NCBI GenBank assembly: GCA_034520365.1
Contig: JAXHNP010000007.1
Location: forward strand, 868,001 to 932,000
Length of the DNA: 64,000 bases
Direction of reading: 5' to 3'
From: Desulfobacterales bacterium
Lineage (GTDB): Bacteria; Desulfobacterota; Desulfobacteria; Desulfobacterales; Desulfosalsimonadaceae
Below the pieces are notes generated by a model. It ran no database searches. It was given only the letters and a program-made list of their open reading frames with translations, and was not told the DNA's origin. The translations under genes were made by a program, and so were the position numbers. Each line of letters starts with the position of its first letter. Position 1 is the stretch's first letter. This document shows, one piece after another, positions 1 to 64,000 of the stretch.

Positions 1-51
1 TTGGTATTTGATTATCTGGCAATTTGATATTTTTTGGCGTTGACGTCAATT

Positions 52-183
52 TCATTTTGCTCCGGCGATTGGGCCTTCGGGGGGTCGAGAACACAGGTTT
101 TCGACAAGCCCTTTTCCGCAGGCGCATTCCACATATTTCCGCATCCTGGCGTCCAGCATGGTTGCAAAGTGCGGCATGAACAT
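52..183 (-). CDS. possible 43-residue hypothetical protein or remnant
   Basis: A short open frame on the minus strand begins with two closely spaced ATG codons and ends in TGA. The peptide has a Cys-x-Cys pair (motif YVECACGKGL) and a Pro-rich tail. A stop codon lies just upstream in frame, and no clear ribosome binding site is visible, so it may be the decayed end of a longer gene or chance. I do not recognise a family. The rest of the first 290 bases holds nothing else I can support. Confidence 0.2.
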   Translation of the reverse strand: MFMPHFATMLDARMRKYVECACGKGLVENLCSRPPEGPIAGAK

Positions 184-287
184 GATAATCAGTCATTTGG
201 CGATGTTTTAGGATTTCCCGCCCGGCTTTCAGGCACATCTACTCCATTTATGAATGCCATTGATTGTCGGGTCTGTCAAACCGGAAA

Positions 288-446
288 GCTTGACGGCTTC
301 GCAAAAAGTCCAATATCTTTGTTGCGCTGCATCCCTCGGAATTTCACGTACGATTAAGTACGCTGCATTCCTCGGGATTTGCGCGCCGCGATCTTGAACT
401 TTTTTCTTTGCCGTCCCAGAATCGACTTTTTACGAGTCCATCAAGC
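288..446 (+). repeat. MITE-like dispersed repeat, copy A
   Basis: Non-coding element of about 160 bp with imperfect terminal inverted repeats: GACGGCTTCGCAAAAAGTC at the left and, inverted, GACTTTTTACGAGTCCATC at the right. The inside is itself palindromic: GCTGCATCCCTCGGAATTTC faces GCTGCATTCCTCGGGATT across a CGTAC core. Nearly the same sequence occurs inverted at 18966-19120, and shorter or diverged copies at 3388-3512, 25258-25372 and 28404-28436. It lies directly before radA, so the radA promoter is inside or upstream of it. No coding capacity. Confidence 0.8.
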
Positions 447-463
447 TTGGAAAGTTTCATTTT

Positions 464-1831
464 ATGAAAAAAAGCGCGCGTATTATATACTGCTGCCAGG
501 AATGCGGACACCAGAGCCCCAAGTGGATGGGCCGGTGCCCGGAATGCGGGGGGTGGGACACCCTGATTGAGGAAAAGCCCACGGCATCGGACCGGTCTGG
601 TCAAGGCGGCGGCGGTCTGGCCGCGCAAATGACGCCCGTGCCCATCGATTCCATTGAGCTTGATGAAGAGTATCGGATTTTGACCGGCGTCCGGGAGTTT
701 GACCGGGTGCTGGGCGGCGGCATTATCGACGGCAGTCTGGTGCTGATCGGCGGCGATCCGGGCATCGGCAAATCCACCCTCATGCTGCAGGTCTTAAACA
801 GCCTGTCAAAAAGGGATCAAAAGGTCCTCTATGTGTCCGGGGAAGAATCCATCCGGCAGCTCAAAATGCGCAGTCAGCGCCTGAATGCGGTGTCCGGAAA
901 TATGCTGGTGGCCTGTGAAATAAACATCGAGTCCATTCTGTCCACCGTGGATTCGGTAAAACCGGATGTTCTGGTGGTGGACTCCATTCAGACCATGTTT
1001 TCACCGGATGTCTCTTCAGCGCCGGGCAGTGTCAGCCATGTGCGGGAGGCCACCATGAAACTCATGGTCATGGCCAAGCAGAGCGGGGTGCCGGCATTTT
1101 TGATCGGGCACGTCACCAAGGAGGGCGCTATAGCCGGCCCGCGGCTGATGGAGCACATGGTGGACACGGTGCTCTATTTCGAAGGCGATCAGAATCATGT
1201 ATTCCGGATTCTGCGGGCGGTGAAGAACCGGTTCGGGTCCACCAATGAAATCGGGGTCTTTGAGATGAAGGAGTCCGGGCTTGCCGAGGTGCCGAACCCG
1301 TCTGCGGTCTTTCTGGCCGAACGCGCGGAAAATGCCGCCGGCTCTGTGGTCACCGCCTGCATGGAGGGCACCCGGCCGATTCTGGTGGAGCTTCAGGCCT
1401 TGATCAGCAGTGCGGGATTCGGCACGCCCCGCCGAACCGTGCTGGGCCTTGATCACAACCGGGTTTCGCTTCTGGTGGCGGTGATGGAGAAGAAGCTGGG
1501 GCTCAATATGGCCGGCAATGACATCTTTATGAACGTGGCCGGCGGCGTCAAGGTCTCTGAGCCGGCCGTGGATCTGGGCATTGCCGCCGCCGTGGCCTCA
1601 AGTTTTCTGGATCGTGCCATCCCGGAGAAGATGATGCTTCTGGGCGAGGTCGGCCTGGCCGGCGAGGTGCGGGGGATTTCGCAGCTTGAGCCCCGCATCA
1701 GCGAGGTGCGCAAGATGGGCTTTACCCGCTGCATTGTGCCGAAAAGCAGCCTGAAGGCGGTATCCAAAATGGACGGCATCGAGCTGATCGGCATTAATCA
1801 ATTGGCTGAAATGATGGATCTCCTATTTTGA
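464..1831 (+). CDS. radA: DNA repair protein RadA
   Basis: RadA (Sms) is a RecA-like ATPase that promotes branch migration of recombination intermediates. The 455 residues show the full family layout. The N-terminal four-cysteine zinc finger has C11-x2-C14 and C25-x2-C28. The ATPase core has Walker A GGDPGIGKST at residues 96-105, and the RadA-specific KNRFG motif lies near residue 253. The C-terminal third is the Lon-protease-like ring domain. The ATG is preceded by GGAAAG at a good distance. Length and motifs are normal. It stands alone on the plus strand behind a dispersed repeat, with rlmE following 185 bp later. Confidence 0.97.
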   Translation: MKKSARIIYCCQECGHQSPKWMGRCPECGGWDTLIEEKPTASDRSGQGGGGLAAQMTPVPIDSIELDEEYRILTGVREFDRVLGGGIIDGSLVLIGGDPGIGKSTLMLQVLNSLSKRDQKVLYVSGEESIRQLKMRSQRLNAVSGNMLVACEINIESILSTVDSVKPDVLVVDSIQTMFSPDVSSAPGSVSHVREATMKLMVMAKQSGVPAFLIGHVTKEGAIAGPRLMEHMVDTVLYFEGDQNHVFRILRAVKNRFGSTNEIGVFEMKESGLAEVPNPSAVFLAERAENAAGSVVTACMEGTRPILVELQALISSAGFGTPRRTVLGLDHNRVSLLVAVMEKKLGLNMAGNDIFMNVAGGVKVSEPAVDLGIAAAVASSFLDRAIPEKMMLLGEVGLAGEVRGISQLEPRISEVRKMGFTRCIVPKSSLKAVSKMDGIELIGINQLAEMMDLLF

Positions 1832-1940
1832 GCGCTTCCAATTTCACCGCATCTACTGCGTCAAATGATGTCTCGCATAGGCAACTATAGCTCGACATCA
1901 TTTTCCTTGTATCTGCGGCAAACTTGAAAATCGCTCACTA
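1826..1940. repeat. large imperfect inverted repeat after radA
   Basis: About 110 bp starting at the radA stop codon form a long imperfect hairpin. The outer arms are TTGAGCGCTTCCAATTT and, inverted, AAACTTGAAAATCGCTCA. The inner arms AATGATGTC and GACATCATT match perfectly. It probably ends radA transcription or stabilises its 3' end, but has no T-run of a classical terminator. Half-copies starting with the same TTGAGCG block appear near 22545 and 53493, so it is probably another dispersed repeat family. Confidence 0.5.
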
Positions 1941-2016
1941 TAGATTTAATTTTTAATCTTATTCGGCTCAGCTAGAAGTAAACTGATATTAATTGACACT
2001 TTAGCAATTTCTGTGT

Positions 2017-2628
2017 ATGAAACGCCGCAACCCCAAATCCCGACAACAGCCTGATTATTATGCGAAACGGGCCAGGCAGGAGAAGTTTCCGGCCCGGTCC
2101 GTATATAAGCTGCAGGAGATACAGAAAAAATACCGCCTGATCCAAAAAGGGCACAAAGTCCTGGACTTGGGGTGCGCGCCGGGCTCATGGCTGAAATATG
2201 CCGCGGATCTGACCGGCGGCAAGGGCCTGGTGGTGGGCATAGACCTCAAGCCGGTGACCGAGAAGCTGCCGGCATATGTCCGGGTGCTGGAAGAAGATGT
2301 CATGGCCCTGGCCGAGGCGCCGGAGAAATGCGGCGAGCTTTCAGAAAGCGGCTTTGATGTGGTCTTAAGCGATATGGCGCCCGCCACCACGGGTAAAAAA
2401 GACGTGGATGCGGCCCGATCCTATAACTTAAGCCGGGCCGCACTTGGCATTGCCGAGGGTGTTTTGCCCAAAGGCGGCGTGTTTGTCTGTAAAATATTTC
2501 AGGGCCCGGATTTTGAGGAATTTATCGCAGCGGTAAAGAAAAGGTTTGAGGCGTGCCGGATATACAAGCCGCAGAGCACGCGCAAAGAGAGTAAAGAAAC
2601 ATATGTTGTCGGCATCAGCCGAAAATAG
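2017..2628 (+). CDS. rlmE: 23S rRNA (uridine-2'-O)-methyltransferase RlmE (FtsJ/RrmJ)
   Basis: Transfers a methyl group from SAM to the 2'-OH of U2552 in the A-loop of 23S rRNA, a late step in 50S maturation. The 203-residue protein has the SAM-binding motif [11 protein letters not shown] near residue 48 and the family catalytic residues: a Lys near the N-terminus, an Asp in SDMAPATTG, a Lys in CKIFQG, and a Glu in SKETYVVG near the end. Size matches E. coli RrmJ. The following yebC starts 11 bp after the stop, so the two are probably cotranscribed. No strong Shine-Dalgarno precedes the ATG. Confidence 0.95.
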
Positions 2629-2639
2629 GAGGAGAATTC

Positions 2640-3389
2640 ATGGCAGGACACAGTAAATGGGCAAATATCAAGCATCGCAAAGGCGCGGAGGATGCCAAAC
2701 GCGGCAAGATCTTCACCAAGCTCACCAAGGAGATCATTGTGGCCGCCCGCATGGGCGGCGGAGATCCGAATGCCAATCCGAGGCTTCGCGCGGCGATACA
2801 GAGCGCCAAGAGCAACAACCTGCCAAAGGATAAAGTGGAGCGCGCGATCAAAAAGGGTACCGGTGAACTCGAGGGGGTTAATTACGAGGAGACCAATTAC
2901 GAGGGCTACGGCCCCGGCGGTGCGGCGGTTTTGGTGGAATCCATGACAGACAATAAAAACCGGGCCGTCTCAGAAATCCGGCATATTTTCAGCAAGCACG
3001 GCGGTAAACTCGGGGAGAATGGCTGCGTGGACTGGATGTTTGATAAAAAGGGCTGGATTGCGGTCAATAAATCCAATACGGATGAGGAAACTCTCATGAC
3101 CGTGGCCCTGGATGCCGGGGCTGAGGATATCCGCGAAGAGGATCAGCATAACTATGAAATCATCGCCCCGCCGGATGCGTTCGAAAATGTCAAGGCGGCA
3201 TTAACCGAGGCGGAAATCCCCTACGAGAATGACGAGGTCACCATGCTCCCCCAGTCCTATATTAATCTTGCCGGCAAGGAGGCCGAACAGATGTATCGGC
3301 TGATGGATGCCCTGGACGATAATGATGACGTGCAGAAGGTGTATACCAATGCGGATATACCCGAGGAAGTGATCGCAGAAATGCAGTGA
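2640..3389 (+). CDS. yebC: YebC/PmpR family translation and regulatory factor
   Basis: YebC-type proteins were long called DNA-binding regulators; recent work on members of the family ties them to relief of ribosome stalling. The 249 residues carry the invariant N-terminus [14 protein letters not shown] and the usual three-domain length. An AGGAGG Shine-Dalgarno ends about 6 bases before the ATG, the best in this region. It is the second gene after rlmE. A dispersed repeat begins within the stop codon: the GA of TGA is the first base pair of copy B. Confidence 0.95.
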
Positions 3390-3512
3390 TGGCTTCATAA
3401 AAAGTTCAATATCTGTGTTGCGCTGCATCCCTCGGAATTTCACGTACTACTGCGTACGCTGCATTCCTCGGGATTTTGCGCGCCTTGATCTTGAACTTTT
3501 TCTTTTGCCATC
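3388..3512 (+). repeat. MITE-like dispersed repeat, copy B
   Basis: A 125-bp member of the same family as 288-446. Its ends are GATGGCTTCATAAAAAGTTC and the inverted GAACTTTTTCTTTTGCCATC. The internal palindrome around CGTAC is kept. It sits exactly between the convergent genes yebC and nadA, overlapping the yebC stop codon, and could act as a transcription barrier for both. Confidence 0.75.
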
Positions 3513-3531
3513 AAAAAGAAGGTTTTTATGC

Positions 3532-4434
3532 CTACAGCTCGATCATTTTCTGAACTGCGCCAAGCGCTGGTTCCCGAATATGATCGGGCACTTTGACCTC
3601 GCCGGTCAGATGCTCAAGGCTCTCCGCCACATCCGCCAGTCCGATTTTTTTCATGTCCGGGCATACCATTGCCTCAGAGGCTGCCACAAAGGTTTTATCC
3701 GGGCACGCCTTTTTGAGCGGATAGATCAGGCCCGCTTCCGTGCCCACGATAAGGGTCTGCGCATCTGATTCTGTTGCAAATTTGAGCATGCCTGACGTGC
3801 TGGCCACCGCATCGGCGATTTCCAAAACTGCGGTCCGGCATTCCGGATGGGCCATGAAGAGCGCATCCGGAAATTCCTGCCGCCGCCGGGTGACTTCTTC
3901 AGGCGTCAGACGGTCGTGATACGGGCAGTAGCCGTCCCAGGCATAAATGGTTTTATCGGTTTTTGTGGCCGTGTACCGGGCCAGGTTCCGGTCCGGCACC
4001 ATGAGAATCTCCTGGGATATGAGGCTGTTTGCCACCTTTACGGAATTGGCGGAGGTGCAGCAGATGGTGGACATGGCTTTAACCGCGGCACTGGAATTGA
4101 CATAGGTGACCACGGGGATATCCGGGGATTCCTTGATCCGGGCGGAGAGCTGCTGCGGGGTGATCATGTCCGCCATGGGGCAGCCGGCGGTTTTGTCGGG
4201 CAAAAGCACGGTTTTGTCCGGACATAGGATGGATGCGGTCTCAGCCATGAACTGCACGCCGCAGAAGACAATCACATCCGCCGCCGTCTGGGAGGCTTTG
4301 ATGCTTAGCTCCAAAGAATCCCCGCAAAGATCGGCGATATCCTGAATTTCCGGCGGCTGGTAATTGTGGGCCAGAATAATAGCGTTTCTCTCTGTTTTGA
4401 GCCGGCTGATGGTGTCAGTGAGTTCTTCCTGCAT
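3532..4434 (-). CDS. nadA: quinolinate synthase NadA
   Basis: Condenses iminoaspartate with dihydroxyacetone phosphate to quinolinate in de novo NAD synthesis, using an oxygen-labile [4Fe-4S] cluster. The 300 residues include the N-terminal AHNYQPPEIQDIADL block, VFCGVQFMAETA with one cluster cysteine, GCPMADM, and HPECRTAVLEIAD with another. Length fits the short NadA type. It follows lolA by 26 bp on the same strand, suggesting a two-gene operon. No nadB or nadC is in this window. Confidence 0.95.
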   Translation of the reverse strand: MQEELTDTISRLKTERNAIILAHNYQPPEIQDIADLCGDSLELSIKASQTAADVIVFCGVQFMAETASILCPDKTVLLPDKTAGCPMADMITPQQLSARIKESPDIPVVTYVNSSAAVKAMSTICCTSANSVKVANSLISQEILMVPDRNLARYTATKTDKTIYAWDGYCPYHDRLTPEEVTRRRQEFPDALFMAHPECRTAVLEIADAVASTSGMLKFATESDAQTLIVGTEAGLIYPLKKACPDKTFVAASEAMVCPDMKKIGLADVAESLEHLTGEVKVPDHIREPALGAVQKMIEL

Positions 4435-4460
4435 GACGGGCGAATTGTCCTGTTCTCGAT

Positions 4461-5138
4461 TTATTGTTCCATCGTCACCACATCCGCGCCCTTGGGAATT
4501 TCAAACTGAAATTTTTCAGTGCTGATCCCCTCTTTGAAGCGGATGTTTTTAAAATTGATCCGGGTCTCATCCCCATAGGCATTTTTTGTTGTCACGCCTT
4601 CCACAATAAAGGTTTCCGGATCAATGTTTAGGAAAATTTTGGAGATCTCCAGTTCCTTTTGGCGCGGAATGAGCTTCAGGGTGATATATCCGGGCTTCGG
4701 GTCTGCCGCTTTTTCGGCGGTAAATTCTTCCTTGACCAGTTCGATATTGGAAAGGAAGCTGGCGCCTTTGCCGTTTCCGAAATAGGTGAGGGCATCGCCC
4801 ACAATGACCTGGTTGTCCGCGGGCCGGTGAATCCATAAGGTTTCGCCATCCGTAACAATGGCATGCTGATCCGGGGTTTCATATTCCCAGCGCATCATGC
4901 CCGGATGTTTGAACCACACCCGCCCGGTGGCGGTGTCCGTTATATCCATGGCGGCAAGGGTTGATTCCTGGGTGAATTCGGCCTGTATGTCCGCCCCGCC
5001 ATACCGGGATTCCAGTTTGGCAATAATTTCCTCTTTGGACAGGCTGTCTTCTGAAGATGCCCCGGATTGACAAATCCCGGGGACAGCGCATGCAAGTATG
5101 AAGAGTCCGCAAAGCGCCGCATAGGCCAAAAATCGCAT
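4461..5138 (-). CDS. lolA: outer-membrane lipoprotein carrier protein LolA
   Basis: LolA shuttles lipoproteins through the periplasm from LolCDE to the outer membrane. I chose the ATG that begins MRFLAYAALCGLFILACAVP, because it opens a proper signal peptide with a hydrophobic core and a likely cleavage after the alanine/cysteine-rich stretch. The longer open frame adds a charged, non-signal extension. The mature part has the family pattern: TAAMDITDTATGRVWFKHPG, then MRWEYETPDQHAIVTDG, then NPDTFIVEG-like strands. About 225 residues. It indicates a diderm cell. It is the first gene of the probable lolA-nadA operon. Confidence 0.9.
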   Translation of the reverse strand: MRFLAYAALCGLFILACAVPGICQSGASSEDSLSKEEIIAKLESRYGGADIQAEFTQESTLAAMDITDTATGRVWFKHPGMMRWEYETPDQHAIVTDGETLWIHRPADNQVIVGDALTYFGNGKGASFLSNIELVKEEFTAEKAADPKPGYITLKLIPRQKELEISKIFLNIDPETFIVEGVTTKNAYGDETRINFKNIRFKEGISTEKFQFEIPKGADVVTMEQ

Positions 5139-5373
5139 GAAAATAAACTCCGTATCAGTTGGTTTGTCGTTCATAAAATTGGTGCGGCCGGATTCATCAA
5201 ATACCAATTTAAACCTAAATTATCCTTTTTATCAAATCGCAACCGGAATGTAAATGAAATGCCCGCAGAAATCAGCGCCGGTCAGCCATCCGGACTGCCG
5301 CCTGAAGGCCGGCTTCGCCTTTAACCTATTGATTTTTTTTCTGAATTTTATAAAGCAAATGCTCAGAATTTTC

Positions 5374-5402
5374 TTGACACACTTTTATCATTCTTGTATT
5401 CA
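5374..5402 (+). promoter_or_regulatory. sigma-70-type promoter of the beta-oxidation operon
   Basis: TTGACA at 5374-5379 and TATTCA at 5397-5402 are separated by 17 bp, upstream of the hydroxyacyl-CoA dehydrogenase gene at 5474. The region 5139-5473 between the divergent lolA and this operon (335 bp) holds no gene that I can support; it carries this promoter, an AT-rich leader, and the Shine-Dalgarno AGGAGG at about 5463. Confidence 0.6.
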
Positions 5403-5473
5403 ATATTTTTTATTTTTGTAATCGGATTTACCACTTAGATAATTGGGAGTTTAATTTTAGTCAGGAGGTTATT

Positions 5474-7882
5474 ATGAGAAGAATTGAAAAGGCGGCTGTA
5501 ATCGGTTCCGGTATTATGGGTGGCGGAATTGCCGCCCTGCTTGCCAGTGCCGGAATCCCCACAGTTCTTTTGGATATTGTTCCCTTCGATTTGAAAGAAG
5601 AGGAAAAAAATGATCCAAAAGCCAGAAACCGAATCGTCCAGGGCGGGCTGGATGCGGCTATAAAAGCCAAGCCCCCCCTGTTCATGAATCCGAAAAAGGA
5701 TGTGGATCTTATCACCATCGGCAACTTAGACGATGATCTGGACAAGATCAAGGATTGCGACTGGATCGTTGAGGTTGTGGTAGAAAAACTGGAAATCAAG
5801 CAGAATCTGTTTAAAAAGGTCGATAATATCCGCAAGAAAGGCTCGGTTGTTAGCTCAAACACATCCGGCATTCCGCTGCAGCAGATGTCCAAGGATTTAA
5901 GCGAGGACATGCGCCAGCATTTTCTGGGCACCCACTTTTTCAACCCCGTCCGCTACATGCACCTGTTGGAGATCATCCCCGGGCCTGAGACCCTGCCCGA
6001 GGTCCTCAACTTCATGGCGGATTTTGGCGAAAAATTCCTGGGCAAAGGCATTGTCTGGGCCAAAGATACCCCCAACTTTATCGGCAACCGCATCGGTGTT
6101 CAAAATATCGGCAAAGCCATGCAGGCCATGCTGGAGCACGGGTTGGCCATTCCGGAAGTTGACGCCATTTTCGGTCCGCCCATGGGCCGGCCCAAAACCG
6201 CGGTTTTTAAGACGTCTGATATGGTCGGACTGGATACCATGAAGCATGTGGCGGATAACTGCTACAACATGTGCCCGGATGACGAAATGCGGGAAACCAT
6301 GGCAATGCCCGATTTCGTCAAAACCATGGTTGAAGAGAAAAACCTGCTTGGCAACAAAACCAAGGCGGGCTTTTATACCAAGGAACTGACCCCGGAATGG
6401 AAGCAGATCCGCAAGGTCATCAATCCCCAGACCCTTGAATACGAAGAATACGGCAAAGCCGATTTCCCCTGCCTTCAGGAAGCCAAGAAAAAAGAGTCGC
6501 TTCCCGAAAAAATGCGGGCCATTGTCTACGGCGATGACAAGGCTGCTAAATATGCATGGGACGTGGTTTCAAACGGCCTGATTTACTCAGCCAACCGGAT
6601 TCCCGAAATATCCGATACGCTGGTTGACATCGATAATGCCATGAAATGGGGCTATAATTGGGAACTCGGCCCTTTTGAAACCTGGGATGCCATCGGGGTC
6701 AAGGAATCGGTCGAAAAAATGGAGGCCGACGGCCTGACCGTTCCCGGCAATGTCAGGGAAATGCTGAATTCCGGAGCTACCAGTTTCTATAAGCTGGATG
6801 GCGGCCAGCGGATGTTCTTTGATTTCGGGTCAAACAGCTACAAACCGGTCCCGATGAGTGATAAGCAGATCATCCTGGCCGATCTCAGGGCCAACAACAA
6901 GGTGGTCAAGTCGGTCGCCTCCTGCTCGCTGATTGATTTGGGCGACGGGGTTTTTAACCTGGAATTCCATTCCAAGATGAATGCCATCAACAATGAGATG
7001 GTGGAATTCATGGCTGAGGCCGGCGAATATGTCAAAGAAAACGGTGTCGGCATGGTAATCGGCAACCAGGCATCCGGCATGCCCGCCCCCTTCTCTGCGG
7101 GCGGTGATCTTTCCTACATGCTGAGCTGCGCCAAGGCCGGCAATTTTGATGAAATTGACAAATTCATCCGCACCGTCCATAAAGGGATCATGGGCACCAA
7201 GTATGCGCCGTTTCCGGTTGTGGCCGCCCCGTTCGGCCTGGCTTTGGGCGGCGGCTGCGAAGTCTGCATGTCAGCCGATAGAATGGTCGCCAATGCGGAT
7301 CTTTTCATGGGCCTGGTTGAAATCGGCGCCGGGCTGGTGCCGGGCGGCTGCGGCATGATCCATCTGTGGCGCAATTATATTGAATCCAAGCCGGATATCG
7401 CTAATTTGACGGATTTCGCCGGATATTTTATCCAGGCATTCATGTGTGTGGCCCAGGCGAAAGTCTCCAATTCGGCAGCGGATGCCCGCAACAAGGGTTA
7501 CCTCCGCCCCACCGACCGGATCGTGTTCAACAAGGATAACCTGATCGGTGAGGCCAAGAAAGAGGTCTTGAAGATGGTAGATGACGGCTATGTCCCGCCA
7601 AGAAGGGTTAAACGACCGGTATTCGGCCGGGAAGCCCATGGCATGCTTTGGTCAGAAATGTTGAACATGAGCATCGGTGGCTACATTACCCCGCACATGG
7701 AAGCCATCGCCAAAAAAGCCGCCTACTGCATGTCCGGCGGTGATGTGCCCCAGGGAACCATGGTCAGTGAAGAGCATCTGATGGACCTGGAGCGCGAGGC
7801 CTTTGTGGAGCTCTGGAAAACAGAGAACACCCAGAAAATGGCCGAGCATATGATGACAACCGGCAAGCCCTTGATGCTGTAA
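5474..7882 (+). CDS. 3-hydroxyacyl-CoA dehydrogenase / enoyl-CoA hydratase (FadN type)
   Basis: Bifunctional fatty-acid beta-oxidation enzyme that hydrates trans-2-enoyl-CoA and oxidises the 3-hydroxyacyl-CoA with NAD. The NAD-binding dehydrogenase half comes first, with GSGIMGGGIA at residues 9-18 and the THFFNPVRYM block near 155. The enoyl-CoA hydratase half comes last, with GLALGGGCEVCMSADR near 590. This order matches Bacillus FadN and is the reverse of E. coli FadB. At 802 residues it is full length. AGGAGG precedes the ATG. The thiolase gene follows after 40 bp, so the pair runs three steps of the cycle. In sulfate reducers and syntrophs it could run in either direction. Confidence 0.93.
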   Translation: MRRIEKAAVIGSGIMGGGIAALLASAGIPTVLLDIVPFDLKEEEKNDPKARNRIVQGGLDAAIKAKPPLFMNPKKDVDLITIGNLDDDLDKIKDCDWIVEVVVEKLEIKQNLFKKVDNIRKKGSVVSSNTSGIPLQQMSKDLSEDMRQHFLGTHFFNPVRYMHLLEIIPGPETLPEVLNFMADFGEKFLGKGIVWAKDTPNFIGNRIGVQNIGKAMQAMLEHGLAIPEVDAIFGPPMGRPKTAVFKTSDMVGLDTMKHVADNCYNMCPDDEMRETMAMPDFVKTMVEEKNLLGNKTKAGFYTKELTPEWKQIRKVINPQTLEYEEYGKADFPCLQEAKKKESLPEKMRAIVYGDDKAAKYAWDVVSNGLIYSANRIPEISDTLVDIDNAMKWGYNWELGPFETWDAIGVKESVEKMEADGLTVPGNVREMLNSGATSFYKLDGGQRMFFDFGSNSYKPVPMSDKQIILADLRANNKVVKSVASCSLIDLGDGVFNLEFHSKMNAINNEMVEFMAEAGEYVKENGVGMVIGNQASGMPAPFSAGGDLSYMLSCAKAGNFDEIDKFIRTVHKGIMGTKYAPFPVVAAPFGLALGGGCEVCMSADRMVANADLFMGLVEIGAGLVPGGCGMIHLWRNYIESKPDIANLTDFAGYFIQAFMCVAQAKVSNSAADARNKGYLRPTDRIVFNKDNLIGEAKKEVLKMVDDGYVPPRRVKRPVFGREAHGMLWSEMLNMSIGGYITPHMEAIAKKAAYCMSGGDVPQGTMVSEEHLMDLEREAFVELWKTENTQKMAEHMMTTGKPLML

Positions 7883-7922
7883 TAAAAAAATCCAAAAACC
7901 GAAATTTTAGGAGGATATACAG

Positions 7923-9134
7923 ATGACAGAAGCATATATTGTAACCTCGCTGAGGACACCCGGCTGCCGGCGGAAAAAAGGGGCGTTTGCCCAGACCCGG
8001 CCGGAAGATCTTATGAAAACGGTTCTGAATGCCGTTATGGAAAAGACGCCGAATGTGGAGAAAAAGGACGTTGAAGACTTGATGATCGGCTGCGCCTTCC
8101 CGGAGGCGGAACAGGGCTTGAACATCGGCCGTGTTATTGCCCAGATGGCCGGCTTCCCGGATTCTGCCTGCGGTGCCACCGTGAACCGGTTCTGCTCTTC
8201 CGGCCTTGAATCCATTGCACTGCAGGCCATGCGGATTAAATCCGGCTGGTGTGATGTGGCCATTGGCGGCGGCATTGAATCCATGTCCATCGTCCCCATG
8301 GGCGGCAACATGCCCCGCCCGCATCCGCAATGGGCCAAGGAAAATCCGGATGTCTACATGTCCATGGGCGCCACTGCCGAAAACGTGGCCAACCGCTATA
8401 ACATCACCCGGGAGATGCAGGATGAATTCGGCTATCATTCCCAGATGAAGGCGGCAAATGCCAAGAAAAACGGCCTCTACAAGGAAATCGTTCCCACCCC
8501 GGCGGTCAAGTTCGTGGAAAAAGAAGACGGCTCCTGGGAAGAAAAAACCTGGCTGCAGGATTTTGACGACGGTATCCGGGAGGCCACGACCATGGAGGGC
8601 ATGGCCAAGCTGAAACCCGCATTTGCGGCTAACGGCTCGGTCACCGCTGCCAACTCTTCGCAGACCACGGACGGTGCGGCCGCCACATTGATCATGAGCG
8701 AAGAGGCGGTCAAAAAATTTGATGTCAAGCCGATTGCCAAGATCAAATATTACACGGTGGCCGGTGTCCGGGCCGATGAAATGGGCGTGGGACCGGCCTA
8801 TGCCATCCCGAAAGTCCTTGACATGGCGGGGATGAAGGTGGATGATATCGGCATCTTCGAGGTAAACGAAGCGTTTGCCTCGCAGGCCATTTACTGCCTG
8901 CAGCAGCTCGGCATGTATGACAAAAAAGAACTGTGGAGCTCAGACAGCGACAAGCGCATCGTTAACGTAAACGGCGGCGCCATCGCCCTGGGCCACCCCC
9001 TGGGCTGCACCGGTGCTAAGCTGTGCGCCCAGCTGATGAATGAAATGAAAGAGCGCGGCGCCAAATACGGCATCGAGTCTATGTGCATCGGCGGCGGAAT
9101 GGGCGCAGCCGCACTTTTTGAATTGTGTGACTAA
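7923..9134 (+). CDS. acetyl-CoA acyltransferase (3-ketoacyl-CoA thiolase)
   Basis: Cleaves 3-ketoacyl-CoA with CoA to acetyl-CoA and a shortened acyl-CoA. The 403 residues show the nucleophilic cysteine in TVNRFCSSGLESIALQAMRI (near residue 90), the FEVNEAFASQ block, the histidine in NGGAIALGHPLGCTGAK, and the second cysteine in CIGGGMGAA at the end. All catalytic residues are in place. The start is preceded by TTAGGAGGATA. It is the last gene of the operon, closed by the hairpin at 9165-9202. Confidence 0.95.
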   Translation: MTEAYIVTSLRTPGCRRKKGAFAQTRPEDLMKTVLNAVMEKTPNVEKKDVEDLMIGCAFPEAEQGLNIGRVIAQMAGFPDSACGATVNRFCSSGLESIALQAMRIKSGWCDVAIGGGIESMSIVPMGGNMPRPHPQWAKENPDVYMSMGATAENVANRYNITREMQDEFGYHSQMKAANAKKNGLYKEIVPTPAVKFVEKEDGSWEEKTWLQDFDDGIREATTMEGMAKLKPAFAANGSVTAANSSQTTDGAAATLIMSEEAVKKFDVKPIAKIKYYTVAGVRADEMGVGPAYAIPKVLDMAGMKVDDIGIFEVNEAFASQAIYCLQQLGMYDKKELWSSDSDKRIVNVNGGAIALGHPLGCTGAKLCAQLMNEMKERGAKYGIESMCIGGGMGAAALFELCD

Positions 9135-9164
9135 GCACCTCCTCCTTTCCTTGTGTGTATATAT

Positions 9165-9202
9165 AAAAAAGGCTGCCCGGGTTATCCGGACAGCCTTTTT
9201 TT
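9165..9202. terminator. bidirectional rho-independent terminator
   Basis: AAAAAAGGCTGCCCGG, a GTTA-type loop, then CCGGACAGCCTTTTTTT. The stem is GC-rich, and there are an A-run and a T-run on the two sides, so it serves both the thiolase gene on the plus strand and the universal stress gene on the minus strand. Confidence 0.9.
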
Positions 9203-9207
9203 ATGTT

Positions 9208-10152
9208 TTACTTCCAGAACTGGAAAAATTTTTTCCGGGGCGGATTTTTAAGCACCATCACCGGGATCTCTTTTTCCATCAGCCGGAAGGATTCCGAAAG
9301 GTTGCCCAATAGCGAGGTCACGTTGGCGGTATCGCCCTGGGCACCGAGCACGATGAGCCGGGCGTTATCGTCTATGGCCGCCTGGTAGATATTTTCCGCC
9401 TCGCTGGTCAGCTCATGACCGGTCTCGATCCGGCAGGGAATATCCGCCGGCGAGAGCTCATAATCCTTGAGAAACTGTTCATAGGCCCTTTTGGCCTGCT
9501 GCTGATAATGGCTGGCGCTTCGTTCCGTGGTGGCCGGGAAATAAGCCCGGGTGGGGTCGCACACAAAATAGCAGTTCATCTTAACTCCCCAGGTCCGCGA
9601 CATATCCAGAGTCCGCTCAAATGCCCGCACGGATTGGGATGAAAAATCAATGGCGCACAGAATCGGATCAATGCTTTTTGCTGCGTATTGGGGGACGAAC
9701 AGGAGGTCGCTGGACGCCTCTGCCGCGATTTTGCGGCTGTATCGCGCCTGGCGGTTTTCCCCGTATTTCTGGCCGATAAGCGTCAGGTCAATTTCATTTT
9801 TTTTGATGTAATCGACGATTTCCCGGGACGCATCCTCATAGCCAACCTGGGTGGCGATATCCCACTGGCACTCTTCCTCAAAATGGCTGTCCACGGAGTT
9901 GTGCATTTCCTCGCGAATGATCGAATTGAGCTCGGTTTCTATGTCCGGGAAACTCCGCTTGCCGCGGTCCGGCAGATCATGGGCCTGAATGGCATGAAAA
10001 AATGTGGCCTTGGCTGCCGGCAGCATCCGGGCCATGAACGCGGCATAGGAAATCAAATGCGTGTCAATGGCGGTCAGATCCAGGCATACCAGTAGGTTGC
10101 GAACCGGCTCTAATTGGGGGTAATTGGCGTTAGTCGGCATATGGGTACCCAT
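9208..10152 (-). CDS. tandem universal stress protein (UspA family)
   Basis: Two Usp domains in one chain of about 314 residues. The second domain ends with the nucleotide-binding signature LGAQGDTANVTSLLGNLSES (a G-x2-G-x9-G-N/S pattern), so it can probably bind ATP; the first domain is less complete. I place the start at the ATG one base after the stop codon of the upstream BCCT transporter gene; a second ATG four codons later is possible. A longer frame would overlap the transporter by about 70 bases and adds only basic residues. The tight spacing implies cotranscription with the transporter, a pairing seen for Usp regulators of transport under stress. Confidence 0.88.
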   Translation of the reverse strand: MGTHMPTNANYPQLEPVRNLLVCLDLTAIDTHLISYAAFMARMLPAAKATFFHAIQAHDLPDRGKRSFPDIETELNSIIREEMHNSVDSHFEEECQWDIATQVGYEDASREIVDYIKKNEIDLTLIGQKYGENRQARYSRKIAAEASSDLLFVPQYAAKSIDPILCAIDFSSQSVRAFERTLDMSRTWGVKMNCYFVCDPTRAYFPATTERSASHYQQQAKRAYEQFLKDYELSPADIPCRIETGHELTSEAENIYQAAIDDNARLIVLGAQGDTANVTSLLGNLSESFRLMEKEIPVMVLKNPPRKKFFQFWK

Positions 10153-10153
10153 A

Positions 10154-11824
10154 TCAAAAGGTTTCTGGGTTTTCGGTTTCTCCGGATGCGCCTTTTTCTT
10201 CCGCATTCCGGGCCTCCTTTTCATAGAGCAGCCGATGGATCAGCTCCTGATAGGATTCCCTTTCGACTGTCCTGGCCCGCAGCTGTTCCGCCTCATACTC
10301 GTTATTGAGGCCTTTCCAGAGGCTATACCCCATTATGAGCAATAATACGGCAAAAGGCAATCCCGTGGTGATGGAGGCGGTCTGCAGGGCGCTCAAGCCG
10401 CCGCCGATCAAAAGTACGGCCGCCACCGCCCCTTCCATTGTCGCCCAGAAGACCCGCTGGCCCACCGGCGAGTTGAGTTTTCCGCCCGAGGTAAAGGCAT
10501 CCACCACCAGCGAGCCGGAATCCGAGGATGTGACGAAAAAGCTGATGACCAGCACAATAGCGGCAAAGTTGGTGATCTGGGAAAACGGAAACTGCTCTAA
10601 CAGATAGTAAATCGCCACGGCCACATTTTCCTTGACCGGCCCGGCGATGCTGCCCATGTTCTCCATCTCGATATAAATGGCCGATCCGCCGAATGCTGTG
10701 ATCCATAGAAATGTCAGCAGCGACGGGATGATCAGCACGCTTAGTACGAATTCACGAACGGTTCGGCCCTTGGAGATCCGGGCGATAAACATGCCCACAA
10801 ACGGCGACCAGGAAATCCACCAGGCCCAGTAGAATACCGTCCAGCTGTTTTGCCAGTTGCTGTCCCGATAGCTTTCCGTCCAGAAGCTGGTGTTGAAAAA
10901 ATCCCCCAGATAAACCCCTAAATTCTGGACAAAAGAATCCAGAATCAGCACGCTTGGCCCCAGGAGCAGCAGAAAGACCAGCAGGATGGCGCCCAGATTG
11001 ATGTTCATTTGGCTTAAGCGTTTCACTCCTTTGTCGATTCCGGAGACCACGGAGAGGGTGGCGGCAAAGGTGATCACTGCCACCAGCACCACCTGAATGC
11101 CGGTATTGTCCGGAATGCCGAACAAATGATTCAGCCCGGCATTGACCTGCTGGACGCCGAAGCCCAGAGATGTGGCCAGGCCGAAAAGTGTGGCCAGCAC
11201 CGCCAGCACATCGATCACATCCCCCCAAATGCCATACACCCTGTCGCCCAGCAGCGGGTAGAAAACGGACCGGATGGCCAGCGGGAGTTTCCGGTTAAAG
11301 GCGAAAAATGCCAGGGCCATCCCCACCAGCGCATAAATGCCCCAGGGATGCAGCCCCCAGTGCAGAAACGTGGTTTTCATGGCGATTTTTGCGGCATCAA
11401 TTGCAGAACCGCCCCCATAGGGGGGCTCCATAAAGTGATAGATCGGCTCGGCCACGCTCCAGAAGAGAATCCCGATGCCCATGCCGGCGCTAAACAGCAT
11501 GGAAAACCAGGAAAATCTTGAAAAATCCGGTACCGCGTTTTTGCCGCCCAGACGGATGGAGCCCAGCCGGCTGAAGGCGATAAATATCATAATAAACAGG
11601 TAGAGGTTGACCGTGATGACGAAAAACCAGCTGAAGTTATTGGATATAAAGCTTTGCATGGCGGAAAACACGGTTTCCATCGGCTCGCCCACCAGAAGGG
11701 TGACCGCGATAAAAAGCGCGGTGAGAATGGCGGCGGGCCAGAAAACCGGCGGATGGATGTCAAAATAGCGGTGGCTGCTGACTGGTTGCGGGGTGCTCCC
11801 GGAAGTCGTTGTTTTATCTGTCAT
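10154..11824 (-). CDS. BCCT family betaine/choline/carnitine transporter
   Basis: Secondary transporter for quaternary ammonium compounds such as glycine betaine, choline or carnitine. The 556 residues contain about twelve membrane segments and the Trp-rich family signature WTVFYWAWWISWSPFVG followed by MFIARISKGRTVREF. The long first segments and the charged C-terminal tail are typical. Substrate cannot be told from sequence: roles in osmoprotection or in supplying methylamine precursors are both possible. It heads a two-gene unit with the UspA-like protein and is divergent from the histidine kinase at 12098. Confidence 0.93.
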   Translation of the reverse strand: MTDKTTTSGSTPQPVSSHRYFDIHPPVFWPAAILTALFIAVTLLVGEPMETVFSAMQSFISNNFSWFFVITVNLYLFIMIFIAFSRLGSIRLGGKNAVPDFSRFSWFSMLFSAGMGIGILFWSVAEPIYHFMEPPYGGGSAIDAAKIAMKTTFLHWGLHPWGIYALVGMALAFFAFNRKLPLAIRSVFYPLLGDRVYGIWGDVIDVLAVLATLFGLATSLGFGVQQVNAGLNHLFGIPDNTGIQVVLVAVITFAATLSVVSGIDKGVKRLSQMNINLGAILLVFLLLLGPSVLILDSFVQNLGVYLGDFFNTSFWTESYRDSNWQNSWTVFYWAWWISWSPFVGMFIARISKGRTVREFVLSVLIIPSLLTFLWITAFGGSAIYIEMENMGSIAGPVKENVAVAIYYLLEQFPFSQITNFAAIVLVISFFVTSSDSGSLVVDAFTSGGKLNSPVGQRVFWATMEGAVAAVLLIGGGLSALQTASITTGLPFAVLLLIMGYSLWKGLNNEYEAEQLRARTVERESYQELIHRLLYEKEARNAEEKGASGETENPETF

Positions 11825-12037
11825 GCGAACAATCCTGTCCTTTGTCGTCGCCGGATGTGGGTAAGAACGCTTGGGGCTCTTGGCAGCAATTTAAAAAGTA
11901 TACTAATTCTTAAATCCATTTATGTAAAACCAAAAATTCAGGCGATTAACCGATGGCACACAACCCAAAATTGGCCCCTATATGAGGCCGGCAAAAAAAG
12001 CCGTCTGCTTTTCCCGCCTTTTGCCGGCAATCATTGT

Positions 12038-12065
12038 TTGACTCCGGCAAAATGGCCTTTATACT
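12038..12065 (+). promoter_or_regulatory. sigma-70-type promoter of the histidine kinase gene
   Basis: TTGACT at 12038-12043 and TATACT at 12060-12065, spacer 16 bp, 33 bp before the kinase start codon. The intergenic region 11825-12097 also has an inverted GCCGGCAAAA block, repeated at 11980 and 12022, that could be a hairpin or an operator. Confidence 0.5.
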
Positions 12066-12097
12066 AAGTTAAATGGTATCATCAGAAAGACGCACCC

Positions 12098-14572
12098 ATG
12101 TATGAGCAGTTTAACAATTTACTGGAAGACATTTCAGATCCCATCTATCTGATGGATCCGGAGGGCGCGATTCAATATTTGAATGAAGCCGCCCGGGGCG
12201 TTTTGGGCTTTGAATGTACGTCCAATCCTTTAACCTGTCGGTTGTCGGACTGTCATCCGAAGTGGGCCGAAGAGATGATCCGGGAACAGGCCATTCCCTC
12301 AGCCATTGCCAACGGCCGGTGGCGGGGGGAAAGCGCGCTTCTCACCCGAAACGGGATGGTGCTTCCGGTCTTTCAGACGATTCATGTGCAGCGCACCTCT
12401 CTTGGCGGCATTGCGCACCTGTCCGCCGTTTTCAAGGCCGATACCGGCGACTATTTTGAAAAGGCGAGAAAACTGGATCGGCTGACCCAGCTGGAAACGC
12501 TGATTCAGCTGTCCAAGCATGTCATGGAGGAAACCCGCCGAAGCGCCGTGATTCAGCAGGTGGTTTCCGCAGCCTGCGCCCTGACCAAAGGCAATGTCTG
12601 TATATTCTGTAAAATAACCCCCGCCGGCCGGGCAGTTATTGACAAGGCCCTTGACGGAAGTCCCGCCTGTGAGCTTTTGATGGCCGATATCTGGAAGCTC
12701 TTGGATGCCCCGAAATTTTTGGCGGATCTGGCCCGGAAAAAATCGCTGCGTCTGGTTTCAGCGGAATTTTACTCTTATAGCGAGAAATTTCCGAACCCAT
12801 CGGGTGAAACCACCCAAGCCGGGCTAAAGCACCTGGTCTCTGCCCGCCTGGATGAGCCCGCAGGAGAGGGCGGGGGCATGATTCTGGTGGGCAATACCGA
12901 TAATGTGGCTTTTACGCCGGAAGATGAGGCCATGCTGATTCATCTGGCCGCGTTCACGGAACTGGCCCTGCGGCATATCCATTCAAACAAAGAGGCCAGG
13001 CGACGCTCCCGGGAAATGGAACTTATTTTTACCAACCTCAAGGAAGCGGTGATGGTCTGCGATGTCAACGGCTCGCCGGTGATGGCCAATCCGGCCTGCG
13101 TCGCATTCCTGGGGTTTGATCCGGTGGGCACCTCATGCCGCAATGTCGCCCGGCAGATGCGGCTGCAGCTGCCGGACGGCACCCGGATTTTTTCAGATGA
13201 AATGCCTTACGCAAGGGCGCTGCGCGGCGAATCCGTTCTGGATGAGCGCTATTACGGCTATGATGATAATGACAACCCGCTGGTCTACATTATATCCTCA
13301 ACTCCTTTGTATCGGGACGATGAAGTCGTCGGCGCGGTGACGGTCTGGCGGGATGAGACCGATCTGGAGCGTCTCACCGAGCAGTTGATCTCCGAGCAGT
13401 CCGCCCTGCAGACCATTATCCGGAGTGCGCCGGAGGGGATCGTGGTGGTGGATAAGGAATGCCGGATTACCATGGCCAATCCCACGGCCGTCCGTCTGTA
13501 CGGCCGGGAGGTGCCCTATGGGCAGCCATTGGCCGCCCAGACGGATTTAAGTTTGATGCATCCGGACGGCACCCCTTTTGATCCAATGGATCTGCCGCTT
13601 TCCCGCTCGGTTTTTAACGGCGAGGTGCTTTATGACCAGGAAATGGCCATATCCCTGCCTGACGGCCGTATGCGGTATCTTTTGGTCAATACCACGCCCA
13701 TCAAAAATCAGGCGCATGAAGTTATCGGCGGGGTCGGCGTCTTCCATGACATTACCCAGCGGCGCAGTGAAAAGGTGCAGCTCCAGCAGGATAAGAATAT
13801 CCTTGAAAAACGGGTGGCTGAGCGCAACGTGGAGCTTGAGCATCTGGTTGAAACTTTAAAGACGGAAATCGAGGAGCGAAAGCGCGTGGAGCAAAAGCTC
13901 AGGGAGTCGCAGCAGGAACTGCGGCTTATGTCCAGGCGCACGCTTGAGGCCCTTGAGGCGGACAAGCAGGCAGTGGCCAAAGAGCTGCACGACAGCATCG
14001 GTGCAAGCCTTGCGGCCATTAAATTCAGCCTGGAAGAGCGGCTTTCCGCCATGCAGTCAGTCCCGGATGTGGATACCATCTCTCTTGAGAAAATCGTGTC
14101 CTATCTTTTGTATACCATCAAGGAAACCAAGCGGATAGCAGCGGAGCTGCGGCCGACAACGCTTGATGATCTTGGGCTTTTGGCCACTATTGATTGGTTT
14201 TGCCGTGAATTTTCGGGGTTTTATAAAAATATCGAGATCACCAATGAGATCACCATTCATGAATCCGAACTATCCGATGCGATGAAAATCGTCATTTATC
14301 GGATTCTTCAGGAATCTTTTAATAATGCCGCCAAGCACGCCGAGGCATCGAATATCCATTTTACGCTGGGCCGATATAACGGCGGGATTCAGATGGTAGT
14401 AACAGATGACGGAAGCGGGTTTGTGCCAAAATCCGATGTATTTGCCGAGGACCCCTTAACCGGCCATGGCATCGAAGGCATGCGCGAGCGCGCCGAACTC
14501 TGCGGCGGCCAATTGGAGATCAACTCCCGGGAGGGGGAGGGGACAAAGATCACCGTTACCCTGCCGCTTTAA
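12098..14572 (+). CDS. PAS/GAF sensor histidine kinase (NarL-partner type)
   Basis: An 824-residue sensor with no membrane segments, so probably cytoplasmic. Order of parts: PAS at about 1-115, a GAF-like region at about 140-300, PAS at about 310-430, PAS at about 435-560, a coiled coil, then HisKA_3 with the phospho-accepting His631 in AKELHDSIGASLAAIKFSLE, and a HATPase_c domain ending with the GHGIEGMRERAELCGG block. HisKA_3 kinases pair with LuxR/NarL regulators, and just such a regulator is encoded convergently 30 bp downstream at 14603-15262, which makes the two a likely pair. The signal is unknown. Confidence 0.92.
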   Translation: MYEQFNNLLEDISDPIYLMDPEGAIQYLNEAARGVLGFECTSNPLTCRLSDCHPKWAEEMIREQAIPSAIANGRWRGESALLTRNGMVLPVFQTIHVQRTSLGGIAHLSAVFKADTGDYFEKARKLDRLTQLETLIQLSKHVMEETRRSAVIQQVVSAACALTKGNVCIFCKITPAGRAVIDKALDGSPACELLMADIWKLLDAPKFLADLARKKSLRLVSAEFYSYSEKFPNPSGETTQAGLKHLVSARLDEPAGEGGGMILVGNTDNVAFTPEDEAMLIHLAAFTELALRHIHSNKEARRRSREMELIFTNLKEAVMVCDVNGSPVMANPACVAFLGFDPVGTSCRNVARQMRLQLPDGTRIFSDEMPYARALRGESVLDERYYGYDDNDNPLVYIISSTPLYRDDEVVGAVTVWRDETDLERLTEQLISEQSALQTIIRSAPEGIVVVDKECRITMANPTAVRLYGREVPYGQPLAAQTDLSLMHPDGTPFDPMDLPLSRSVFNGEVLYDQEMAISLPDGRMRYLLVNTTPIKNQAHEVIGGVGVFHDITQRRSEKVQLQQDKNILEKRVAERNVELEHLVETLKTEIEERKRVEQKLRESQQELRLMSRRTLEALEADKQAVAKELHDSIGASLAAIKFSLEERLSAMQSVPDVDTISLEKIVSYLLYTIKETKRIAAELRPTTLDDLGLLATIDWFCREFSGFYKNIEITNEITIHESELSDAMKIVIYRILQESFNNAAKHAEASNIHFTLGRYNGGIQMVVTDDGSGFVPKSDVFAEDPLTGHGIEGMRERAELCGGQLEINSREGEGTKITVTLPL

Positions 14573-14602
14573 TATGCTTCACCTGTGGGGAATAATGGGG
14601 GA

Positions 14603-15262
14603 TTATTTCTGCTGGACCAGGCCCTGGTCAATGGCAAACGCGGTTAATGCCGCGGCATTGTGAAGGTTTAGCTTTTGCATGATGTTGGCCCGGTGCTTTT
14701 CCACGGTTTTAACGCTGATATTTAAGAGATCGCCGATCTGTTTGTTGGTATAGCCCTCGGCGAGCAGCTTTAAAACTTCCCGCTCCCGGTGGGTCAGGTT
14801 TTCCCACGAGGATTTGGATTTAATTTTTTTATGCCCTTCCAGATAGCCTTCCATGACATTATCCGCAATCCCCGGGCTGATATAGGTTTTGCCGTTTAAA
14901 ATGCTGGTTATGGCGAGCAGCAGTTCCTCGCGGCTGGCATCTTTAATGCAGTAGCCGTTGGCCCCCGCTTCGAATGTTTCAATCACATACTGATCGGACT
15001 CATGGATGGTCAGCACCAGGATCCGCATGTCGCTGAAATGCCGGCGCAGCTCCTTAATGACGCTGATGCCGCTTAAACGGGGCATGGAGAGGTCTAAGAG
15101 CAGGAGATCCGGCTGCTTCTTTTTGATCGAGTTAATGGCTTCCAACCCGTCTCTGGCTTCGCCAATAACCTCGAGCCCTTCCCTGGCGGCGAGCATGGCT
15201 TTCAGGCCGTCACGGAATAGTTGGTGATCTTCTGCAATAAAGACGGTTTTTTTATCTTCCAT
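14603..15262 (-). CDS. NarL/LuxR family response regulator
   Basis: A 219-residue two-domain regulator. The receiver domain has the acidic pair ED at residues 11-12, the phospho-acceptor Asp57 in LLLLDLSMPRLSG and a conserved Lys near 108. The output domain has the LuxR-type helix-turn-helix LTHREREVLKLLAEGYTNKQ followed by VKTVEKHRANIMQKL. It is probably phosphorylated by the adjacent HisKA_3 kinase, though the genes are convergent rather than in one operon, so they would be expressed from separate promoters. Confidence 0.93.
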   Translation of the reverse strand: MEDKKTVFIAEDHQLFRDGLKAMLAAREGLEVIGEARDGLEAINSIKKKQPDLLLLDLSMPRLSGISVIKELRRHFSDMRILVLTIHESDQYVIETFEAGANGYCIKDASREELLLAITSILNGKTYISPGIADNVMEGYLEGHKKIKSKSSWENLTHREREVLKLLAEGYTNKQIGDLLNISVKTVEKHRANIMQKLNLHNAAALTAFAIDQGLVQQK

Positions 15263-15617
15263 AGGCTTTTGGCTTAGTATGCCCGCAGAATTATTTGGGG
15301 TACCGTAAAAATCAACTGTAGGATAAAAAATTTATAATAAAAATGGATATAAGTGTAAATATAAATTTTTGGAAAAATATGGTACTGAGGCGATGGGGAT
15401 AAGAGGCTTCAGGTGTCAGATGTCAGGAAATATTTTCTAAAGGCAGGCAGGCCGGAGCTTTTGAGTGCAGGTCTGAACACTGAACACTGAAATTTCACCG
15501 GGAAGTTACACAGAAATATTCGAATACGGTCGGATAAAAGTGGCAGTATGGCTTTAGAATAAAAACGGGGCGGCCGAATCGCGGCCGCCCCGTTAAGAAT
15601 TCAAAAAGATAAAAGGA
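15263..15617. other. intergenic region with inverted repeat, no gene
   Basis: 355 bp without a supported gene. An AT-rich stretch at 15300-15380 should contain the promoter of the response regulator. At 15407-15492 there is a partly palindromic block: TTCAGGTGTCAGATGTCAGG faces CTGAACACTGAACACTGAA. A relative of it lies at 28637-28712. The sigma-factor terminator at 15561-15594 closes the region. Confidence 0.5.
15561..15594 (-). terminator. rho-independent terminator of the sigma factor gene
   Basis: Read on the minus strand: ACGGGGCGGCCG, a short loop, CGGCCGCCCCGTTTTTA. A perfect 11-12 bp GC stem is followed by a T-run, 24 bp after the stop codon of the rpoH-like gene. Confidence 0.9.
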
Positions 15618-16607
15618 TTATGAAGCCATGGCTTGGGCCAGTTCTTCGTAATCCGGCAATTCTTTTTTCAAAAAATCTCGGATTTTGAACAGAATCTCGC
15701 GCTCCACCTGCCGGACCCGTTCCCGGGAGATGCCCAGAAAATCCCCGATTTGCTGGAGTGTCTGCGGGGTTTCAGCATAGATCCGCTTATCCAAAATGGT
15801 GCGCTCTCTGTAGGTGATGGTTTTGCGGAACTGAGCCATTTTTTCGCGGACCATATCCGACATCTGCTTTTTCGAAACCTGGGTTTCCAGGGGCTCATCA
15901 TTGGATTCCAGGATTTCAAGCCACTCCGTATTCGAATCCGCATTTAACGGGGCATCCAGAAACACATTGCTGCTGTGCAGTCGCTGATCCATATCCACAA
16001 TATCCTCTTCCGCCACCCCGCAGTTTTGGGCTAGCCGGTCCGGGGTGGGACTGATGCCCTGGCTGGCCAGTTTATCCCTTTCCTGGCGGAGCTTAAAGAA
16101 AAGCTTCCGCTGCCCCTCGGTGGTCACAATTTTAACTACGCGAAAATTATCTTGAATAAATTTAAGAATATAGGCTTTAATCCAGAATGCCGCATAATAG
16201 GAGAATTTGACATTGCGCTCCGGGTCATATTTTTGGGCGGCCCGCAAAAGACCGATGTTTCCCTCCTGGATCAGGTCGTTCATATTATGCTTCCAGAAGC
16301 GCTGAAATTTCATCGCGATTTTGACCACCAGCCGAAGGTTGCAGACCACGAGCTGATAAACCGCCGCCTGGTCGCCGTCGTTCTGAACCCGCCGGGCCAG
16401 CGAAATTTCTTCTTTCCGGGTGAGCAGCTCGTGCCGTCGGATATCGGACATGTAGCGCTGGAGGGCATCGGCGCTGGCCGGGGCGGCAGCGGTTTTTTCT
16501 TCTTTGGTGCCGTCATCTCCGGTTTCTTTTAAACCGGCAGCAGGGATGGTTTTGGGGCTTTTCGGATTAAGTGCGGGTATTTCAGATTTCGTCGTTTCAG
16601 TAAACAT
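15618..16607 (-). CDS. rpoH: RpoH-like (sigma-32) RNA polymerase sigma factor
   Basis: Heat-shock-type alternative sigma factor of 329 residues. After an acidic, low-complexity N-terminus come region 1.2/2 (SLARRVQNDGD, then NLRLVVKIAMKFQ, DLIQEGNIGLLRAAQKYDPE and FSYYAAFWIKAYILKFI), the RpoH-box-like TTEGQRKLFFKLRQERDKL, region 3, and region 4.2 with the helix-turn-helix TLQQIGDFLGISRERVRQVE. Region 1.1 of housekeeping RpoD is absent. The RpoH box after region 2.4 separates it from other sigma factors. GGGAG precedes the ATG. It has its own terminator and stands alone. Confidence 0.88.
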   Translation of the reverse strand: MFTETTKSEIPALNPKSPKTIPAAGLKETGDDGTKEEKTAAAPASADALQRYMSDIRRHELLTRKEEISLARRVQNDGDQAAVYQLVVCNLRLVVKIAMKFQRFWKHNMNDLIQEGNIGLLRAAQKYDPERNVKFSYYAAFWIKAYILKFIQDNFRVVKIVTTEGQRKLFFKLRQERDKLASQGISPTPDRLAQNCGVAEEDIVDMDQRLHSSNVFLDAPLNADSNTEWLEILESNDEPLETQVSKKQMSDMVREKMAQFRKTITYRERTILDKRIYAETPQTLQQIGDFLGISRERVRQVEREILFKIRDFLKKELPDYEELAQAMAS

Positions 16608-16783
16608 TTTGATCTCCCATTTAAAAGATTGGCGATTCTGACTTTAACCCAATGACTCTCAATTAATTTTCTTTTGCCTAAAACGATGTTACGAAAACCA
16701 TGATCGAGCGTCAGTGATTCCAAATTTTGGCTTCACTATATTCGGCTTTAAGCGGAAAGTGTATTGGGGCAAGGATGTATTTT

Positions 16784-16939
16784 ATGCATCAGGGGACTGT
16801 AGTCCCTGCAGAAAAAACCCGCATTTTTTTAAAATTGCCCATAGGGGAGAGGAGAGTTCAGCCACTGGTTCAAAAAGATGGCGGGGTTGTCGGGGATAAG
16901 AAAAGAATTATGTTTAAACATATTGTGGCTGAAAATTAA
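16784..16939 (+). CDS. possible 51-residue hypothetical protein upstream of lpd
   Basis: Open frame starting ATG CAT CAG with AAGGATG about 10 bases upstream, ending 14 bp before the lpd-like gene. The peptide is basic, without cysteines or a membrane segment (MHQGTVVPAEKTRIF and so on). A small hairpin, GGGACTGTAGTCCC, lies within its first codons. I do not recognise it, and it may be only leader sequence. The stretch 16608-16783 before it is AT-rich and holds nothing else that I can support. Confidence 0.35.
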   Translation: MHQGTVVPAEKTRIFLKLPIGERRVQPLVQKDGGVVGDKKRIMFKHIVAEN

Positions 16940-16953
16940 GGGAAAGGAGCGAC

Positions 16954-18369
16954 ATGGGGCTTAAGAGTGAGGCGTCAAAAAAGATCCGGAAAAAACCGGA
17001 TAAAACCTATGATGTGATTGTGATCGGTTCCGGATCCGGAATGGCGGTTGTGGAAAATGCCATTCAGCAGGGACTTCGGGTGGCCCTGGTGGATAAGGGG
17101 CCGGCCGGGGGGACCTGTTTGAATGTGGGGTGTATCCCGTCGAAAATGTTGGTGTCGGTGGCGGATCGTATCATGGAGATCCGCGAGGCGGATCGCTTCG
17201 GTATTGAGGCCAGAATTGAATCCATTGATTTTTCCAGGATCATGAAGGAGATGCGCGATGCGGTCATACCGGATCATCAGCAGATCCACAGGGCGCTTAA
17301 GTCAGAAGAGAAAATCGATTATTATGAGGGAACCGGGCATTTTGTGGCCCCGAATGAAATCGCGATAAACAACCACCGGATCCGGGGGGATAAGATTTTT
17401 ATCGCCGCCGGAAGCCGCCCGGTGATCCCCGAAATCCCGGGGCTTGACCGGATTGCCTACCTGACCAATGAAACCCTGCTTAAGCTGGAGGCGCTGCCCG
17501 AATCCATGGTGATTATCGGCGGCGGCTATATCGCTTGTGAATACGGGCATTTTTTCTCAGCCTTGGGCACAGATGTCACCATTGTTCAGAACCGGGACCG
17601 GCTGCTGCCCGACGAGGAGCCTGAAATATCGGAAATTCTGGCATTTGATCTGGCAAACCGAGTGACTATTTATAATGATTCGGAAGTTGACGGGGTCCAG
17701 CCGGCTGATGGCAAAATCAATGCGGCGGTTCGCAATCTTAAGGATGGAAAGACGCGGTCCTTGTCTGTGGAGCATATCCTGGTGGCTGCGGGCCGGCGGT
17801 CCAATGCAAACCTGTTGCAGGTTGAAAACGCGGGGCTTGAAACGGATGCCAATGGGTTTATCCGCACGGATGCATATCTCCAGACCAGCCGGAAAGGGAT
17901 ATGGGCGTTCGGGGATATAATCGGCCGGCAGATGTTTACCCACACGGCCAATGCCGAGGCGGATATCGTCTGGGATAATGCCATGAACGGCGAGCGTGAG
18001 TCGATAGACTATGATGTGGTTCCCCGGGCGGTGTTTACCTACCCGCCGGTCGGGGCGGTGGGGCTCACAGCGGAGCAGGCCGCAAAGGTCCATGAGATTT
18101 TGGTGGGCACCGCGCGGTACGGGGATGTGGCCAAGGGGATGGCGCTTCGCGAGGACCGCGGCATGGCCAAGGTGGTCCTTGAGAAAGAGAGCTTAAAGCT
18201 TTTGGGGTTTCATATCATCGGTCCGCATGCGCCCATCCTGATTCAGGAGGTGGCCAATGCCATGGCCATCGGCGGCCAATTGGGGGCGTTATTTTCCGGT
18301 CAGCACATCCACCCGGCCCTGACCGAGCTGATTCCCAAGACATTCGGCAACCTGAGCGAGCCCGGGTAG
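16954..18369 (+). CDS. dihydrolipoyl dehydrogenase-like flavoprotein disulfide reductase
   Basis: FAD/NAD(P) pyridine nucleotide-disulfide oxidoreductase of 471 residues. A lysine-rich N-terminus (about 15 residues) precedes VIGSGSGMAVVENAIQQG, the FAD-binding fold. The redox-active disulfide is in GGTCLNVGCIPSKML. The NAD-binding motif is IIGGGYIACEYGHFFSALG near 185, FAD motif WAFGDI near 315, and the C-terminal dimer-interface active site is HIHPALTELI. All catalytic residues are present. No lipoyl-domain, 2-oxoacid dehydrogenase or glycine-cleavage genes are nearby, so mycothione- or mercuric-reductase-like relatives acting on other disulfides cannot be ruled out. Confidence 0.85.
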   Translation: MGLKSEASKKIRKKPDKTYDVIVIGSGSGMAVVENAIQQGLRVALVDKGPAGGTCLNVGCIPSKMLVSVADRIMEIREADRFGIEARIESIDFSRIMKEMRDAVIPDHQQIHRALKSEEKIDYYEGTGHFVAPNEIAINNHRIRGDKIFIAAGSRPVIPEIPGLDRIAYLTNETLLKLEALPESMVIIGGGYIACEYGHFFSALGTDVTIVQNRDRLLPDEEPEISEILAFDLANRVTIYNDSEVDGVQPADGKINAAVRNLKDGKTRSLSVEHILVAAGRRSNANLLQVENAGLETDANGFIRTDAYLQTSRKGIWAFGDIIGRQMFTHTANAEADIVWDNAMNGERESIDYDVVPRAVFTYPPVGAVGLTAEQAAKVHEILVGTARYGDVAKGMALREDRGMAKVVLEKESLKLLGFHIIGPHAPILIQEVANAMAIGGQLGALFSGQHIHPALTELIPKTFGNLSEPG

Positions 18370-18546
18370 ATTAGAACAGAATGCCTATGCAGATCCATGT
18401 AGGGAACCCCCCAGGGTAAAATACAGGATTAACTGTATTGACCCAATCGGCGACAGCATATATGTAATCATGTAAAATTTTTATAGATTTTAAATGGTTA
18501 TCAATTAACCCGGCAATTACAACCAAACCCATAAAGGAGGAGCATC

Positions 18547-18942
18547 ATGGCAAGTATCGGGGATCTATTTCAATCCGGCGATTGGAAAAACGAAAAACAC
18601 GTGCCGGTGATCGAGTGTCCGGAAGGCGTAACCGCGGATGAGATGTTTGAGGTCAAGCTCTCCATCGGAAAGGAGATCTCGCATCCCAATACCACCGAGC
18701 ATCACATCCGGTGGATGCGGCTCTATTTCAAGCCGGCAAATGACAAGTTTGCCTACGAGGTCGGAAATTTCGAGTTCACCGCCCACGGTGAAGCGGCAGC
18801 CGGCGCCAACCAGGGGCCGGTCTATACCGATCATGCGGTAACCGCAAGACTCAAGGTCAACCAGTCCGGAACGCTTATCGCTGCCTCTTACTGCAATATC
18901 CACGGGCTCTGGGAAAGTTCCAGGGAGATCGCCGTCGGATAG
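18547..18942 (+). CDS. sor: superoxide reductase (neelaredoxin, class II)
   Basis: Reduces superoxide to hydrogen peroxide at a square-pyramidal Fe(His)4(Cys) site, the oxygen defence typical of anaerobes. In 131 residues the ligands can be seen: H18 in EKHVP, H46 in SHPNTTEHHI with H52, and C116 and H119 in CNIHGLW. K17 next to the first ligand is the family lysine. It lacks the N-terminal desulforedoxin domain of class I desulfoferrodoxin. AAAGGAGGAGC precedes the ATG. Rubrerythrin follows 200 bp later, separated by a dispersed repeat; together they can turn superoxide to water. Confidence 0.93.
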   Translation: MASIGDLFQSGDWKNEKHVPVIECPEGVTADEMFEVKLSIGKEISHPNTTEHHIRWMRLYFKPANDKFAYEVGNFEFTAHGEAAAGANQGPVYTDHAVTARLKVNQSGTLIAASYCNIHGLWESSREIAVG

Positions 18943-18965
18943 GGCGGCTTGGCTTGATGTGAAAA

Positions 18966-19120
18966 GATGATAGTCTCGTAAAAAGTCAATTTTCAGATGG
19001 CAAAGCAAAATGTTCAAGATCGCGGCGCGCAAATCCCGAGGAATGCAGCGTACTAAATCGTACGTGAAATTCCGAGGGATGCAGCGCAACAAAGATATTG
19101 GACTTTTTGCGAAGCCATCA
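18966..19120 (-). repeat. MITE-like dispersed repeat, copy C
   Basis: Inverted, nearly identical copy of the element at 288-446, including the termini TCGCAAAAAGTCC and GACTTTTTACGAGACTATC and the internal GATCGCGGCGCGCAAATCCC block. It is inserted between the superoxide reductase and rubrerythrin genes, 24 bp after the former's stop codon. The strong match to a copy 18 kb away suggests recent movement or gene conversion. Confidence 0.8.
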
Positions 19121-19146
19121 AAAGATAAAAAGGAGCAGACATACGT

Positions 19147-19695
19147 ATGAAACAGATGACTGAGCAGCACATGATCAATGCATTTGGCGGGGAAAGTATG
19201 GCCAATATGCGGTATAAGCATTTCGCCATACAGGCGGAAAAAGAGAGTTTTCCCAATGTGGCCCGGCTTTTCAACGCCGTCGCCCATGCGGAGTTCATCC
19301 ATGCGGGCGATCATTACAGAGAATTAAAGCATCTTGACGGCGGTTTTCTCGCCACCAGCATGGGCGCCTTCGGCCCGGGTGATACCGCTAAGAATCTGGG
19401 CCTGGCCATTGACGGCGAGAATTTCGAGGTGACCGAAATGTATCCGACATACATGGAGGTGGCTGATTTTCAGGGGGAAAAGAGCGCTTACCGGAGTTTT
19501 GACTGGTCCTATCAGACCGAAAAGCAGCACCTGGCGCTTTACCAAAAGGCCAAGGAGGCGGTTGACAGCGGAAAAGATGTGGAACTGGACACCATTCAGG
19601 TCTGCAGCGTCTGCGGGTATACCCTGGAGGGTGAGGCCCCGGACAACTGCCCGGTGTGCAAGGCCAAAAAAGAGAACTTCGTGGCCTACGAGTAG
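19147..19695 (+). CDS. rbr: rubrerythrin
   Basis: Non-haem iron peroxidase that reduces hydrogen peroxide with electrons from rubredoxin/NADH. Of 182 residues, the first about 140 form the four-helix diiron domain with carboxylate and histidine ligands in GGESMANMRYKHFA, AVAHAEFIHAGDHY and YQTEKQHLALY. The C-terminal rubredoxin-like domain has CSVCGY and CPVCKA. Length is standard. AAGGAG is found about 11 bp before the ATG. The gene partners functionally with the upstream superoxide reductase by removing its product. Confidence 0.94.
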   Translation: MKQMTEQHMINAFGGESMANMRYKHFAIQAEKESFPNVARLFNAVAHAEFIHAGDHYRELKHLDGGFLATSMGAFGPGDTAKNLGLAIDGENFEVTEMYPTYMEVADFQGEKSAYRSFDWSYQTEKQHLALYQKAKEAVDSGKDVELDTIQVCSVCGYTLEGEAPDNCPVCKAKKENFVAYE

Positions 19696-19704
19696 GGTAA
19701 ATTC

Positions 19705-19803
19705 CATTAAGTCCCCCTTTCGTAAAAGGGGGGATTTAGGAGGATTTCCATCATTTAGAAATTTAAATCCCCCCAATCCCCCCTTTCCACTAAAAGGGGG
19801 GAT
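19705..19803. repeat. palindromic CCCCCTTT/AAAGGGGG intergenic repeat
   Basis: Two hairpins built from GTCCCCCTTTCGTAAAAGGG and CCCCCCTTTCCACTAAAAGG joined by the inverted pair GGATTTAGGAGGATTT and AAATCCCCCCAATCC. This is a very widespread bacterial intergenic repeat type. It lies after rubrerythrin, convergent with nuoF, and may serve as transcription terminator for both. Confidence 0.75.
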
Positions 19804-19900
19804 GAGACAGGAGCCACGGATTTTGAGCGTTCCTTTGAGTTGTTGGGCTTCATCCCTCAACCCAACCTACGAAGCTAAAATCAAATTTGCGAAGCCCCCA

Positions 19901-21688
19901 TCAATCAATCGCCCCGAACCGGCAGGCCTCATAGCAGGAGAGGCACTGGATGCATTTGGACTGGTCAATATAGGCCGGCTCCTTTTTCTGCCACGAGATG
20001 GCGCCCACCGGGCAGACCTTGTAGCACATGCCGCATTTTTTGCATTTGTCCGGATCAACCCGGAATTCCAGCAGGGCGGCGCATTTTTTGGCCGGGCAGC
20101 GTTTTTCATAAACATGGGCGATGTATTCATCCTTGAAGTAGCGCAGGGTGGAGAGCACCGGATTGGGGGCGGTCTGGCCCAGACCGCACAGGGAGGATTC
20201 CTTGATGACCGCCGAGAGTTCTTCCAGGTCTTCGATGTCCCCGGGTTCACCTTTGCCCCCGCAGATTTTGTTTAAAATCTCCAGCAGCCGCCGGGTGCCC
20301 TCCCGGCAGGGGACACATTTGCCGCAGGATTCATCCTGGATAAAATCCATGAAAAACCGGGCCATATCCACCATGCAGGTTTTTTCATCCATGATGATGA
20401 CCCCGCCGGAGCCCATAATGGCCCCCACCCGGGCGATCTCCTCATAATCAACCGCCGTGTCAAGATACTGTTCCGGGACGCAGCCGCCGGAGGGCCCGCC
20501 CAGCTGCACCGCCTTGAATTTTCGTTTTTTGGGGATACCGCCGCCGATATCGTAGATCATTTTACGCAGCGTAATTCCCATGGGGACTTCCACCAGGCCG
20601 ATATTATTAATATCCCCGGACAGGGCGAACACCTTGGTGCCTTTGCTGGATTCGGTGCCCACACTGGCATACCATTCCGCCCCGTTTAGAATAATTTGGC
20701 CCACATTGGCCAGTGTTTCCACATTATTTAATACTGAGGGGCGATCGAAGAGGCCTTTGTTGGCCGGAAAGGGCGGCCGGGGCCGGGGCATGCCGCGCTT
20801 TCCCTCGATGGAGCGCATCAAAGCGGTTTCCTCCCCGCATACGAACGCGCCCGCCCCCTGGTAGATGTCGATATCAAAATTAAACCCGGTGCCCAGAATA
20901 TCTTCGCCCAGCAGGCCGTATTCCCGGGCCTTTTTAATGGCCAGGTTTAAGCGCTCGATGGCGAGCGGATATTCGGTGCGGCAGTAGATATAGCCCTGGC
21001 TGGCATTGATGGCTTTGGCCGCGATAATCATCCCCTCGAGTACCGCATGCGGATCCGCTTCCAGGATGCTCCGGTCCATGAAGGCACCCGGGTCCCCTTC
21101 ATCCGCGTTACACAGTACGTATTTGATGTCGCTTTCCGCCTTGCTCGCAAACTGCCATTTCAGTCCGGCGGGAAACCCGGCGCCGCCTCTGCCCCGAAGC
21201 CCCGAGTCCCTGACTTCCTGGATAATCTCTTCCGGGCGCATCTCAGTGAGCGCCTTAGCCATGCCGAAATAGCCGTCTCTGGCAATGTATTCATCAATGG
21301 ATTCGGGATCTATGGCCCCTTTGTTCTTCATCACCCAGAATTTCTGGTGGGCGAAAAAGGGGATATCCGTCATGATGGGGATGGTTTCCTTGGAGGCCGG
21401 CTCCACATAGAGGAGTTTTTCCACCGGCCGGCCCTTGAGGAAATGCTCTTCCACAAGCAGCGGGGCATGTTCGGGCTTTAGCTGCTGGTAGAAGATGCCC
21501 TCGGGTTGGACCAGCATCACCGGCCCCAGGGCGCAGAATCCGTTGCAGCCGGTTTCAACAACTTTGATCTCGTCTTTAAGTCCCTGTTTTTTTATTTCTT
21601 CTTCAAGTGCTGCATGAAACTCACGGCTGCCGGAGGCCTGGCATCCGGTTCCGCCGCAAAGCATCAGGTGGAGTCGCGCAGTAGCCAT
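19901..21688 (-). CDS. NuoF/HndC-like NAD(H)-binding flavoprotein subunit
   Basis: Diaphorase subunit of a soluble NAD-linked formate dehydrogenase or electron-bifurcating hydrogenase. The 595 residues carry, in order, a thioredoxin-fold [2Fe-2S] domain (CGGTGCQASGSREFH and GCNGFCALGP), the FMN/NADH domain with GLRGRGGAGFPAGLKW and GAGAFVCGEETALM, the [4Fe-4S] motif ESCGKCVPCREGTRR, and a C-terminal 2x[4Fe-4S] ferredoxin (CKKCGMCYKVCPVGAI and CIQCLSCYEACRFGAID). This is the HydB/HndC architecture, longer than complex I NuoF. It follows the nuoE-like gene by about 70 bp. No [FeFe]-hydrogenase gene is in this window; fdhA at 25.6-28.4 kb is the plausible catalytic partner. Confidence 0.92.
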   Translation of the reverse strand: MATARLHLMLCGGTGCQASGSREFHAALEEEIKKQGLKDEIKVVETGCNGFCALGPVMLVQPEGIFYQQLKPEHAPLLVEEHFLKGRPVEKLLYVEPASKETIPIMTDIPFFAHQKFWVMKNKGAIDPESIDEYIARDGYFGMAKALTEMRPEEIIQEVRDSGLRGRGGAGFPAGLKWQFASKAESDIKYVLCNADEGDPGAFMDRSILEADPHAVLEGMIIAAKAINASQGYIYCRTEYPLAIERLNLAIKKAREYGLLGEDILGTGFNFDIDIYQGAGAFVCGEETALMRSIEGKRGMPRPRPPFPANKGLFDRPSVLNNVETLANVGQIILNGAEWYASVGTESSKGTKVFALSGDINNIGLVEVPMGITLRKMIYDIGGGIPKKRKFKAVQLGGPSGGCVPEQYLDTAVDYEEIARVGAIMGSGGVIIMDEKTCMVDMARFFMDFIQDESCGKCVPCREGTRRLLEILNKICGGKGEPGDIEDLEELSAVIKESSLCGLGQTAPNPVLSTLRYFKDEYIAHVYEKRCPAKKCAALLEFRVDPDKCKKCGMCYKVCPVGAISWQKKEPAYIDQSKCIQCLSCYEACRFGAID

Positions 21689-21756
21689 TGTGATCTCCTG
21701 ATATGAATTCGGATTGTCTCTTCAGCCCAGATGCTGGAGATGGGCCAAATAGGTAA

Positions 21757-22242
21757 TTATTCATATTCTTCGAGTATATTGATAACCCGATCCGGGGTGA
21801 CCCCGCCGTGGGTGTCCTGGCCGATCACCATCACCGGTGCCAGCCCGCAGGCGCCCAGACATCGCACGGCTTCCAGGGAAAATCGGCGGTCCTCGGAAGT
21901 GTCGCCTTCTTCAAGTCCGTAGTTTTGTCTGATGCGGTTCATGATCTCTTTGCCGCCCTTGACATAGCAGGCTGTTCCCATGCAGACCCGGATGATGTGG
22001 CGGCCTTTCGGCGTGAGGGAAAAAAGGGAGTAAAATGTGGCAACGCCCAGCACTTCGCTTTTGGGCAGGTTCAGGCCGCTGCTGATATAGTCGATAAGCT
22101 CAACCGGCAGGTAGCCCACAATGTCCTGGCTCTCCCGTAAAACGGGGATGACGGCACCGGCCGTTTCCCTGTGGGTATTGATGACTTCATCAATCCGGGT
22201 TGTCATATCACTCGTTATATCGGGGTGTTCAAGTCGCGCCAT
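21757..22242 (-). CDS. NuoE/HndA-like [2Fe-2S] subunit
   Basis: About 161 residues from the ATG of MARLEHPDITSD, chosen because AGGAGA lies 8 bases before it; an in-frame extension of 21 residues upstream has no such site. The thioredoxin-like [2Fe-2S] domain has CMGTACYVKGGKEI and RCLGACGLAPVMVI, the four cluster cysteines. It is the first gene of a two-gene unit with the NuoF-like subunit and passes electrons between its FMN and other clusters. Neighbouring ferredoxin-domain proteins at 23.6-24.8 kb may be further partners. Confidence 0.92.
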   Translation of the reverse strand: MARLEHPDITSDMTTRIDEVINTHRETAGAVIPVLRESQDIVGYLPVELIDYISSGLNLPKSEVLGVATFYSLFSLTPKGRHIIRVCMGTACYVKGGKEIMNRIRQNYGLEEGDTSEDRRFSLEAVRCLGACGLAPVMVIGQDTHGGVTPDRVINILEEYE

Positions 22243-22591
22243 GTCGCAAGTCTCCTGAAATGATGAACTTTTCGCAGCAGGATAAAACCTTTTCAACTTT
22301 TTCACAATCCATATTAAAAGTCAATCTTTCCCTACTATCTGATAAATCAGTGGTTTCCGGTCATGAGAGCCCCTGTATCCGCAAGTTGGAACATTCGTTT
22401 GACATGCCCCCGGCTTCCATATATTTTAAAAAGACAAAGAATTTTCGGTAACTTTGGCTTCCCCGGGATGGGTTTCTGCCGGATCGGAAGCCAGGGTCTT
22501 CTCTGTGCGACCGCACTGGATTGGCATTGATTTTATGAACTTAAATTGAGCGTTCCAAATTTTAAAAAGGTAAACTTTTATATTTTTTTTA

Positions 22592-22939
22592 ATGAATATA
22601 GCAGATTTAATTGAACAGTTCGATTTAACTTTGGCCGCCGGCGAAAGCGGTATGGAACGGAGGGTAAAGGGCGGCTACTGCGGGGATCTGCTAAGCGAGA
22701 TTATGGCCAATGCCCCGGAGGGATGCGTCTGGCTGACCATCCAGGTCCACCAGAATATTGTGGCGGTAGCCGTTCTGCGGGAGATGGCCGCCATCATCTT
22801 GGTCGGAGGTAATTCGCCGGATGAGGAAACCAAAGCCAAAGCGGATGCAGAGGGCATTCCTGTCTTGCTGACATCCCTGGATGCATTCTCATTGGCCGGC
22901 CGTCTTTATGCCGCTGGTGTGGTAAATCATACGGGCTGA
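22592..22939 (+). CDS. DRTGG domain protein (HPr-kinase N-domain-like)
   Basis: 115 residues that match the small DRTGG-type proteins often annotated as serine kinase of the HPr protein. No Walker A or kinase residues are present, so the annotation as a kinase would be wrong; the domain probably binds a small molecule or a partner. Such genes recur next to anti-sigma-like ATPases and NuoE/NuoF/hydrogenase genes, exactly as here. No good Shine-Dalgarno is seen. After the stop, another frame stays open to 23028 (WTNFSPSFQEIRY and so on), which I cannot explain. Confidence 0.65.
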   Translation: MNIADLIEQFDLTLAAGESGMERRVKGGYCGDLLSEIMANAPEGCVWLTIQVHQNIVAVAVLREMAAIILVGGNSPDEETKAKADAEGIPVLLTSLDAFSLAGRLYAAGVVNHTG

Positions 22940-23028
22940 TTTGCCAGGTCTGGACGAACTTTTCGCCCTCGTTTCAGGAAATCCGGTATGCGTTTCAGGG
23001 CATTGACAGGCGGCAGATTGAGGTATAA

Positions 23029-23577
23029 GTGAAAGAGTTGTCGCTTCACATTCTGGATGTGGCGGAAAACGGGATTTCCGCCGGGGCGGATCAGGTTGCC
23101 ATCGAGGTGATCGAGGACCGCCGGCAGAACCGGTTGACGCTAGTCATAGCGGATAATGGCCGGGGTATCCCTATGGATCAGGTTGACCGCGCCATTGATC
23201 CGTTTTATACTTCCCGTACCACCCGGCGGGTGGGCATGGGGCTTTCTTTGCTAAATGCCGCAGCCCGCCAGTGTGACGGGCATATGTGGATTGACTCCGA
23301 TGCCGGCAAGGGCACCCGGATTACGGCGGAATTTGTGTATGATCATATTGACCGGGCGCCGGTGGGCGACATGGCGGCAACCATGATATCACTGATCATG
23401 GGCAGTCCGGGGATAGATTTTGAATACCGGCACGAGGTGGACGGCCGGGAATTCGTATTGAACACCCGGGAAGTCAAGTCGGCTTTGGACGGCCGGCAGA
23501 TCAACGATCCCGAGGTGTTTCAGTATATCATGGAAACGCTTCGCACCGGTGAAAACCGGTTGAGGCAGGGAGGATAA
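23029..23577 (+). CDS. anti-sigma-factor-like / histidine-kinase-type ATPase
   Basis: 182 residues starting at a GTG codon with GAGG five bases upstream. The GHKL ATP-binding fold is clear: N-box in LDVAENGISAGAD, G1 box VIADNGRGIPMDQ, then DPFYTSRTTRRVGMGLSLLN and GTRITAEF. There is no phospho-accepting histidine and no sensor domain, so it acts on a partner, like an anti-sigma kinase, rather than as a full sensor kinase. It sits between the DRTGG protein and a ferredoxin-domain protein, 4 bp before the latter, in a cluster typical of hydrogenase and formate dehydrogenase loci. Confidence 0.8.
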   Translation: MKELSLHILDVAENGISAGADQVAIEVIEDRRQNRLTLVIADNGRGIPMDQVDRAIDPFYTSRTTRRVGMGLSLLNAAARQCDGHMWIDSDAGKGTRITAEFVYDHIDRAPVGDMAATMISLIMGSPGIDFEYRHEVDGREFVLNTREVKSALDGRQINDPEVFQYIMETLRTGENRLRQGG

Positions 23578-23581
23578 GCAA

Positions 23582-23950
23582 ATGGCCAAAATGAGCATTG
23601 ACGATCTGAAGCAGATCAAGGAAAAAACCGCCAAAGAAACCTCCTTAAGGGGCGGGGCGGCCAGCATTAAAATCACGGTGCATATGGGCACCTGCGGCAT
23701 TGCCGCCGGTGCCCGGGATGTCATGAATGCGCTGATGGATGAAATGGCCCAGACCGACCGTCAGGATATCCGGGTGGTGGCCTCGGGCTGTATGGGCATG
23801 TGCAGCTGTGAGCCGAATGTAACGGTTAAGAAGGAAGGCGAGGAGCCGATTGTCTATCAGCATATGACCGCCAATAAAATGCGGCAGGTCTTCGGCCGGC
23901 ACGTGCTTGAGGGGGAAGTCCAAACGGATTTTGCTTTAGCCAAAATGTAA
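23582..23950 (+). CDS. thioredoxin-fold (2Fe-2S) ferredoxin-domain protein
   Basis: 122 residues related to the small ferredoxin domains found in HydB and NuoE clusters. Cysteines occur in MGTCGIAAGARDVM and in SGCMGMCSCEP, giving one plus three. Its sister domain at 24016-24771 keeps only one plus two, so the fourth Cys here (SCEP) may complete a cluster. About 35 residues at the N-terminus are helical and charged. It starts 4 bp after the ATPase gene. Likely role: a redox carrier or sensor for the NuoEF/formate dehydrogenase system. Confidence 0.8.
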   Translation: MAKMSIDDLKQIKEKTAKETSLRGGAASIKITVHMGTCGIAAGARDVMNALMDEMAQTDRQDIRVVASGCMGMCSCEPNVTVKKEGEEPIVYQHMTANKMRQVFGRHVLEGEVQTDFALAKM

Positions 23951-24015
23951 ATGATACTAAACGTCTTAATCTTACTCTTAATCTAATTTTTTTACTTTGC
24001 TCAAAGGAGGAATGA

Positions 24016-24771
24016 ATGGCCTGTCTTGATTGGCTGCCGCATGTTGAAGCGTTTCAGGCATTAACGAAAACGGAGCTGGCGGTAATCGACGGATTCTGCC
24101 GGGAAAAAGAATTCAGCCACGGCGACCGGATATTTAAGGAAGGCGATGATGCCACGCATCTTTATGTGGTGATTGAGGGACTGGTGGATCTTCGGTTTGA
24201 TTTGCCCGCGCGGGAGACATCAGAAGCCCAGACCCTTTCTTCGGTTCAGGAAAACTCGATTTTTGGGTGGTCCAGTATGGTGCCGCCGTTTAGATACAGG
24301 CTTTCGGCTTATTGCGCATCTGAGCGGTGCCGGGTCATGATGATCGAGCGCAGCCGCTTTCAGGATTATCTGCGGCAATATCCGGAAACCGGATACCGGG
24401 TGCTGGCCGAGCTTTTAAAGGTCGTTGGCAGCCGTTTTCAGCAGCTTCAGGGTTCATCCGGGGAGTCGCCGCTGGCGCTTGCCAAAGTGACTGTGCACAT
24501 GGTCACCTGCGGTATTGCCGCCGGCGCCCGTGACGTCATGAAGGCGCTGACCGAAGAAATGTCGCGCTCCGGACGGCAGAATGTGACCGTGGAAACCGGC
24601 GGCTGTCTTGGCAAATGCTGGAGCGAGCCGAATGTGACGGTGCAGATCCATAATCAGGGCCCGGTGGTCTACCAGAAAATGGATGCGGAAAAGATGCGCC
24701 GGGTATTTAACGAGCATATTATCAGCGGAAAAGTTCAAAAAGACTGCGTGCTGGAAGAGGGGGGTAAATGA
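24016..24771 (+). CDS. cyclic-nucleotide-binding domain fused to a ferredoxin-like domain
   Basis: 251 residues. The first about 150 form a CRP/FNR-type effector-binding beta-barrel (FSHGDRIFKEGDDATHLYVV, then IEGLVDLRF, then IFGWSSMVPPFRYRLSAYC). There is no helix-turn-helix. The last about 90 are a thioredoxin-fold ferredoxin-like domain (MVTCGIAAGARDVMKAL, TGGCLGKCWSEP), a paralogue of the protein encoded just upstream. The arginine needed for cAMP binding is not evident in the barrel. The fusion suggests a redox- or ligand-responsive module rather than a DNA-binding regulator. AAAGGAGG precedes the ATG, and the next gene overlaps by 4 bp. Confidence 0.82.
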   Translation: MACLDWLPHVEAFQALTKTELAVIDGFCREKEFSHGDRIFKEGDDATHLYVVIEGLVDLRFDLPARETSEAQTLSSVQENSIFGWSSMVPPFRYRLSAYCASERCRVMMIERSRFQDYLRQYPETGYRVLAELLKVVGSRFQQLQGSSGESPLALAKVTVHMVTCGIAAGARDVMKALTEEMSRSGRQNVTVETGGCLGKCWSEPNVTVQIHNQGPVVYQKMDAEKMRRVFNEHIISGKVQKDCVLEEGGK

Positions 24772-25253
24772 TTAGCCTGGATTTTCTGGAAAAGGTGACT
24801 TGTTTTAGCTGTTTAAATGATGATCAGCTGAAAATGGTTCAGGAGCGCGCCGAGATGGCGGAGTTTTCCCGGGGGGAGAAAATATTTGCCCACGGCAGTG
24901 ACGCCACCCATGTATGGATCGTGGTGGAGGGCGATGTGGAGCTCCGTTCCGAGGCCCCAAAGGGGGCGCAGCCAAAGGTTGAGCCGGCGGTTTCATTTAT
25001 GGCCGAGGCCAATGCATTCGGCTGGACCTGCTTTGTGCCGCCCTATAAGTATCAGCTCTCCGGTTATTGCTCATCCCGGCAGTGCAAACTGATCAAGTTC
25101 GACCGGGAGGGTTTGACCGAACTTTTTGAAAAAGACCCGGTGATCGGCCTGGAGGTTATGTTCTATCTCATGGGCGCAGTGGGCCAGCAGTTCGGGCAGC
25201 TGCAGGATGAGATCGCCAAGCACAGGGGGCATGAAATCATGAGCAACTGGTAG
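24768..25253 (+). CDS. stand-alone cyclic-nucleotide-binding domain protein
   Basis: 161 residues forming a single CRP-like effector barrel (FSRGEKIFAHGSDATHVWIV, VEGDVELRS, FGWTCFVPPYKYQLSGYC) plus a C-terminal helix. No DNA-binding or output domain follows. It is clearly a paralogue of the N-terminal half of the preceding gene, sharing the unusual FGW-x6-PP(F/Y)(R/K)Y block. The start ATG overlaps the previous stop (ATGA), so the two are translationally coupled and may form a complex. Ligand unknown. Confidence 0.8.
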   Translation: MISLDFLEKVTCFSCLNDDQLKMVQERAEMAEFSRGEKIFAHGSDATHVWIVVEGDVELRSEAPKGAQPKVEPAVSFMAEANAFGWTCFVPPYKYQLSGYCSSRQCKLIKFDREGLTELFEKDPVIGLEVMFYLMGAVGQQFGQLQDEIAKHRGHEIMSNW

Positions 25254-25257
25254 ATTA

Positions 25258-25372
25258 CAAAGTAAAATGGCCAATTTCTGCGTTGCGCATCATCTCTCGT
25301 CATTCAACGTACTATCAGTACGCCTCATTCCTCGAGATTCGCGGCGCCTTGAACTTGACTCATTTTACTTTG
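25258..25372 (+). repeat. MITE-like dispersed repeat, diverged copy D
   Basis: Diverged member of the family at 288-446, with perfect 12-bp ends CAAAGTAAAATG and CATTTTACTTTG. The core GCGTTGCGCATCATCTCTCG, CGTAC, CCTCATTCCTCGAGATTCG keeps the family layout. It starts five bases after the stop codon of the cyclic-nucleotide-binding gene. Confidence 0.6.
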
Positions 25373-25410
25373 CCAGCTCCAGGTATATTTTTTGCTTAAA
25401 TAATAAGGCT

Positions 25411-25484
25411 GTCATTCCGAGCGCGAGCGAGGAATCTTTTAAGCGCCCGAAGATTCCTCGTCACTGGCGTTCCTCGGAATGACC
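25411..25484. repeat. GTCATTCCGAG palindromic repeat
   Basis: GTCATTCCGAGCG at the left and CGTTCCTCGGAATGAC at the right, with the inner pair GAGGAATCTT and AAGATTCCTC. This nested palindrome is a common intergenic repeat type in many bacterial phyla. It lies between convergent genes (the cyclic-nucleotide-binding gene and fdhA). Confidence 0.7.
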
Positions 25485-25524
25485 CCAGCCCAATATCCGG
25501 GCACTCCATGTTGTTGGTTTCTAA

Positions 25525-25620
25525 GAACACCTAGCACCCAACACCCAATACCTAACACCTAACACCCTATACCCTATACCTCAAACCCTACACCCTACAC
25601 CCTAAACCCTATACCTTTTT
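25525..25620. repeat. degenerate telomere-like CCCTA(N)A tandem repeat
   Basis: About 95 bp made of 7-8 base units such as CACCCAA, CACCTAA, CACCCTA, TACCCTA, repeated about a dozen times with small changes, ending two bases before the fdhA stop codon. The pattern resembles a C-strand telomere but is interstitial. With the two palindromes above it fills the 368-bp gap 25254-25621, which has no gene. Confidence 0.75.
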
Positions 25621-25621
25621 T

Positions 25622-28387
25622 TCATGCCGCCTGCTCGATCTTTACCGCGCACACCTTGTATTCCGGAATGTTGGCTACCGGGTCCAGGGCCGCGTTGGTA
25701 AGCCGGTTGGCTGCGGCCTCGGCAAAATGAAAGGGTATGAAAACCGTTCCGTCCACCGCCAAATCCGATATTTTCACACGGGCGGTGATTTCGCCGCGCC
25801 GCGAGGCGATCCGGATTTTTTCACCGTCGTCCAGTCCGTTCTTTTCCGCATCCGAAGTTGATATCTCCACAAAGCTCTCCGGCGCACGCTCGTTTAATCC
25901 CTCGGTGCGGCGGGTCATGGTGCCGGTGTGGTACTGGTAGAGCACCCGGCCGGTGGTCAGATACAGGGGATATTCCGTATCCACCTGCTCCGCCGGCGGG
26001 ATGAAATCAATGGCATGGAACACCCCTTTGCCGTGGGTAAACTGCTGGGTGTGCAGGATCGGGGTGCCGGCATGATCGGCAGACGGGCACGGCCAGTGAA
26101 TCCCCTCGCGCTCGATGCGTTCATAAGTGATCCCCGCGTAGGAGGGGGTGACCCGGCCGATTTCCGAAAAGATATCCCGGGCGGTCTCGTAGTTCATGGG
26201 GTATCCCATGCGCCGGCTGATTTCCGCGGTAATCCGCCAGTCTTCCCGGACCGATCCCGGCGGGCCCAGGGCCTTTCTCACCCGTTGAACCCGACGCTCC
26301 GTATTGGAGAAGGTGCCCTCTTTTTCCGCAAAACAGGCGGCCGGCAGCACCACATCCGCCTGCCGGGCGGTCTCGGTCATGAAAATGTCCTGGACCACCA
26401 GAAAATCCAAGCGGGAGAAGCTCTTTTCCGCGTGATTTAAATCAGGGTCCGAGACCAGCGGATTTTCGCCGATGATGTACATGGCCTTAAAATCGCCCTC
26501 ATAGGCTTTGGGCACCATTTGGGTCACCGTAAGCCCCGGTTTGTCCGGAAGTCCGGTAACGCCCCATTCTTTTTCCATTTTGGTGCGGGCCGCCTCGTCA
26601 GTGACTTTCTGGTATCCGGTATAGACATTGGGAAGGCCCCCCATGTCACAGGCCCCCTGCACATTGTTCTGCCCCCGCAGCGGATTGACCCCGCCGCCTT
26701 CAATGCCCAGATTGCCGCAGAGCATGGCCAGGTTGGCCAGTGACTTGACATTGTCCGTGCCCGTGGTGTGCTGGGTAATGCCCATGCAGTAGAGGATGCT
26801 TCCGGCCCCGGCACTGCCATAGAGGCGGGCGGCCTCGATGATCTGCCCGGCCGGGATGCCGGTGATCGATTCCACGTATTCCGGCGTGAATTTTTCCACC
26901 ATGGCCGATAGTTCATCAAATCCGGTGGTGCGCTCGCCGATAAAGGTCTGGTCTTGGAGGTTCTCTTTTAAAATCACATGTATCAGGCCGTTGATCCAGG
27001 CCACATCCGTACCCAGATTGGGCCTTAACCACAGATTGGCGTGATCGGTTAATTTGATATGCCGGGGGTCCACCACAATCAGTTTAGCCCCCCTGAACTT
27101 GACCGCCCGTTTGACAAAACTCGAGAGCACCGGATGGTTTTCCGTGGTATTGGATCCCGTCACCAGGATAACTTCCGCCTTTTCAATATCCGCAATGGTA
27201 TTGGTCATTGCGCCACTGCCGAATGCGGCGGCCAGACCGGCCACCGTGGAGCTGTGTCAGAGCCGGGCGCAGTGATCCACATTATTGGTTTTAAGCACCG
27301 CGCGCGCAAATTTCTGGGCCAGATAGTTCTCCTCGTTGGATACCCGGGCAGAGGTGAGCACACCCAGGCTGTCTGATCCGTGTTCATCCCGGATCTCTCC
27401 CAGGCGCCTGGCAGTCAGATTCAGGGCTTCATTCCAGGTGACTTTGCGGAATTCGCCGTTTTCCTTGATGAGCGGCGTGGTCAGCCGATCCCCGGAATTG
27501 ATGAAATCGAATCCGAACCGGCCTTTAACGCACAGGCTGCCCTTGTTGGGCAGGGTGCCTTCGGCGCCGGTGACTTTAATCACCCGGTTGTCTTTCACAT
27601 GCAGCTCCATCTGGCAGCCCACCCCGCAGTAGCTGCAAGTGGTCCGGGTCTTTTTAACCTCCCAGGGCCGCCAGTCATAGCGGGCGTTTTTCTCCACCAG
27701 TGCCCCGACCGGGCAGGCCTGAACGCATTCGCCGCAGAAAACGCAGTCCGAATCCTTGAGCGGCCGGTCGCCCGCGGCCACGATTTTGGACTCAGAGCCC
27801 CGATAGCCGAAGCTGATGGCGTTGTTTACCTGCACCTCATTGCAGGCCTGAACGCAGCGGCCGCACAGGATGCATCGGGAGAAATCCCGCACGATAAAGG
27901 GATTGACCGTTTCCATGGGGTATCGGGTCGGTGTGGCCGGAAAGCGCTCACCTGAGACCTGGTAGCGGTAGGCCAGGCTTTGGAGTTCGCAATCGCCCCA
28001 AACCGGGCAAAGATCTCCGCTTTGGTCTTCTTGCTGAACTTTGAGCTGAAAAGCGGTCCAGTTTTCGGTATCGCCGCCGCGCACTGCGCAGTTGTGGTTG
28101 CCCGAGGCCAGCAGAAAGCGGAGTGTCATTTTGCGGGACTCCACCACCTTGGGGGATTCGGTCCAGATCACCATTCCGGGTTCGGCCGGGGTGGAGCAGG
28201 CGGGCATGAGATTTCTCGCATTTTTGATCTCTACCACGCACATTCGGCAGGCGCCGGTAGGCGTTGCCCCTTTGAGGTAGCACAGGGTCGGAATATCGAT
28301 GTCATTGCGGCGGGCCACCTCAAGGATGGTTTCTCCGGATTCAAATGAGAATGTCTGGTCGTTAAGCGTAATGGTCTGATCTGTCAT
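25622..28387 (-). CDS. fdhA: selenocysteine formate dehydrogenase alpha subunit (NAD-linked type)
   Basis: Oxidises formate (or reduces CO2) at a Mo/W bis-pyranopterin site. The 921-residue frame is interrupted by one in-frame TGA at 27257-27259, read as selenocysteine 377 in the context DHCARL-U-HSSTVAGL, the exact family active-site motif, and followed by a SECIS hairpin. Domains: a [2Fe-2S] domain (TLCYLKGATPTGACRMCVVE), a His-ligated cluster (LLASGNHNCAV), two [4Fe-4S] clusters (CILCGRCVQAC, CVFCGECVQACPVG), the TCSYCGVGCQM cluster, then the molybdopterin domains. The NuoG-like N-terminus means it docks to NuoE/NuoF-type partners, which are encoded at 19.9-22.2 kb. GAGG precedes the ATG. 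Confidence 0.95.
27226..27259 (-). promoter_or_regulatory. UGA(Sec) codon and bacterial SECIS hairpin in fdhA
   Basis: On the mRNA, UGA (27259-27257) is followed after 10 nucleotides by CGGUGGCC, loop GGUCU, GGCCGCCG: an 8-bp stem with one G-U pair and a GGUCU apical loop, which begins 18 nucleotides after the UGA. The loop sequence and spacing match my recollection of the SelB-binding SECIS of E. coli fdhF. Shown directly by the sequence; SelB binding is inferred. Confidence 0.92.
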
Positions 28388-28728
28388 GACTGCCTCTATT
28401 ATTTTTGTTGCGCTACATTCCTCGGAATTTCACGTAAAATTAATGAACCGGTTCAAATCAAAAACCCACACTACGATAACTCCATACGATCTTTCAAGAA
28501 AATTATCTTTTTTTCCGTGCGTCTCCGGGTGTTTCAAAACGCCACAGGGGATGTGGCGGGAAAGTCGATTATAGGGGCTGTGTCTGGGGCGTTTATCTTT
28601 AATCCGGCGTCGGGCAATGCTTTAAGCGTCGGGGCCAGGTTTCAGGTTTCGGGCTTCAATGTTCAGGTGTCAGGATATGCGATCCTTCATGCTGAAACTT
28701 GAACACCGAACACTTTTTGCCCAGATAA
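28388..28728. other. intergenic region with repeat fragments, no gene
   Basis: Upstream of fdhA. At 28404-28436 lies half a copy of the MITE-like family (GTTGCGCTACATTCCTCGG and AATTTCACGTA). At 28637-28712 is a partly palindromic block with GGCTTCAATGTTCAGGTGTC and CTTGAACACCGAACACT, related to 15407-15492. The fdhA promoter must lie here, but I see no convincing -35/-10 pair. Confidence 0.5.
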
Positions 28729-28758
28729 AAAACGGCCGCCCGTTTCGGCGGCCGTTTT
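28725..28758 (-). terminator. rho-independent terminator of serC
   Basis: On the minus strand: AAAACGGCCGCC, a 6-base loop, GGCGGCCGTTTTTTAT. A 12-bp stem and T-run, starting 25 bp after the serC stop codon. Confidence 0.92.
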
Positions 28759-28782
28759 GAGAAAAATGGTTCAGTCGTCGCC

Positions 28783-29871
28783 TTAGCTGTTCGCCTTCTC
28801 AAACTTGGCCATGAAATCGGTCAGCGCCTTCAGGCCTTCCACCGGCATGGCATTATAGATGGAGGCCCGGCAGCCGCCCACGGACCGGTGGCCCTTGAGC
28901 CCGCCCAGGCCGCTGTTGGTGGCCTCCTCGATAAATTTTTTCTCCAGATCCTCGCTGGGCAGCCGGAAGGTGACATTCATCAAAGACCGGGAGTCTTTAT
29001 CCGCCGTACCACGGTAAAAATCGCTTTCATCAATGCAGTCGTACAGGATTTTCGCCTTTTCCTGGTTCTGCTTTTCCATGGCCGCCATGCCGCCCACGGT
29101 TTCCTCAATCCATTTGAGCACCAGCTGCACAGAATAGATGGAGAAAGTCGGCGGCGTGTTGTAAAGCGATTTTTTCTTGAGAAACGTGTTGTAGTCGAGC
29201 ATCGAGGGCAGGCCCTCGGGAATCAGTTTAAACATGTCATCGCGGATGATCACCATGCAGATACCGGATGGGCCGATGTTCTTCTGCGCGCCCGCATAGA
29301 TCATGCCGAATTTCTCAATGTCGAGGGCCCGGGAGAAAATGTCCGAGGACATGTCGGATACGATGGGGGCTCCGCCGGTATCCGGAAATTCATGGAACTG
29401 GGTGCCCTTGATGGTATTATTGGAGGTGATGTGGGCGAAAGCCGCATCCTTGTTGAACTGAATGTTTTTGGGAATATAGCAAAAATCCCGGTCTTCTGAG
29501 GAGGCCACCACATTGTGGGGTTTTTTCTGGATTTCCGCTTCTTTGATGGCCTTGGTGGACCAGGTCCCGGTGTTGACGTAATCGGCGGATTTGCCTTCAG
29601 GCAGGAAGTTCATGGGGATCATGGCAAACTGCAGGCTGGCCCCGCCCTGAATGAAAAGGATCTGATACCGATCATCCAGTCCCAGCAGGCGCTTGGCGCG
29701 GGCCACGGCATCTTCAATGATATCTTCAAACCAGCTGGAGCGGTGGCTGATTTCCATCACCGACATCCCGCTGCCCTTATAGTTTAAAAGCTCCTTCTGA
29801 ATCTCTTCCAATACCGGCAGCGGCAGAGTGGCCGGGCCCGGGTTAAAGTTATAAATTCTGTTTTCAGTCAT
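28783..29871 (-). CDS. serC: phosphoserine aminotransferase SerC
   Basis: PLP enzyme that converts 3-phosphohydroxypyruvate and glutamate to phosphoserine in serine synthesis. About 362 residues from the ATG of MTENRIYNFNPGPATLP; an upstream GTG two codons earlier lies inside the Shine-Dalgarno spacer (AAGGAGA), so the ATG is preferred. The family blocks are present: IQGGASLQFAMIPMNF, DMSSDIFSR, and the PLP lysine in YAGAQKNIGPSG. It has its own terminator and a minus-strand promoter (TTGACA at 29951-29946 and TAATGA 16 bp later), with the palindrome at 29958-29973 directly upstream of the -35 box. Confidence 0.95.
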   Translation of the reverse strand: MTENRIYNFNPGPATLPLPVLEEIQKELLNYKGSGMSVMEISHRSSWFEDIIEDAVARAKRLLGLDDRYQILFIQGGASLQFAMIPMNFLPEGKSADYVNTGTWSTKAIKEAEIQKKPHNVVASSEDRDFCYIPKNIQFNKDAAFAHITSNNTIKGTQFHEFPDTGGAPIVSDMSSDIFSRALDIEKFGMIYAGAQKNIGPSGICMVIIRDDMFKLIPEGLPSMLDYNTFLKKKSLYNTPPTFSIYSVQLVLKWIEETVGGMAAMEKQNQEKAKILYDCIDESDFYRGTADKDSRSLMNVTFRLPSEDLEKKFIEEATNSGLGGLKGHRSVGGCRASIYNAMPVEGLKALTDFMAKFEKANS

Positions 29872-29957
29872 CAGCACTCTCCTTATTGAAATTTTATATT
29901 TGAATTCAAAATGAAATTGTAATTCATTACAAAATCGTTTATAAATGTCAAGTTTTA

Positions 29958-29973
29958 TTTGAGAATATGCTCA
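29958..29973. promoter_or_regulatory. candidate operator TTTGAGAATATGCTCA, serC-hisD gap
   Basis: Sixteen bases identical to the centre of the palindrome at 31445-31468 before the DUF134 regulator gene. Here it abuts the -35 box of the serC promoter on the minus strand and lies 30 bp upstream of the hisD -35 box. The shared sequence suggests that the same regulator binds both; this is inference. Confidence 0.45.
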
Positions 29974-30002
29974 CTATGGGGCCGCCTATCCTGCTGTAAT
30001 GA

Positions 30003-30031
30003 TTGACACTTTTACGTGTTTGGCGTAGTTT
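30003..30031 (+). promoter_or_regulatory. candidate hisD promoter
   Basis: TTGACA at 30003-30008 and TAGTTT at 30026-30031 with 17 bp between them, about 50 bp before the chosen hisD start codon. Confidence 0.5.
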
Positions 30032-30083
30032 TCAATTATCCCTCAGGCATGTTTTGAAAACCACGGAAATAAAGGATTTAAAT

Positions 30084-31394
30084 ATGTTTATTTTGGATTA
30101 TCCCTCTGATGAGGCCGCGCAGCGGATTGATGATATCACCCGGCGAGGCCTGTCCTTTAATCCCGAAGATGTCAATGCCGTATCCGCCATGCTGGATGCG
30201 GTTCGGGCCCGCGGCGATGCCGCGCTTATCGAATATACGGCAAAATTTGATGCCCCGGATTTGACCGCCGCCGAGTTGGCGGTCTCCGAAGCCGAATATC
30301 AGGCAGCGGAAGCTCAGGTGGATGCGGCTTTTTTAAATGCCTTGGACCGGGCGGTAAGCCAGATAAAAAGTTTCCACCAAAAGCAGCTTAAAAATTCCTG
30401 GTTTGAGGCGGCCCGGCCCGGGGTCTTTCTCGGCCAGCTCGTCAATCCAGTCGGTGCCGCGGGGGTTTATGTGCCGGGCGCCAAAGGCGGGATGACCCCG
30501 CTTGTATCTTCAGTTCTTATGGGGGCGATTCCGGCGCGCATTGCCGGGGTGGATGACGTGGTCATGGTGACTCCCCCAAAAAAGGACGGCAGCATTGATC
30601 CGCATCTGCTGGTGGCCGCCCGGCGGGTGGGGGTGGATGCCGTCTACAAGGCAGGCAGTGCCTGGGCCATTGCCGGGCTTGCCTATGGGACGGAAACCCT
30701 GCCGCGCGTGGATGTGGTTGTGGGACCGGGCAATATCTATGTGACCATTGCCAAAAAGCTGGTGGCCGGCATTGTGGGCATTGACATGATCGCCGGGCCG
30801 AGCGAGATCCTGGTGATTGCCGATGACTCGGCGGATCCTGAGTTTATCGCCGCGGATCTTTTGTCCCAGGCCGAACACGACCCCCTGTCCTCTGCGCTGT
30901 TGATTACCGACTCCCGGGGGATTGCCACCAAAGCCGCCGCCGAGGTGGAAAAACAGCTGGCGGCACTTTCCAGAAAGGATATCGCCCGGGCCTCGCTTGA
31001 TGCCTATGGCGGTATTATTGTGGTGCCGGATCTGCCCACCGCGCTTTCCCTGGCCAACCAGATTGCGCCGGAGCACCTGGAGCTTTTGGTGACCACACCG
31101 TTTGAGCACCTAAGCCGCATCCGCAATGCCGGCGCCGTATTCATGGGCCATTATACCCCGGAGCCAATGGGCGACTATGTGGCCGGTCCGAACCATGTGC
31201 TGCCCACCGGCGGCACCGCCCGGTTTTCCTCCGCCCTGTCCGTGGATACCTTCATGAAGCAGAGCAGCCTGATCTATTATTCCGAGGCGGCCATGGCCGA
31301 GGAGGCCGATGATGTGATCCGGCTGGCTGATATCGAGGGGCTGGGCGCCCATGCCGGATCAGTCCGGGAGCGCATAAAAAAGGGCCATAAATGA
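30084..31394 (+). CDS. hisD: histidinol dehydrogenase HisD
   Basis: Zn-dependent NAD enzyme for the last two steps of histidine synthesis, histidinol to histidine. The start is the ATG of MFILDYPSDEAAQ with AAAGGA upstream; the upstream part of the open frame overlaps the promoter. About 436 residues, usual length. Family blocks: VYVPGAKGGMTPLVSSVLMG, VGPGNIYVTIAKKLV, IDMIAGPSEILVIAD, and the Zn/His region QAEHDPLSSALL, plus APEHLELL and GPNHVLPTGGTARFSS. No other his genes are adjacent, so the pathway is dispersed here. Confidence 0.96.
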   Translation: MFILDYPSDEAAQRIDDITRRGLSFNPEDVNAVSAMLDAVRARGDAALIEYTAKFDAPDLTAAELAVSEAEYQAAEAQVDAAFLNALDRAVSQIKSFHQKQLKNSWFEAARPGVFLGQLVNPVGAAGVYVPGAKGGMTPLVSSVLMGAIPARIAGVDDVVMVTPPKKDGSIDPHLLVAARRVGVDAVYKAGSAWAIAGLAYGTETLPRVDVVVGPGNIYVTIAKKLVAGIVGIDMIAGPSEILVIADDSADPEFIAADLLSQAEHDPLSSALLITDSRGIATKAAAEVEKQLAALSRKDIARASLDAYGGIIVVPDLPTALSLANQIAPEHLELLVTTPFEHLSRIRNAGAVFMGHYTPEPMGDYVAGPNHVLPTGGTARFSSALSVDTFMKQSSLIYYSEAAMAEEADDVIRLADIEGLGAHAGSVRERIKKGHK

Positions 31395-31407
31395 TTTGGT
31401 TCAGGGC

Positions 31408-31436
31408 TTGACAATCCGAATGAGGCGTTTTACTTT
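31408..31436 (+). promoter_or_regulatory. promoter of the DUF134-mrp unit
   Basis: TTGACA at 31408-31413 and TACTTT at 31431-31436, spacer 17 bp. The start site would fall at the left edge of the palindrome at 31445-31468, a common layout for an autorepressor. Confidence 0.55.
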
Positions 31437-31444
31437 ATATTAAA

Positions 31445-31468
31445 TTTTTTGAGAATATGCTCAAAAAA
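31445..31468. promoter_or_regulatory. near-perfect 24-bp palindrome, probable operator
   Basis: TTTTTTGAG, AATATG, CTCAAAAAA: symmetric except for one base pair. It lies between the promoter above and the Shine-Dalgarno (GGGAG) of the DUF134 gene, 9 bp before the start codon. Its core TTTGAGAATATGCTCA recurs exactly at 29958-29973, and a weaker form at 55366-55385. Confidence 0.6.
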
Positions 31469-31476
31469 GGGAGATT

Positions 31477-31926
31477 ATGGGACGGCCGCATAAAAAACGA
31501 TATGTTGCGTATAATCCCGGTGTGAGCTATTTCAAGCCCCGGGGCATTCCGATGCTTGAGCTGGAGGAAATCCATCTAACCATTGACGAGCGGGAAGCCC
31601 TGCGGCTGGCGGATCTCGAGGGCTACTCCCACGAGGAGGCCGGGCGGCGGATGCAGGTTTCACGGGCGACATTCGGCCGCATCATCGAACGGGCGCGAAA
31701 AACCGTGGCAGATGCATTAATCAACGGCAAGGCCATCAATATTGAGGGCGGCAATTACCGCCTCGGTGACAGCGAACGCCTGTTCCGGTGCAACGACTGC
31801 GCCTATGAATGGAATGAAGCCCTTGGCACCGGGCCGCCGGCTAAATGTCCGGCCTGTTCGGATAAGAATATCAACCGGGTGCCGGCGTGTGAGAAAAACA
31901 AACCGGTCGATCGCGCCGAAAGATAA
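31477..31926 (+). CDS. DUF134 family HTH regulator with C-terminal zinc ribbon
   Basis: 149 residues. The N-terminal DUF134 part has GRPHKKRYVAYNPGVSYFKP, a PL.ELEEI-type block and a sigma-4-like helix-turn-helix (EALRLADLEGYSHEEAGRRM followed by VSRATFGRIIERARKTV). The C-terminus adds a zinc ribbon: FRCNDCAYEW and AKCPACSDKN. Proteins of this family often sit with Mrp-type ATPases and dinitrogenase cofactor-like proteins, and here mrp follows at 31995. Given the palindrome before its own start, I infer autoregulation. Whether it senses Fe-S or metal state is unknown. Confidence 0.85.
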   Translation: MGRPHKKRYVAYNPGVSYFKPRGIPMLELEEIHLTIDEREALRLADLEGYSHEEAGRRMQVSRATFGRIIERARKTVADALINGKAINIEGGNYRLGDSERLFRCNDCAYEWNEALGTGPPAKCPACSDKNINRVPACEKNKPVDRAER

Positions 31927-31994
31927 ATAAACCGGCGCTGGGATGCGAACCGGACAACAATTTTTATGTAAGGAATTTTTAAAGGAGAACTCAT

Positions 31995-32846
31995 ATGGCT
32001 GAATGTTCAGGCGGGTCCTGCGGTCAAAATCAGGATCAGCAGAAATCCCGGGAAATACAGGAGCAGGCGGTAAAAGATACGCTTGGCAAAATCAAGCACA
32101 AGTTTCTGGTCATGAGCGGCAAAGGCGGGGTGGGTAAAACCAGTGTGTCGGTGAATCTCGCCATCGCACTGGCCAATAAGGGCTATAAGGTCGGCATCAT
32201 GGATGTGGACCTGCATGGTCCGGATGTCCCCCGCATGCTGGGGCTGGAGGGAATGATCGGGGCCAGTGAAAATCAAAAGCTTGCCCCCATGCAGTATTCG
32301 GAAAATCTCACGGCGATATCCATCGAATCGCTGATGCCGAACAAGGATGATGCGGTGATCTGGCGGGGGCCGTTAAAGCATTCCGCCATCAGTCAGTTCA
32401 TATCGGATGTGGACTGGGGGGAACTCGATTTCCTGATCGTGGACTCTCCTCCCGGCACCGGGGATGAGCCGTTGAGCGTGGCCCAGACCATTGAGGACTG
32501 CCGGCCCATCATCGTGACCACGCCCCAGGAAGTGGCCCTATGGGATATCCGCAAATCGATTAATTTCTGCAAAAAAATCCAGCGGGAGCTTTTCGGCCTG
32601 GTGGAGAACATGAGCGGCTATGTCTGCCCGCACTGCGGCAAAACAGCGGACCTCTTCGGCACCGGCGGCGGGGAAAAGACCGCCAAGGAGTTCGGGATTA
32701 ATTTCCTGGGCCGGATTCCGTTTGATCCCAACCTGGTCAAAGCCGGCGACTCCGGCTCCTCCTTCCAGGATGCCTACAAGGATTCAGAAGCGGCCCAAGC
32801 CTTTGCCGGCATTGCCGGGCATCTGATTAAGCTGATGGGAGAGTAG
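31995..32846 (+). CDS. mrp: Mrp/NBP35-type P-loop ATPase, Fe-S carrier
   Basis: Scaffold or carrier for [4Fe-4S] clusters delivered to apoproteins. 283 residues: an N-terminal Cys motif (ECSGGSCGQ), the deviant Walker A SGKGGVGKTSVSVNLA at residues 41-56, the DVDLHGPDVPRML switch, the DFLIVDSPPGTGDE block, and the cluster-binding pair CPHCGK near 210. AAAGGAG precedes the ATG. In the DUF134-mrp unit it is the likely target of regulation; many [4Fe-4S] enzymes in this window (NadA, FdhA, NuoF) would be clients. Confidence 0.94.
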   Translation: MAECSGGSCGQNQDQQKSREIQEQAVKDTLGKIKHKFLVMSGKGGVGKTSVSVNLAIALANKGYKVGIMDVDLHGPDVPRMLGLEGMIGASENQKLAPMQYSENLTAISIESLMPNKDDAVIWRGPLKHSAISQFISDVDWGELDFLIVDSPPGTGDEPLSVAQTIEDCRPIIVTTPQEVALWDIRKSINFCKKIQRELFGLVENMSGYVCPHCGKTADLFGTGGGEKTAKEFGINFLGRIPFDPNLVKAGDSGSSFQDAYKDSEAAQAFAGIAGHLIKLMGE

Positions 32847-32853
32847 ATAGGTG

Positions 32854-34953
32854 TTATCTCTCGTGATTATTACCCAAATGGTTTAAAATCAGCGTAAGCG
32901 GCTGATCATCCTCGCCCTCGCCGGCATAGCGCACCGGGCCGGGATGCCGGAAATCATCGGGCCCGGGGCGGGCGGCCAGCCATTTTTCCCGAAGCGATTT
33001 GACCGCCTGGAAAGCCGGGGAATCAATGTCAACGGTGGTACGCACAAGAACCAGGGCGAGTTTGCTTTTCCGTTCCTCCAGATGCATCATCGGGGCAATG
33101 GGGATGCCGATGGGCTCCCAGTCGGCAAAGCTTTTCTCAAGGTTTTTAATCCCCGCCATCTGGCCGGTGGCTTTGTTTGCAATCAGCGAGAAAACCCCCC
33201 ATCCCAGGTTATAGGCATAGGTGCAGTCAAACCAGGTGGGGTCGTTGCCGCGGCCGTCATAGCCATAAAAGTGGTCCTGGGTGCTGAACTTGGGCACCGA
33301 GGCCTGGAAAATCTTTTTGACCGGCCCGGGGATATCGGGATTGGATTTTAATCCGGCTGCCTTGTCCAGTTCCTGTTTCAGGGTTTTAAGCGAGACGATC
33401 GCCGGGCGGGTTAGCAGAAAATGCGCATCCGTGCCGTAGTTGTGAAACAGCACCGGCCCGTAGGCATCCGGGTCCAGCCCGCCGTTTTCCATGGTCCGCC
33501 GGTACCAGGGCCGCTCGATACCGATCTTGTATTCCCCTTTTTCCTGGAGGATCTTAAGGTAGTCCTTGACCAGGCCCATGATCACCTTTTCGGTCTGCAC
33601 CTGGGAGAACTGGAAATTGCCGTGGCTGTCGCGCTCGGTAAGCAGCCCCTCCTGGAAGAATTCCGGGATGTCATTGAAAAGGTCGTCATCCCGGGTGTTC
33701 CAGATGGTGAACGTGTTTTCCTCCCGGGAGAGCCGGGCCAGACGGCGCAGGTAATCGAGTTTTTCCTCCAGGGTGAGGAAATCCGAATGAAAATCCGTAT
33801 CATGGGTGCTGTTGTAGTCCGCGATAATGGTGTTGAGTTTAATGATAAAGATCTGGATTTCATTGATAAACTCAAGTATCCCCTCGGGGATGATGACCAC
33901 GCCGTAGTTTTTGCCCACCGCCGCCCGGCGCACGATTCCGTCGCAGATCACCCGGGAGATGTGGCGCAGGGTCATCCCATAGGCGGTGTAATCAATGGTG
34001 CCCTGTTTTTTGGCCCGCTCCAGCCGTTCGGTATCCACAAACTCGGCCAGCTCCTCGCCGATCACCAGGATGTTGGGGTGTACCTGAAGGCCCACTTCCA
34101 GCCCCAGGTGGCTGGCGGAGCGGCCCATGACCTTGCAGATATGCCAGTATTTAACATCTGAGCTGCAGTCCGTGGAGAGGTTGCTGATATCATTGGCAAA
34201 GGCCCGGGCGGCGGTGTGGAAGCCAAAGGAAATGGCCACCAGCTGGTTATCGTCCTTGTCCCGGGCCTGCAGATCGCCGTCAATGGTTTTGGGCACCCCC
34301 ATGACCTGAATCCCGTCGTTGTAGAGTTCCTGGGCAAGGAAAGCCGCATTGGTGTTGGAATCATCACCGCCCACAATCACCAGGGCATCCAGATCCAGAA
34401 ATTTGCAGGTCTCCCGGGCCAGGGCGATTTTTTCCTGGGTATCGATTTTGGTCCGACCGGTCTTAATCATCGAAAACCCGCCGATATTCCGATAGTTTTC
34501 AATGATTTTGCGCGTGAGTTCGATATAGTTTCTCTCCAGAAGCCCGTCCGGGCCCATCAGGAAGCCGAACAGCCGGCTTTCCGGATTGGCCGCGGTCATG
34601 GCGTCAAAAACCCCGGCAATCACGTTGTGCCCGCCCGGGGCCGGGCCGCCGGAGAAAACAATGCCGACATGGCGCTTTTTTTCATAGGATGCGCGCACGC
34701 TGTCATCAGGGGCCTCGGTCCCGGCAATCTTCTGCACCGGGTTGTCGATGATATCCGGCAGATGCTCCCGGCAGGCCGGGTGGATTTTGAACTGATGCCG
34801 GGTATCCGGGGACAGATAGGTGTAAGGGGTTTTAAAGGCCGGGCAGAGCTCCGGGATAAAGCTAAGCCGTTTCAGCAGCACGGTGTTGTTGGAACTGATC
34901 GCCTGGGCCACTTCGGGTTTTGACAGGAAATTATCTATGTTCTCAAAGGTCAT
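32854..34953 (-). CDS. pyrophosphate-type 6-phosphofructokinase
   Basis: Interconverts fructose 6-phosphate and fructose 1,6-bisphosphate. About 699 residues from the ATG of MTFENIDNFLSKPEVAQAI, chosen for the GGGAGGG Shine-Dalgarno directly upstream. The phosphoryl donor site reads VGGDDSNTNAA (GGDDS, not GGDGS), and the active site reads VPKTIDGDL; both are marks of the PPi-dependent, reversible enzyme. Length fits the long plant-like clade. PPi use would save ATP and is common in anaerobes. Convergent with mrp, only 7 bp between stop codons. Confidence 0.92.
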   Translation of the reverse strand: MTFENIDNFLSKPEVAQAISSNNTVLLKRLSFIPELCPAFKTPYTYLSPDTRHQFKIHPACREHLPDIIDNPVQKIAGTEAPDDSVRASYEKKRHVGIVFSGGPAPGGHNVIAGVFDAMTAANPESRLFGFLMGPDGLLERNYIELTRKIIENYRNIGGFSMIKTGRTKIDTQEKIALARETCKFLDLDALVIVGGDDSNTNAAFLAQELYNDGIQVMGVPKTIDGDLQARDKDDNQLVAISFGFHTAARAFANDISNLSTDCSSDVKYWHICKVMGRSASHLGLEVGLQVHPNILVIGEELAEFVDTERLERAKKQGTIDYTAYGMTLRHISRVICDGIVRRAAVGKNYGVVIIPEGILEFINEIQIFIIKLNTIIADYNSTHDTDFHSDFLTLEEKLDYLRRLARLSREENTFTIWNTRDDDLFNDIPEFFQEGLLTERDSHGNFQFSQVQTEKVIMGLVKDYLKILQEKGEYKIGIERPWYRRTMENGGLDPDAYGPVLFHNYGTDAHFLLTRPAIVSLKTLKQELDKAAGLKSNPDIPGPVKKIFQASVPKFSTQDHFYGYDGRGNDPTWFDCTYAYNLGWGVFSLIANKATGQMAGIKNLEKSFADWEPIGIPIAPMMHLEERKSKLALVLVRTTVDIDSPAFQAVKSLREKWLAARPGPDDFRHPGPVRYAGEGEDDQPLTLILNHLGNNHER

Positions 34954-35014
34954 TTTCCCTCCCACAAGGTCGCCATTGACAGGTAACACGGTAAATTTGT
35001 TCTATCTATTTTTC

Positions 35015-35083
35015 AGGCGGGCACGGTGGCCCGCCCTACGCGACAATGCCGACATTTTGTAGGGTCGGCCACCGTGCCGACCT
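35015..35083. repeat. GTAGGG/CCCTAC inverted repeat
   Basis: GCGGGCACGGTGGCCCGCC with CTAC at the left and GTAGGGTCGGCCACCGTGCC at the right face each other across about 20 bp. It is of a common interspersed palindromic type and lies upstream of the PFK gene. Confidence 0.65.
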
Positions 35084-35244
35084 CACATGCGAGAAACCCC
35101 ATGGTTATGGGGTTGTTTGCCAGAACAAATTCACCGTGTGACAGGTAAGTGGTTATTTGATTTATTATTTTAGTTATATCGGAAATGCCGTGCCAGTCAA
35201 GAAAACAATGGGATTTAAACGGGTTGCTGGCTTGGCCGGGAAGA

Positions 35245-35303
35245 GTCAGGATTGGTAATGTTGTCAGGATTGGTAATTGACAAACTGGAAATGATTGTAT
35301 AAG
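35245..35303 (+). promoter_or_regulatory. aroF promoter with 15-bp direct repeat
   Basis: GTCAGGATTGGTAAT occurs at 35245-35259 and again at 35263-35277, an 18-bp period. The second copy runs into TTGACA at 35277-35282; TATAAG follows at 35298-35303 (15-bp spacer, shorter than ideal). The start site would be near 35310, 30 bases before the leader peptide. Repeats on one face at the -35 box suggest an operator; the protein is unknown. Confidence 0.45.
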
Positions 35304-35339
35304 AGAAAATAAAGATATTTTAAATTTCGGGAGTTTTTG

Positions 35340-35426
35340 ATGATTCAAACTTATCGGCAATGGTTCTGGTACTGGTGGCGCAGGCGTCATAGCCAGGGGT
35401 GGGCCGTGCGGCAGGTACCGATTTAG
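35340..35426 (+). CDS. aromatic-rich attenuator leader peptide of aroF
   Basis: A 28-codon frame with GGGAG six bases before its ATG and a TAG stop. Residues 8-13 read WFWYWW, and Y5 and W21 add two more: eight aromatic residues in 28, against almost none expected in a random frame this long. Tandem codons for the end products of the pathway are the mark of leader peptides such as trpL and pheL. The peptide ends 27 bases before the terminator stem and 99 before the DAHP synthase gene. Its role is translation-rate sensing, not a protein function. Confidence 0.88.
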   Translation: MIQTYRQWFWYWWRRRHSQGWAVRQVPI

Positions 35427-35500
35427 CCGTCTAACCGATAAGTAACTGATCCAAAAACCGCGGAGCCTCTCCCATAGAGAGCCCGCGGTTTTTTTATTTT
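35396..35500 (+). terminator. transcription attenuator (antiterminator / terminator) before aroF
   Basis: Terminator: AAAAACCGCGG (35453-35463), inner stem CTCTC/GAGAG, CCGCGGTTTTTTT (35483-35495). Antiterminator: bases 35396-35411 (GGGGTGGGCCGTGCGG) can pair with 35458-35473 (CCGCGGAGCCTCTCCC) at 13 of 16 positions, counting G-U, which uses up the terminator's 5' arm. A further 9-bp pair, ACTTATCGG (35349-35357) and CCGATAAGT (35435-35443), brackets the peptide. A ribosome stalled at the Trp cluster (35361-35378) leaves 35396-35411 free; one that reaches the stop codon covers it. Confidence 0.85.
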
Positions 35501-35525
35501 AAAGGCATATCAATGGAGGTGAATC

Positions 35526-36533
35526 ATGTTAATCGTCATGCGCCGGGATGCCGGTGAAGAACAGGTCGAAACAGTCATCCGTGCACTGGAGGCCAAGGGG
35601 TATCAGGCCCGGCCCATACCCGGGGGCGACCGGGTATCCATCGCCGTGTTATTTAACAAGGAACCGGTGGATCCGGCCTGGGCACAGGAACTGCCGGGGG
35701 TTAAGGAGGCGATTCCCGTCACCCGTCCCTTTAAGCTGGTCAGCCGCGAAACCAAGCCGGAGGATACGGTGGTCACGGTGGGCGATATCCGTATCGGCGA
35801 CCGGGGAATGGCGATTATTGCCGGGCCGTGCGCCATAGAGGATGAGGACCGGGCCATGCGGATTGCCGAGCAGGTCAGTTCGGCCGGTGCGCATTTATTC
35901 CGGGGCGGGGCGTTTAAGCCGCGTACCTCGCCGTATTCTTTTCAGGGATTGGGGGAGGGGGGCCTTAAGATCCTTGAAAAGGTCCGGGAGACCTTTGGCA
36001 TGCCGGTGGTCACGGAAGTAATGGACCTTGAGTGCTTTGATATGGTGGAGGCTTATGCGGATATCGTGCAGATCGGCACCCGGAACATGCAGAATTTCAG
36101 TCTCCTTCGCCGGGCGGGCCAATCCCGCCGCCCCGTGCTGTTAAAACGGGGCATGTCGGCAACTGTTGACGAATGGCTCATGGCCGCGGAATATATCATG
36201 GCCGAAGGCAACGCGGATGTTATTTTATGCGAGCGCGGGGTGCGCACGTTTGTCCGCCACAGCAGAAATACCCTGGATTTTTCGGCCGTTCCCGTGGTGC
36301 AGCGGGAAAGCCATCTGCCGATCATCGTGGACCCCAGCCATGCGGCCGGGTTCCGGGACCAGGTCATGCCGCTGGCCCGGGCCGCCGCTGCGGTCAACGC
36401 CCACGGCGTGATGGTGGAGGTTCACAATGAGCCGGAAAAAGCCCGAAGCGACGGCGTGCAGTCCCTTTACCCCCATCAGTTTGAAACCCTTTGCAGACAG
36501 ATGCGGGCGATCTATGATATTGTGCAGCATTAG
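35526..36533 (+). CDS. aroF: 3-deoxy-7-phosphoheptulonate (DAHP) synthase, type I-beta
   Basis: First enzyme of the shikimate pathway: phosphoenolpyruvate plus erythrose 4-phosphate to DAHP. 335 residues. The first about 65 form the ferredoxin-like regulatory domain known from Thermotoga DAHP synthase (MLIVMRRDAGEEQVETVIRA), which mediates feedback inhibition by Tyr or Phe. The barrel has IAGPCAIE, GGAFKPRTSPYSFQG, QIGTRNMQNF, LKRGMSATVDEWLMAAEYI, and the metal-binding DPSHAAG. GGAGGT precedes the ATG. It lies behind the attenuator and 213 bp before aroB; both enzyme and transcript thus seem tuned to aromatic amino acids. Confidence 0.95.
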   Translation: MLIVMRRDAGEEQVETVIRALEAKGYQARPIPGGDRVSIAVLFNKEPVDPAWAQELPGVKEAIPVTRPFKLVSRETKPEDTVVTVGDIRIGDRGMAIIAGPCAIEDEDRAMRIAEQVSSAGAHLFRGGAFKPRTSPYSFQGLGEGGLKILEKVRETFGMPVVTEVMDLECFDMVEAYADIVQIGTRNMQNFSLLRRAGQSRRPVLLKRGMSATVDEWLMAAEYIMAEGNADVILCERGVRTFVRHSRNTLDFSAVPVVQRESHLPIIVDPSHAAGFRDQVMPLARAAAAVNAHGVMVEVHNEPEKARSDGVQSLYPHQFETLCRQMRAIYDIVQH

Positions 36534-36544
36534 AGTAACACCTA

Positions 36545-36660
36545 AAATTAACGCTCGCTCCGTACTCGTACGCGTGCTCGTACTCGTAATCGGCATTTAA
36601 ATTTTTCGAGTACGAGTACGAGAGCCGTCCCGCTTGCGCGGGACTGAGTACGATCAGTTT
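36545..36660. repeat. CGTACTCGTA repeats and hairpins between aroF and aroB
   Basis: CTCGTACTCG (near 36575) and CGAGTACGAGTACGAG (36608) form an inverted pair made of 6-base units GTACTC. Immediately after, GTCCCGCTTGCGCGGGAC is a perfect 7-bp hairpin. At 36701-36735 comes CCTTCTCCCTCTGGGAGAAG, a separate repeat also found at 59431-59458. Function unknown; it may weaken readthrough from aroF into aroB. Confidence 0.6.
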
Positions 36661-36745
36661 CCTGATTGTCGATTTTAAGTGGCATTTAAATTACACTAGT
36701 CCCCTTCTCCCTCTGGGAGAAGGCTGGGATGAGGGTAAAAATTTT

Positions 36746-37774
36746 ATGAAAACACGCACCATATCCGGCCAGACCGGCAAGTCCCAAATTCTGGCGGGCG
36801 AATCTTTAGACAACCTGGCGGGTTATCTGCCCGCCGGACGCACTGTCATCATTACCGATGATAATGTCGAAAGGCTCTACAGCGCCGCGTTTCCCAGCCG
36901 GGAGGTGATCCCCGTCGGCCAGGGCGAGGCCGTTAAGACCCTGGAGACCGTATCCGCGATTTATGACCAGCTGATCGAATCCCAGGCGGACCGCTCGGTA
37001 TTCCTGTTGGGCATCGGCGGCGGGATTGTCTGTGATATTGCCGGGTTTGTCGCATCCACTTACCTGCGTGGCGTGCGCTTCGGATACGTGCCCACCACGC
37101 TGCTGGCCCAGGTGGATGCCAGCGTGGGCGGCAAGACCGGGGTGAATTTTCGGGGGTATAAGAATATGGTGGGGGTGTTCAATCAGCCCGGGTTTGTGCT
37201 GTGCGACCCCCGGGTGTTAAAGACCCTGCCGGCAAGAGACCTTGCCTGCGGATTTGCCGAGGTGGTCAAACACGCGGCCATTTACGATGCGGATTATTTT
37301 GAGTTTCTGGAGCAGGAAGCGAGCCGTGCCCGATCCCTTGATCCTGAAGTCATGACGCGGGTGGTGTATGATTCCATTGCCATCAAGGCCGATGTGGTGA
37401 GCCGGGATGAGCGGGAAAAAGGCGAGCGCCGCAAATTGAACTTCGGCCATACCTTCGGCCATGCGGTGGAAAAAACCGAAGGCCTGCCGCATGGGGAGGC
37501 GGTTGCCATCGGGATGATGATGGCCGCACGCCTGTCCATGAGCCGGCATATGCTGGATCAAAAATCCGTCGATCGCCTGGCCGCCTTGCTGTCGGCATTC
37601 CACCTGCCTCTTGAAAGCCAAGTGGACCAAAAACAAATCATGGATGCCCTGGCCCGGGACAAAAAGCGCGAAGGCGATGAAATCCACTTCGTGCTTTTGG
37701 AACGCCTCGGCCGGGCCGTGGTTCAGGCTATTCCCATCAGTGAATTGCAGGAGTTGATTGGACTTTCGGAATGA
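36746..37774 (+). CDS. aroB: 3-dehydroquinate synthase AroB
   Basis: Second shikimate-pathway enzyme, an NAD- and metal-dependent lyase turning DAHP into dehydroquinate. 342 residues with LGIGGGIVCDIAGFVASTYL, VPTTLLAQVDASVGGKTGVN, and the metal ligands in GFAEVVKHAAIYD (Glu), NFGHTFGHAVEK (His) and GLPHGEAVAIGM (His). Length is standard. No convincing Shine-Dalgarno: GGGATGAGGG, part of a dispersed repeat, lies 12 bases upstream and may serve. It follows aroF on the same strand, the same two-step order as the pathway. Confidence 0.95.
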   Translation: MKTRTISGQTGKSQILAGESLDNLAGYLPAGRTVIITDDNVERLYSAAFPSREVIPVGQGEAVKTLETVSAIYDQLIESQADRSVFLLGIGGGIVCDIAGFVASTYLRGVRFGYVPTTLLAQVDASVGGKTGVNFRGYKNMVGVFNQPGFVLCDPRVLKTLPARDLACGFAEVVKHAAIYDADYFEFLEQEASRARSLDPEVMTRVVYDSIAIKADVVSRDEREKGERRKLNFGHTFGHAVEKTEGLPHGEAVAIGMMMAARLSMSRHMLDQKSVDRLAALLSAFHLPLESQVDQKQIMDALARDKKREGDEIHFVLLERLGRAVVQAIPISELQELIGLSE

Positions 37775-37909
37775 GATCGCTCCTTGCGCTTTCAAATTAG
37801 AGAAAGAATTGCACCTATCACGTTAAAATGGTATTATTTATAAAATTATTAGAATATTATTTGGGCTTTTCCCTTTCGAACGATTTCTAATGCATCCATT
37901 GATTCAAAA

Positions 37910-38107
37910 ATGAAGCAAATAGAAGAAAGCTATCAACTAATCTCGGTAGACGACCGTTCATTTGATGTCCGCTTCTGGCAGGAACAGGGGGATCTGGCAA
38001 TATTTGAAGCGGTTACGGAGATGCTAAAGGATTATTTCTTGATCAGGGGCGAAAATGCTGACGAGTTCAGACTTCAAAGAACTGTTGAATCTTTTCGAAA
38101 AGCATAA
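37910..38107 (+). CDS. small partner protein of nucleotidyltransferase pair
   Basis: 65 residues, acidic and helical (MKQIEESYQLISVDDRSFDV, then RFWQEQGDLAIFEAVTEMLKDYFLI). It overlaps the next gene by 53 bp in another frame, so the two are cotranscribed and coupled. I do not recognise a family. Small proteins that overlap nucleotidyltransferase genes are often antitoxins or partners in toxin-antitoxin-like pairs, which is how I read it, with low certainty. No clear Shine-Dalgarno. Confidence 0.6.
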   Translation: MKQIEESYQLISVDDRSFDVRFWQEQGDLAIFEAVTEMLKDYFLIRGENADEFRLQRTVESFRKA

Positions 38108-38528
38108 CATTCGGTATCTTATTGTGGGTGGGTATGCTGTCATGAAATACAGCGAACCTCGCTTCACGAAAGATCTTGATGTGTTTATTGCCACGGATCA
38201 AGATAATGCAAAAAGGGTTTATGAAGCTTTAAAGGAGTTTGGGGCACCGCTTGAAGATCTTTCGCCGGAGGACTTCACACACAAAGGCTATTTTTATCAA
38301 ATGGGCAGACCTCCGCTGCGTGTGGATATTATGATGTCTATTCCGGGTGTGGAGTTTAATAGCGCATGGGAAAATCGAAGATTAGTTGAACTCAATGACA
38401 ACAGGGTCTTTTTTATTTCCAGGCAGGATCTCATTCAGGCAAAGAAAGCCAGCGGCCGGCCGCAGGATCAAATCGACCTCGAAAAGCTCAAAAAAGCTGA
38501 AGATTTGGACGATAGTTCTGGCCACTAA
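38055..38528 (+). CDS. nucleotidyltransferase (DUF6036/MNT-like)
   Basis: 157 residues with the polymerase-beta-type nucleotidyltransferase signature: VGGYAVMKYSEPRFTKDLDV has the GG and the D-x-D (DLD) metal residues, and a third acidic residue lies in RVDIMMS (Asp). This family includes antitoxin-type and toxin-type transferases that add nucleotides to proteins or tRNA. The start overlaps the 65-residue frame. The region marks the left edge of the accessory island 37.9-43.2 kb. Confidence 0.8.
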   Translation: MLTSSDFKELLNLFEKHNIRYLIVGGYAVMKYSEPRFTKDLDVFIATDQDNAKRVYEALKEFGAPLEDLSPEDFTHKGYFYQMGRPPLRVDIMMSIPGVEFNSAWENRRLVELNDNRVFFISRQDLIQAKKASGRPQDQIDLEKLKKAEDLDDSSGH

Positions 38529-38714
38529 TTCAGCAAAATAAGAGCCGATCTTATGTCCCCGACCCATTGAGGACAAGGCGGCTGAAAAAAGAAACCGGAA
38601 AGCGGAAAAAAAGGCAAATAATGCAAGCGACGGATCAAAAACCTAAGGATTCGCCCTTTCCGGTAAGCATCGGAAACACCGTCAAAAAGCCGAAATTTAG
38701 AAATGGAGATTGTG

Positions 38715-39155
38715 ATGGCAGATTTTTCACTTTGCCGGCTGAAAGTTTTTAATACATGGGATCCCGTTGAGGACAGAAATTTCTGGGAAGCAGAAATTGA
38801 AGTGCCTGATAATTATTCTTTATTTGATCTGCATCTTTATATGCAGCAGATTATAGATTTTGACAATGACCATTTGTTTGGATTCTTTGCCGGCAGAAAC
38901 GAGCGCCATCGCAAACTGATATTTTCGGAAGATGCCGGTTATCCCTTTGATGGCGGGGAGTATGAAAAAATTCTGTTAAAAGATATTTACCCGCTCAAAG
39001 GGCTAAAACTTTATTATGTTTTCGACTTTGGCGATAAGTGGGTGTTTGAGTTTCAAAAAAGCCGGAAAAAGGCAAGGGTTGAGCAATGTGTCCAATATCC
39101 GCGGATCGTCTCGGATAATGGGGTCAGGTTAATTCAGTATTACGCAGGCGAATAA
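38715..39155 (+). CDS. plasmid pRiA4b ORF-3 family protein
   Basis: About 146 residues from MADFSLCRLKVF; a Met four codons earlier is also possible. GGAGA lies about 8 bases before the chosen ATG. The fold signature is clear: WEAEIEVPDNYSLFDLHLYM, then FFAGR, then YVFDFGDKWVFEFQ. The family is named after a plasmid gene and is often found in mobile or IS-associated contexts; its biochemical role is unknown. The 174 bp before it hold a short Lys-rich open stretch that I cannot assign. Confidence 0.8.
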   Translation: MADFSLCRLKVFNTWDPVEDRNFWEAEIEVPDNYSLFDLHLYMQQIIDFDNDHLFGFFAGRNERHRKLIFSEDAGYPFDGGEYEKILLKDIYPLKGLKLYYVFDFGDKWVFEFQKSRKKARVEQCVQYPRIVSDNGVRLIQYYAGE

Positions 39156-39327
39156 GGCAAATCCGGGAATCTGTAGAAGACGACTTTGAAGGCATCCGGC
39201 CCATATTTTATGAGATCGCGGGCCGCCGGCCCATGGCGTTTAACCATCACAGTCAGGGCTATGCCGATGCCTTGGTCATGTAAAAATGGCTGGATAGTTG
39301 ACAGGCAGAAATGAGGGTGCGTACTGT
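39156..39327. other. unassigned stretch with coherent open frame
   Basis: Between the pRiA4b-type gene and the antitoxin gene. On the plus strand one frame reads RESVEDDFEGIRPIFYEIAG and then RRPMAFNHHSQGYADALVM before a stop; it has no start codon at a useful place. It may be the end of a deleted gene. I do not recognise it. Confidence 0.25.
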
Positions 39328-40146
39328 TTAATCAGATATCTCTATTAATTCTGAAGCCAGCGCATAGGAAATCATATACCCGGTCGGAGTGTCCTGCCAA
39401 ACATGCTCCCGGTGCGCCGCGTCATAGACCATCCGATCTTCCGGAAATGTTTTGGCGACTTTCTCAATAACTGACATTTCTTCGGCGCTGAGAGGCTCTG
39501 CTTCCGCTGTATCTGAATCCTTGATCTCATCAATTAAATCCCGGTAGTTATTAAGTTGCGGGCCATACGTAATGGCTGCGTAGGCAGCTCCGGTTAGGCC
39601 CCGCCCCAGTCTCTGGTATGCCAGCATATCCGCATACCACAGGTATTTCGCCACAAATAAAAATTTATCCGTTTTTTTGATCAGCCGCCGGTTTAATCGC
39701 CCTTCAAGTTGTTTGATGACGAGTTTGATCCGCGGCAGTGACAGGGGGCGGTTCCCATGATAGACATCGCCCGGGCAGTCATCCATTAAATAAGTCCTGA
39801 GGAGCTTATCCATCGAGGCGCTCTGTATATTGGATTTTTCCCAGCGTTTAATGCTGGCCACGCCGACTTCGATTAAATCAGCGAGTTCTTCCTGGGTCAG
39901 CCCTTTGGCCTGCCTAAGGTCACGAATTGCCGTTCCGGTTAACAGGCCCATTTTTTTCCGGTAGCCCTCGGCGATTTGATGCTGCACGTCAGCTGTGGCG
40001 GCAATGTCGGCCGCGGTTAATCCGCACTCCGGACATACGTGTTCTTTTACCGCCACCTCCAGCTCAACACCCCGGAAAGTGGTTGATTTTAAATTGGTCT
40101 GGCGCTTCATCGGTCCGTGCCCTTTCGGGCATTCTTTGGCGCTCAT
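39328..40146 (-). CDS. MqsA-like antitoxin with XRE HTH and Panacea (DUF4065) domain
   Basis: 272 residues in three parts. Residues 1-60: a YgiT/MqsA-type zinc finger (C6, H10, C38, C41 in ECPKGH and VCPECG). Residues about 68-105: an XRE helix-turn-helix (DLRQAKGLTQEELADLIEVG). Residues about 155-265: a Panacea domain (KYLWYADMLAYQRLGRGLTG and YGPQLNNYRDLIDEI). Panacea is known as an interchangeable antitoxin domain. Its start overlaps the toxin stop by four bases (ATGA), giving toxin-first order as in mqsRA. It likely represses the unit at the palindrome 40521-40534. Confidence 0.85.
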   Translation of the reverse strand: MSAKECPKGHGPMKRQTNLKSTTFRGVELEVAVKEHVCPECGLTAADIAATADVQHQIAEGYRKKMGLLTGTAIRDLRQAKGLTQEELADLIEVGVASIKRWEKSNIQSASMDKLLRTYLMDDCPGDVYHGNRPLSLPRIKLVIKQLEGRLNRRLIKKTDKFLFVAKYLWYADMLAYQRLGRGLTGAAYAAITYGPQLNNYRDLIDEIKDSDTAEAEPLSAEEMSVIEKVAKTFPEDRMVYDAAHREHVWQDTPTGYMISYALASELIEISD

Positions 40147-40514
40147 TTATCCTCCTTTTCGGGCCGATCTTTATGCAGTGAAACCAGCCAGAATGCATCT
40201 TGGGTCAATGCAAACTTAATATATACCGAACATTTGAAACATGCCGGTTCGACAACAAAAGCGAAAAGCTCCAAGCCGTCAATCTGCGGTTTATAGGACG
40301 TTTGAGGGGGCCGGGTGCCTTTGTAGTGGTCAGGGGTCACTTCCGATAATACATTTTGCAGAATATCCACAAGTTCGGTTTCAACATCATAGTCGAGCTC
40401 TCCTGCATCTGATGCAATCGCCACCGCATCGATAATTTCAATGCGGCCTTCCGCTATTGCTCGCCCGGCTTGGCGTATCTTGTTAAATAATTCCTTTTTT
40501 GACGGCCTATTCAT
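40143..40514 (-). CDS. MqsR-like toxin
   Basis: 123 residues. The C-terminal two thirds fit the MqsR/RelE-like RNase pattern: helices around EIIDAVAIASDAGELDYDVE, a DHYKGTRPP turn, then strands ending VYIKFALTQDAFWLVSLHKD. The likeness is by motif order, not close identity, so mRNA interferase activity is inferred. The promoter's -10 box directly abuts the ATG, so the annotated start may lie upstream of the transcript start; no other in-frame Met is near. It overlaps the antitoxin gene by four bases. Confidence 0.65.
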   Translation of the reverse strand: MNRPSKKELFNKIRQAGRAIAEGRIEIIDAVAIASDAGELDYDVETELVDILQNVLSEVTPDHYKGTRPPQTSYKPQIDGLELFAFVVEPACFKCSVYIKFALTQDAFWLVSLHKDRPEKEDK

Positions 40515-40542
40515 AGTATAGTATCAATTGATACGTTGTCAA
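40515..40542 (-). promoter_or_regulatory. toxin-antitoxin promoter with embedded palindrome
   Basis: On the minus strand TTGACA (40542-40537), 16-bp spacer, TATACT (40520-40515). The spacer holds the perfect 14-bp palindrome GTATCAATTGATAC (40521-40534), an ideal site for an HTH antitoxin repressor. The toxin ATG begins one base after the -10 box. Confidence 0.75.
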
Positions 40543-40609
40543 CGCCTTTTATTTTTTGGGGTTTAATTTTAATTAATTGTTTTTATTTTATTATTCTTAA
40601 ATCTCGGGG

Positions 40610-41272
40610 TCAGCCCAATTTATCATTTTCCAGAAAACTGTAATAGCCTTTCGGCGTAACGATCATGTGATCCAGCACATTGATGCCGAGAATCCGGGCT
40701 GCGTCGCTTAGCTGTTTATGGGTTTTAAAATCATTGTGACTGGGGGTCAAATCCCCGGAGGGATGGTTGTGCACAAAAATCACCGAGGCGGCCCGGTCGG
40801 TGATCACGTCGGCAAATACCTCCCGGGGGTGCACGGGGCTCTGGTTCAGCAAACCGATGGTAACCACCCGGGTGTCAATCACTTCATTGGCGCCGTTTAA
40901 GGAAATGCAGACAAAATATTCCTGCTTCTTTGCCGTGATAAAGCTGACCAGGGGCAGGACGCTTTCCGGCCCGTCAATTTTTACAGTATCTTTGATGATA
41001 TACCGCCGGGCCAGTTCAAACCCGGCCAGAATTTGAGAAGCCTTGGCCGGGCCGATGCCCTTGACCGCTGAAATCTTTTCCAGGTCCAGCTGTCCTTTGC
41101 TTTTGGCAATCACCCGGGCCACCCGCGTGGCAATGCTCATGACCTCCTGCCCGCCCTGGCCGCTGCCCAGAATCACCGCCACCAGTTCCGCGTCGGATAA
41201 ACAAACTGCGCCCTTTTCTTTCAGTTTTTCCCGCGGCCGGCCGAACTCCGGCATCTCTTTGATTGGCTTCAT
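40610..41272 (-). CDS. radC: RadC family JAB-domain protein
   Basis: 220 residues. An N-terminal helix-hairpin-helix part (ISAVKGIGPAKASQILAGFE) precedes the JAMM/MPN+ metalloprotease-like domain with VHNHPSGDLTPSHND and the Glu in QSPVHPREVFAD. Despite the name, a DNA repair role for RadC is not established; genes of this family are frequent next to restriction systems and on mobile islands, as here, where it adjoins a toxin-antitoxin pair and a restriction-system scar. All metal-binding residues are present. Confidence 0.93.
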   Translation of the reverse strand: MKPIKEMPEFGRPREKLKEKGAVCLSDAELVAVILGSGQGGQEVMSIATRVARVIAKSKGQLDLEKISAVKGIGPAKASQILAGFELARRYIIKDTVKIDGPESVLPLVSFITAKKQEYFVCISLNGANEVIDTRVVTIGLLNQSPVHPREVFADVITDRAASVIFVHNHPSGDLTPSHNDFKTHKQLSDAARILGINVLDHMIVTPKGYYSFLENDKLG

Positions 41273-41290
41273 GGCTCCCTCTTGTTTACA

Positions 41291-41531
41291 TCAGGCATAC
41301 ACGTGCCGGTCGGCACCGGGATACTGCTGATAGATATGATCAAACACCTGGGCGGCCAGCAGTTCGCTCGCCACCTTTTTTATCCGGTTTCGGGTGCCCT
41401 AAATCCAGGGTTTTCCCGGAAGTCAGAATATCGAACAGCGCCAGATGCTCTTCATCCAGTCCCTCCCGAATGGCGCGCAGTTGATCCGCGGCTTCCCAGA
41501 GTCTTGCTTCCACCTGGCCGATATTTTCCAT
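41291..41531 (-). pseudogene. deletion scar of a type I restriction-modification system (hsdM start joined to hsdR end)
   Basis: The frame starts like HsdM (MENIGQVEARLWEAADQLRA, the normal beginning of the methylase) and after residue 20 passes straight into HsdR C-terminal sequence (IREGLDEEHLALFDILTSG, then KTLDL). A one-frame shift later the other frame continues as GTRNRIKKVASELLAAQ and VFDHIYQQYPGADRHVYA before TGA, the normal HsdR end. So the middle of hsdM, all of hsdS, and most of hsdR are gone, and the joint is in frame. The family match is from memory of HsdM and HsdR ends. Confidence 0.8.
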
Positions 41532-41689
41532 GCACTGCTCCGCTCAGGGTTTCAATGGTGGGTTGTTTTTACTTGCCTCTTGAGATAGCAATTTCTGCGG
41601 AAAATTTCAAAACCCTTTCGTATTTTTATATTTTCGCATATATAGGGTAGCTGTGATTATAAGAAAAGGCTTAACGGGACGGTCAGCAA

Positions 41690-41971
41690 ATGGGCACCAT
41701 TCGCGAAAATATTATTGAGCTGCTGTTGCAGAGGGAACTGGACGCCCGGGAGATTTCAGGCCAGATCGGGGTGTCGGAAAAGGATGTGACGGAACATCTG
41801 AGTCATATCAGCCGCAGTCTGACGCATCGCGGTATGAAGCTGATTATCACGCCGGCCCAGTGCTATTCTTGCGGGTATCGGTTCAAGGACCGCAGCCGGC
41901 ATAAAAAACCCGGCAAATGTCCCAGGTGCCGGAGCGAGCACATCGACCCGCCGCGGTTTTCAATTAAATAA
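41690..41971 (+). CDS. small HTH / zinc-ribbon transcriptional regulator
   Basis: 93 residues. A winged-helix-like N-terminus (IIELLLQRELDAREISGQIG, VSEKDVTEHLSHISRSL) is followed by a zinc ribbon with CYSCGYRF and CPRCRSEH. This architecture is common in archaea and Desulfobacterota, and is usually called a predicted transcriptional regulator. It is convergent with the fic gene, 18 bp between stops. Target unknown. Confidence 0.8.
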   Translation: MGTIRENIIELLLQRELDAREISGQIGVSEKDVTEHLSHISRSLTHRGMKLIITPAQCYSCGYRFKDRSRHKKPGKCPRCRSEHIDPPRFSIK

Positions 41972-41989
41972 GGACAGTTATCCGAGACC

Positions 41990-43219
41990 TTATGGTTCAG
42001 GAAATAAGCCGGGCATCCAGCGGGGGGCGAGCCTGGCAGGGAAGGCGAGATGCAGGGGAGCCCGGCTGCTTTTTGAGGCAAGTACCCCCTGTTCTGTTAA
42101 AGCTGAAATGACGCGGCGGGCCTGGCGGGCCCCAACGCCAAGGATTTCCGGAACCTCGCCGCGATTCAATTGGCCTCGATAAAGCACGGTTTCAAGCACT
42201 TTCCCCGCCTTGGGCGGCAATGTGCCGGCGCGGATCTCCTCTTCCGCCCAGATCCGTATGCGATGGCCCAGTCTGTACGGCTGGACAAGGTTTTTCATAA
42301 ACTTTACCTGATCCAGGCAGGTTTCAAGAAAGAACCGGGTAAACCGGGCAAGCGCCTCTTCGCTCAGGTGGCCCCGGCCATCCAGGTCATTTCGGCGAGA
42401 CTGATCGCATTCTGCCAGTAGCATTTTGTAGGTCTGGGCGTTTCTGGCCAGCCCGCGCGCAACCGACCAGATCCCGCCGGTATCAAGTTTTTCAAGCAGT
42501 GTTGCGTGGGACATAAGTCTTGCCACGCGCCCGTTGCCATCCAGAAACGGGTGAATCCAGAGAAGTCGGTGGTGTGCGGCGGCTGATGCAAGAATGCTCT
42601 CCAGTTTGGCAAGCGGATGGTAGAGATTTTCAAACCGGGCCAAAAAGCGGGGCACGGCGCCGGGACTGATCGGAACATGCGGCCCCACCCGGACATCACG
42701 CCGGCGGAGTTCGCCGGGTATAGCCTTCAGCCGTTCGCCGGTTTCTGCGTCCTCGGTCCACAGCAGCGCCTCCGGCAGCAGTTCACCAAAACGGCGATGG
42801 ATTTCGCGGAGTCCTTCGACGGCGGTCGTCCGGCCAAGCAAGCCGCCCTTATCAATCCAGTTTTGAACGTGGATATGGGCGGCGGCTTCATGCTGGAGAT
42901 TCCGTTTTTCCGGATCATTGCTATATTGGTTGTTCAGCGCATGTTCAATATCAATGGGATGGGTGTAATGCCCCTCAATTAGATTGCTGTAATAGCAGTT
43001 CATGGATCGGATGAGATCAGCCAGGGAAGGCTGGATGCCGGCGGGCAGACTGTGCCGGAATCCGGCCGCCTGCTGGGCGAGCTCAAAGGCAAGGTCTGTC
43101 AATTCATCCCGGTGGCGGGAATCGGCAGCAATCAGCAAAGGCTCCATCTGGGATAGGGGTTCTCCCCGGTCCGCGGCCGTTTTAAAGTCCGGTTCTATGT
43201 CCGGTTTGTTTTCGTTCAT
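41990..43219 (-). CDS. Fic family protein with N-terminal inhibitory motif (class II)
   Basis: AMP-transferase or related nucleotidyl-transferase on protein hydroxyls. 409 residues: the Fic active loop HPFLDGNGRVAR at 223-234 has all key residues (catalytic His223, Asn229, Arg231). An inhibitory helix S78-N-L-I-E82-G83 fits the S-x3-E-G/N motif that blocks ATP gamma-phosphate, the mark of class II self-inhibited Fic proteins. The C-terminus carries a winged-helix (LNRGEVPEILGVGARQARRV), typical of chromosomal Fic proteins, so DNA binding or autoregulation is possible. It closes the accessory island on the right. Confidence 0.9.
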   Translation of the reverse strand: MNENKPDIEPDFKTAADRGEPLSQMEPLLIAADSRHRDELTDLAFELAQQAAGFRHSLPAGIQPSLADLIRSMNCYYSNLIEGHYTHPIDIEHALNNQYSNDPEKRNLQHEAAAHIHVQNWIDKGGLLGRTTAVEGLREIHRRFGELLPEALLWTEDAETGERLKAIPGELRRRDVRVGPHVPISPGAVPRFLARFENLYHPLAKLESILASAAAHHRLLWIHPFLDGNGRVARLMSHATLLEKLDTGGIWSVARGLARNAQTYKMLLAECDQSRRNDLDGRGHLSEEALARFTRFFLETCLDQVKFMKNLVQPYRLGHRIRIWAEEEIRAGTLPPKAGKVLETVLYRGQLNRGEVPEILGVGARQARRVISALTEQGVLASKSSRAPLHLAFPARLAPRWMPGLFPEP

Positions 43220-43302
43220 ATATTATTTATATCAAATAATTATGAATAAACAAGGCAAAAAATAAGAAATTATATGTCCGACTTTAAGGCCGGTTTGTCC
43301 GC

Positions 43303-46083
43303 CTACTTTAGCCCCAGCTTCTTTATCCGGTTGTGAAGCGTGGTGCGCTTCATGCCAAGAATTTCGGCCGCCCCGTCCGGGCCGCTGATTTTTCCCCGGG
43401 TGTGGGAGAGCACATGCCGGATATAGCGCCGCTGCATATCATCCAGGGTGGGCAGATCGGCAAACAGCTCCCTGGAGCCGGTGCGCCGCTCCGCGGGCAG
43501 GTTCAGATTGAGGCTGCCGTCTTTGGATAACAGCACTGCCCGCTCCATCACATTCTGCAGTTCCCGGATGTTGCCGGGCCATTCATAGCCGGCGAGCATG
43601 GCCTCTTCCGCCCGCGTTAACTCAAGGCCCTGCCGGCTGTATTTGGCGGCAAACCGGTGCAGAAAATGCCTGGCCAAAAGGGGGATGTCTTCCTTTCGCT
43701 CCCGGAGCGGGGGCAGGGTCAGGGGGATCACGTTTAACCGGTAGTAAAGATCCTCCCGGAAGCGGCCGGCCGCCACTTCACTGGCCAGATCCCGGTTGGT
43801 GGCCACCACCAGCCGAAAATCCGAGTAAATATTTTTGGTGCCGCCCACCCGCATCATGGTCTTCTCCTGGAGCGTGCGCAGAAGTTTCACCTGGATGGAT
43901 TTGGGCACCTCGCCGATCTCATCGATGAACAAAGTCCCCTGATGGGCCAGCTCCATCCGGCCCTTTTTCTGCCGATCCGCGCCGGTGAAAGCGCCTTTCT
44001 CATGGCCGAAGAGCTCGCTTTCCACCAGGTTTTCCGGAAGCACCGTGGGGTCCACGATGATCAGCGGATTATCCCGGCGGCGGCTTTGCTGATGGATGCG
44101 GCGGGCCAGGAGCTCCTTGCCCGCCCCGGTCTCGCCCAGGATCAGCACCGCGCTGTCCGATGCGGCGATTTTGTCCGTCTGGGCCAGAAGCTCCCGCATT
44201 TCCGGGCTTTGGGTGATAATGGAATAGGCGTCCGAAGGCTCGAGCTGGCTTAAATGAGCCACGGTTTTCTGTTCCAGCTGCCGGCTGAATTCAAAAATCT
44301 GGTCGATATATCCGGTGAGCCAGCGGGCCATGCGGATCAGTTGGGACTCATCGAATTCGTCAAAACAGTCCTCCACATAGGAGTTGTCATGGTAGAGCAC
44401 GCCGCGGGGCCGGCCCTCCACTTCAAAGGGGACGCAGAGTATGGCCTTGACCCGGCTGGGATCCATTTCCTGGTCCTTTCGGCGGATGATCTGCGGCCGG
44501 TTTTCCCGGAATGCGGTAAAAATAAGGGGAAGATTGGCTTTAAATGCCTCGGTGGCCACATCCGCCCGGGAGAGGTTGCAGGGACCGCGGAGCACCGGCC
44601 CTTTGTTTGGCCCGTGACGGCGGAACCAGAAGATGCCCCCGCGCTCGGCGCCGAAAAACCGGTTGGTGGTTTTCACCGTGCGCTCTAAAAGTTTGTCGAA
44701 ATTTGAGCTCGGGGCAAGGTCCTGAATCACATCCGCGAACATGTCCAGCATCTCGTTGCTTGAGGCCTGCTGGCCGGCCATGTCGCTTTTAATGGACAGA
44801 AGCGGCCGGAGATCGTCCGGAAAATAGACATCCACGTAGCTGGCAAAATCCTTGCGGGCTTTTTCAGCCAGTATCCGGGCGTTTTCCTGGTCGCCGGTGC
44901 GCAGCTTGAGCCGGGCCATCTCCACGCGGGTTTTGCCGAGCTGGATAGGGTCGCCGGAGCGGATCAGGTAGTCTTCGCTGCTGTTTAGAAGGGATTCCAC
45001 ATAATGGATATCCTCGGCATTGGCCATGGCCTCCGCGCCTTTCAGGCGAAGCGCCACGCCCCTTAGATGGATGTTGGGCTCGCTCATGATGCGGTTGAAT
45101 TCATCCATGAAATTAAGGGAGGGGATCTGCCAGAGGTTTCTCCGGTTTAATTCAAAAACGGTTTCGATCACAATAGGTGAGGCGTATTGGTGGATAAGCC
45201 CCGAGGCCGCCCCTTCGCTGATGGTCTGCTCGATCCAGTCGCCCGCCTCCTTGTAGCGGCCTTCCAAAAAATGGTGAAAGGCTAAGCCCCCCTTGGCAAA
45301 ATAGTTGGCCAGGGCATTCTGGGTGGTTCGGGCCTCCTGCAGGGCGCCGGAGAGGTGGAAGTAGGCCTCTTTGTTTTTTTTGATACTTAACAGGATGATG
45401 CCCAGCACCGCCCGAAGGGTATTGGCAAGCCCCGGGTCCGCGCCCTCGATGGCAAGCCGGCGGTAATAGTCAAGCGTGCCGATGGCGCGGTGGAATTCGC
45501 CCAAAAAGGCCGCGCAGTAGGATAGCCACAGCGGGCCGGACGGGTTGATGACGCGGCCCCGGGTTTCGGATTCAAAGCTTTTGGCTGCCCGTTCAAAGTA
45601 GGCAATTGCCTCGCGGAAGCGGCCCTGCAGGAAGTAGTAGAGACCAATGAACTCCGCGGCCTGTGTCAGAATGTCCTCATCGCCCAGGGATTCAGCCTTG
45701 CTTTTGCCCGCCTCGAAAAAGGCCAAGGCATTATCGCGCTGCTCGGCAAAATAGAAGAGGCGGCCCAGATGCAGATGGATGATAGCGGTGGATCTTAGAT
45801 CGCCAATCTCTTCGGCCCGGCCCAGGGCCTCCTCAAGGGTGACAATGAGGTCGCTGAAGCCTTTGCCGAGCACAAAGCTGACATTGGCCAGTTGGATGGC
45901 GGTGGAGACGAACAGGGCGTCGCGCTCGGTTGAGGCCGGGCGTTGGACGAGCCGGTTCACGATGTTCTGTAAGTGCAGCCACGCATTTTCCCGGTCCCCG
46001 GACGCGACGGCCTCATTGGCCAGATTTTTCTCCAGCTGAAGCACCTCTTCGCTGGGCGGCGGCGTTTTTGGCGTTTGCGTCAT
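43303..46083 (-). CDS. sigma-54-dependent activator with TPR and GAF domains
   Basis: 926 residues. About 1-430 are helical tetratricopeptide-like repeats (EEALGRAEEIGDLRSTAIIH, FEAGKSKAESLGDEDIL and others); about 455-610 are GAF (LERTVKTTNRFFGAERGGIF); about 635-860 are the AAA+ domain with Walker A GETGAGKE, the sigma-54 contact loop GAFTGA and Walker B TLFIDEIGEVP; the last 45 are a Fis-type helix-turn-helix (GAAEILGMKRTTLHNRIKKL). There is no receiver domain, so the input is a ligand or protein sensed by TPR/GAF. GGAGAGAG precedes the ATG. It is divergent from the catabolic operon at 46.3 kb and almost certainly its activator. Confidence 0.93.
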   Translation of the reverse strand: MTQTPKTPPPSEEVLQLEKNLANEAVASGDRENAWLHLQNIVNRLVQRPASTERDALFVSTAIQLANVSFVLGKGFSDLIVTLEEALGRAEEIGDLRSTAIIHLHLGRLFYFAEQRDNALAFFEAGKSKAESLGDEDILTQAAEFIGLYYFLQGRFREAIAYFERAAKSFESETRGRVINPSGPLWLSYCAAFLGEFHRAIGTLDYYRRLAIEGADPGLANTLRAVLGIILLSIKKNKEAYFHLSGALQEARTTQNALANYFAKGGLAFHHFLEGRYKEAGDWIEQTISEGAASGLIHQYASPIVIETVFELNRRNLWQIPSLNFMDEFNRIMSEPNIHLRGVALRLKGAEAMANAEDIHYVESLLNSSEDYLIRSGDPIQLGKTRVEMARLKLRTGDQENARILAEKARKDFASYVDVYFPDDLRPLLSIKSDMAGQQASSNEMLDMFADVIQDLAPSSNFDKLLERTVKTTNRFFGAERGGIFWFRRHGPNKGPVLRGPCNLSRADVATEAFKANLPLIFTAFRENRPQIIRRKDQEMDPSRVKAILCVPFEVEGRPRGVLYHDNSYVEDCFDEFDESQLIRMARWLTGYIDQIFEFSRQLEQKTVAHLSQLEPSDAYSIITQSPEMRELLAQTDKIAASDSAVLILGETGAGKELLARRIHQQSRRRDNPLIIVDPTVLPENLVESELFGHEKGAFTGADRQKKGRMELAHQGTLFIDEIGEVPKSIQVKLLRTLQEKTMMRVGGTKNIYSDFRLVVATNRDLASEVAAGRFREDLYYRLNVIPLTLPPLRERKEDIPLLARHFLHRFAAKYSRQGLELTRAEEAMLAGYEWPGNIRELQNVMERAVLLSKDGSLNLNLPAERRTGSRELFADLPTLDDMQRRYIRHVLSHTRGKISGPDGAAEILGMKRTTLHNRIKKLGLK

Positions 46084-46142
46084 TTCTCTCTCTCCTTTTT
46101 TCTATGCAATCATACCATGGCCGGGCGCCAGGTCAACCCAAT

Positions 46143-46174
46143 TGTCCAAATATGGGCATATGGCTGTCCAAATA
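46143..46174. promoter_or_regulatory. candidate upstream activating sites
   Basis: TGTCCAAATA occurs at 46143-46152 and 46165-46174 as a direct repeat, with TATGGGCATA between giving partial dyad symmetry (TGTCC-N6-GGGCA). They lie 70-100 bp upstream of the -24 box, the usual place for enhancer sites of sigma-54 activators. Binding by the divergent activator is inferred. Confidence 0.5.
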
Positions 46175-46241
46175 ATAACAGTACAAGATCATATAAATTT
46201 TTTTATAATAATATATCAATTGGTTATAAAATAGTTGGGTT

Positions 46242-46257
46242 AGGCATAAGACTTGCA
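46242..46257 (+). promoter_or_regulatory. sigma-54 (-24/-12) promoter of the catabolic operon
   Basis: AGGCATAAGACTTGCA: GG at 46243-46244 and GC at 46255-46256, exactly 10 bp between, with TTGCA at the -12 end fitting the consensus TGGCAC-N5-TTGCA. The first base (A for T) and one more differ. It lies 84 bp before the SCP2 gene. No sigma-70 promoter as good is seen in 46084-46340. Confidence 0.75.
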
Positions 46258-46340
46258 TTATTTGTTTTCTCCAATGATTCATTTCTTGCCGTATAAACGG
46301 CATCCTTTATAACCAACCACCAAGCAAGAGGAGGTTCTTA

Positions 46341-46736
46341 ATGAGCGTGTTCAAGGATACCCAGCAAATGTATGAGTTTCTTGAGGATCTTTGGAAATAC
46401 ATCGTCTTTGAGCAGGGCCTGGGGGACAAAATGCGGGATTACGGGGTGAGCTACAAATACGTGATCAATGATCCCGACGGCTACCTCTACGTAGACCCCG
46501 ACACCGTAATTACGGGCAAGGAGGCCAACCGGGATGCGGTGATCACCATGCAGCTCTCCGGGGATACGATCCATAAATTCTGGCTGAAACAGATTTCTCT
46601 GCCCGTGGCGCTGGCCACGAAAAAAATCAAAGCCAAGGGCCCGATACCCAAGGTTTTGAAAATGCTTCCGGCACTGAAGCCGGTGCATGAGGCGTATCCG
46701 GAGTTCTGTAAAAAACACGGGCTACCGGTGGAATAA
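46341..46736 (+). CDS. SCP2 sterol-carrier domain protein
   Basis: 131 residues with the SCP2 lipid-binding fold: YKYVINDPDGYLYVDPDTV, then GKEANRDAVITMQLSGDTIH, then KKIKAKGPIPKVLKMLPALK. No signal peptide. It may bind or present the acyl substrate (a fatty, isoprenoid or steroid-like acid or its CoA ester) to the enzymes encoded downstream. AAGAGGAGG precedes the ATG. First gene of the sigma-54 operon. Confidence 0.88.
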   Translation: MSVFKDTQQMYEFLEDLWKYIVFEQGLGDKMRDYGVSYKYVINDPDGYLYVDPDTVITGKEANRDAVITMQLSGDTIHKFWLKQISLPVALATKKIKAKGPIPKVLKMLPALKPVHEAYPEFCKKHGLPVE

Positions 46737-46793
46737 CCGGGCCTGACGTTCTGAGCTTAAAGATTATCATCAATAAACGGAAAGGGGGAAGCT

Positions 46794-48419
46794 ATGACGG
46801 AACCGAAAGTCCCCGGTCACATCGCTTACGAGCTTGACAGCCGGGCGGAAACCATGCCGGCGGATTTCAATGTGGTCACCTTTGAAAACGGCGATTTTCC
46901 GGAGGAGCCGCTGACCTATCAGGATATCGTCCGCCGGGGTCGCATCCTTGCCCGGGAGTTAAAGAAAAACGGCATCGGCATGGGGGATGCGTTTGCGCTG
47001 CTCATGCGCAACCACCCTGAATTTATTTATTCCATGTATGCCGCATCCATTCTCGGGGCGATTATGGTGCCCATTGATCCGCGGACCAAGGGCGAGCGGC
47101 TGAAATATGTGCTGTCCGACTCGGGCAGCAAGGGGGTTATATTTACCAGTGAATTCATGGAGACGGCCAGGCCGGTGCTTTCGGAACTGCCTGAGGTCAA
47201 AACCATCGGGGTGGCCTACAAGGACGGCATGAATGTGCCGGTGAGCAATGATTTTCCCTCCCTGAATGATATCCTGGCCGGCCCGGAAGTGGGCCTCCCG
47301 GACAACCCCAATGAGGATCCGGACAAGCCCTTTGAGGTCATTTATACCTCCGGCACCACCGGGGATCCCAAGGGCGTGGTGGTCAAGGGCTCGCGGATGA
47401 GCCAGTTCGCCCAGGTGGGTCTCTTTGTCTGGCAGTACACGGAAAATGACCGGCTCTACACGGGGCTCTCGCTGACCCACGGCAACGCCCAGGCGGTGAC
47501 CCTGGTGCCCTCCCTGATTTTAAACATCCCCTGCGTGATCAGCCGTAAATTTACCAAGAGCCGTATCTGGGATATCTGCCGGCACTATAACTGCACCACA
47601 TTTTCCCTTTTGGGCGGTATGATGATGGGGATCTACAGTGAACCGCCGCGGCCGGATGATGCGGACAACCCCGTCCGGGTGGTCTTAAGTGCCGGCACGC
47701 CGGTGGCCATCTGGGATGCCTTTGAAAAGCGGTTCAATGTGTGGATTCATGAATGGTACGGCGCGGTCGAAGGCGGATTCGCCCACAAGCCGCCGGGTGT
47801 GGGTCCTATCGGGTCTTTTGGCAAGCCGCTTGAGGGGCTGATGGAGATGAAGGTGGTGCGAGAAGACGGCAGCGAATGCGAGCCGTTTGAAACCGGGGAG
47901 ATCGTTTTCCGGCTGATCGGCCAGAAAACCGAAGTCCAGTACCTGGGCAAAAAGGAGGCCTCGGAGGAAAAGACCCGCGGCGGGTGGCTCCATACCGGGG
48001 ATATGGGACATATGGATGAGGCTGGCTGGTTTTTCTTTGACTACCGCGCCGGCGGCGGCCTCAGAAGATCCGGGGATTTTATCCAGCCCCAGACCGTGGA
48101 GGCCTCCATTGCCGGTAATCCGGATGTGAGCGATGTCTGCGTCTATGGCGTGCCCGCGGCCTCCGGGTCACCCGGGGAAAGTGACATTGTGGCCGCTGTG
48201 GTGCCCATGCCGGACAGTTCAATCGATCCGGCATCGGTTTTTCAGAACTGTGTGGAAAATTTGGAGCGCAATGCCGTACCGTCCTACCTCCAGGTGGTCG
48301 ATGAAATTCCGAAATCCGGATCCGAGAAGAACCTGGATCGGCTGCTGAAGGACGATTTCAGCAAAGAGGCGGACAACGTATATGCATTCTCGGACTATAA
48401 GGACCGGGTCAACGCATAA
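46794..48419 (+). CDS. class I adenylate-forming enzyme (acyl-CoA synthetase)
   Basis: 541 residues. Activates a carboxylic acid with ATP and CoA to the acyl-CoA. Motifs: YTSGTTGDPKGVV (P-loop-like), YGAVEGG, WLHTGDMGHMDEAGWFFFD, and the C-terminal lysine loop in PKSGSEKNLDRLL. It resembles CaiC-like and long-chain-type synthetases; substrate cannot be told. Second gene of the operon, with AAAGGGGGAAGC before its ATG; it supplies the CoA ester for the dehydrogenase and thiolase encoded further on. Confidence 0.9.
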   Translation: MTEPKVPGHIAYELDSRAETMPADFNVVTFENGDFPEEPLTYQDIVRRGRILARELKKNGIGMGDAFALLMRNHPEFIYSMYAASILGAIMVPIDPRTKGERLKYVLSDSGSKGVIFTSEFMETARPVLSELPEVKTIGVAYKDGMNVPVSNDFPSLNDILAGPEVGLPDNPNEDPDKPFEVIYTSGTTGDPKGVVVKGSRMSQFAQVGLFVWQYTENDRLYTGLSLTHGNAQAVTLVPSLILNIPCVISRKFTKSRIWDICRHYNCTTFSLLGGMMMGIYSEPPRPDDADNPVRVVLSAGTPVAIWDAFEKRFNVWIHEWYGAVEGGFAHKPPGVGPIGSFGKPLEGLMEMKVVREDGSECEPFETGEIVFRLIGQKTEVQYLGKKEASEEKTRGGWLHTGDMGHMDEAGWFFFDYRAGGGLRRSGDFIQPQTVEASIAGNPDVSDVCVYGVPAASGSPGESDIVAAVVPMPDSSIDPASVFQNCVENLERNAVPSYLQVVDEIPKSGSEKNLDRLLKDDFSKEADNVYAFSDYKDRVNA

Positions 48420-48440
48420 AACTTGATAGGAGTGAGTCTG

Positions 48441-49241
48441 ATGAAAAAATATGTCGAAGACCTCGATTTCCGAGGCGAAGAGTATGTGAATGAGTGGACG
48501 CCCTGGTCGCCCCAGGACATCCGCCGGAAAAAGGGGGCGCTGGAGGCGGCCCGGCTGATGCTAAATTCTGCGCTTACCGCCCCGTTGGCCGGCGGCGTGC
48601 CCCAGATTGAGGCCCATATCGTCTATGGCCAGGAGGAGCTGGAAACCGTGGCCCGAAAAGTCGAGGAGATTGCCCATCAGAAAGAGCAGTGGCGGGAACC
48701 GTTTCTCTATGAGGCGGTCATGGTCCGGGACTCGGATGTGATTTTGTTTATCGGAAACACCCGCTGTCATGAGACCCCGCTGGATGCGGGCTGCGGCCTT
48801 TGCGGGGGCGGGCTTGACTGCAGCTACTTCTATGACCAGAAAACCCAGCGCAATGGCCTGGTGGATATCACGGACCGCTCCTCTGAAAAGGAGATTGACG
48901 GGCCGCTTTGCACGGCCCGGGTTAATGACCTGGGGTATGCGGTGGGCAGCGCCCTGTGGACAGCACATACCCTGATGGTGGATGCCCGCCCCTTTGCCAG
49001 CCTCGGTATGGCCGGCATGCAGCTGGGATACTGCCGCAACTCGGGCATGGTGGTCGGCGTACCGATGGCGGTGAAATCCAAGAATCCCTATGTGGATGTC
49101 AACGTGGACTACCATCTCATCAACATGGACAAGGTTTTGGACAACACGCGCAAAATTTATCAGACCGCCCGGATCATCCGGGGCTTTGATTACCGCAAGT
49201 GGGTGCCCAAACCCCGGAAATCGGATGAGGAGGATGAATAA
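48441..49241 (+). CDS. DUF2148 ferredoxin-domain protein 1
   Basis: About 266 residues from MKKYVEDLDFRGEEYV, chosen for GGAG 9-12 bases upstream; a codon six positions earlier is less likely. Family DUF2148 with a cysteine cluster in CGLCGGGLDC near residue 115 and C-terminal block SLGMAGMQLGYCRNSGMVVG, then VPMAVKSKNPYVDV. Probably binds an Fe-S cluster. Its stop codon shares one base with the start of a second DUF2148 gene, so the two are coupled and may form a heterodimer. Function unknown; electron carrier for the acyl-CoA dehydrogenase is one possibility. Confidence 0.82.
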   Translation: MKKYVEDLDFRGEEYVNEWTPWSPQDIRRKKGALEAARLMLNSALTAPLAGGVPQIEAHIVYGQEELETVARKVEEIAHQKEQWREPFLYEAVMVRDSDVILFIGNTRCHETPLDAGCGLCGGGLDCSYFYDQKTQRNGLVDITDRSSEKEIDGPLCTARVNDLGYAVGSALWTAHTLMVDARPFASLGMAGMQLGYCRNSGMVVGVPMAVKSKNPYVDVNVDYHLINMDKVLDNTRKIYQTARIIRGFDYRKWVPKPRKSDEEDE

Positions 49242-50080
49242 TGGGCCATTTAATGGGAAAACAATTCTGTCAGGAGCATGTTTTGGAGCTGGCCAAGAAC
49301 ATTGCGCTGGCCGTGCACAAGGCGCCGCAGATCACCGGAAAGACCGAAGTGGATGCGGAAATCATCTGGGGTGAGGACCTGGAGCCCATCATTGAGGTCA
49401 TGGGCCCGGTGGCCCAGCTCATGCGGTATGTGCAGTGGGATTATGAGACCATCAAGAACTGCTATGAAAAAGGGGAGAACCCGGTCATCGTGGCCGTCGG
49501 GGCCAAAACCGCGCGCTCCAATCTCATGTGGGACTGCGGCGCGTGCGGGTTTAACACGTGCAAGGAGTTCAATAAATACGCCAAGGAAAACCGCGGCGGC
49601 GGGCAGCTGGGCGGGCCTACCTGCAACTGGAAGGCCCTGGATTTTTCGATTGCCTGTGACTGGGCCTGCGCATCCGCCTGGCAGTATCGGATTGACAACC
49701 GGATCATGGGCTCTGTCGGGTTTGCCTTAAACGCCCTGGGGTTTATGCCGCATATGGATGTGAAGCTCGGGCTGGCACTGGGGCCGCCGCGGGATATGGT
49801 CTACTACAGCCGCGAAGAGATGCACAAGACCATGAACTATGAGATGGACAAGCAGGATATGCTAAACTGCCTGCCCAATATGTTTACCGCGTTTCCCGGC
49901 GGGGGCACACCCATGTATAAGACCAAGGATGAATGGTGGGCGCCGCCGGAATTCATGGGCATGGCCTACTCACCCGAGGCCATGGAGGCGATGCAGCAGG
50001 TGCTGTTTGAGCAGGTGCCGGAAATCGTTGTGAAGCATGCCGACAAGATTGAGGCCCGATACAAGGACAAGGAAAAATAG
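49241..50080 (+). CDS. DUF2148 ferredoxin-domain protein 2
   Basis: 279 residues, a paralogue of the preceding protein. The Cys motif DCGACGFNTCKEFNKYAKEN followed by GPTC is the [4Fe-4S] pattern seen in corrinoid Fe-S proteins and RnfB (C-x2-C-x4-C and a distal C). The rest (CDWACASAWQYRIDNRIMGS, LGLALGPPRDMVYYS) is the DUF2148 core. The start ATG overlaps the preceding TAA by one base. Two tandem, different DUF2148 proteins in a catabolic operon are unusual and suggest a two-subunit redox component. Confidence 0.82.
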   Translation: MGHLMGKQFCQEHVLELAKNIALAVHKAPQITGKTEVDAEIIWGEDLEPIIEVMGPVAQLMRYVQWDYETIKNCYEKGENPVIVAVGAKTARSNLMWDCGACGFNTCKEFNKYAKENRGGGQLGGPTCNWKALDFSIACDWACASAWQYRIDNRIMGSVGFALNALGFMPHMDVKLGLALGPPRDMVYYSREEMHKTMNYEMDKQDMLNCLPNMFTAFPGGGTPMYKTKDEWWAPPEFMGMAYSPEAMEAMQQVLFEQVPEIVVKHADKIEARYKDKEK

Positions 50081-50088
50081 GGGGGTAT

Positions 50089-51333
50089 ATGAACTACCTG
50101 GACCTGGATATTAATTTATCCCGCGAAGACATCATGTTGAAACAAAACGCCCATGAATTCGCGAAAAAGGTGATGCGGCCGGTGGCCAAGGAGTTGGACG
50201 AGATGACCCCGGAGCAGGTGATTGCCAAGGATTCGCCATTCTGGGATTTTATGAAAAAGGCATACAGCCTGGGCTATCATTCTATTCTAATCCCGGATGT
50301 CTACGGGGGGATGGGGCTCACCTCCCTGCAGCAGGCGATCGTCTATGAGGAGCTGGCCTGGGGCAGCGTGGGGCTCACCGTGGCGCTGGGGGTGGCGAGT
50401 TTCCACGCGTTCGGCGCCTCTATGGTGCCGGAGGAAACTATGATCGACGAAATCCTGGTGCCGTTCTGTGAGTGCGATGATGCAAGCATCATCGGCTGCT
50501 GGGGCATCACCGAGCCGGACCACGGGTCAGACACCCTGGTGCCGTTCTACCCCTGTTTTTCGGATGAATGTATCCCTTCCCAGTGCGTGGCCACGCCGGA
50601 CGGGGATGACTATATCATCAGCGGCCAGAAGTCCGCCTGGGTCTCCTGCGGCACCATTTCAACCCATTGCGCCCTTTTCTGTCAGATCGACCCCTCCATG
50701 GGCCATGCCGGGGGCGGCATTTTCTGCATGCCCCTTGATCTGCCCGGAGTGAAAAGAGGGGCGCCTTTGAATAAAATGGGTCAGCGGGATTTGAACCAGG
50801 GAGAAATATTTTTTGACAACGTCCGGGTGCCGGGCAAGTACCTGATCGCCGGGCCGGAAGCCTATGAGGCGCTTGTTGAAATCGTGCTGTCCGCAACCAC
50901 GGCGCTCATGGGGATTTTCGGCACGGGTGTCGCCCGGGCGGCATTTGATGAGGCCCTGGCCTATGCCAAGACCCGGGTTCAGGGCGGTAAGTACCTGATC
51001 GAATATCCCAACATCCAGGCCAAGCTTTTTGAGATGCTTCGCCAGGTGGAGACCAGCCGGGCCTTTACCCGGGCCGCGTTCGCCTATAACCAGAATACCA
51101 CCACCCCGGCTGAGGAGTATTCCAATATCGCCAAAATCCACGGCACCGAGGCGGCCCTGAATGTGGCTCACGAGGCCATTCAGATCTTCGGCGGAAACGG
51201 CCTGACCAAGGAGTACCTGGTGGAAAAGCTCTACCGGGATGCCCGGGCCATGCTGATCGAAGACGGCTCCAACGACACGCTGGCCATTGCCGCAGGCCAT
51301 AAAATTATAGCGACGTATCCGCGAAAGGATTGA
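50089..51333 (+). CDS. acyl-CoA dehydrogenase
   Basis: FAD enzyme that introduces an alpha-beta double bond into acyl-CoA. 414 residues: GWGITEPDHGSDT-type flavin site (CWGITEPDHGSDTLVPF), the mid-domain, the C-terminal helix IQIFGGNGLTKEYLVEKLYR, and the usual catalytic-Glu segment here reading MLIEDGSNDTLAI rather than the common EGT(S/T)EI, one residue longer. A Cys-rich insert (FSDECIPSQCVA and WVSCGTISTHCALFC) in the middle is atypical. So substrate preference may differ from standard short-chain dehydrogenases. GGGGG precedes its ATG. Electron acceptor: perhaps the DUF2148 proteins. Confidence 0.9.
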   Translation: MNYLDLDINLSREDIMLKQNAHEFAKKVMRPVAKELDEMTPEQVIAKDSPFWDFMKKAYSLGYHSILIPDVYGGMGLTSLQQAIVYEELAWGSVGLTVALGVASFHAFGASMVPEETMIDEILVPFCECDDASIIGCWGITEPDHGSDTLVPFYPCFSDECIPSQCVATPDGDDYIISGQKSAWVSCGTISTHCALFCQIDPSMGHAGGGIFCMPLDLPGVKRGAPLNKMGQRDLNQGEIFFDNVRVPGKYLIAGPEAYEALVEIVLSATTALMGIFGTGVARAAFDEALAYAKTRVQGGKYLIEYPNIQAKLFEMLRQVETSRAFTRAAFAYNQNTTTPAEEYSNIAKIHGTEAALNVAHEAIQIFGGNGLTKEYLVEKLYRDARAMLIEDGSNDTLAIAAGHKIIATYPRKD

Positions 51334-51348
51334 TTTAAGGAGGTATCT

Positions 51349-52587
51349 ATGACCAATGTGTATATTGCCGGTCTCGGCATGATTCGGTTCAACAAGTATC
51401 CGGACAAAAACGTCCGGAGCATGGCCCATGAGGTAATCCAGGCCGCCATGGATGATGCGGCGCTGACCAAGAATGATCTTCAGGCGGCGTTTTTCTCCAA
51501 CACCTTCTGGGGCATGTTTGACAACCAGCACTCCATTCGGGGCCAGGTGGTGCTGCGATCCATGGGGATCGGCGAGATCCCGGTGACCAATGTGGAAAAC
51601 GCCTGCGCGGGCGCATCCACGGCGCTGCATCTGGCCTATACCGGCATCCGGGCCGGGATGTATGATGTGGCCCTGGTGGTGGGCTCGGAGAAAATCACCC
51701 ATCCGGATAAGATGAAATCGCTTTCCGCCTATGCCACGTGCATGGATGTGGAAAAATTCGAAGATCAGCTCAAGCTCATGGAAAAGGCCAATGCCCAATT
51801 CCAGGTGGAGATTCCGGAAGGCCAGACCCCGCCGGGCGAGGGACGGAGTATCTTCATGGATGCCTATGCCATGGGGGCAAGATGGCATATGAACCGCTTC
51901 GGCTCTACCCAGAAGGAGCTGGCCACCATTTGCGCCAAGAACCATTTCCACGGCTCGCTTAACCCCATGTCCCAGTATCAGCAGGATATGAGTGTGGACG
52001 AAGTGATGGCGGACAAGCCCATCGCCTACCCCCTGACCCGTTCCATGTGCGCGCCCGTGGGCGACGGCGCGGCCGCGGCGATCGTCTGCTCCGAGGATTT
52101 CTTAAAAAAGATGAAGAATCCGCGGCCGGTTAAAATCCGGGCCTCGGTGCACGGCTCAGGCACGGACCGGGATTTTGACGGCGAGGACATCGGCGAGCGT
52201 CTGGCCAAACAGGCCTATGATATGGGGAGCGTGGGCCCGGATGATATCGATATCGCGGAGCTCCATGATGCCACCGCCTACGGCGAACTCCACCAGACCG
52301 AGGCCATGGGCTTCTGCCCCATGGGCGAGGGTGGCCCCTATGCGGAAACCGGGGCCACCAAGCTGGGCGGTAAAAAGCCCATCAACACCAGCGGCGGCCT
52401 GGAATGCCGGGGCCATCCCATCGGCGCCTCGGGCCTGGCCCAGATTTACGAGCTGGGGCTTCAGCTTCGGGGCGAGGCGGGCAAACGCCAGGCAGAGGAT
52501 GTCAAGCTTGGGCTCGCGGAAAACGGCGGCGGCAATATCGGCTTGGAAGAGGCGGCCATGTGTATTCATATTCTGGAAAAAGTGTAG
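51349..52587 (+). CDS. SCP2-type thiolase
   Basis: 412 residues of the SCP-X-type thiolase branch. The nucleophilic Cys lies in VENACAGASTALHLAYTGIR, and the C-terminal part has NTSGGLECRGHPIGASGLAQ with the family His. The canonical second active-site Cys of degradative thiolases (CxGGGMGAA) is not obvious; instead there is ENGGGNIGLEEAAMCIHILE. SCP-X-type thiolases act on branched or steroid-derived 3-keto-acyl-CoAs as well as others. AAGGAGG precedes the ATG, 15 bp after the dehydrogenase. Confidence 0.9.
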   Translation: MTNVYIAGLGMIRFNKYPDKNVRSMAHEVIQAAMDDAALTKNDLQAAFFSNTFWGMFDNQHSIRGQVVLRSMGIGEIPVTNVENACAGASTALHLAYTGIRAGMYDVALVVGSEKITHPDKMKSLSAYATCMDVEKFEDQLKLMEKANAQFQVEIPEGQTPPGEGRSIFMDAYAMGARWHMNRFGSTQKELATICAKNHFHGSLNPMSQYQQDMSVDEVMADKPIAYPLTRSMCAPVGDGAAAAIVCSEDFLKKMKNPRPVKIRASVHGSGTDRDFDGEDIGERLAKQAYDMGSVGPDDIDIAELHDATAYGELHQTEAMGFCPMGEGGPYAETGATKLGGKKPINTSGGLECRGHPIGASGLAQIYELGLQLRGEAGKRQAEDVKLGLAENGGGNIGLEEAAMCIHILEKV

Positions 52588-52618
52588 CGTTTCCGACTCT
52601 AAATCAGGAGCCTGATTC

Positions 52619-53410
52619 ATGGATCAAAAATGCATTCTGATAACCGGGGCGGCCTCGGGCATCGGCCGGGAGACGGCCGTGTTGTTTGCCGGAAAAGGCT
52701 GGTATGTGGGGGCGTTTGATGTTGATGAGGCTGGTCTCAAGACCCTTGAAGCCGAAATCGGGCAGTCGAATTGTCATATCGGGCACATGGATGTGACCGA
52801 TCCGGATAGCGTGAGCGCGGGCATTGACGCTTTTGCCGGAAAAACCGGCGGGCGGCTGGATGTGCTGGTCAACAATGCGGGCATCCTGAAATTCGGTCGA
52901 TTTGAAGATGTGGATCTTGGAATCAGCCATAAGATTGTGGATGTAAACCTGAAGGGCTGTCTCTCTTGCATTTATTATGCCATGAAATACCTAAAAGAAA
53001 CGCCCGGGTCCCGGATCATCAATCTGTCGTCGGCTTCGGCTATCTACGGGATACCGGAGCTTGCCGTATATTCGGCCACCAAGCATGCCTTGTCCGCGAT
53101 GACTGAGGCACTGGCGATCGAATTTTCCGGCCGCGGCATCAGGGTCTCTGATATCCAGCCCCCCTATGTGAAGACCCCGATGCTGGCCGATTCGGAGCAC
53201 GTATACAGTATCAAGAAGATGGGGGTCCGGGTGCAGCCGGTGCAGGTGGCCCGCACCGTCTGGAAGGCCGTCCATAAAGACAGGCTTCACTGGCTGATGG
53301 GTTCAGGCAAACTGCTTAAATTCCTTTGCTGGATCATGCCGTTCGGTAAGGGGGCGATTGTTAAAATGCTGACCATGGGGCCTGAAGGCAAAAAGCCGGA
53401 AATTGTGTAA
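52619..53410 (+). CDS. short-chain dehydrogenase/reductase
   Basis: 263 residues, classical SDR: TGAASGIGRETA (NAD-binding), NNAGIL, the serine in NLSSASAIYG, the catalytic YSATKHA. A basic, hydrophobic C-terminal tail (LLKFLCWIMPFGKGAIVKML) may anchor the enzyme to a membrane. It could be the 3-hydroxyacyl-CoA dehydrogenase step of the pathway, because no separate enzyme for that step is in the operon. Last gene of the sigma-54 unit. Confidence 0.9.
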   Translation: MDQKCILITGAASGIGRETAVLFAGKGWYVGAFDVDEAGLKTLEAEIGQSNCHIGHMDVTDPDSVSAGIDAFAGKTGGRLDVLVNNAGILKFGRFEDVDLGISHKIVDVNLKGCLSCIYYAMKYLKETPGSRIINLSSASAIYGIPELAVYSATKHALSAMTEALAIEFSGRGIRVSDIQPPYVKTPMLADSEHVYSIKKMGVRVQPVQVARTVWKAVHKDRLHWLMGSGKLLKFLCWIMPFGKGAIVKMLTMGPEGKKPEIV

Positions 53411-53653
53411 GCATTAAAATTATTCGCAAAGTCAAACGACAAAAATTGCTTTGACACCACAGCCAGGATGGGGCAATGAATATTCTACCTAAATTGAGCG
53501 TTTCAGATTTTTAACAGCGCCAAGTTTGTATTTGACCGGCGGGACATCCGGGAGTCCATGGATGATATTTTTGACCGCGCGATCAGTGAAAGCGGCCCGG
53601 AAAAGGGGCGCCGGATTACCGGTTTCCCTTAAGGCGCAGGGTAAGTAACCGCA
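53411..53653. other. intergenic stretch with a short coherent frame
   Basis: Between the SDR and MFS genes. AAATTGAGCGTTTCAGATTT at 53490 resembles a block at 22543. From about 53509 one frame reads FNSAKFVFDRRDIRESMDDI and FDRAISESGPEKGRRITGFP to a TAA at 53631, without a plausible start for its length. It could be a remnant of a gene or a chance frame. No terminator hairpin recognised. Confidence 0.3.
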
Positions 53654-54910
53654 TTGAAAGTGCCGAAGACGCCCTATTACGGCTGGTATATTGCCGTCGT
53701 GGCTGTTTTGGCCAATTTTATGGCGGTTGGCTCCGGATTCTATGCGTTAAATGCGTTTCTCGAGCCGGTCAGCCAGATGCGGGCTTGGAGCCGGACGGAT
53801 ATCAATTTGGCGGTCACTTTGGGCACTTTCTGCGGATTTGTCGGCCAGTTCGTTTACGGTACCCTTGTGGCACGGATCGGCCCCCGGGTTTTGATGAGCT
53901 TAGGTGCCCTGGGGGCCGGCGTATCGTTTATTTTCCTCTTCCGAATGTCCAGTCTCTGGCAGTTCCATCTTTTCTATATATTTCTTTTTGTTTTCAATGG
54001 CGCTTACGGCGGTATTGTGGCCAATACCGCCGTAAGCAACTGGTTTGTGGCCCAGCGCGGCAAAGCCCTCGGTCTGACCACCGCGGGAATCTCCCTGTCC
54101 GGGGCGGTGCTGCCATTTTTGGCCATGGTGCTGATTCTTGAACATGGGGTGGAAACCGCCGCGCTGATCATTGGCCTGGCCATGCTATGCATCAGCCCGA
54201 TAGCCTGGCTGGTGGTTCGGGACTGGCCGGAAAAATACGGGATGGCCCCGGATGGTGCCGGGCCCCCGGGAGCACCGCTTGCGCCGACAGTTTCCGGCCG
54301 CGGCGATGGGGCTGCCGGATATGATTTGACCGGCCGCGCCGAAATAGACAAGTGGCCGCTTTCCGCGCTGATCCGGACGGATACGTTCTGGAAGATCGGC
54401 ATGGCCTATGGCATGATGATGATCGGGGTGGTCGGGGTGATGTCGCAGTTAAAGCCGCGGTTTTCGGATATCGGCTTTGATTCCGGGGATGCCATGGCCA
54501 TGATGGCGGTAACCGCCCTGATCGGGGCGGCGGGTAAATATTGGTGGGGCTCGCTTTGCGACCGGTTTGCCGCCACCCGGGTCGCCGCGGTGATGGCTGG
54601 GACCACCGCCGTCGGTCTTTTTTTCGGCCTCTGCGCACCGAACATATGGACGCTGACCATTTTTATCGTGGTCTTCGGCTTTTCCATGGGCGGCGTGCTT
54701 TCCACCTTTCCGATTATCGTGGCCGAACGGTTCGGCCGCCAAGCCTTTCCCCGCGTGTTCCGGTTCCTCTACATGTTCCTGGTCCTTCAGATGACGGGCT
54801 ACCTGATCTCCGGGTTGAGCTATGATCTGACCGGCACCTATGATGCGGCTTATGGGCTATACATAGGGCTATACGCCATCGCCTGCCTGCTGATGTTTCG
54901 TGTAAAATAA
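53654..54910 (+). CDS. MFS transporter (oxalate/formate antiporter-like)
   Basis: 418 residues with twelve membrane segments; the loop 2-3 block GRIGPRVLM-like (LVARIGPRVLMSLGALGAG) is that of OFA-type and monocarboxylate carriers. Start is uncertain: TTG at 53654 is in the best place, GTG two codons later also possible; no ATG is near. It could import the carboxylic acid degraded by the upstream operon, or export a product, but a 243-bp gap separates them. Confidence 0.85.
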   Translation: MKVPKTPYYGWYIAVVAVLANFMAVGSGFYALNAFLEPVSQMRAWSRTDINLAVTLGTFCGFVGQFVYGTLVARIGPRVLMSLGALGAGVSFIFLFRMSSLWQFHLFYIFLFVFNGAYGGIVANTAVSNWFVAQRGKALGLTTAGISLSGAVLPFLAMVLILEHGVETAALIIGLAMLCISPIAWLVVRDWPEKYGMAPDGAGPPGAPLAPTVSGRGDGAAGYDLTGRAEIDKWPLSALIRTDTFWKIGMAYGMMMIGVVGVMSQLKPRFSDIGFDSGDAMAMMAVTALIGAAGKYWWGSLCDRFAATRVAAVMAGTTAVGLFFGLCAPNIWTLTIFIVVFGFSMGGVLSTFPIIVAERFGRQAFPRVFRFLYMFLVLQMTGYLISGLSYDLTGTYDAAYGLYIGLYAIACLLMFRVK

Positions 54911-54916
54911 ATTGCC

Positions 54917-55327
54917 TCAGGCCAGTTTCTTTCCGGCGCCGGGGCCGGGGGCCAGGCCGTAAATCTCTTCGATCTTTAAGATCACCGCGCCCTTGGATTT
55001 TAGCGGAAATCCGGCCTTGTTCCCCATTTCCTCGACCCATTTGGCGGTTTCCTCATAACGCTTGCCGGATGTTTCAATGGTGATGGAACCTTTTAACTGG
55101 TAGCCTTCATGGCCTTCCCAGAAGGATACGGCTACCCGGGGGTTGGATTTCATGTTGGCCAGGGTCTTGTTAAGGAACTGGTCAGATATCAGGATCGTCT
55201 CATCATCAATGATTTTTTTTGCCCCCACCGGCACGGCATTGGGTTCGCCGTCCGGCGTTGCGGTCGCTACGACTGCGGCAGGCACTTTTTCGAACAACTC
55301 CTTCATGCGATCGGTCATTTTGGCCAT
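54917..55327 (-). CDS. pyridoxamine 5'-phosphate oxidase-like FMN-binding protein
   Basis: 136 residues, split-barrel flavin fold of the PPOX-like family (VPAAVVATATPDGEPNAVPV, then LISDQFLNKTLANMKSNPRV). These proteins bind FMN or F420 or haem and are usually not vitamin B6 enzymes. AGGAGGATAACTG precedes the ATG. Its promoter region has TTTTGAGCATATGTCTGAAA at 55366-55385, a weak match to the palindrome before the DUF134 gene. Convergent with the MFS gene, 6 bp between stops. Confidence 0.87.
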   Translation of the reverse strand: MAKMTDRMKELFEKVPAAVVATATPDGEPNAVPVGAKKIIDDETILISDQFLNKTLANMKSNPRVAVSFWEGHEGYQLKGSITIETSGKRYEETAKWVEEMGNKAGFPLKSKGAVILKIEEIYGLAPGPGAGKKLA

Positions 55328-55499
55328 AACAGTTATCCTCCTTTAGGTTTTCGGTTACTGGAAAATTTTGAGCATATGTCTGAAATTTTAAGATTACCAG
55401 TCTTAATTTAATCTTTCCACGCTGATTTTCAACCCTCATTTCCTTGCCCACGGCTAATTTGTTCTAACCGCAAAATCCATACCCCCGGTCCTGTTAACG

Positions 55500-55976
55500 C
55501 TAAGGTTGGGATTCGTTTTCTTCGCTATCGGGATCGCTATCGGGATCGAAATCGGGATCGAAATCGGGATCGAAATCGCTATCGGGATCGAAATCGATGC
55601 TGTAGACTTCCTGATCCTCTCGAACTTGGTATCCTCTTCCGCCGAGACGGCTGAGCATCGCGGCCATACGGTCGAGTTCATCCTTGCGGTTCCGGCTTTC
55701 CATCTTGTCCAGTGCCTTGCCGACAACCAGCACATCTTGAATCGCCGCGCACTCAAGCGCGGAGCCACGAGCGATTTCGAAATAACGCCTTCGGTCGGCT
55801 TCCGCGGTCTTGCCATTACCTTCGGCGATATTGAGCGGTATCGACTGGCTGGCCCGAAGCCATTGATCCCGGGCGGGCCGATGGACTCCGTTCAGGCTGT
55901 CGGCCTTCTCGTAAACCCATGCAACGTAGCCTATTGAAAGACGATAGACGTCCAGTTTTTCGTGTTCAAGGGTCAT
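55500..55976 (-). CDS. four-helix-bundle (S23-like) protein with DPDFDPD repeat tail
   Basis: 158 residues from the ATG of MTLEHEKLDVYRLSIGYVAW; the frame extends further but the extension overlaps the next gene and the repeat. The helical core (RASQSIPLNIAEGNGKTAEA, then RRRYFEIARGSALECAAIQD) is that of the small four-helix-bundle family found in 23S rRNA intervening sequences and, more distantly, in diversity-generating retroelement Avd proteins. The C-terminus is an acidic tail (DFDPDSDFDPDFDPD) encoded by tandem GATCCCGAT units. No reverse transcriptase or variable repeats are nearby, so a role in DGR is unsupported. Confidence 0.8.
   Translation of the reverse strand: MTLEHEKLDVYRLSIGYVAWVYEKADSLNGVHRPARDQWLRASQSIPLNIAEGNGKTAEADRRRYFEIARGSALECAAIQDVLVVGKALDKMESRNRKDELDRMAAMLSRLGGRGYQVREDQEVYSIDFDPDSDFDPDFDPDFDPDSDPDSEENESQP
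55519..55597. repeat. tandem GGGATCGAAATC repeat (coding)
   Basis: About 78 bp of GGGATCGAAATC / GGGATCGCTATC units, 12 bp each. It encodes the Asp-Pro-Asp-Phe tail of the four-helix-bundle protein. Its segment 55570-55590 (TCGAAATCGCTATCGGGATCG) is repeated inverted, base for base, at 55991-56011, just upstream of the gene's start. Confidence 0.85.
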
Positions 55977-55990
55977 ATTTTTTTCGATCC

Positions 55991-56011
55991 CGATCCCGAT
56001 AGCGATTTCGA
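55991..56011. repeat. inverted copy of the GATCGGG repeat before the four-helix gene
   Basis: CGATCCCGATAGCGATTTCGA is the exact reverse complement of 55570-55590. It sits 15 bp before the start codon of the four-helix-bundle gene. The two copies flank the gene as a 21-bp perfect inverted repeat about 400 bp apart. Confidence 0.85.
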
Positions 56012-56129
56012 TTTGGATACAGAACAAATTAGCCCTGTTTCCTTGCCCCTCGCATATTGACAGGCTACGCGGATAATGCCATATAGATGTGTCTATGTTT
56101 CTGTCCGTCAACTTTGAGGAAAATGGGAT

Positions 56130-57032
56130 ATGATTATTCGAAAAACCGGTGCCATTACGCCGGAGCTGCATGTGCTGGGTTCCATTGATTTGCCCGCCTT
56201 TTTACTCGATGCCAAACGGCCTGCCATTATTGACGCCGGCATGAGCCTGATGGGCAAAAAGTATATCCGGGAGGCCCGGGAACTGCTGGACGGTCAGGGG
56301 CCTGGGTATTTATTTTTAACCCATGTCCACTATGATCATTGCGGGGCCGCCTCTGTTCTTAAACAGGCCTTCCCGGAGATTAAGATCTGCTGCTCAGCCG
56401 AGGGCGCCGGGGTACTTGAGCGGCCCCGGGCCATTGAGACTATCAAGGCGTTAAATCGGTCGGCGGCCGAATATTTTGCAGAGATGGGCGAAGAAATCCC
56501 CGATACTGCCGGATTTAAGCTGTTTGCCGTGGATCACACCCTTGCGGACGGCGAGACGGTTGAACTGGGGCCGGATTTGAGCCTTTGCGCCATTGCCACA
56601 CCCGGTCATACCCGGGATTCCATGAGTTTTTACGTGCCTGAGAAGAAAATGCTTTTCACCGGCGAAGCCTTGGGCATCATGGATCAGAGTGGCTATATTT
56701 TCTCGGAATGGCTCTCGGATTATAACCAGTATTTTACGTCCATGAAAAAACTCACAAACCTGGATGTCGATATCCTCTGCCTCGGCCACGGCCATGTGTT
56801 CACCGGCAAAGATGCGGCGGATTATATGACGCGCGCCATTGAATACGGGACCTGGTTCCGGGAATTGATCGAAGAGACGCTTGAAGAAACCCGGGGCGAT
56901 ACGGAGGCGGCCAAGCAGCGCATTAAACAAAAAGAGTATGACCCGGTGCCTGAGCCCAAACAGCCGGAGTTTGCGTATATGTTGAATCTGGAGGCAAAAA
57001 TCCGGGCGGTGCAGAATATATCCTCAATTTAG
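56130..57032 (+). CDS. MBL-fold metallo-hydrolase
   Basis: 300 residues of the metallo-beta-lactamase superfamily: THVHYDHCG (H-x-H-x-D-H), the third His in IATPGHTRDSMSF, an Asp-bearing strand around LFTGEALGIMDQS, and the terminal His in CLGHGHVF. About 60 C-terminal residues are helical. The substrate is unclear; such proteins include glyoxalase II, lactonases and flavoprotein partners. The longer frame of the gene on the other strand overlaps its first 40 bases, which argues for a later start for that gene. Confidence 0.87.
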   Translation: MIIRKTGAITPELHVLGSIDLPAFLLDAKRPAIIDAGMSLMGKKYIREARELLDGQGPGYLFLTHVHYDHCGAASVLKQAFPEIKICCSAEGAGVLERPRAIETIKALNRSAAEYFAEMGEEIPDTAGFKLFAVDHTLADGETVELGPDLSLCAIATPGHTRDSMSFYVPEKKMLFTGEALGIMDQSGYIFSEWLSDYNQYFTSMKKLTNLDVDILCLGHGHVFTGKDAADYMTRAIEYGTWFRELIEETLEETRGDTEAAKQRIKQKEYDPVPEPKQPEFAYMLNLEAKIRAVQNISSI

Positions 57033-57108
57033 GGATAAATGTCTGATCCGTTCCGAAACCGGGCGCCCGGTTTCGGGATGCAGGCCTTGAATCTTATAAA
57101 ACCAGCGA

Positions 57109-57137
57109 TTGACATTTCTCCGGGGCTCTGATATCTA
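57109..57137 (+). promoter_or_regulatory. candidate promoter upstream of the AarF-like gene
   Basis: TTGACA (57109-57114), 17 bp, TATCTA (57132-57137). A second one lies at 57189-57215: TTGACA, 15 bp, TATAAT. Either could drive the kinase gene at 57309. The 57033-57308 gap holds no gene that I can support. Confidence 0.45.
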
Positions 57138-57308
57138 TCATCCAGTCATTTTTTGGTCCAACCACAATATCATGTGTCTTAAATATATTTGACACACAAT
57201 TTAGTCTGGTATAATATCAATTAATGCCCGCCAAAAGAAGCCCGGCATCCGGGACTCGGGTGCCTGACCTGATAATCGTTTCAACCGGAATACGGCTGAG
57301 ATTTTTTA

Positions 57309-59330
57309 ATGGGCAGACGAAAAGTTTTTTCCCATCTCCAGGTTCTGCAGGACCACCTGTTTCTGATTATCAAGGAAACCGGATCTTATACCTATCACAG
57401 CTTCAATGTCACGCGCGCCACGATTCCGCTGATAAAAACCCTGGCCAGCGATGATCTGCTCACGGTCGAGGAACTGGATAAAGCCCTGGACCAGCTTTTC
57501 GACTCGCTTTACCTCCACCCCCTGACCCGCCACAGCCGCTCCGTGACCAGCTACATGCGGCGCACCAATATTATTCCGAATGAGAAGACCACGGAGAAAC
57601 TGATCCGCTATGTGGTGGATCAGATCACCCTGCGCAGCCCCATCGAGGTGCCGGAGGTCGTGGTCCAGGAATTCTGGTCGTTTTTTGACGAGCTTTTCAG
57701 CGAGCCGGAGTTGAGGGGGCTGGTTGAGTTGAACCTGGATGTGGTCCGCATTGTGCTGAGGTGTTATCAGCCGCTTCTGGTTGAGATCGTCAATCTTTTG
57801 AAAGATACCAAACGTAAGAACAAGGCGTTTTTTAAGGATATCGGGGAAAGGGTCCGGATCGTTCGGAGCGACTTAAAGATTATTCGACGCCAGGTGCGCG
57901 CCATTCGCTATATCAAGCCGTTTTTTCAGACGGATCCCAAAGATTTTGCCGCCCAGGCGGAGATTATCGCCAAAATGGTCCGCGAGTTCGGGCCGTTTTT
58001 TATCAAGATGGCCCAGGTGGCCGCGGCAAATGCCGATTTTCTGCCGGATGAGATTTCCAGGGAGCTCATGGTGTTTCAGGAGGATGTCGCGCCCATGACC
58101 GCGGCAGAAGTTTACGCCGCGTTCGAGGAGTGCTACGGCAAAAAACCCCATGAATGTTATTTTGATTTTGATGTGGCCGCGCCGATCAAGTCCGGCTCCA
58201 TCGGTTCGGTCTATCTGGCCAAAAAACCGGTGGTGGAAAACGGCCAGGAGTTTTTAAAGCCGGTTGTCGTAAAGATCGCCAGAAAAGGGCTGGACCGGGA
58301 ATTTCTGCTGGGTAAAACCGTCTTGAGCATTGCGATTATCAGCACCCACTACTGGGCGCCCCATTCAAAGCTGGCCCCGTTTTTAGAAGCCATGCAGCAG
58401 CAGTCCGAAGAGTTTGCCAAGGGGTTTCAGCAGGAGCTTGATTTCGAGCGGGAGGCGGACAACCAGCAGCGGTTTGCGGAGCGCAGCCGCAATTCCATGT
58501 TCTGGAATGTACCGGAGATATTTTCCTGCACCAAGCGCATCATTGAAATGGAGTATATTGAAAGCGCGGGCAGCATCAATCAGGTCATCAATGCGGTGCC
58601 GGAAAAGCATCGGCCCAAACTGGCGCGGCAGACCGCGTCCCGCTTTTTGTATACCCTGTTGTATCATGTGTTTGTCTATCAGGAGTTCCACGGCGACCTG
58701 CATCCGGGAAATGTTTTGATCAATACCCAGGGGCAGATGTTTTTTATCGACTGGGGCAACTGCGTGGATCTGCATGGCAAATGGAAACCTTTGTGGGATT
58801 ATGTCTCCGGCGCTGTGTTTGCGGATGTGGAGCTTCTGGCCACCGCCTTGATCAATATCAGCTCTGATCCGGAGCGCAACCAGCGGCGCAAATCCGAGAT
58901 CAAGTGCATTCTGTCCCAGACCCTTAAGAAAAAAAACGTCAATCCCCTGACCCCCCGGAATTTCTTGTTTCAGCTGCATGCCGAAGGGGCGGAGGGAATG
59001 CACCGGCGGCTGCAGGTGGTGCTGCACCTGATGTCCAACACCCAGCACCTGGGCCTGGTGGTTAAAAACGAATACCTGCATCTTTCCCGGTCCATGGCGG
59101 CGCTGGCCGGCACCTATCTCCATCTGTACAGCGGGCTGCCGCGGATGATCCTTTTATTTGATTTTATGAAAACCGTGGCCAAGTTTCCGGCCGCCCTGAT
59201 GGTGGATCGGATGGTGGATAAGCGAACTGCCAACTACCTGCGGCTGTTCCAGAAATTAAACGCCCTGCCCATGTTCAGAAAAGCCGCGCCCCGCCATCTG
59301 ATCGACGGCTCCACCTACCTGCCGAACTAG
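57309..59330 (+). CDS. AarF/UbiB (ABC1) family atypical kinase
   Basis: 673 residues, longer than UbiB (about 545) by extra helical parts at both ends. The kinase-like core has the family KxGQ-type helix FGPFFIKMAQVAA, the Ala-rich loop PIKSGSIGSVYLAK, VVVKIARKGLDREF, the catalytic HGDLHPGNVLIN and the metal-binding FIDWGNCVDL. UbiB-like proteins are ATPases needed for quinone biosynthesis; the sulfate reducers use menaquinone, so a role there or in lipid handling is plausible. No ubiquinone or menaquinone genes are nearby. Confidence 0.87.
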   Translation: MGRRKVFSHLQVLQDHLFLIIKETGSYTYHSFNVTRATIPLIKTLASDDLLTVEELDKALDQLFDSLYLHPLTRHSRSVTSYMRRTNIIPNEKTTEKLIRYVVDQITLRSPIEVPEVVVQEFWSFFDELFSEPELRGLVELNLDVVRIVLRCYQPLLVEIVNLLKDTKRKNKAFFKDIGERVRIVRSDLKIIRRQVRAIRYIKPFFQTDPKDFAAQAEIIAKMVREFGPFFIKMAQVAAANADFLPDEISRELMVFQEDVAPMTAAEVYAAFEECYGKKPHECYFDFDVAAPIKSGSIGSVYLAKKPVVENGQEFLKPVVVKIARKGLDREFLLGKTVLSIAIISTHYWAPHSKLAPFLEAMQQQSEEFAKGFQQELDFEREADNQQRFAERSRNSMFWNVPEIFSCTKRIIEMEYIESAGSINQVINAVPEKHRPKLARQTASRFLYTLLYHVFVYQEFHGDLHPGNVLINTQGQMFFIDWGNCVDLHGKWKPLWDYVSGAVFADVELLATALINISSDPERNQRRKSEIKCILSQTLKKKNVNPLTPRNFLFQLHAEGAEGMHRRLQVVLHLMSNTQHLGLVVKNEYLHLSRSMAALAGTYLHLYSGLPRMILLFDFMKTVAKFPAALMVDRMVDKRTANYLRLFQKLNALPMFRKAAPRHLIDGSTYLPN

Positions 59331-59430
59331 CCCGCGCTTGAAAAACACCGGCACTTCCTGATATGGACTTGCACATTAATATAACTTAAAAATCAATGCC
59401 ATTAACTTAAAGTGCCATTTATCTCCTTCT

Positions 59431-59458
59431 CCCTCTGGGAGAAGGGCGGGATGAGGGT
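59431..59458. repeat. CTCCCTCTGGGAG repeat, second copy
   Basis: CCTTCTCCCTCTGGGAGAAG followed by GGCGGGATGAGGGT, the same as at 36701-36735. The palindrome centre CTCCCTCTGGGAG is a common bacterial intergenic repeat. It lies in the 188 bp between the AarF-like and Nudix genes. Confidence 0.65.
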
Positions 59459-59518
59459 AAAAATGGATTTAGGTTGACGGTATTGACCTATAAAAATCTA
59501 AGGCGGCATATACGACCC

Positions 59519-60085
59519 ATGAATTTTTGTTCCAACTGCGGCCGGGCCTTATCCATAAAGATTCCGGCAGGGGATGACCGAAGCCGCTATGTGTGCGAAT
59601 CCTGCGGCATGGTTCACTATCAGAACCCCAAAATGGTAGTGGGCTGCATTCCGGAATCCGGCCGCCGTATTCTGCTCTGCAAGCGGGCGATCGAGCCGCG
59701 CCTGGGCAAATGGACGATTCCGGCGGGCTATCTTGAAAACGGGGAAACGGTCATGGCGGGGGCGCGGCGGGAGTCGTTTGAAGAGGCGTATGCCCGGTTC
59801 AGGGACCTGACCCCCTACCGGCTGTTTAATATCCGGCATGTAAACCAGATGTATTTGATTTTTCGCGGTGAATTGGCGGATGATGATTTTTCTGCCGGCG
59901 AGGAGAGTCTGGCTGTGGATCTTTTTTCCGAGTCCGAGATCCCCTGGGATGAGCTGGCCTTTAAAGTGATTTCCGTGACGCTTGCGGATTATTTCAATGA
60001 CCGGAAGCAGGGGGCGTTGCCATTTCAGGTTGGGGATATCCTGCCGGAGTATGACGGTGACACCGGGGCCCACCGGGTCTGGTGA
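59519..60085 (+). CDS. Nudix hydrolase with N-terminal zinc ribbon (NudC-like)
   Basis: About 188 residues from the ATG of MNFCSNCGRALS; the TTG 15 codons earlier is less likely. A zinc ribbon (CSNCGRA and CESCGMVHY) is followed by a Nudix box GYLENGETVMAGARRESFEE whose final G is replaced by Ala-Tyr. The Nudix box contains the metal-binding Glu residues. It is of the NudC-like ribbon-Nudix group that decaps NAD and related nucleotides, but lacks the long N-terminal domain of NudC. The nitronate monooxygenase gene starts 25 bp downstream. Confidence 0.88.
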   Translation: MNFCSNCGRALSIKIPAGDDRSRYVCESCGMVHYQNPKMVVGCIPESGRRILLCKRAIEPRLGKWTIPAGYLENGETVMAGARRESFEEAYARFRDLTPYRLFNIRHVNQMYLIFRGELADDDFSAGEESLAVDLFSESEIPWDELAFKVISVTLADYFNDRKQGALPFQVGDILPEYDGDTGAHRVW

Positions 60086-60110
60086 TGGAGACAGGCGAGG
60101 GAGTCAGTGG

Positions 60111-61142
60111 ATGACGACAGCACTATCCGAGCGGTTTTTTGAAAAAGGCCGGGCGTTTTTAGGCGTCCAATATCCGTTTATCTGCGGGGCCATGACATGG
60201 GTGAGCGATCCAAAACTGGTCGCCGCGGTGGCCAATGCCGGGGGGTTCGCCTGTCTGGCCGGTGGAAACGCCCCGGTTGAGGCGCTGAAGGCACAGATCA
60301 CGGAGACCCGGCAGTTGACGGACAAACCCTTTGGGGTGAACCTGATCCCCCTGGCGCCCGTATATCCGGACCACCTGGCCCTGGTCCGGGAGATGGCATG
60401 CCCCTATGTGGTTTATGCGGGCCTGCCCCGCAGAAAGGATCTGGCCGCGGTTCAGGAGGCGGGCGCGAAGACCATGTGTTTTGCCGCCACCCAAGCCACC
60501 GGTAAGCGCATGCTTGATAACGGGGCCGATGCCCTGATCATAGAAGGCATGGAAGCCGGCGGCCATGTGGGCCAGGTGAGCCTTGCCATCCTGATCCAGG
60601 AGGTATTGTTTCAGGACCCGCCGGTTCCCGTTTTTGCGGGCGGCGGCATTGCAACCGGCCGGATGTGCGCGCACATGTTTTTAATGGGCGCGGCCGGCGT
60701 TCAGTTCGGCACCCGGTTTGCCGTATCCGAGGAAAGCGCCGCCCACCCGAAGCTAAAGGAAGCCTATGTCAAAGCCAAGGCCCGGGATGCGGTGGCCACG
60801 CCGCAGGTGGACAAGCGCCTGCCGGTGATTCCGGTGCGGGCGGTCCGCAACAAGGCTACCGAGGATTTCAGCCGGCTTCAAATGGAGCTTTTGGATGAAC
60901 TGGCGCAGGGCAGCATTTCCCGGACCCAGGCCCAGCATAAACTTGAGGGCTTCTGGGAAAACCGGCTGCGCAATGCGGTGGTGGACGGCGATGTGTCCCA
61001 TGGATCATTGATGGCCGGCCAATCCGTGGGGCTGGTAAGCGGCATCCTGCCGGTAAAAGAGATTATCGATACGCTGGTTTCAGATACCGAAGCTGAGTTG
61101 AGAGAAGTGCAACAGAAACTGATGACAGCCGAAGACGCCTGA
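60111..61142 (+). CDS. nitronate monooxygenase / FabK-like flavoprotein
   Basis: About 343 residues from the ATG of MTTALSERFFEKGRAFLGVQ. FMN TIM-barrel of the nitronate monooxygenase family: YPFICGAMTWVSDPKLVAAV, IIEGMEAGGHVGQVS, then GGIATGRM and GVQFGTRFAVSEES. FabK (enoyl-ACP reductase II) shares this fold and sequence pattern, so either detoxification of nitronates or a fatty-acid role is possible. Sequence does not tell. The longer frame reaches into the Nudix gene, so the shorter start is preferred. Confidence 0.85.
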   Translation: MTTALSERFFEKGRAFLGVQYPFICGAMTWVSDPKLVAAVANAGGFACLAGGNAPVEALKAQITETRQLTDKPFGVNLIPLAPVYPDHLALVREMACPYVVYAGLPRRKDLAAVQEAGAKTMCFAATQATGKRMLDNGADALIIEGMEAGGHVGQVSLAILIQEVLFQDPPVPVFAGGGIATGRMCAHMFLMGAAGVQFGTRFAVSEESAAHPKLKEAYVKAKARDAVATPQVDKRLPVIPVRAVRNKATEDFSRLQMELLDELAQGSISRTQAQHKLEGFWENRLRNAVVDGDVSHGSLMAGQSVGLVSGILPVKEIIDTLVSDTEAELREVQQKLMTAEDA

Positions 61143-61179
61143 AAACCGCATACGGACATGTCTTTTGCCGCATAACCGG

Positions 61180-61833
61180 TTATTTGACCAATGCCGGCTG
61201 CATGCGCCTTTCCAGGGTTTTTCGCTGTTTTTCAAACGCCTGTGACGAATCCTGGGGCGACAAGGGCGGGAGCATATCGCCATATCGAATAATAACTCTG
61301 GAAAAGGGTTTGGGGATGAAAAAACGGTCCCAACTGTTAAATATCCACTTGGATTCTGCTTCCGCATAGACAGGGACCAGCATTGCGTCCGCATCCGATG
61401 CAATTTGAATAGCGCCGCGCTTGACAATTCCCGCCGGTCCTTTGGGGCCGTCTAAGATATGGGCGGCAAGTCCCGTTTGCTTCAGCCGTTCGATAATACC
61501 GGAGAGCGCCATCGCGCCGTCCTTTGATGAGGACCCCCGTACCGTGTGCCAGCCCGACAGGTTTGCCACAGTGGCAATTAATTGACCGTCTGCACTCTGG
61601 CTGATCATCAGGCTGGGATGGTAGATCTGGAGCGTCTGAAAATGCCGGATAAAGGAAAAAAACTGCTGGTGCCAGGCACAAATCAATACTTTTCCCCCGT
61701 TTTCCAGATGATCGCGCCATGATTTTTCATTGATCACGCTCAGCCTGAAGGTTTTTGCATAAAGGCGGATGAGGCGGTATAGGAATCGTCCGAATATTTT
61801 TGATTTCAAAATTTTTTTGGTATTGATTCGCAT
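61180..61833 (-). CDS. lysophospholipid acyltransferase-like protein (DUF374)
   Basis: About 217 residues from the Met of MRINTKKILKSKIFGRFLYR; 22 more N-terminal residues are possible. DUF374 block: LICAWHQQFFSFIRHFQTL (His of the HX4D-like site), then VRGSSSKDGAMALSGIIERL, LDGPKGPAGIVKRGA and DADAMLVPVYAEAESKW. This family acts in lipid A or phospholipid acylation in some Gram-negative bacteria. Convergent with the nitronate monooxygenase gene, 37 bp between stops. Confidence 0.85.
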   Translation of the reverse strand: MRINTKKILKSKIFGRFLYRLIRLYAKTFRLSVINEKSWRDHLENGGKVLICAWHQQFFSFIRHFQTLQIYHPSLMISQSADGQLIATVANLSGWHTVRGSSSKDGAMALSGIIERLKQTGLAAHILDGPKGPAGIVKRGAIQIASDADAMLVPVYAEAESKWIFNSWDRFFIPKPFSRVIIRYGDMLPPLSPQDSSQAFEKQRKTLERRMQPALVK

Positions 61834-61931
61834 TATATCGCCATTTGTTTTCAAGTTCTTGAAATAATTACTTATATATTTTTTGACCGTTTTCGTCAAG
61901 CGTTAAGAATACTTGAGTCTGGCGGTACCGG

Positions 61932-62465
61932 CTACTCGGTTTTCGGCTGTTCCATCTCTATTGCCGCCTTGAGCCTGCCGTGCTGGTCTATGATTTCGAT
62001 GCGTTTAAAATTGGTTTTCGGCATTTTGAGCATCATGCAGGGGCTGGTGATCACCTGGGTCACCATGGCATCCGGATCCGGTATCATCCATTTAAGCACT
62101 ACCGTGACGGTTTTACCGGAAATATGCGCGTGCCCGCTCACGTATTCGAGAGCGTAGCCGCCGGTGGGCTGCCGCCCCATGTGAACGAAAAGAATGCCGT
62201 AATTTTTAAAATCAAAGTTTTCCGTCCATTCCGGAGCGCTGCCTCCGATCTGACGGCGATCCATCCGGTCAAAAACCCTCGTAAGCCGGGCTCTGTCCGC
62301 AATCCACAAAGCAGTCGACATTGCCGCCGTGTTTTCGCAGTGCGTGCGTTCATGCATGACCTGTATATCTATGGATTTAAAATCCTGCGGCGTTTCGGCA
62401 TGGGTGCAGCCGAACAGACCGATCCACAGAAGGCATATGAAGCTGGCTGCAAAAGACCGATTCAT
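61932..62465 (-). CDS. PrcB-like putative lipoprotein
   Basis: 177 residues. The signal sequence MNRSFAASFICLLWIGLFGC fits a lipobox at Cys20 (LFGC), so it is probably an outer-membrane or periplasmic lipoprotein carried by LolA. The C-terminal part has the PrcB domain motif MGRQPTGGYALEYVSGHAHI. PrcB from oral spirochaetes is an accessory of the protease complex of PrtP; here it is followed on the same strand, with a four-base overlap, by a serine peptidase gene, so the link is kept. Confidence 0.83.
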   Translation of the reverse strand: MNRSFAASFICLLWIGLFGCTHAETPQDFKSIDIQVMHERTHCENTAAMSTALWIADRARLTRVFDRMDRRQIGGSAPEWTENFDFKNYGILFVHMGRQPTGGYALEYVSGHAHISGKTVTVVLKWMIPDPDAMVTQVITSPCMMLKMPKTNFKRIEIIDQHGRLKAAIEMEQPKTE

Positions 62466-64000
62466 TGTTTCACCTTTTTAAGCGCCCTGTTATTGCTGCG
62501 GCTGAGCGGGACGACCAGCCCGGAATTTTCTGCTTCCGGGATTTTTACATTGAATTCCGTGACAAAATCAAGTCCGGACCGGTCGCTGTCAAGATCTAAT
62601 ATCGTGGGCTGGTCTGTAGACAGATACGCGCCGATGGCCTCTCCGGCATCACCGATATTGAAATCATTGTCCGAATCCGTGCCCGCGTATATTCGGTATT
62701 TACCGGGTTCGACCCCGGTAAATTGATACTTGTACCGGCTGTCCGCGCCTGCCACGGATACCTGGTCCACGGTTTCATCGCTCTGACTGTCCACCAGCAG
62801 CACATAATGAAATCCTGCATCCGGTGCCAGAGTGGTGCTGCTGATTCGAAGGCTCACCGGGACCTCCACGGTGTTTTCCGAAGACGCAAAGGTTATCACG
62901 GCATTATAGGCCCCGTCTGACAGGCGCTCGCGGTCAGCGGTAACGGTATAGGTGCCCAGGCCGTTTTCATCGGTTTCCGCTGCGGATACGGTAAGCCACT
63001 GCGCGTCTGCCGTGACCTGGGTAATGGACAAATCTCCGGGGCCCATGCGGGCGGCGGCAAGCGTAGTGGATGAGAGGCTGCTGCCCAGGCTGATAGAGCC
63101 GGGACTGATATTTAGTACCGTGGGTGCCGAGTCGTCCCGGGCGGCACGGACCGCCAGGCTGGCATCGATTAACCCGTAGCCGTAACGGTCATCCCGGCCG
63201 GCCGGCCCGAGATCCCGGACAATCGCCCCGCTCTGGAGAAAGGCGTCCAGATCATCGGGGGTAAGATCCGGGCGCACCGATTTCATGAGGGCGGCCACAC
63301 CGGCCATATGCGGGGCAGCCATGGAGGTGCCCTGGAAAAACGTATAGACGTTCTGGATTTTTCCGTCGGAATCGTCCCCGCCCGTGCTGAGTACGCCGTC
63401 CACATACCCGTCGCCGTTTAGATCGCCGGAAAAATCCCCGCCCGGGGCAGCCACATCAATGCTTGGGCCGAAATTGGAATAGGGCGCCGGATTGGCATTA
63501 ATATCCACGGCGCTGACTGAAATGACCCCGTCATATGCGGCCGGATACGAGGGCGCGTTCTCCGCTGAGTTGCCGGCTGCGGCGACAATTATCACCCCGG
63601 CCGCCCGGGCCTGGGCAAGGACATCCTGCTCGGTCTGGGAGAAACTCCTGCCCCCGAGGCTTAAGTTGATAATATCCGCCGGTTCATCCGGGGTTGTGCC
63701 GGAATCGTTTTCAAGGCCGGCCGCATACCGGACCCCCTGCAGGATATCATAGGTGGTGCCGGAATCGCCTTTGCCGAGGGTGCGGATGGCCATAATCCGG
63801 CAATTCCAAGCGACACCCGCCACGCCGGTGTCGTTGTCCGTGGCTGCCGCCACGGTGCCGGCCACATGCGTGCCGTGAAAGGAGCTGCTTCCCTGAGTGT
63901 CGTCTCCCGTGTCATTCGGGTCGCTGTCAATACCATCCCCATCCATGGCCCGGTCGGGATCGCTGATAAAATCATAGCTGTCCGCTGTGATTTTGCCGGC
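62462..64000 (-). CDS. S8 family serine peptidase (subtilisin-like), N-terminally cut by window
   Basis: About 512 residues to the right edge; the frame is open at the end. The active-site residues are visible: His in SSFHGTHVAGTVAAATDND, Asn in VAAAGNSAENAP and Ser in FFQGTSMAAPHMAGVAAL. After the catalytic domain (to about residue 250 of the visible part) come repetitive Ig-like domains (LNISPGSISLGSSLSS and so on) and one ending EFNVKIPEAENSGLVV. The Asp of the triad and the signal peptide lie beyond the window. Likely secreted. Its stop overlaps the PrcB-like gene by four bases. Confidence 0.93.
   Translation of the reverse strand, partial: AGKITADSYDFISDPDRAMDGDGIDSDPNDTGDDTQGSSSFHGTHVAGTVAAATDNDTGVAGVAWNCRIMAIRTLGKGDSGTTYDILQGVRYAAGLENDSGTTPDEPADIINLSLGGRSFSQTEQDVLAQARAAGVIIVAAAGNSAENAPSYPAAYDGVISVSAVDINANPAPYSNFGPSIDVAAPGGDFSGDLNGDGYVDGVLSTGGDDSDGKIQNVYTFFQGTSMAAPHMAGVAALMKSVRPDLTPDDLDAFLQSGAIVRDLGPAGRDDRYGYGLIDASLAVRAARDDSAPTVLNISPGSISLGSSLSSTTLAAARMGPGDLSITQVTADAQWLTVSAAETDENGLGTYTVTADRERLSDGAYNAVITFASSENTVEVPVSLRISSTTLAPDAGFHYVLLVDSQSDETVDQVSVAGADSRYKYQFTGVEPGKYRIYAGTDSDNDFNIGDAGEAIGAYLSTDQPTILDLDSDRSGLDFVTEFNVKIPEAENSGLVVPLSRSNNRALKKVKQ

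Follow-up and report, generated by a model that had tools for sequence, protein, structure and literature searches.

A leader peptide with mixed aromatic codons and a predicted attenuator in front of DAHP synthase in Desulfobacterota

The window, the whole 64,000-nucleotide stretch of a Desulfobacterales genome analysed here, carries a short reading frame rich in aromatic codons, followed by a hairpin and by aroF. Is this frame a leader through which a translating ribosome controls DAHP synthase, and if so, which amino acids does it read? The first-pass annotation had proposed a complete attenuator at this site. Our analysis confirms its observation of a leader and a terminator and supports the attenuator interpretation: judged from sequence comparison, a ribosome-mediated transcription attenuator very probably controls aroF, or aroF together with aroB.

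The aroF leader and its conservation

All features of the locus lie on the forward strand. The leader ORF (35340-35426; ATG at 35340, stop codon TAG at 35424-35426) encodes the 28-codon peptide MIQTYRQWFWYWWRRRHSQGWAVRQVPI and is preceded, six bases upstream of its ATG, by the ribosome-binding site GGGAG (35329-35333). Eight residues are aromatic, six of them consecutive: codons 8-13 (35361-35378) read WFWYWW, the putative regulatory codons, which we compared with those of relatives. The peptide, its aromatic content and its good ribosome site can all be read directly from the sequence as the first-pass annotation had described them. Further upstream, a promoter-like site, TTGACA and TATAAG separated by 15 nt (35277-35303), matches 11 of 12 consensus letters. 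Eight of 13 family members inspected score 10-11 of 12 at this site, and 34 of the 62 leaders described below reach at least 10 of 12, with a mean of 9.5 compared to 8.2 in shuffled sequences; a promoter scan using spacers of 16-18 nt did not report the window's site, with its 15-nt spacer.

Downstream of the peptide, a hairpin spans 35453-35488 and is followed by seven T (35489-35495), as had been claimed. Its 5′ arm (35453-35474) is segment 3 of the attenuator, which would also serve as the 3′ strand of the antiterminator, and its 3′ arm together with the T-run (35480-35495) is segment 4; both are supported by folding and by covariation. The ribosome-binding site of aroF, GGAGG, lies at 35515-35519, and the 26 bp previously given as its distance from the hairpin hold when counted from the hairpin end, the distance from the last T being 19. 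The folded leader RNA reaches −67.8 kcal/mol, compared to −48.6 in shuffles (sd 4.0, z −4.8), and folding from 35385 onward alone gives a z of just −1.32. A consensus terminator scan listed none at the aroF leader, though the fold shows the hairpin, probably because its stem is bulged.

The regulated gene, aroF (35526-36533), encodes a type I-beta 3-deoxy-7-phosphoheptulonate (DAHP) synthase of 335 residues, with matches to NF006421 and TIGR01361 above cut-off. It is followed by aroB (36746-37774; 3-dehydroquinate synthase, TIGR01357 above cut-off), which is possibly co-transcribed with it; an aroB match lies just 3′ of aroF for 35 of the 52 leaders without trpE in the order set. Between the two genes, at 36540-36660, we noted a repeated GAGTACGAGTACGAG-like sequence.

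A scan of the window in 566 tiles returned the WFWYWW leader as the sole core with four tryptophans; at most 45 further tile rows contained two or three, mostly intragenic among those inspected. The search against the Rfam Trp_leader family that the first-pass annotation had recommended yielded no relevant match: at the gathering score nothing relevant was found in the whole window, Trp_leader included, and at E-values up to 10 the region 35200-35700 gave five matches, all to other families. A riboswitch or T-box at this position was rejected, there being no Rfam match for it.

To follow the leader across relatives, we searched 195 of them, 188 of which had a DAHP synthase match. We collected the upstream DNA of 88 near-full-length aroF orthologues, including the window's own and excluding partial or contig-edge ones (G020, G025, G035, G180), and counted the 85 regions with at least 300 nt. 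The pattern, for which we required a start codon, a terminator and at least two tryptophans in a stretch of five codons, occurred in 62 of the 85 regions, compared to 21 of 425 shuffles and 3 of 85 reverse strands. With at least three tryptophans in the core, the counts were 50 of 85, 1 of 425 and 1 of 85, and this one reverse-strand match, NDLTIWWW, is the core of a trpE leader divergent to the aroF of its genome (G056). Relatives with the same aroF thus keep the peptide and the hairpin, as the attenuator proposal predicts: a short translatable ORF with clustered codons for end products of the pathway, and an intrinsic terminator between it and the gene. Within the named set, the pattern was present in 9 of 75, namely seven MAGs titled Desulfobacterales or genera thereof and two Acidobacteriota. 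The latter (L211, L212; Blastocatellia, Pyrinomonadaceae) have an AAWYWW leader and a terminator before a DAHP synthase of the same type.

The pattern was absent from 23 of the 85 regions. In some of these, aroF follows another gene, which in three cases (L053, L055, L062) resembles trpF or trpA, judged by eye without a search. Three others (L016, L017, L030) keep the hairpin before aroF, with no W peptide found; L017 has a promoter-like site immediately 5′ of it. As the detection demands tryptophan, leaders without it are invisible to it. An all-aromatic criterion (at least three aromatic residues in five codons, and a terminator) was satisfied by 3 of the 23 regions, compared to 7 of 230 shuffles. 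One region, L075, has MNIFHQIYFKFNSVLAYKYCFLQ and then a hairpin upstream of aroF and may carry a Phe/Tyr leader without Trp. The matches of an upstream-region search in L007, L015, L016 and L062 were judged spurious by eye. Six of the 62 leaders had odd or doubtful anatomy (L014, L035, L046, L071, L074, L078) and were dropped from the permutation and ribosome folding described below, for which 56 were kept. Alignment A1 comprises 38 of these and alignment A2 the 20 leaders of family f1; 18 divergent leaders are in neither.

The terminator covaries strongly across these sequences. In A1, 95.5% of its positions were paired, and its covariation score was matched by none of 500 shuffles. The compensatory changes expected in this stem were present, with both sides changed in 9 of its 11 pairs.

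Competing helices and ribosome position

The antiterminator would be formed by segment 2 (35396-35413; comparative core 35403-35413) and segment 3. The first-pass annotation had 35396-35411 pairing with the terminator 5′ arm at 13 of 16 positions, and had the Trp cluster ending 17 nt before this segment; counting by hand, with G-U pairs included, reproduces the former for 35459-35474, and the spacing is likewise correct. The register of this stem was the best among those scanned, and in both alignments it was paired more often than slid versions (63.2% vs 30.5-50.0% in the 38 sequences of A1; 77.5% vs 28.0-52.5% in the 20 of family f1). Column-wise covariation was not seen in either set, with 181 of 500 shuffles scoring as high in the 38 sequences, where two slid versions also had higher covariation scores than the true register, and 165 of 500 in the 20 of f1. 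The core columns are nearly invariant.

A simple comparison of own and foreign segments 3 gave a weak signal (mean fraction of equal-or-better foreign partners 0.42), and a matched permutation took its place. Over 48 distinct segments, segment 2 paired with its own segment 3 at −12.7 kcal/mol, compared to −11.7 with permuted partners, a difference reached in 10 of 10,000 permutations, to which relatedness among the leaders can add. Of the compensatory changes anticipated for this stem, what is observed is conserved complementarity with permutation support, without column covariation.

A third helix would act as protector. Segment 1 (TGG TAC TGG, 35367-35375) lies within the regulatory codons and pairs with 35412-35420, in the codons of the peptide tail. 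In family f1, 89.3% of the cells of this helix 1:2 were paired, compared to at most 59.3% for slid versions, and none of 500 shuffles had as high a covariation score. Both sides had changed in four of nine pairs, a count equalled in 40 of 500 shuffles; at the middle codon, for example, TAC occurs with GTA and CGC with GTG. Outside f1 the helix is weak, so that a protector overlapping the regulatory codons is supported in this family only. As its 3′ strand lies mostly just 3′ of segment 2, helix 1:2 would keep segment 2 in its loop.

We propose that these helices would act in the following way. RNA polymerase would start near 35310, followed by a ribosome translating the 28 codons of the leader. 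If aminoacyl-tRNA for Trp, and by extension for Phe or Tyr, were scarce, the ribosome would stall within WFWYWW and cover segment 1. This would leave segment 2 (35396-35413) free to pair with segment 3 (35459-35474), no terminator would form and aroF would be transcribed. With all three amino acids plentiful, the ribosome would reach the TAG at 35424, its footprint would cover segment 2, hairpin 3:4 would form and transcription would stop at about 35495. If the leader were not translated at all, the W-x-W codons could pair with 35412-35420, segment 2 would be looped out and termination would again be favoured. The kinetics, the tRNA signal and termination itself we infer.

To model these states, we moved a ribosome mask codon by codon along the RNA and folded the sequence as far as segment 3 at each step; the mask was assumed to extend 12 nt from the first base of the A-site codon. 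In family f1 (20 leaders), the antiterminator had a probability of 0.57 with no ribosome, of 0.38 with the ribosome at the stop codon, and of 0.83-0.89 with the ribosome at any codon from the fourth before the last W to the fifth after it. In the 36 other leaders the respective values were 0.72, 0.43 and, from four codons before to four after the last W, 0.81-0.86, with 0.75 at five. The stalled state, with the mask on the last four core codons, exceeded both other states in 43 of the 56 leaders and did not do so in 13. For the window's leader the probability was 0.83 with no ribosome and fell to 0.44 at the stop; masks on the last four core codons raised it to 0.90-0.96, and those on the first two, W8 and F9, gave 0.77-0.78, below the value with no ribosome. 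In this model, only its stop state is well separated. The distance from cluster to stop is 48 nt in 16 of the 20 members of f1.

Amino acids read by the leader

Which amino acids the attenuator might sense can be approached by comparing leaders in front of different genes. The genome of the window has three classes of aromatic leader: that of aroF, that of trpE (MTAKSIHTIEISNNGGWWWWIQINGSANGCL, with the core WWWW and two terminators by eye), and that of a second DAHP synthase, a fusion with prephenate dehydratase (TIGR01361, NF008865), whose leader is rich in phenylalanine (MPDYRHINREFFCRRFFFSFRSVHPAA) and is also followed by terminators. F-rich leaders were found by pattern before 34 of 41 such second genes, and by eye before two more (L127, L132). 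In this class, represented by L002 (G000:C2:208052-209044, minus strand) and L123-L161, the peptide is of the form ...RFFFxFRSVHP... and the terminator arm of the CCCCGGGTGGAC type; by eye, the RSVHP codons are complementary to that arm. A search for TrpR (PF01371) gave no match in the genome (99.39% completeness), which sets the locus apart from TrpR-regulated genes of the aroH type.

At an E-value of 0.01, a covariance model of A1 found matches in 222 of the 395 genomes searched across the phylum, other terminators among them. We classed 90 of its best 100 matches; of the remaining ten, eight were in genomes of the order search and two at contig ends. The classed matches preceded trpE (39), aroF-trpE (16), aroF without trpE (9), iorA (7) and other genes (19, six of them without a W cluster). 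In the aroF-trpE class (L246-L251, L253-L258, L265, L270, L311, L315), aroF and then trpE form one apparent operon with one leader, nearly always W-rich. W-rich leaders with a terminator also precede iorA, encoding the indolepyruvate ferredoxin oxidoreductase alpha subunit (L269, L271, L273, L277, L280, L286, L308, and L261), and such a leader hints that in these genomes the enzyme has a part in making Trp from aryl acids. Others stand before genes that by eye resemble trpB-like and trpD (L281, L282, L285, L289, L293, L295, L299, L300, L307, L320).

For each leader we recorded whether F or Y occurs within the W cluster or in either of the two preceding codons. This held for 44 of the 56 leaders before aroF without trpE (F 26, Y 27), 9 of 20 aroF-trpE leaders (F 9, Y 0) and 15 of 67 trpE leaders (F 8, Y 11), where 'without trpE' was judged from about 320 to 1500 nt of downstream DNA, so that a more distant trpE is possible. 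Fisher's exact test gave 3e-10 for aroF alone against trpE, 0.009 for aroF alone against the operon and 0.08 for the operon against trpE, and 3e-5 for Tyr in aroF alone against the operon; as the leaders are related, these values overstate certainty. Counted by group, F or Y was present in 19 of 26 families for aroF alone, 2 of 5 families for aroF-trpE and 8 of 50 groups for trpE, the latter being families within the order and single genomes in the phylum sample. The trpE upstream regions came from 31 loci, 30 of them with at least 240 nt. From the classed matches of the covariance model, the count drew 15 of 16 aroF-trpE, 4 of 9 aroF and 38 of 39 trpE leaders, the rest being in genomes already included; L014 was left out, as were L046, L049, L054 and L090, which have too little downstream DNA. 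An earlier count with a fixed five-codon window had found F or Y at 4 of 32 and 0 of 12 positions in aroF-trpE operons, undercounting F because long W runs had displaced it.

A count by position agrees with this. Among the non-W positions of the five codons before the last W, aroF leaders had F or Y at 42 of 124 and trpE leaders at 10 of 75. The remainder of the same aroF peptides had 62 of 752; the corresponding background of the trpE leaders was 25 of 447, slightly below their 10 of 75 (p 0.02). Here, one leader per genus was used within f1 and every genome outside it, omitting L014, L046 and L078.

Trp looks like the signal common to these leaders, whose detection required Trp codons. The sequences suggest that Phe and Tyr are probably sensed in addition, a reading we favour because codons for these two residues appear with DAHP synthase genes located away from the trp operon, and because no single base change turns TGG into any of them. 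The main alternative, less probable in our view yet a serious one, is an attenuator exactly as described that senses Trp only, with the Phe and Tyr codons as bystanders or fixed by RNA pairing. Tryptophan is indeed the residue common to the clusters, if also the one demanded by detection. Further, the middle codon of W-x-W pairs with codons of the tail in helix 1:2, so that a Tyr there can be structural, and both F and Y are missing from 12 of the 56 clusters before aroF without trpE. The aroF-trpE operons hold aroF in five families, and pairing aroF with trpE leaders genome by genome, in 12 genomes, gave no significant difference in F/Y content (p 0.22). Against Trp-only sensing stand the excess of F and Y in aroF leaders over both trpE leaders and the remainder of the same peptides, and the presence of Tyr in 27 of the 56 clusters and none of the 20 in aroF-trpE operons. 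Also, turning TGG into a Phe or Tyr codon takes two base changes, so that these codons are not a one-step decay of Trp codons. Finally, the antiterminator also formed with ribosome masks at neighbouring codons; as the effective positions are broad in the family, Phe and Tyr codons beside Trp codons would act too. The first-pass annotation's suggestion that the peptide senses all three amino acids is thus favoured by the codon comparison and not by the paired test.

Across Desulfobacterota, the codon content of the leaders follows the gene downstream: W before trpE, W and some F before aroF-trpE, W with F or Y before aroF(-aroB) alone, and F before the fusion gene. From the sequences, it looks as if Phe and Tyr codons were gained by those leaders whose DAHP synthase supplies the common pathway. 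By a narrow preference, we lean towards a tri-aromatic integrator at the entry to the shikimate pathway, in which one leader would read Trp, Phe and Tyr and its codons would follow the scope of the downstream gene. On this reading, departure of DAHP synthase from the trp operon would have been accompanied by a recoding of its attenuator to suit the wider pathway.

Two further readings were weighed. An ordinary terminator next to a chance short ORF, with no translational regulation, would fit the three regions that retain the hairpin without a W peptide, but is highly improbable given the frequency of cores with at least three tryptophans compared to shuffles, the regular spacing in family f1 and the covariation of helix 1:2. 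We give as little credence to an arrest peptide that senses free Trp, like TnaC, and not charged tRNA: translation could be slowed by a nascent chain rich in Trp, but substitutions at codon positions 1, 2 and 3 (78, 85 and 98 over 19 close pairs) show no third-position excess, so that the peptide is hardly conserved beyond the W cluster and the RNA-constrained tail, and the leader residues track the downstream pathway (W or F), as expected for sensing at the codon level. A functional small protein was rejected on the same lack of third-position excess over these 19 pairs.

Comparison with known attenuators

Desulfobacterota are a phylum with little-studied regulation, which gains here a testable set of aromatic attenuators whose leader codons name the signal. 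The set offers a natural comparison in which the amino-acid specificity of an attenuator changes as its gene switches operon, and the leaders alone suggest roles for genes, such as iorA.

According to the first-pass annotation, attenuation at DAHP synthase is not known to have been described in this phylum. In bacteria at large it is already known: in Corynebacterium glutamicum, the AroR leader before aroF contains Phe-Tyr-Phe, and transcription rises on Phe limitation and is unaffected by Tyr, according to PMC11802643, which also names the trpL and pheL/pheA attenuators, and PMC4046766; PMC7356990 names AroR too. In Acholeplasma, uORFC-13-1 before aroF is predicted, with 24 representatives and at least one Phe codon described (PMC8632094). 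A Shewanella aroF element is listed in PMC2659441, where the reference for a Tyr attenuator is to work in E. coli, and PMC1173090 describes a database of putative attenuators screened for tyrA operons and discusses a Desulfovibrio vulgaris supraoperon. PMC1183508 names the thr and ilv operons. Term searches found no aroF, DAHP or Desulf in PMC2965389 and no delta-proteobacteria or Desulf in PMC4833913. A literature search on attenuation of DAHP synthase and trp genes in the group, and on iorA, with subscription journals mostly outside its range, returned no paper on this leader among the matches listed, so that an earlier description may exist.

The window's leader resembles AroR in being a leader-peptide attenuator before DAHP synthase. 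AroR, from Actinobacteria, reads Phe-Tyr-Phe, whereas the leader described here reads WFWYWW and is thus not of the AroR type. With uORFC-13-1, which belongs to another lineage, it shares an upstream ORF and a terminator before DAHP synthase.

The trpL and pheL/pheA attenuators of E. coli have tandem cognate codons and alternative 2:3 and 3:4 hairpins, and other E. coli leaders have codons for several end products, Thr and Ile in thrL and Leu, Val and Ile in ilvL. Like trpL (Rfam Trp_leader) and pheL/pheA, the leader described here combines a short ORF, tandem cognate codons, predicted alternative hairpins and an intrinsic terminator before the first gene. In contrast to them, its target is DAHP synthase and not trpE or pheA, its codons are a mixture of W, F and Y without an Rfam match, and the partner of its W codons in the protector helix lies within the ORF, for the most part immediately 3′ of segment 2. 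Like thrL and ilvL, it is a single leader whose codons cover more than one end product of a branched pathway; unlike in these, the products are the three aromatic amino acids and the control would be at the entry to the shikimate pathway.
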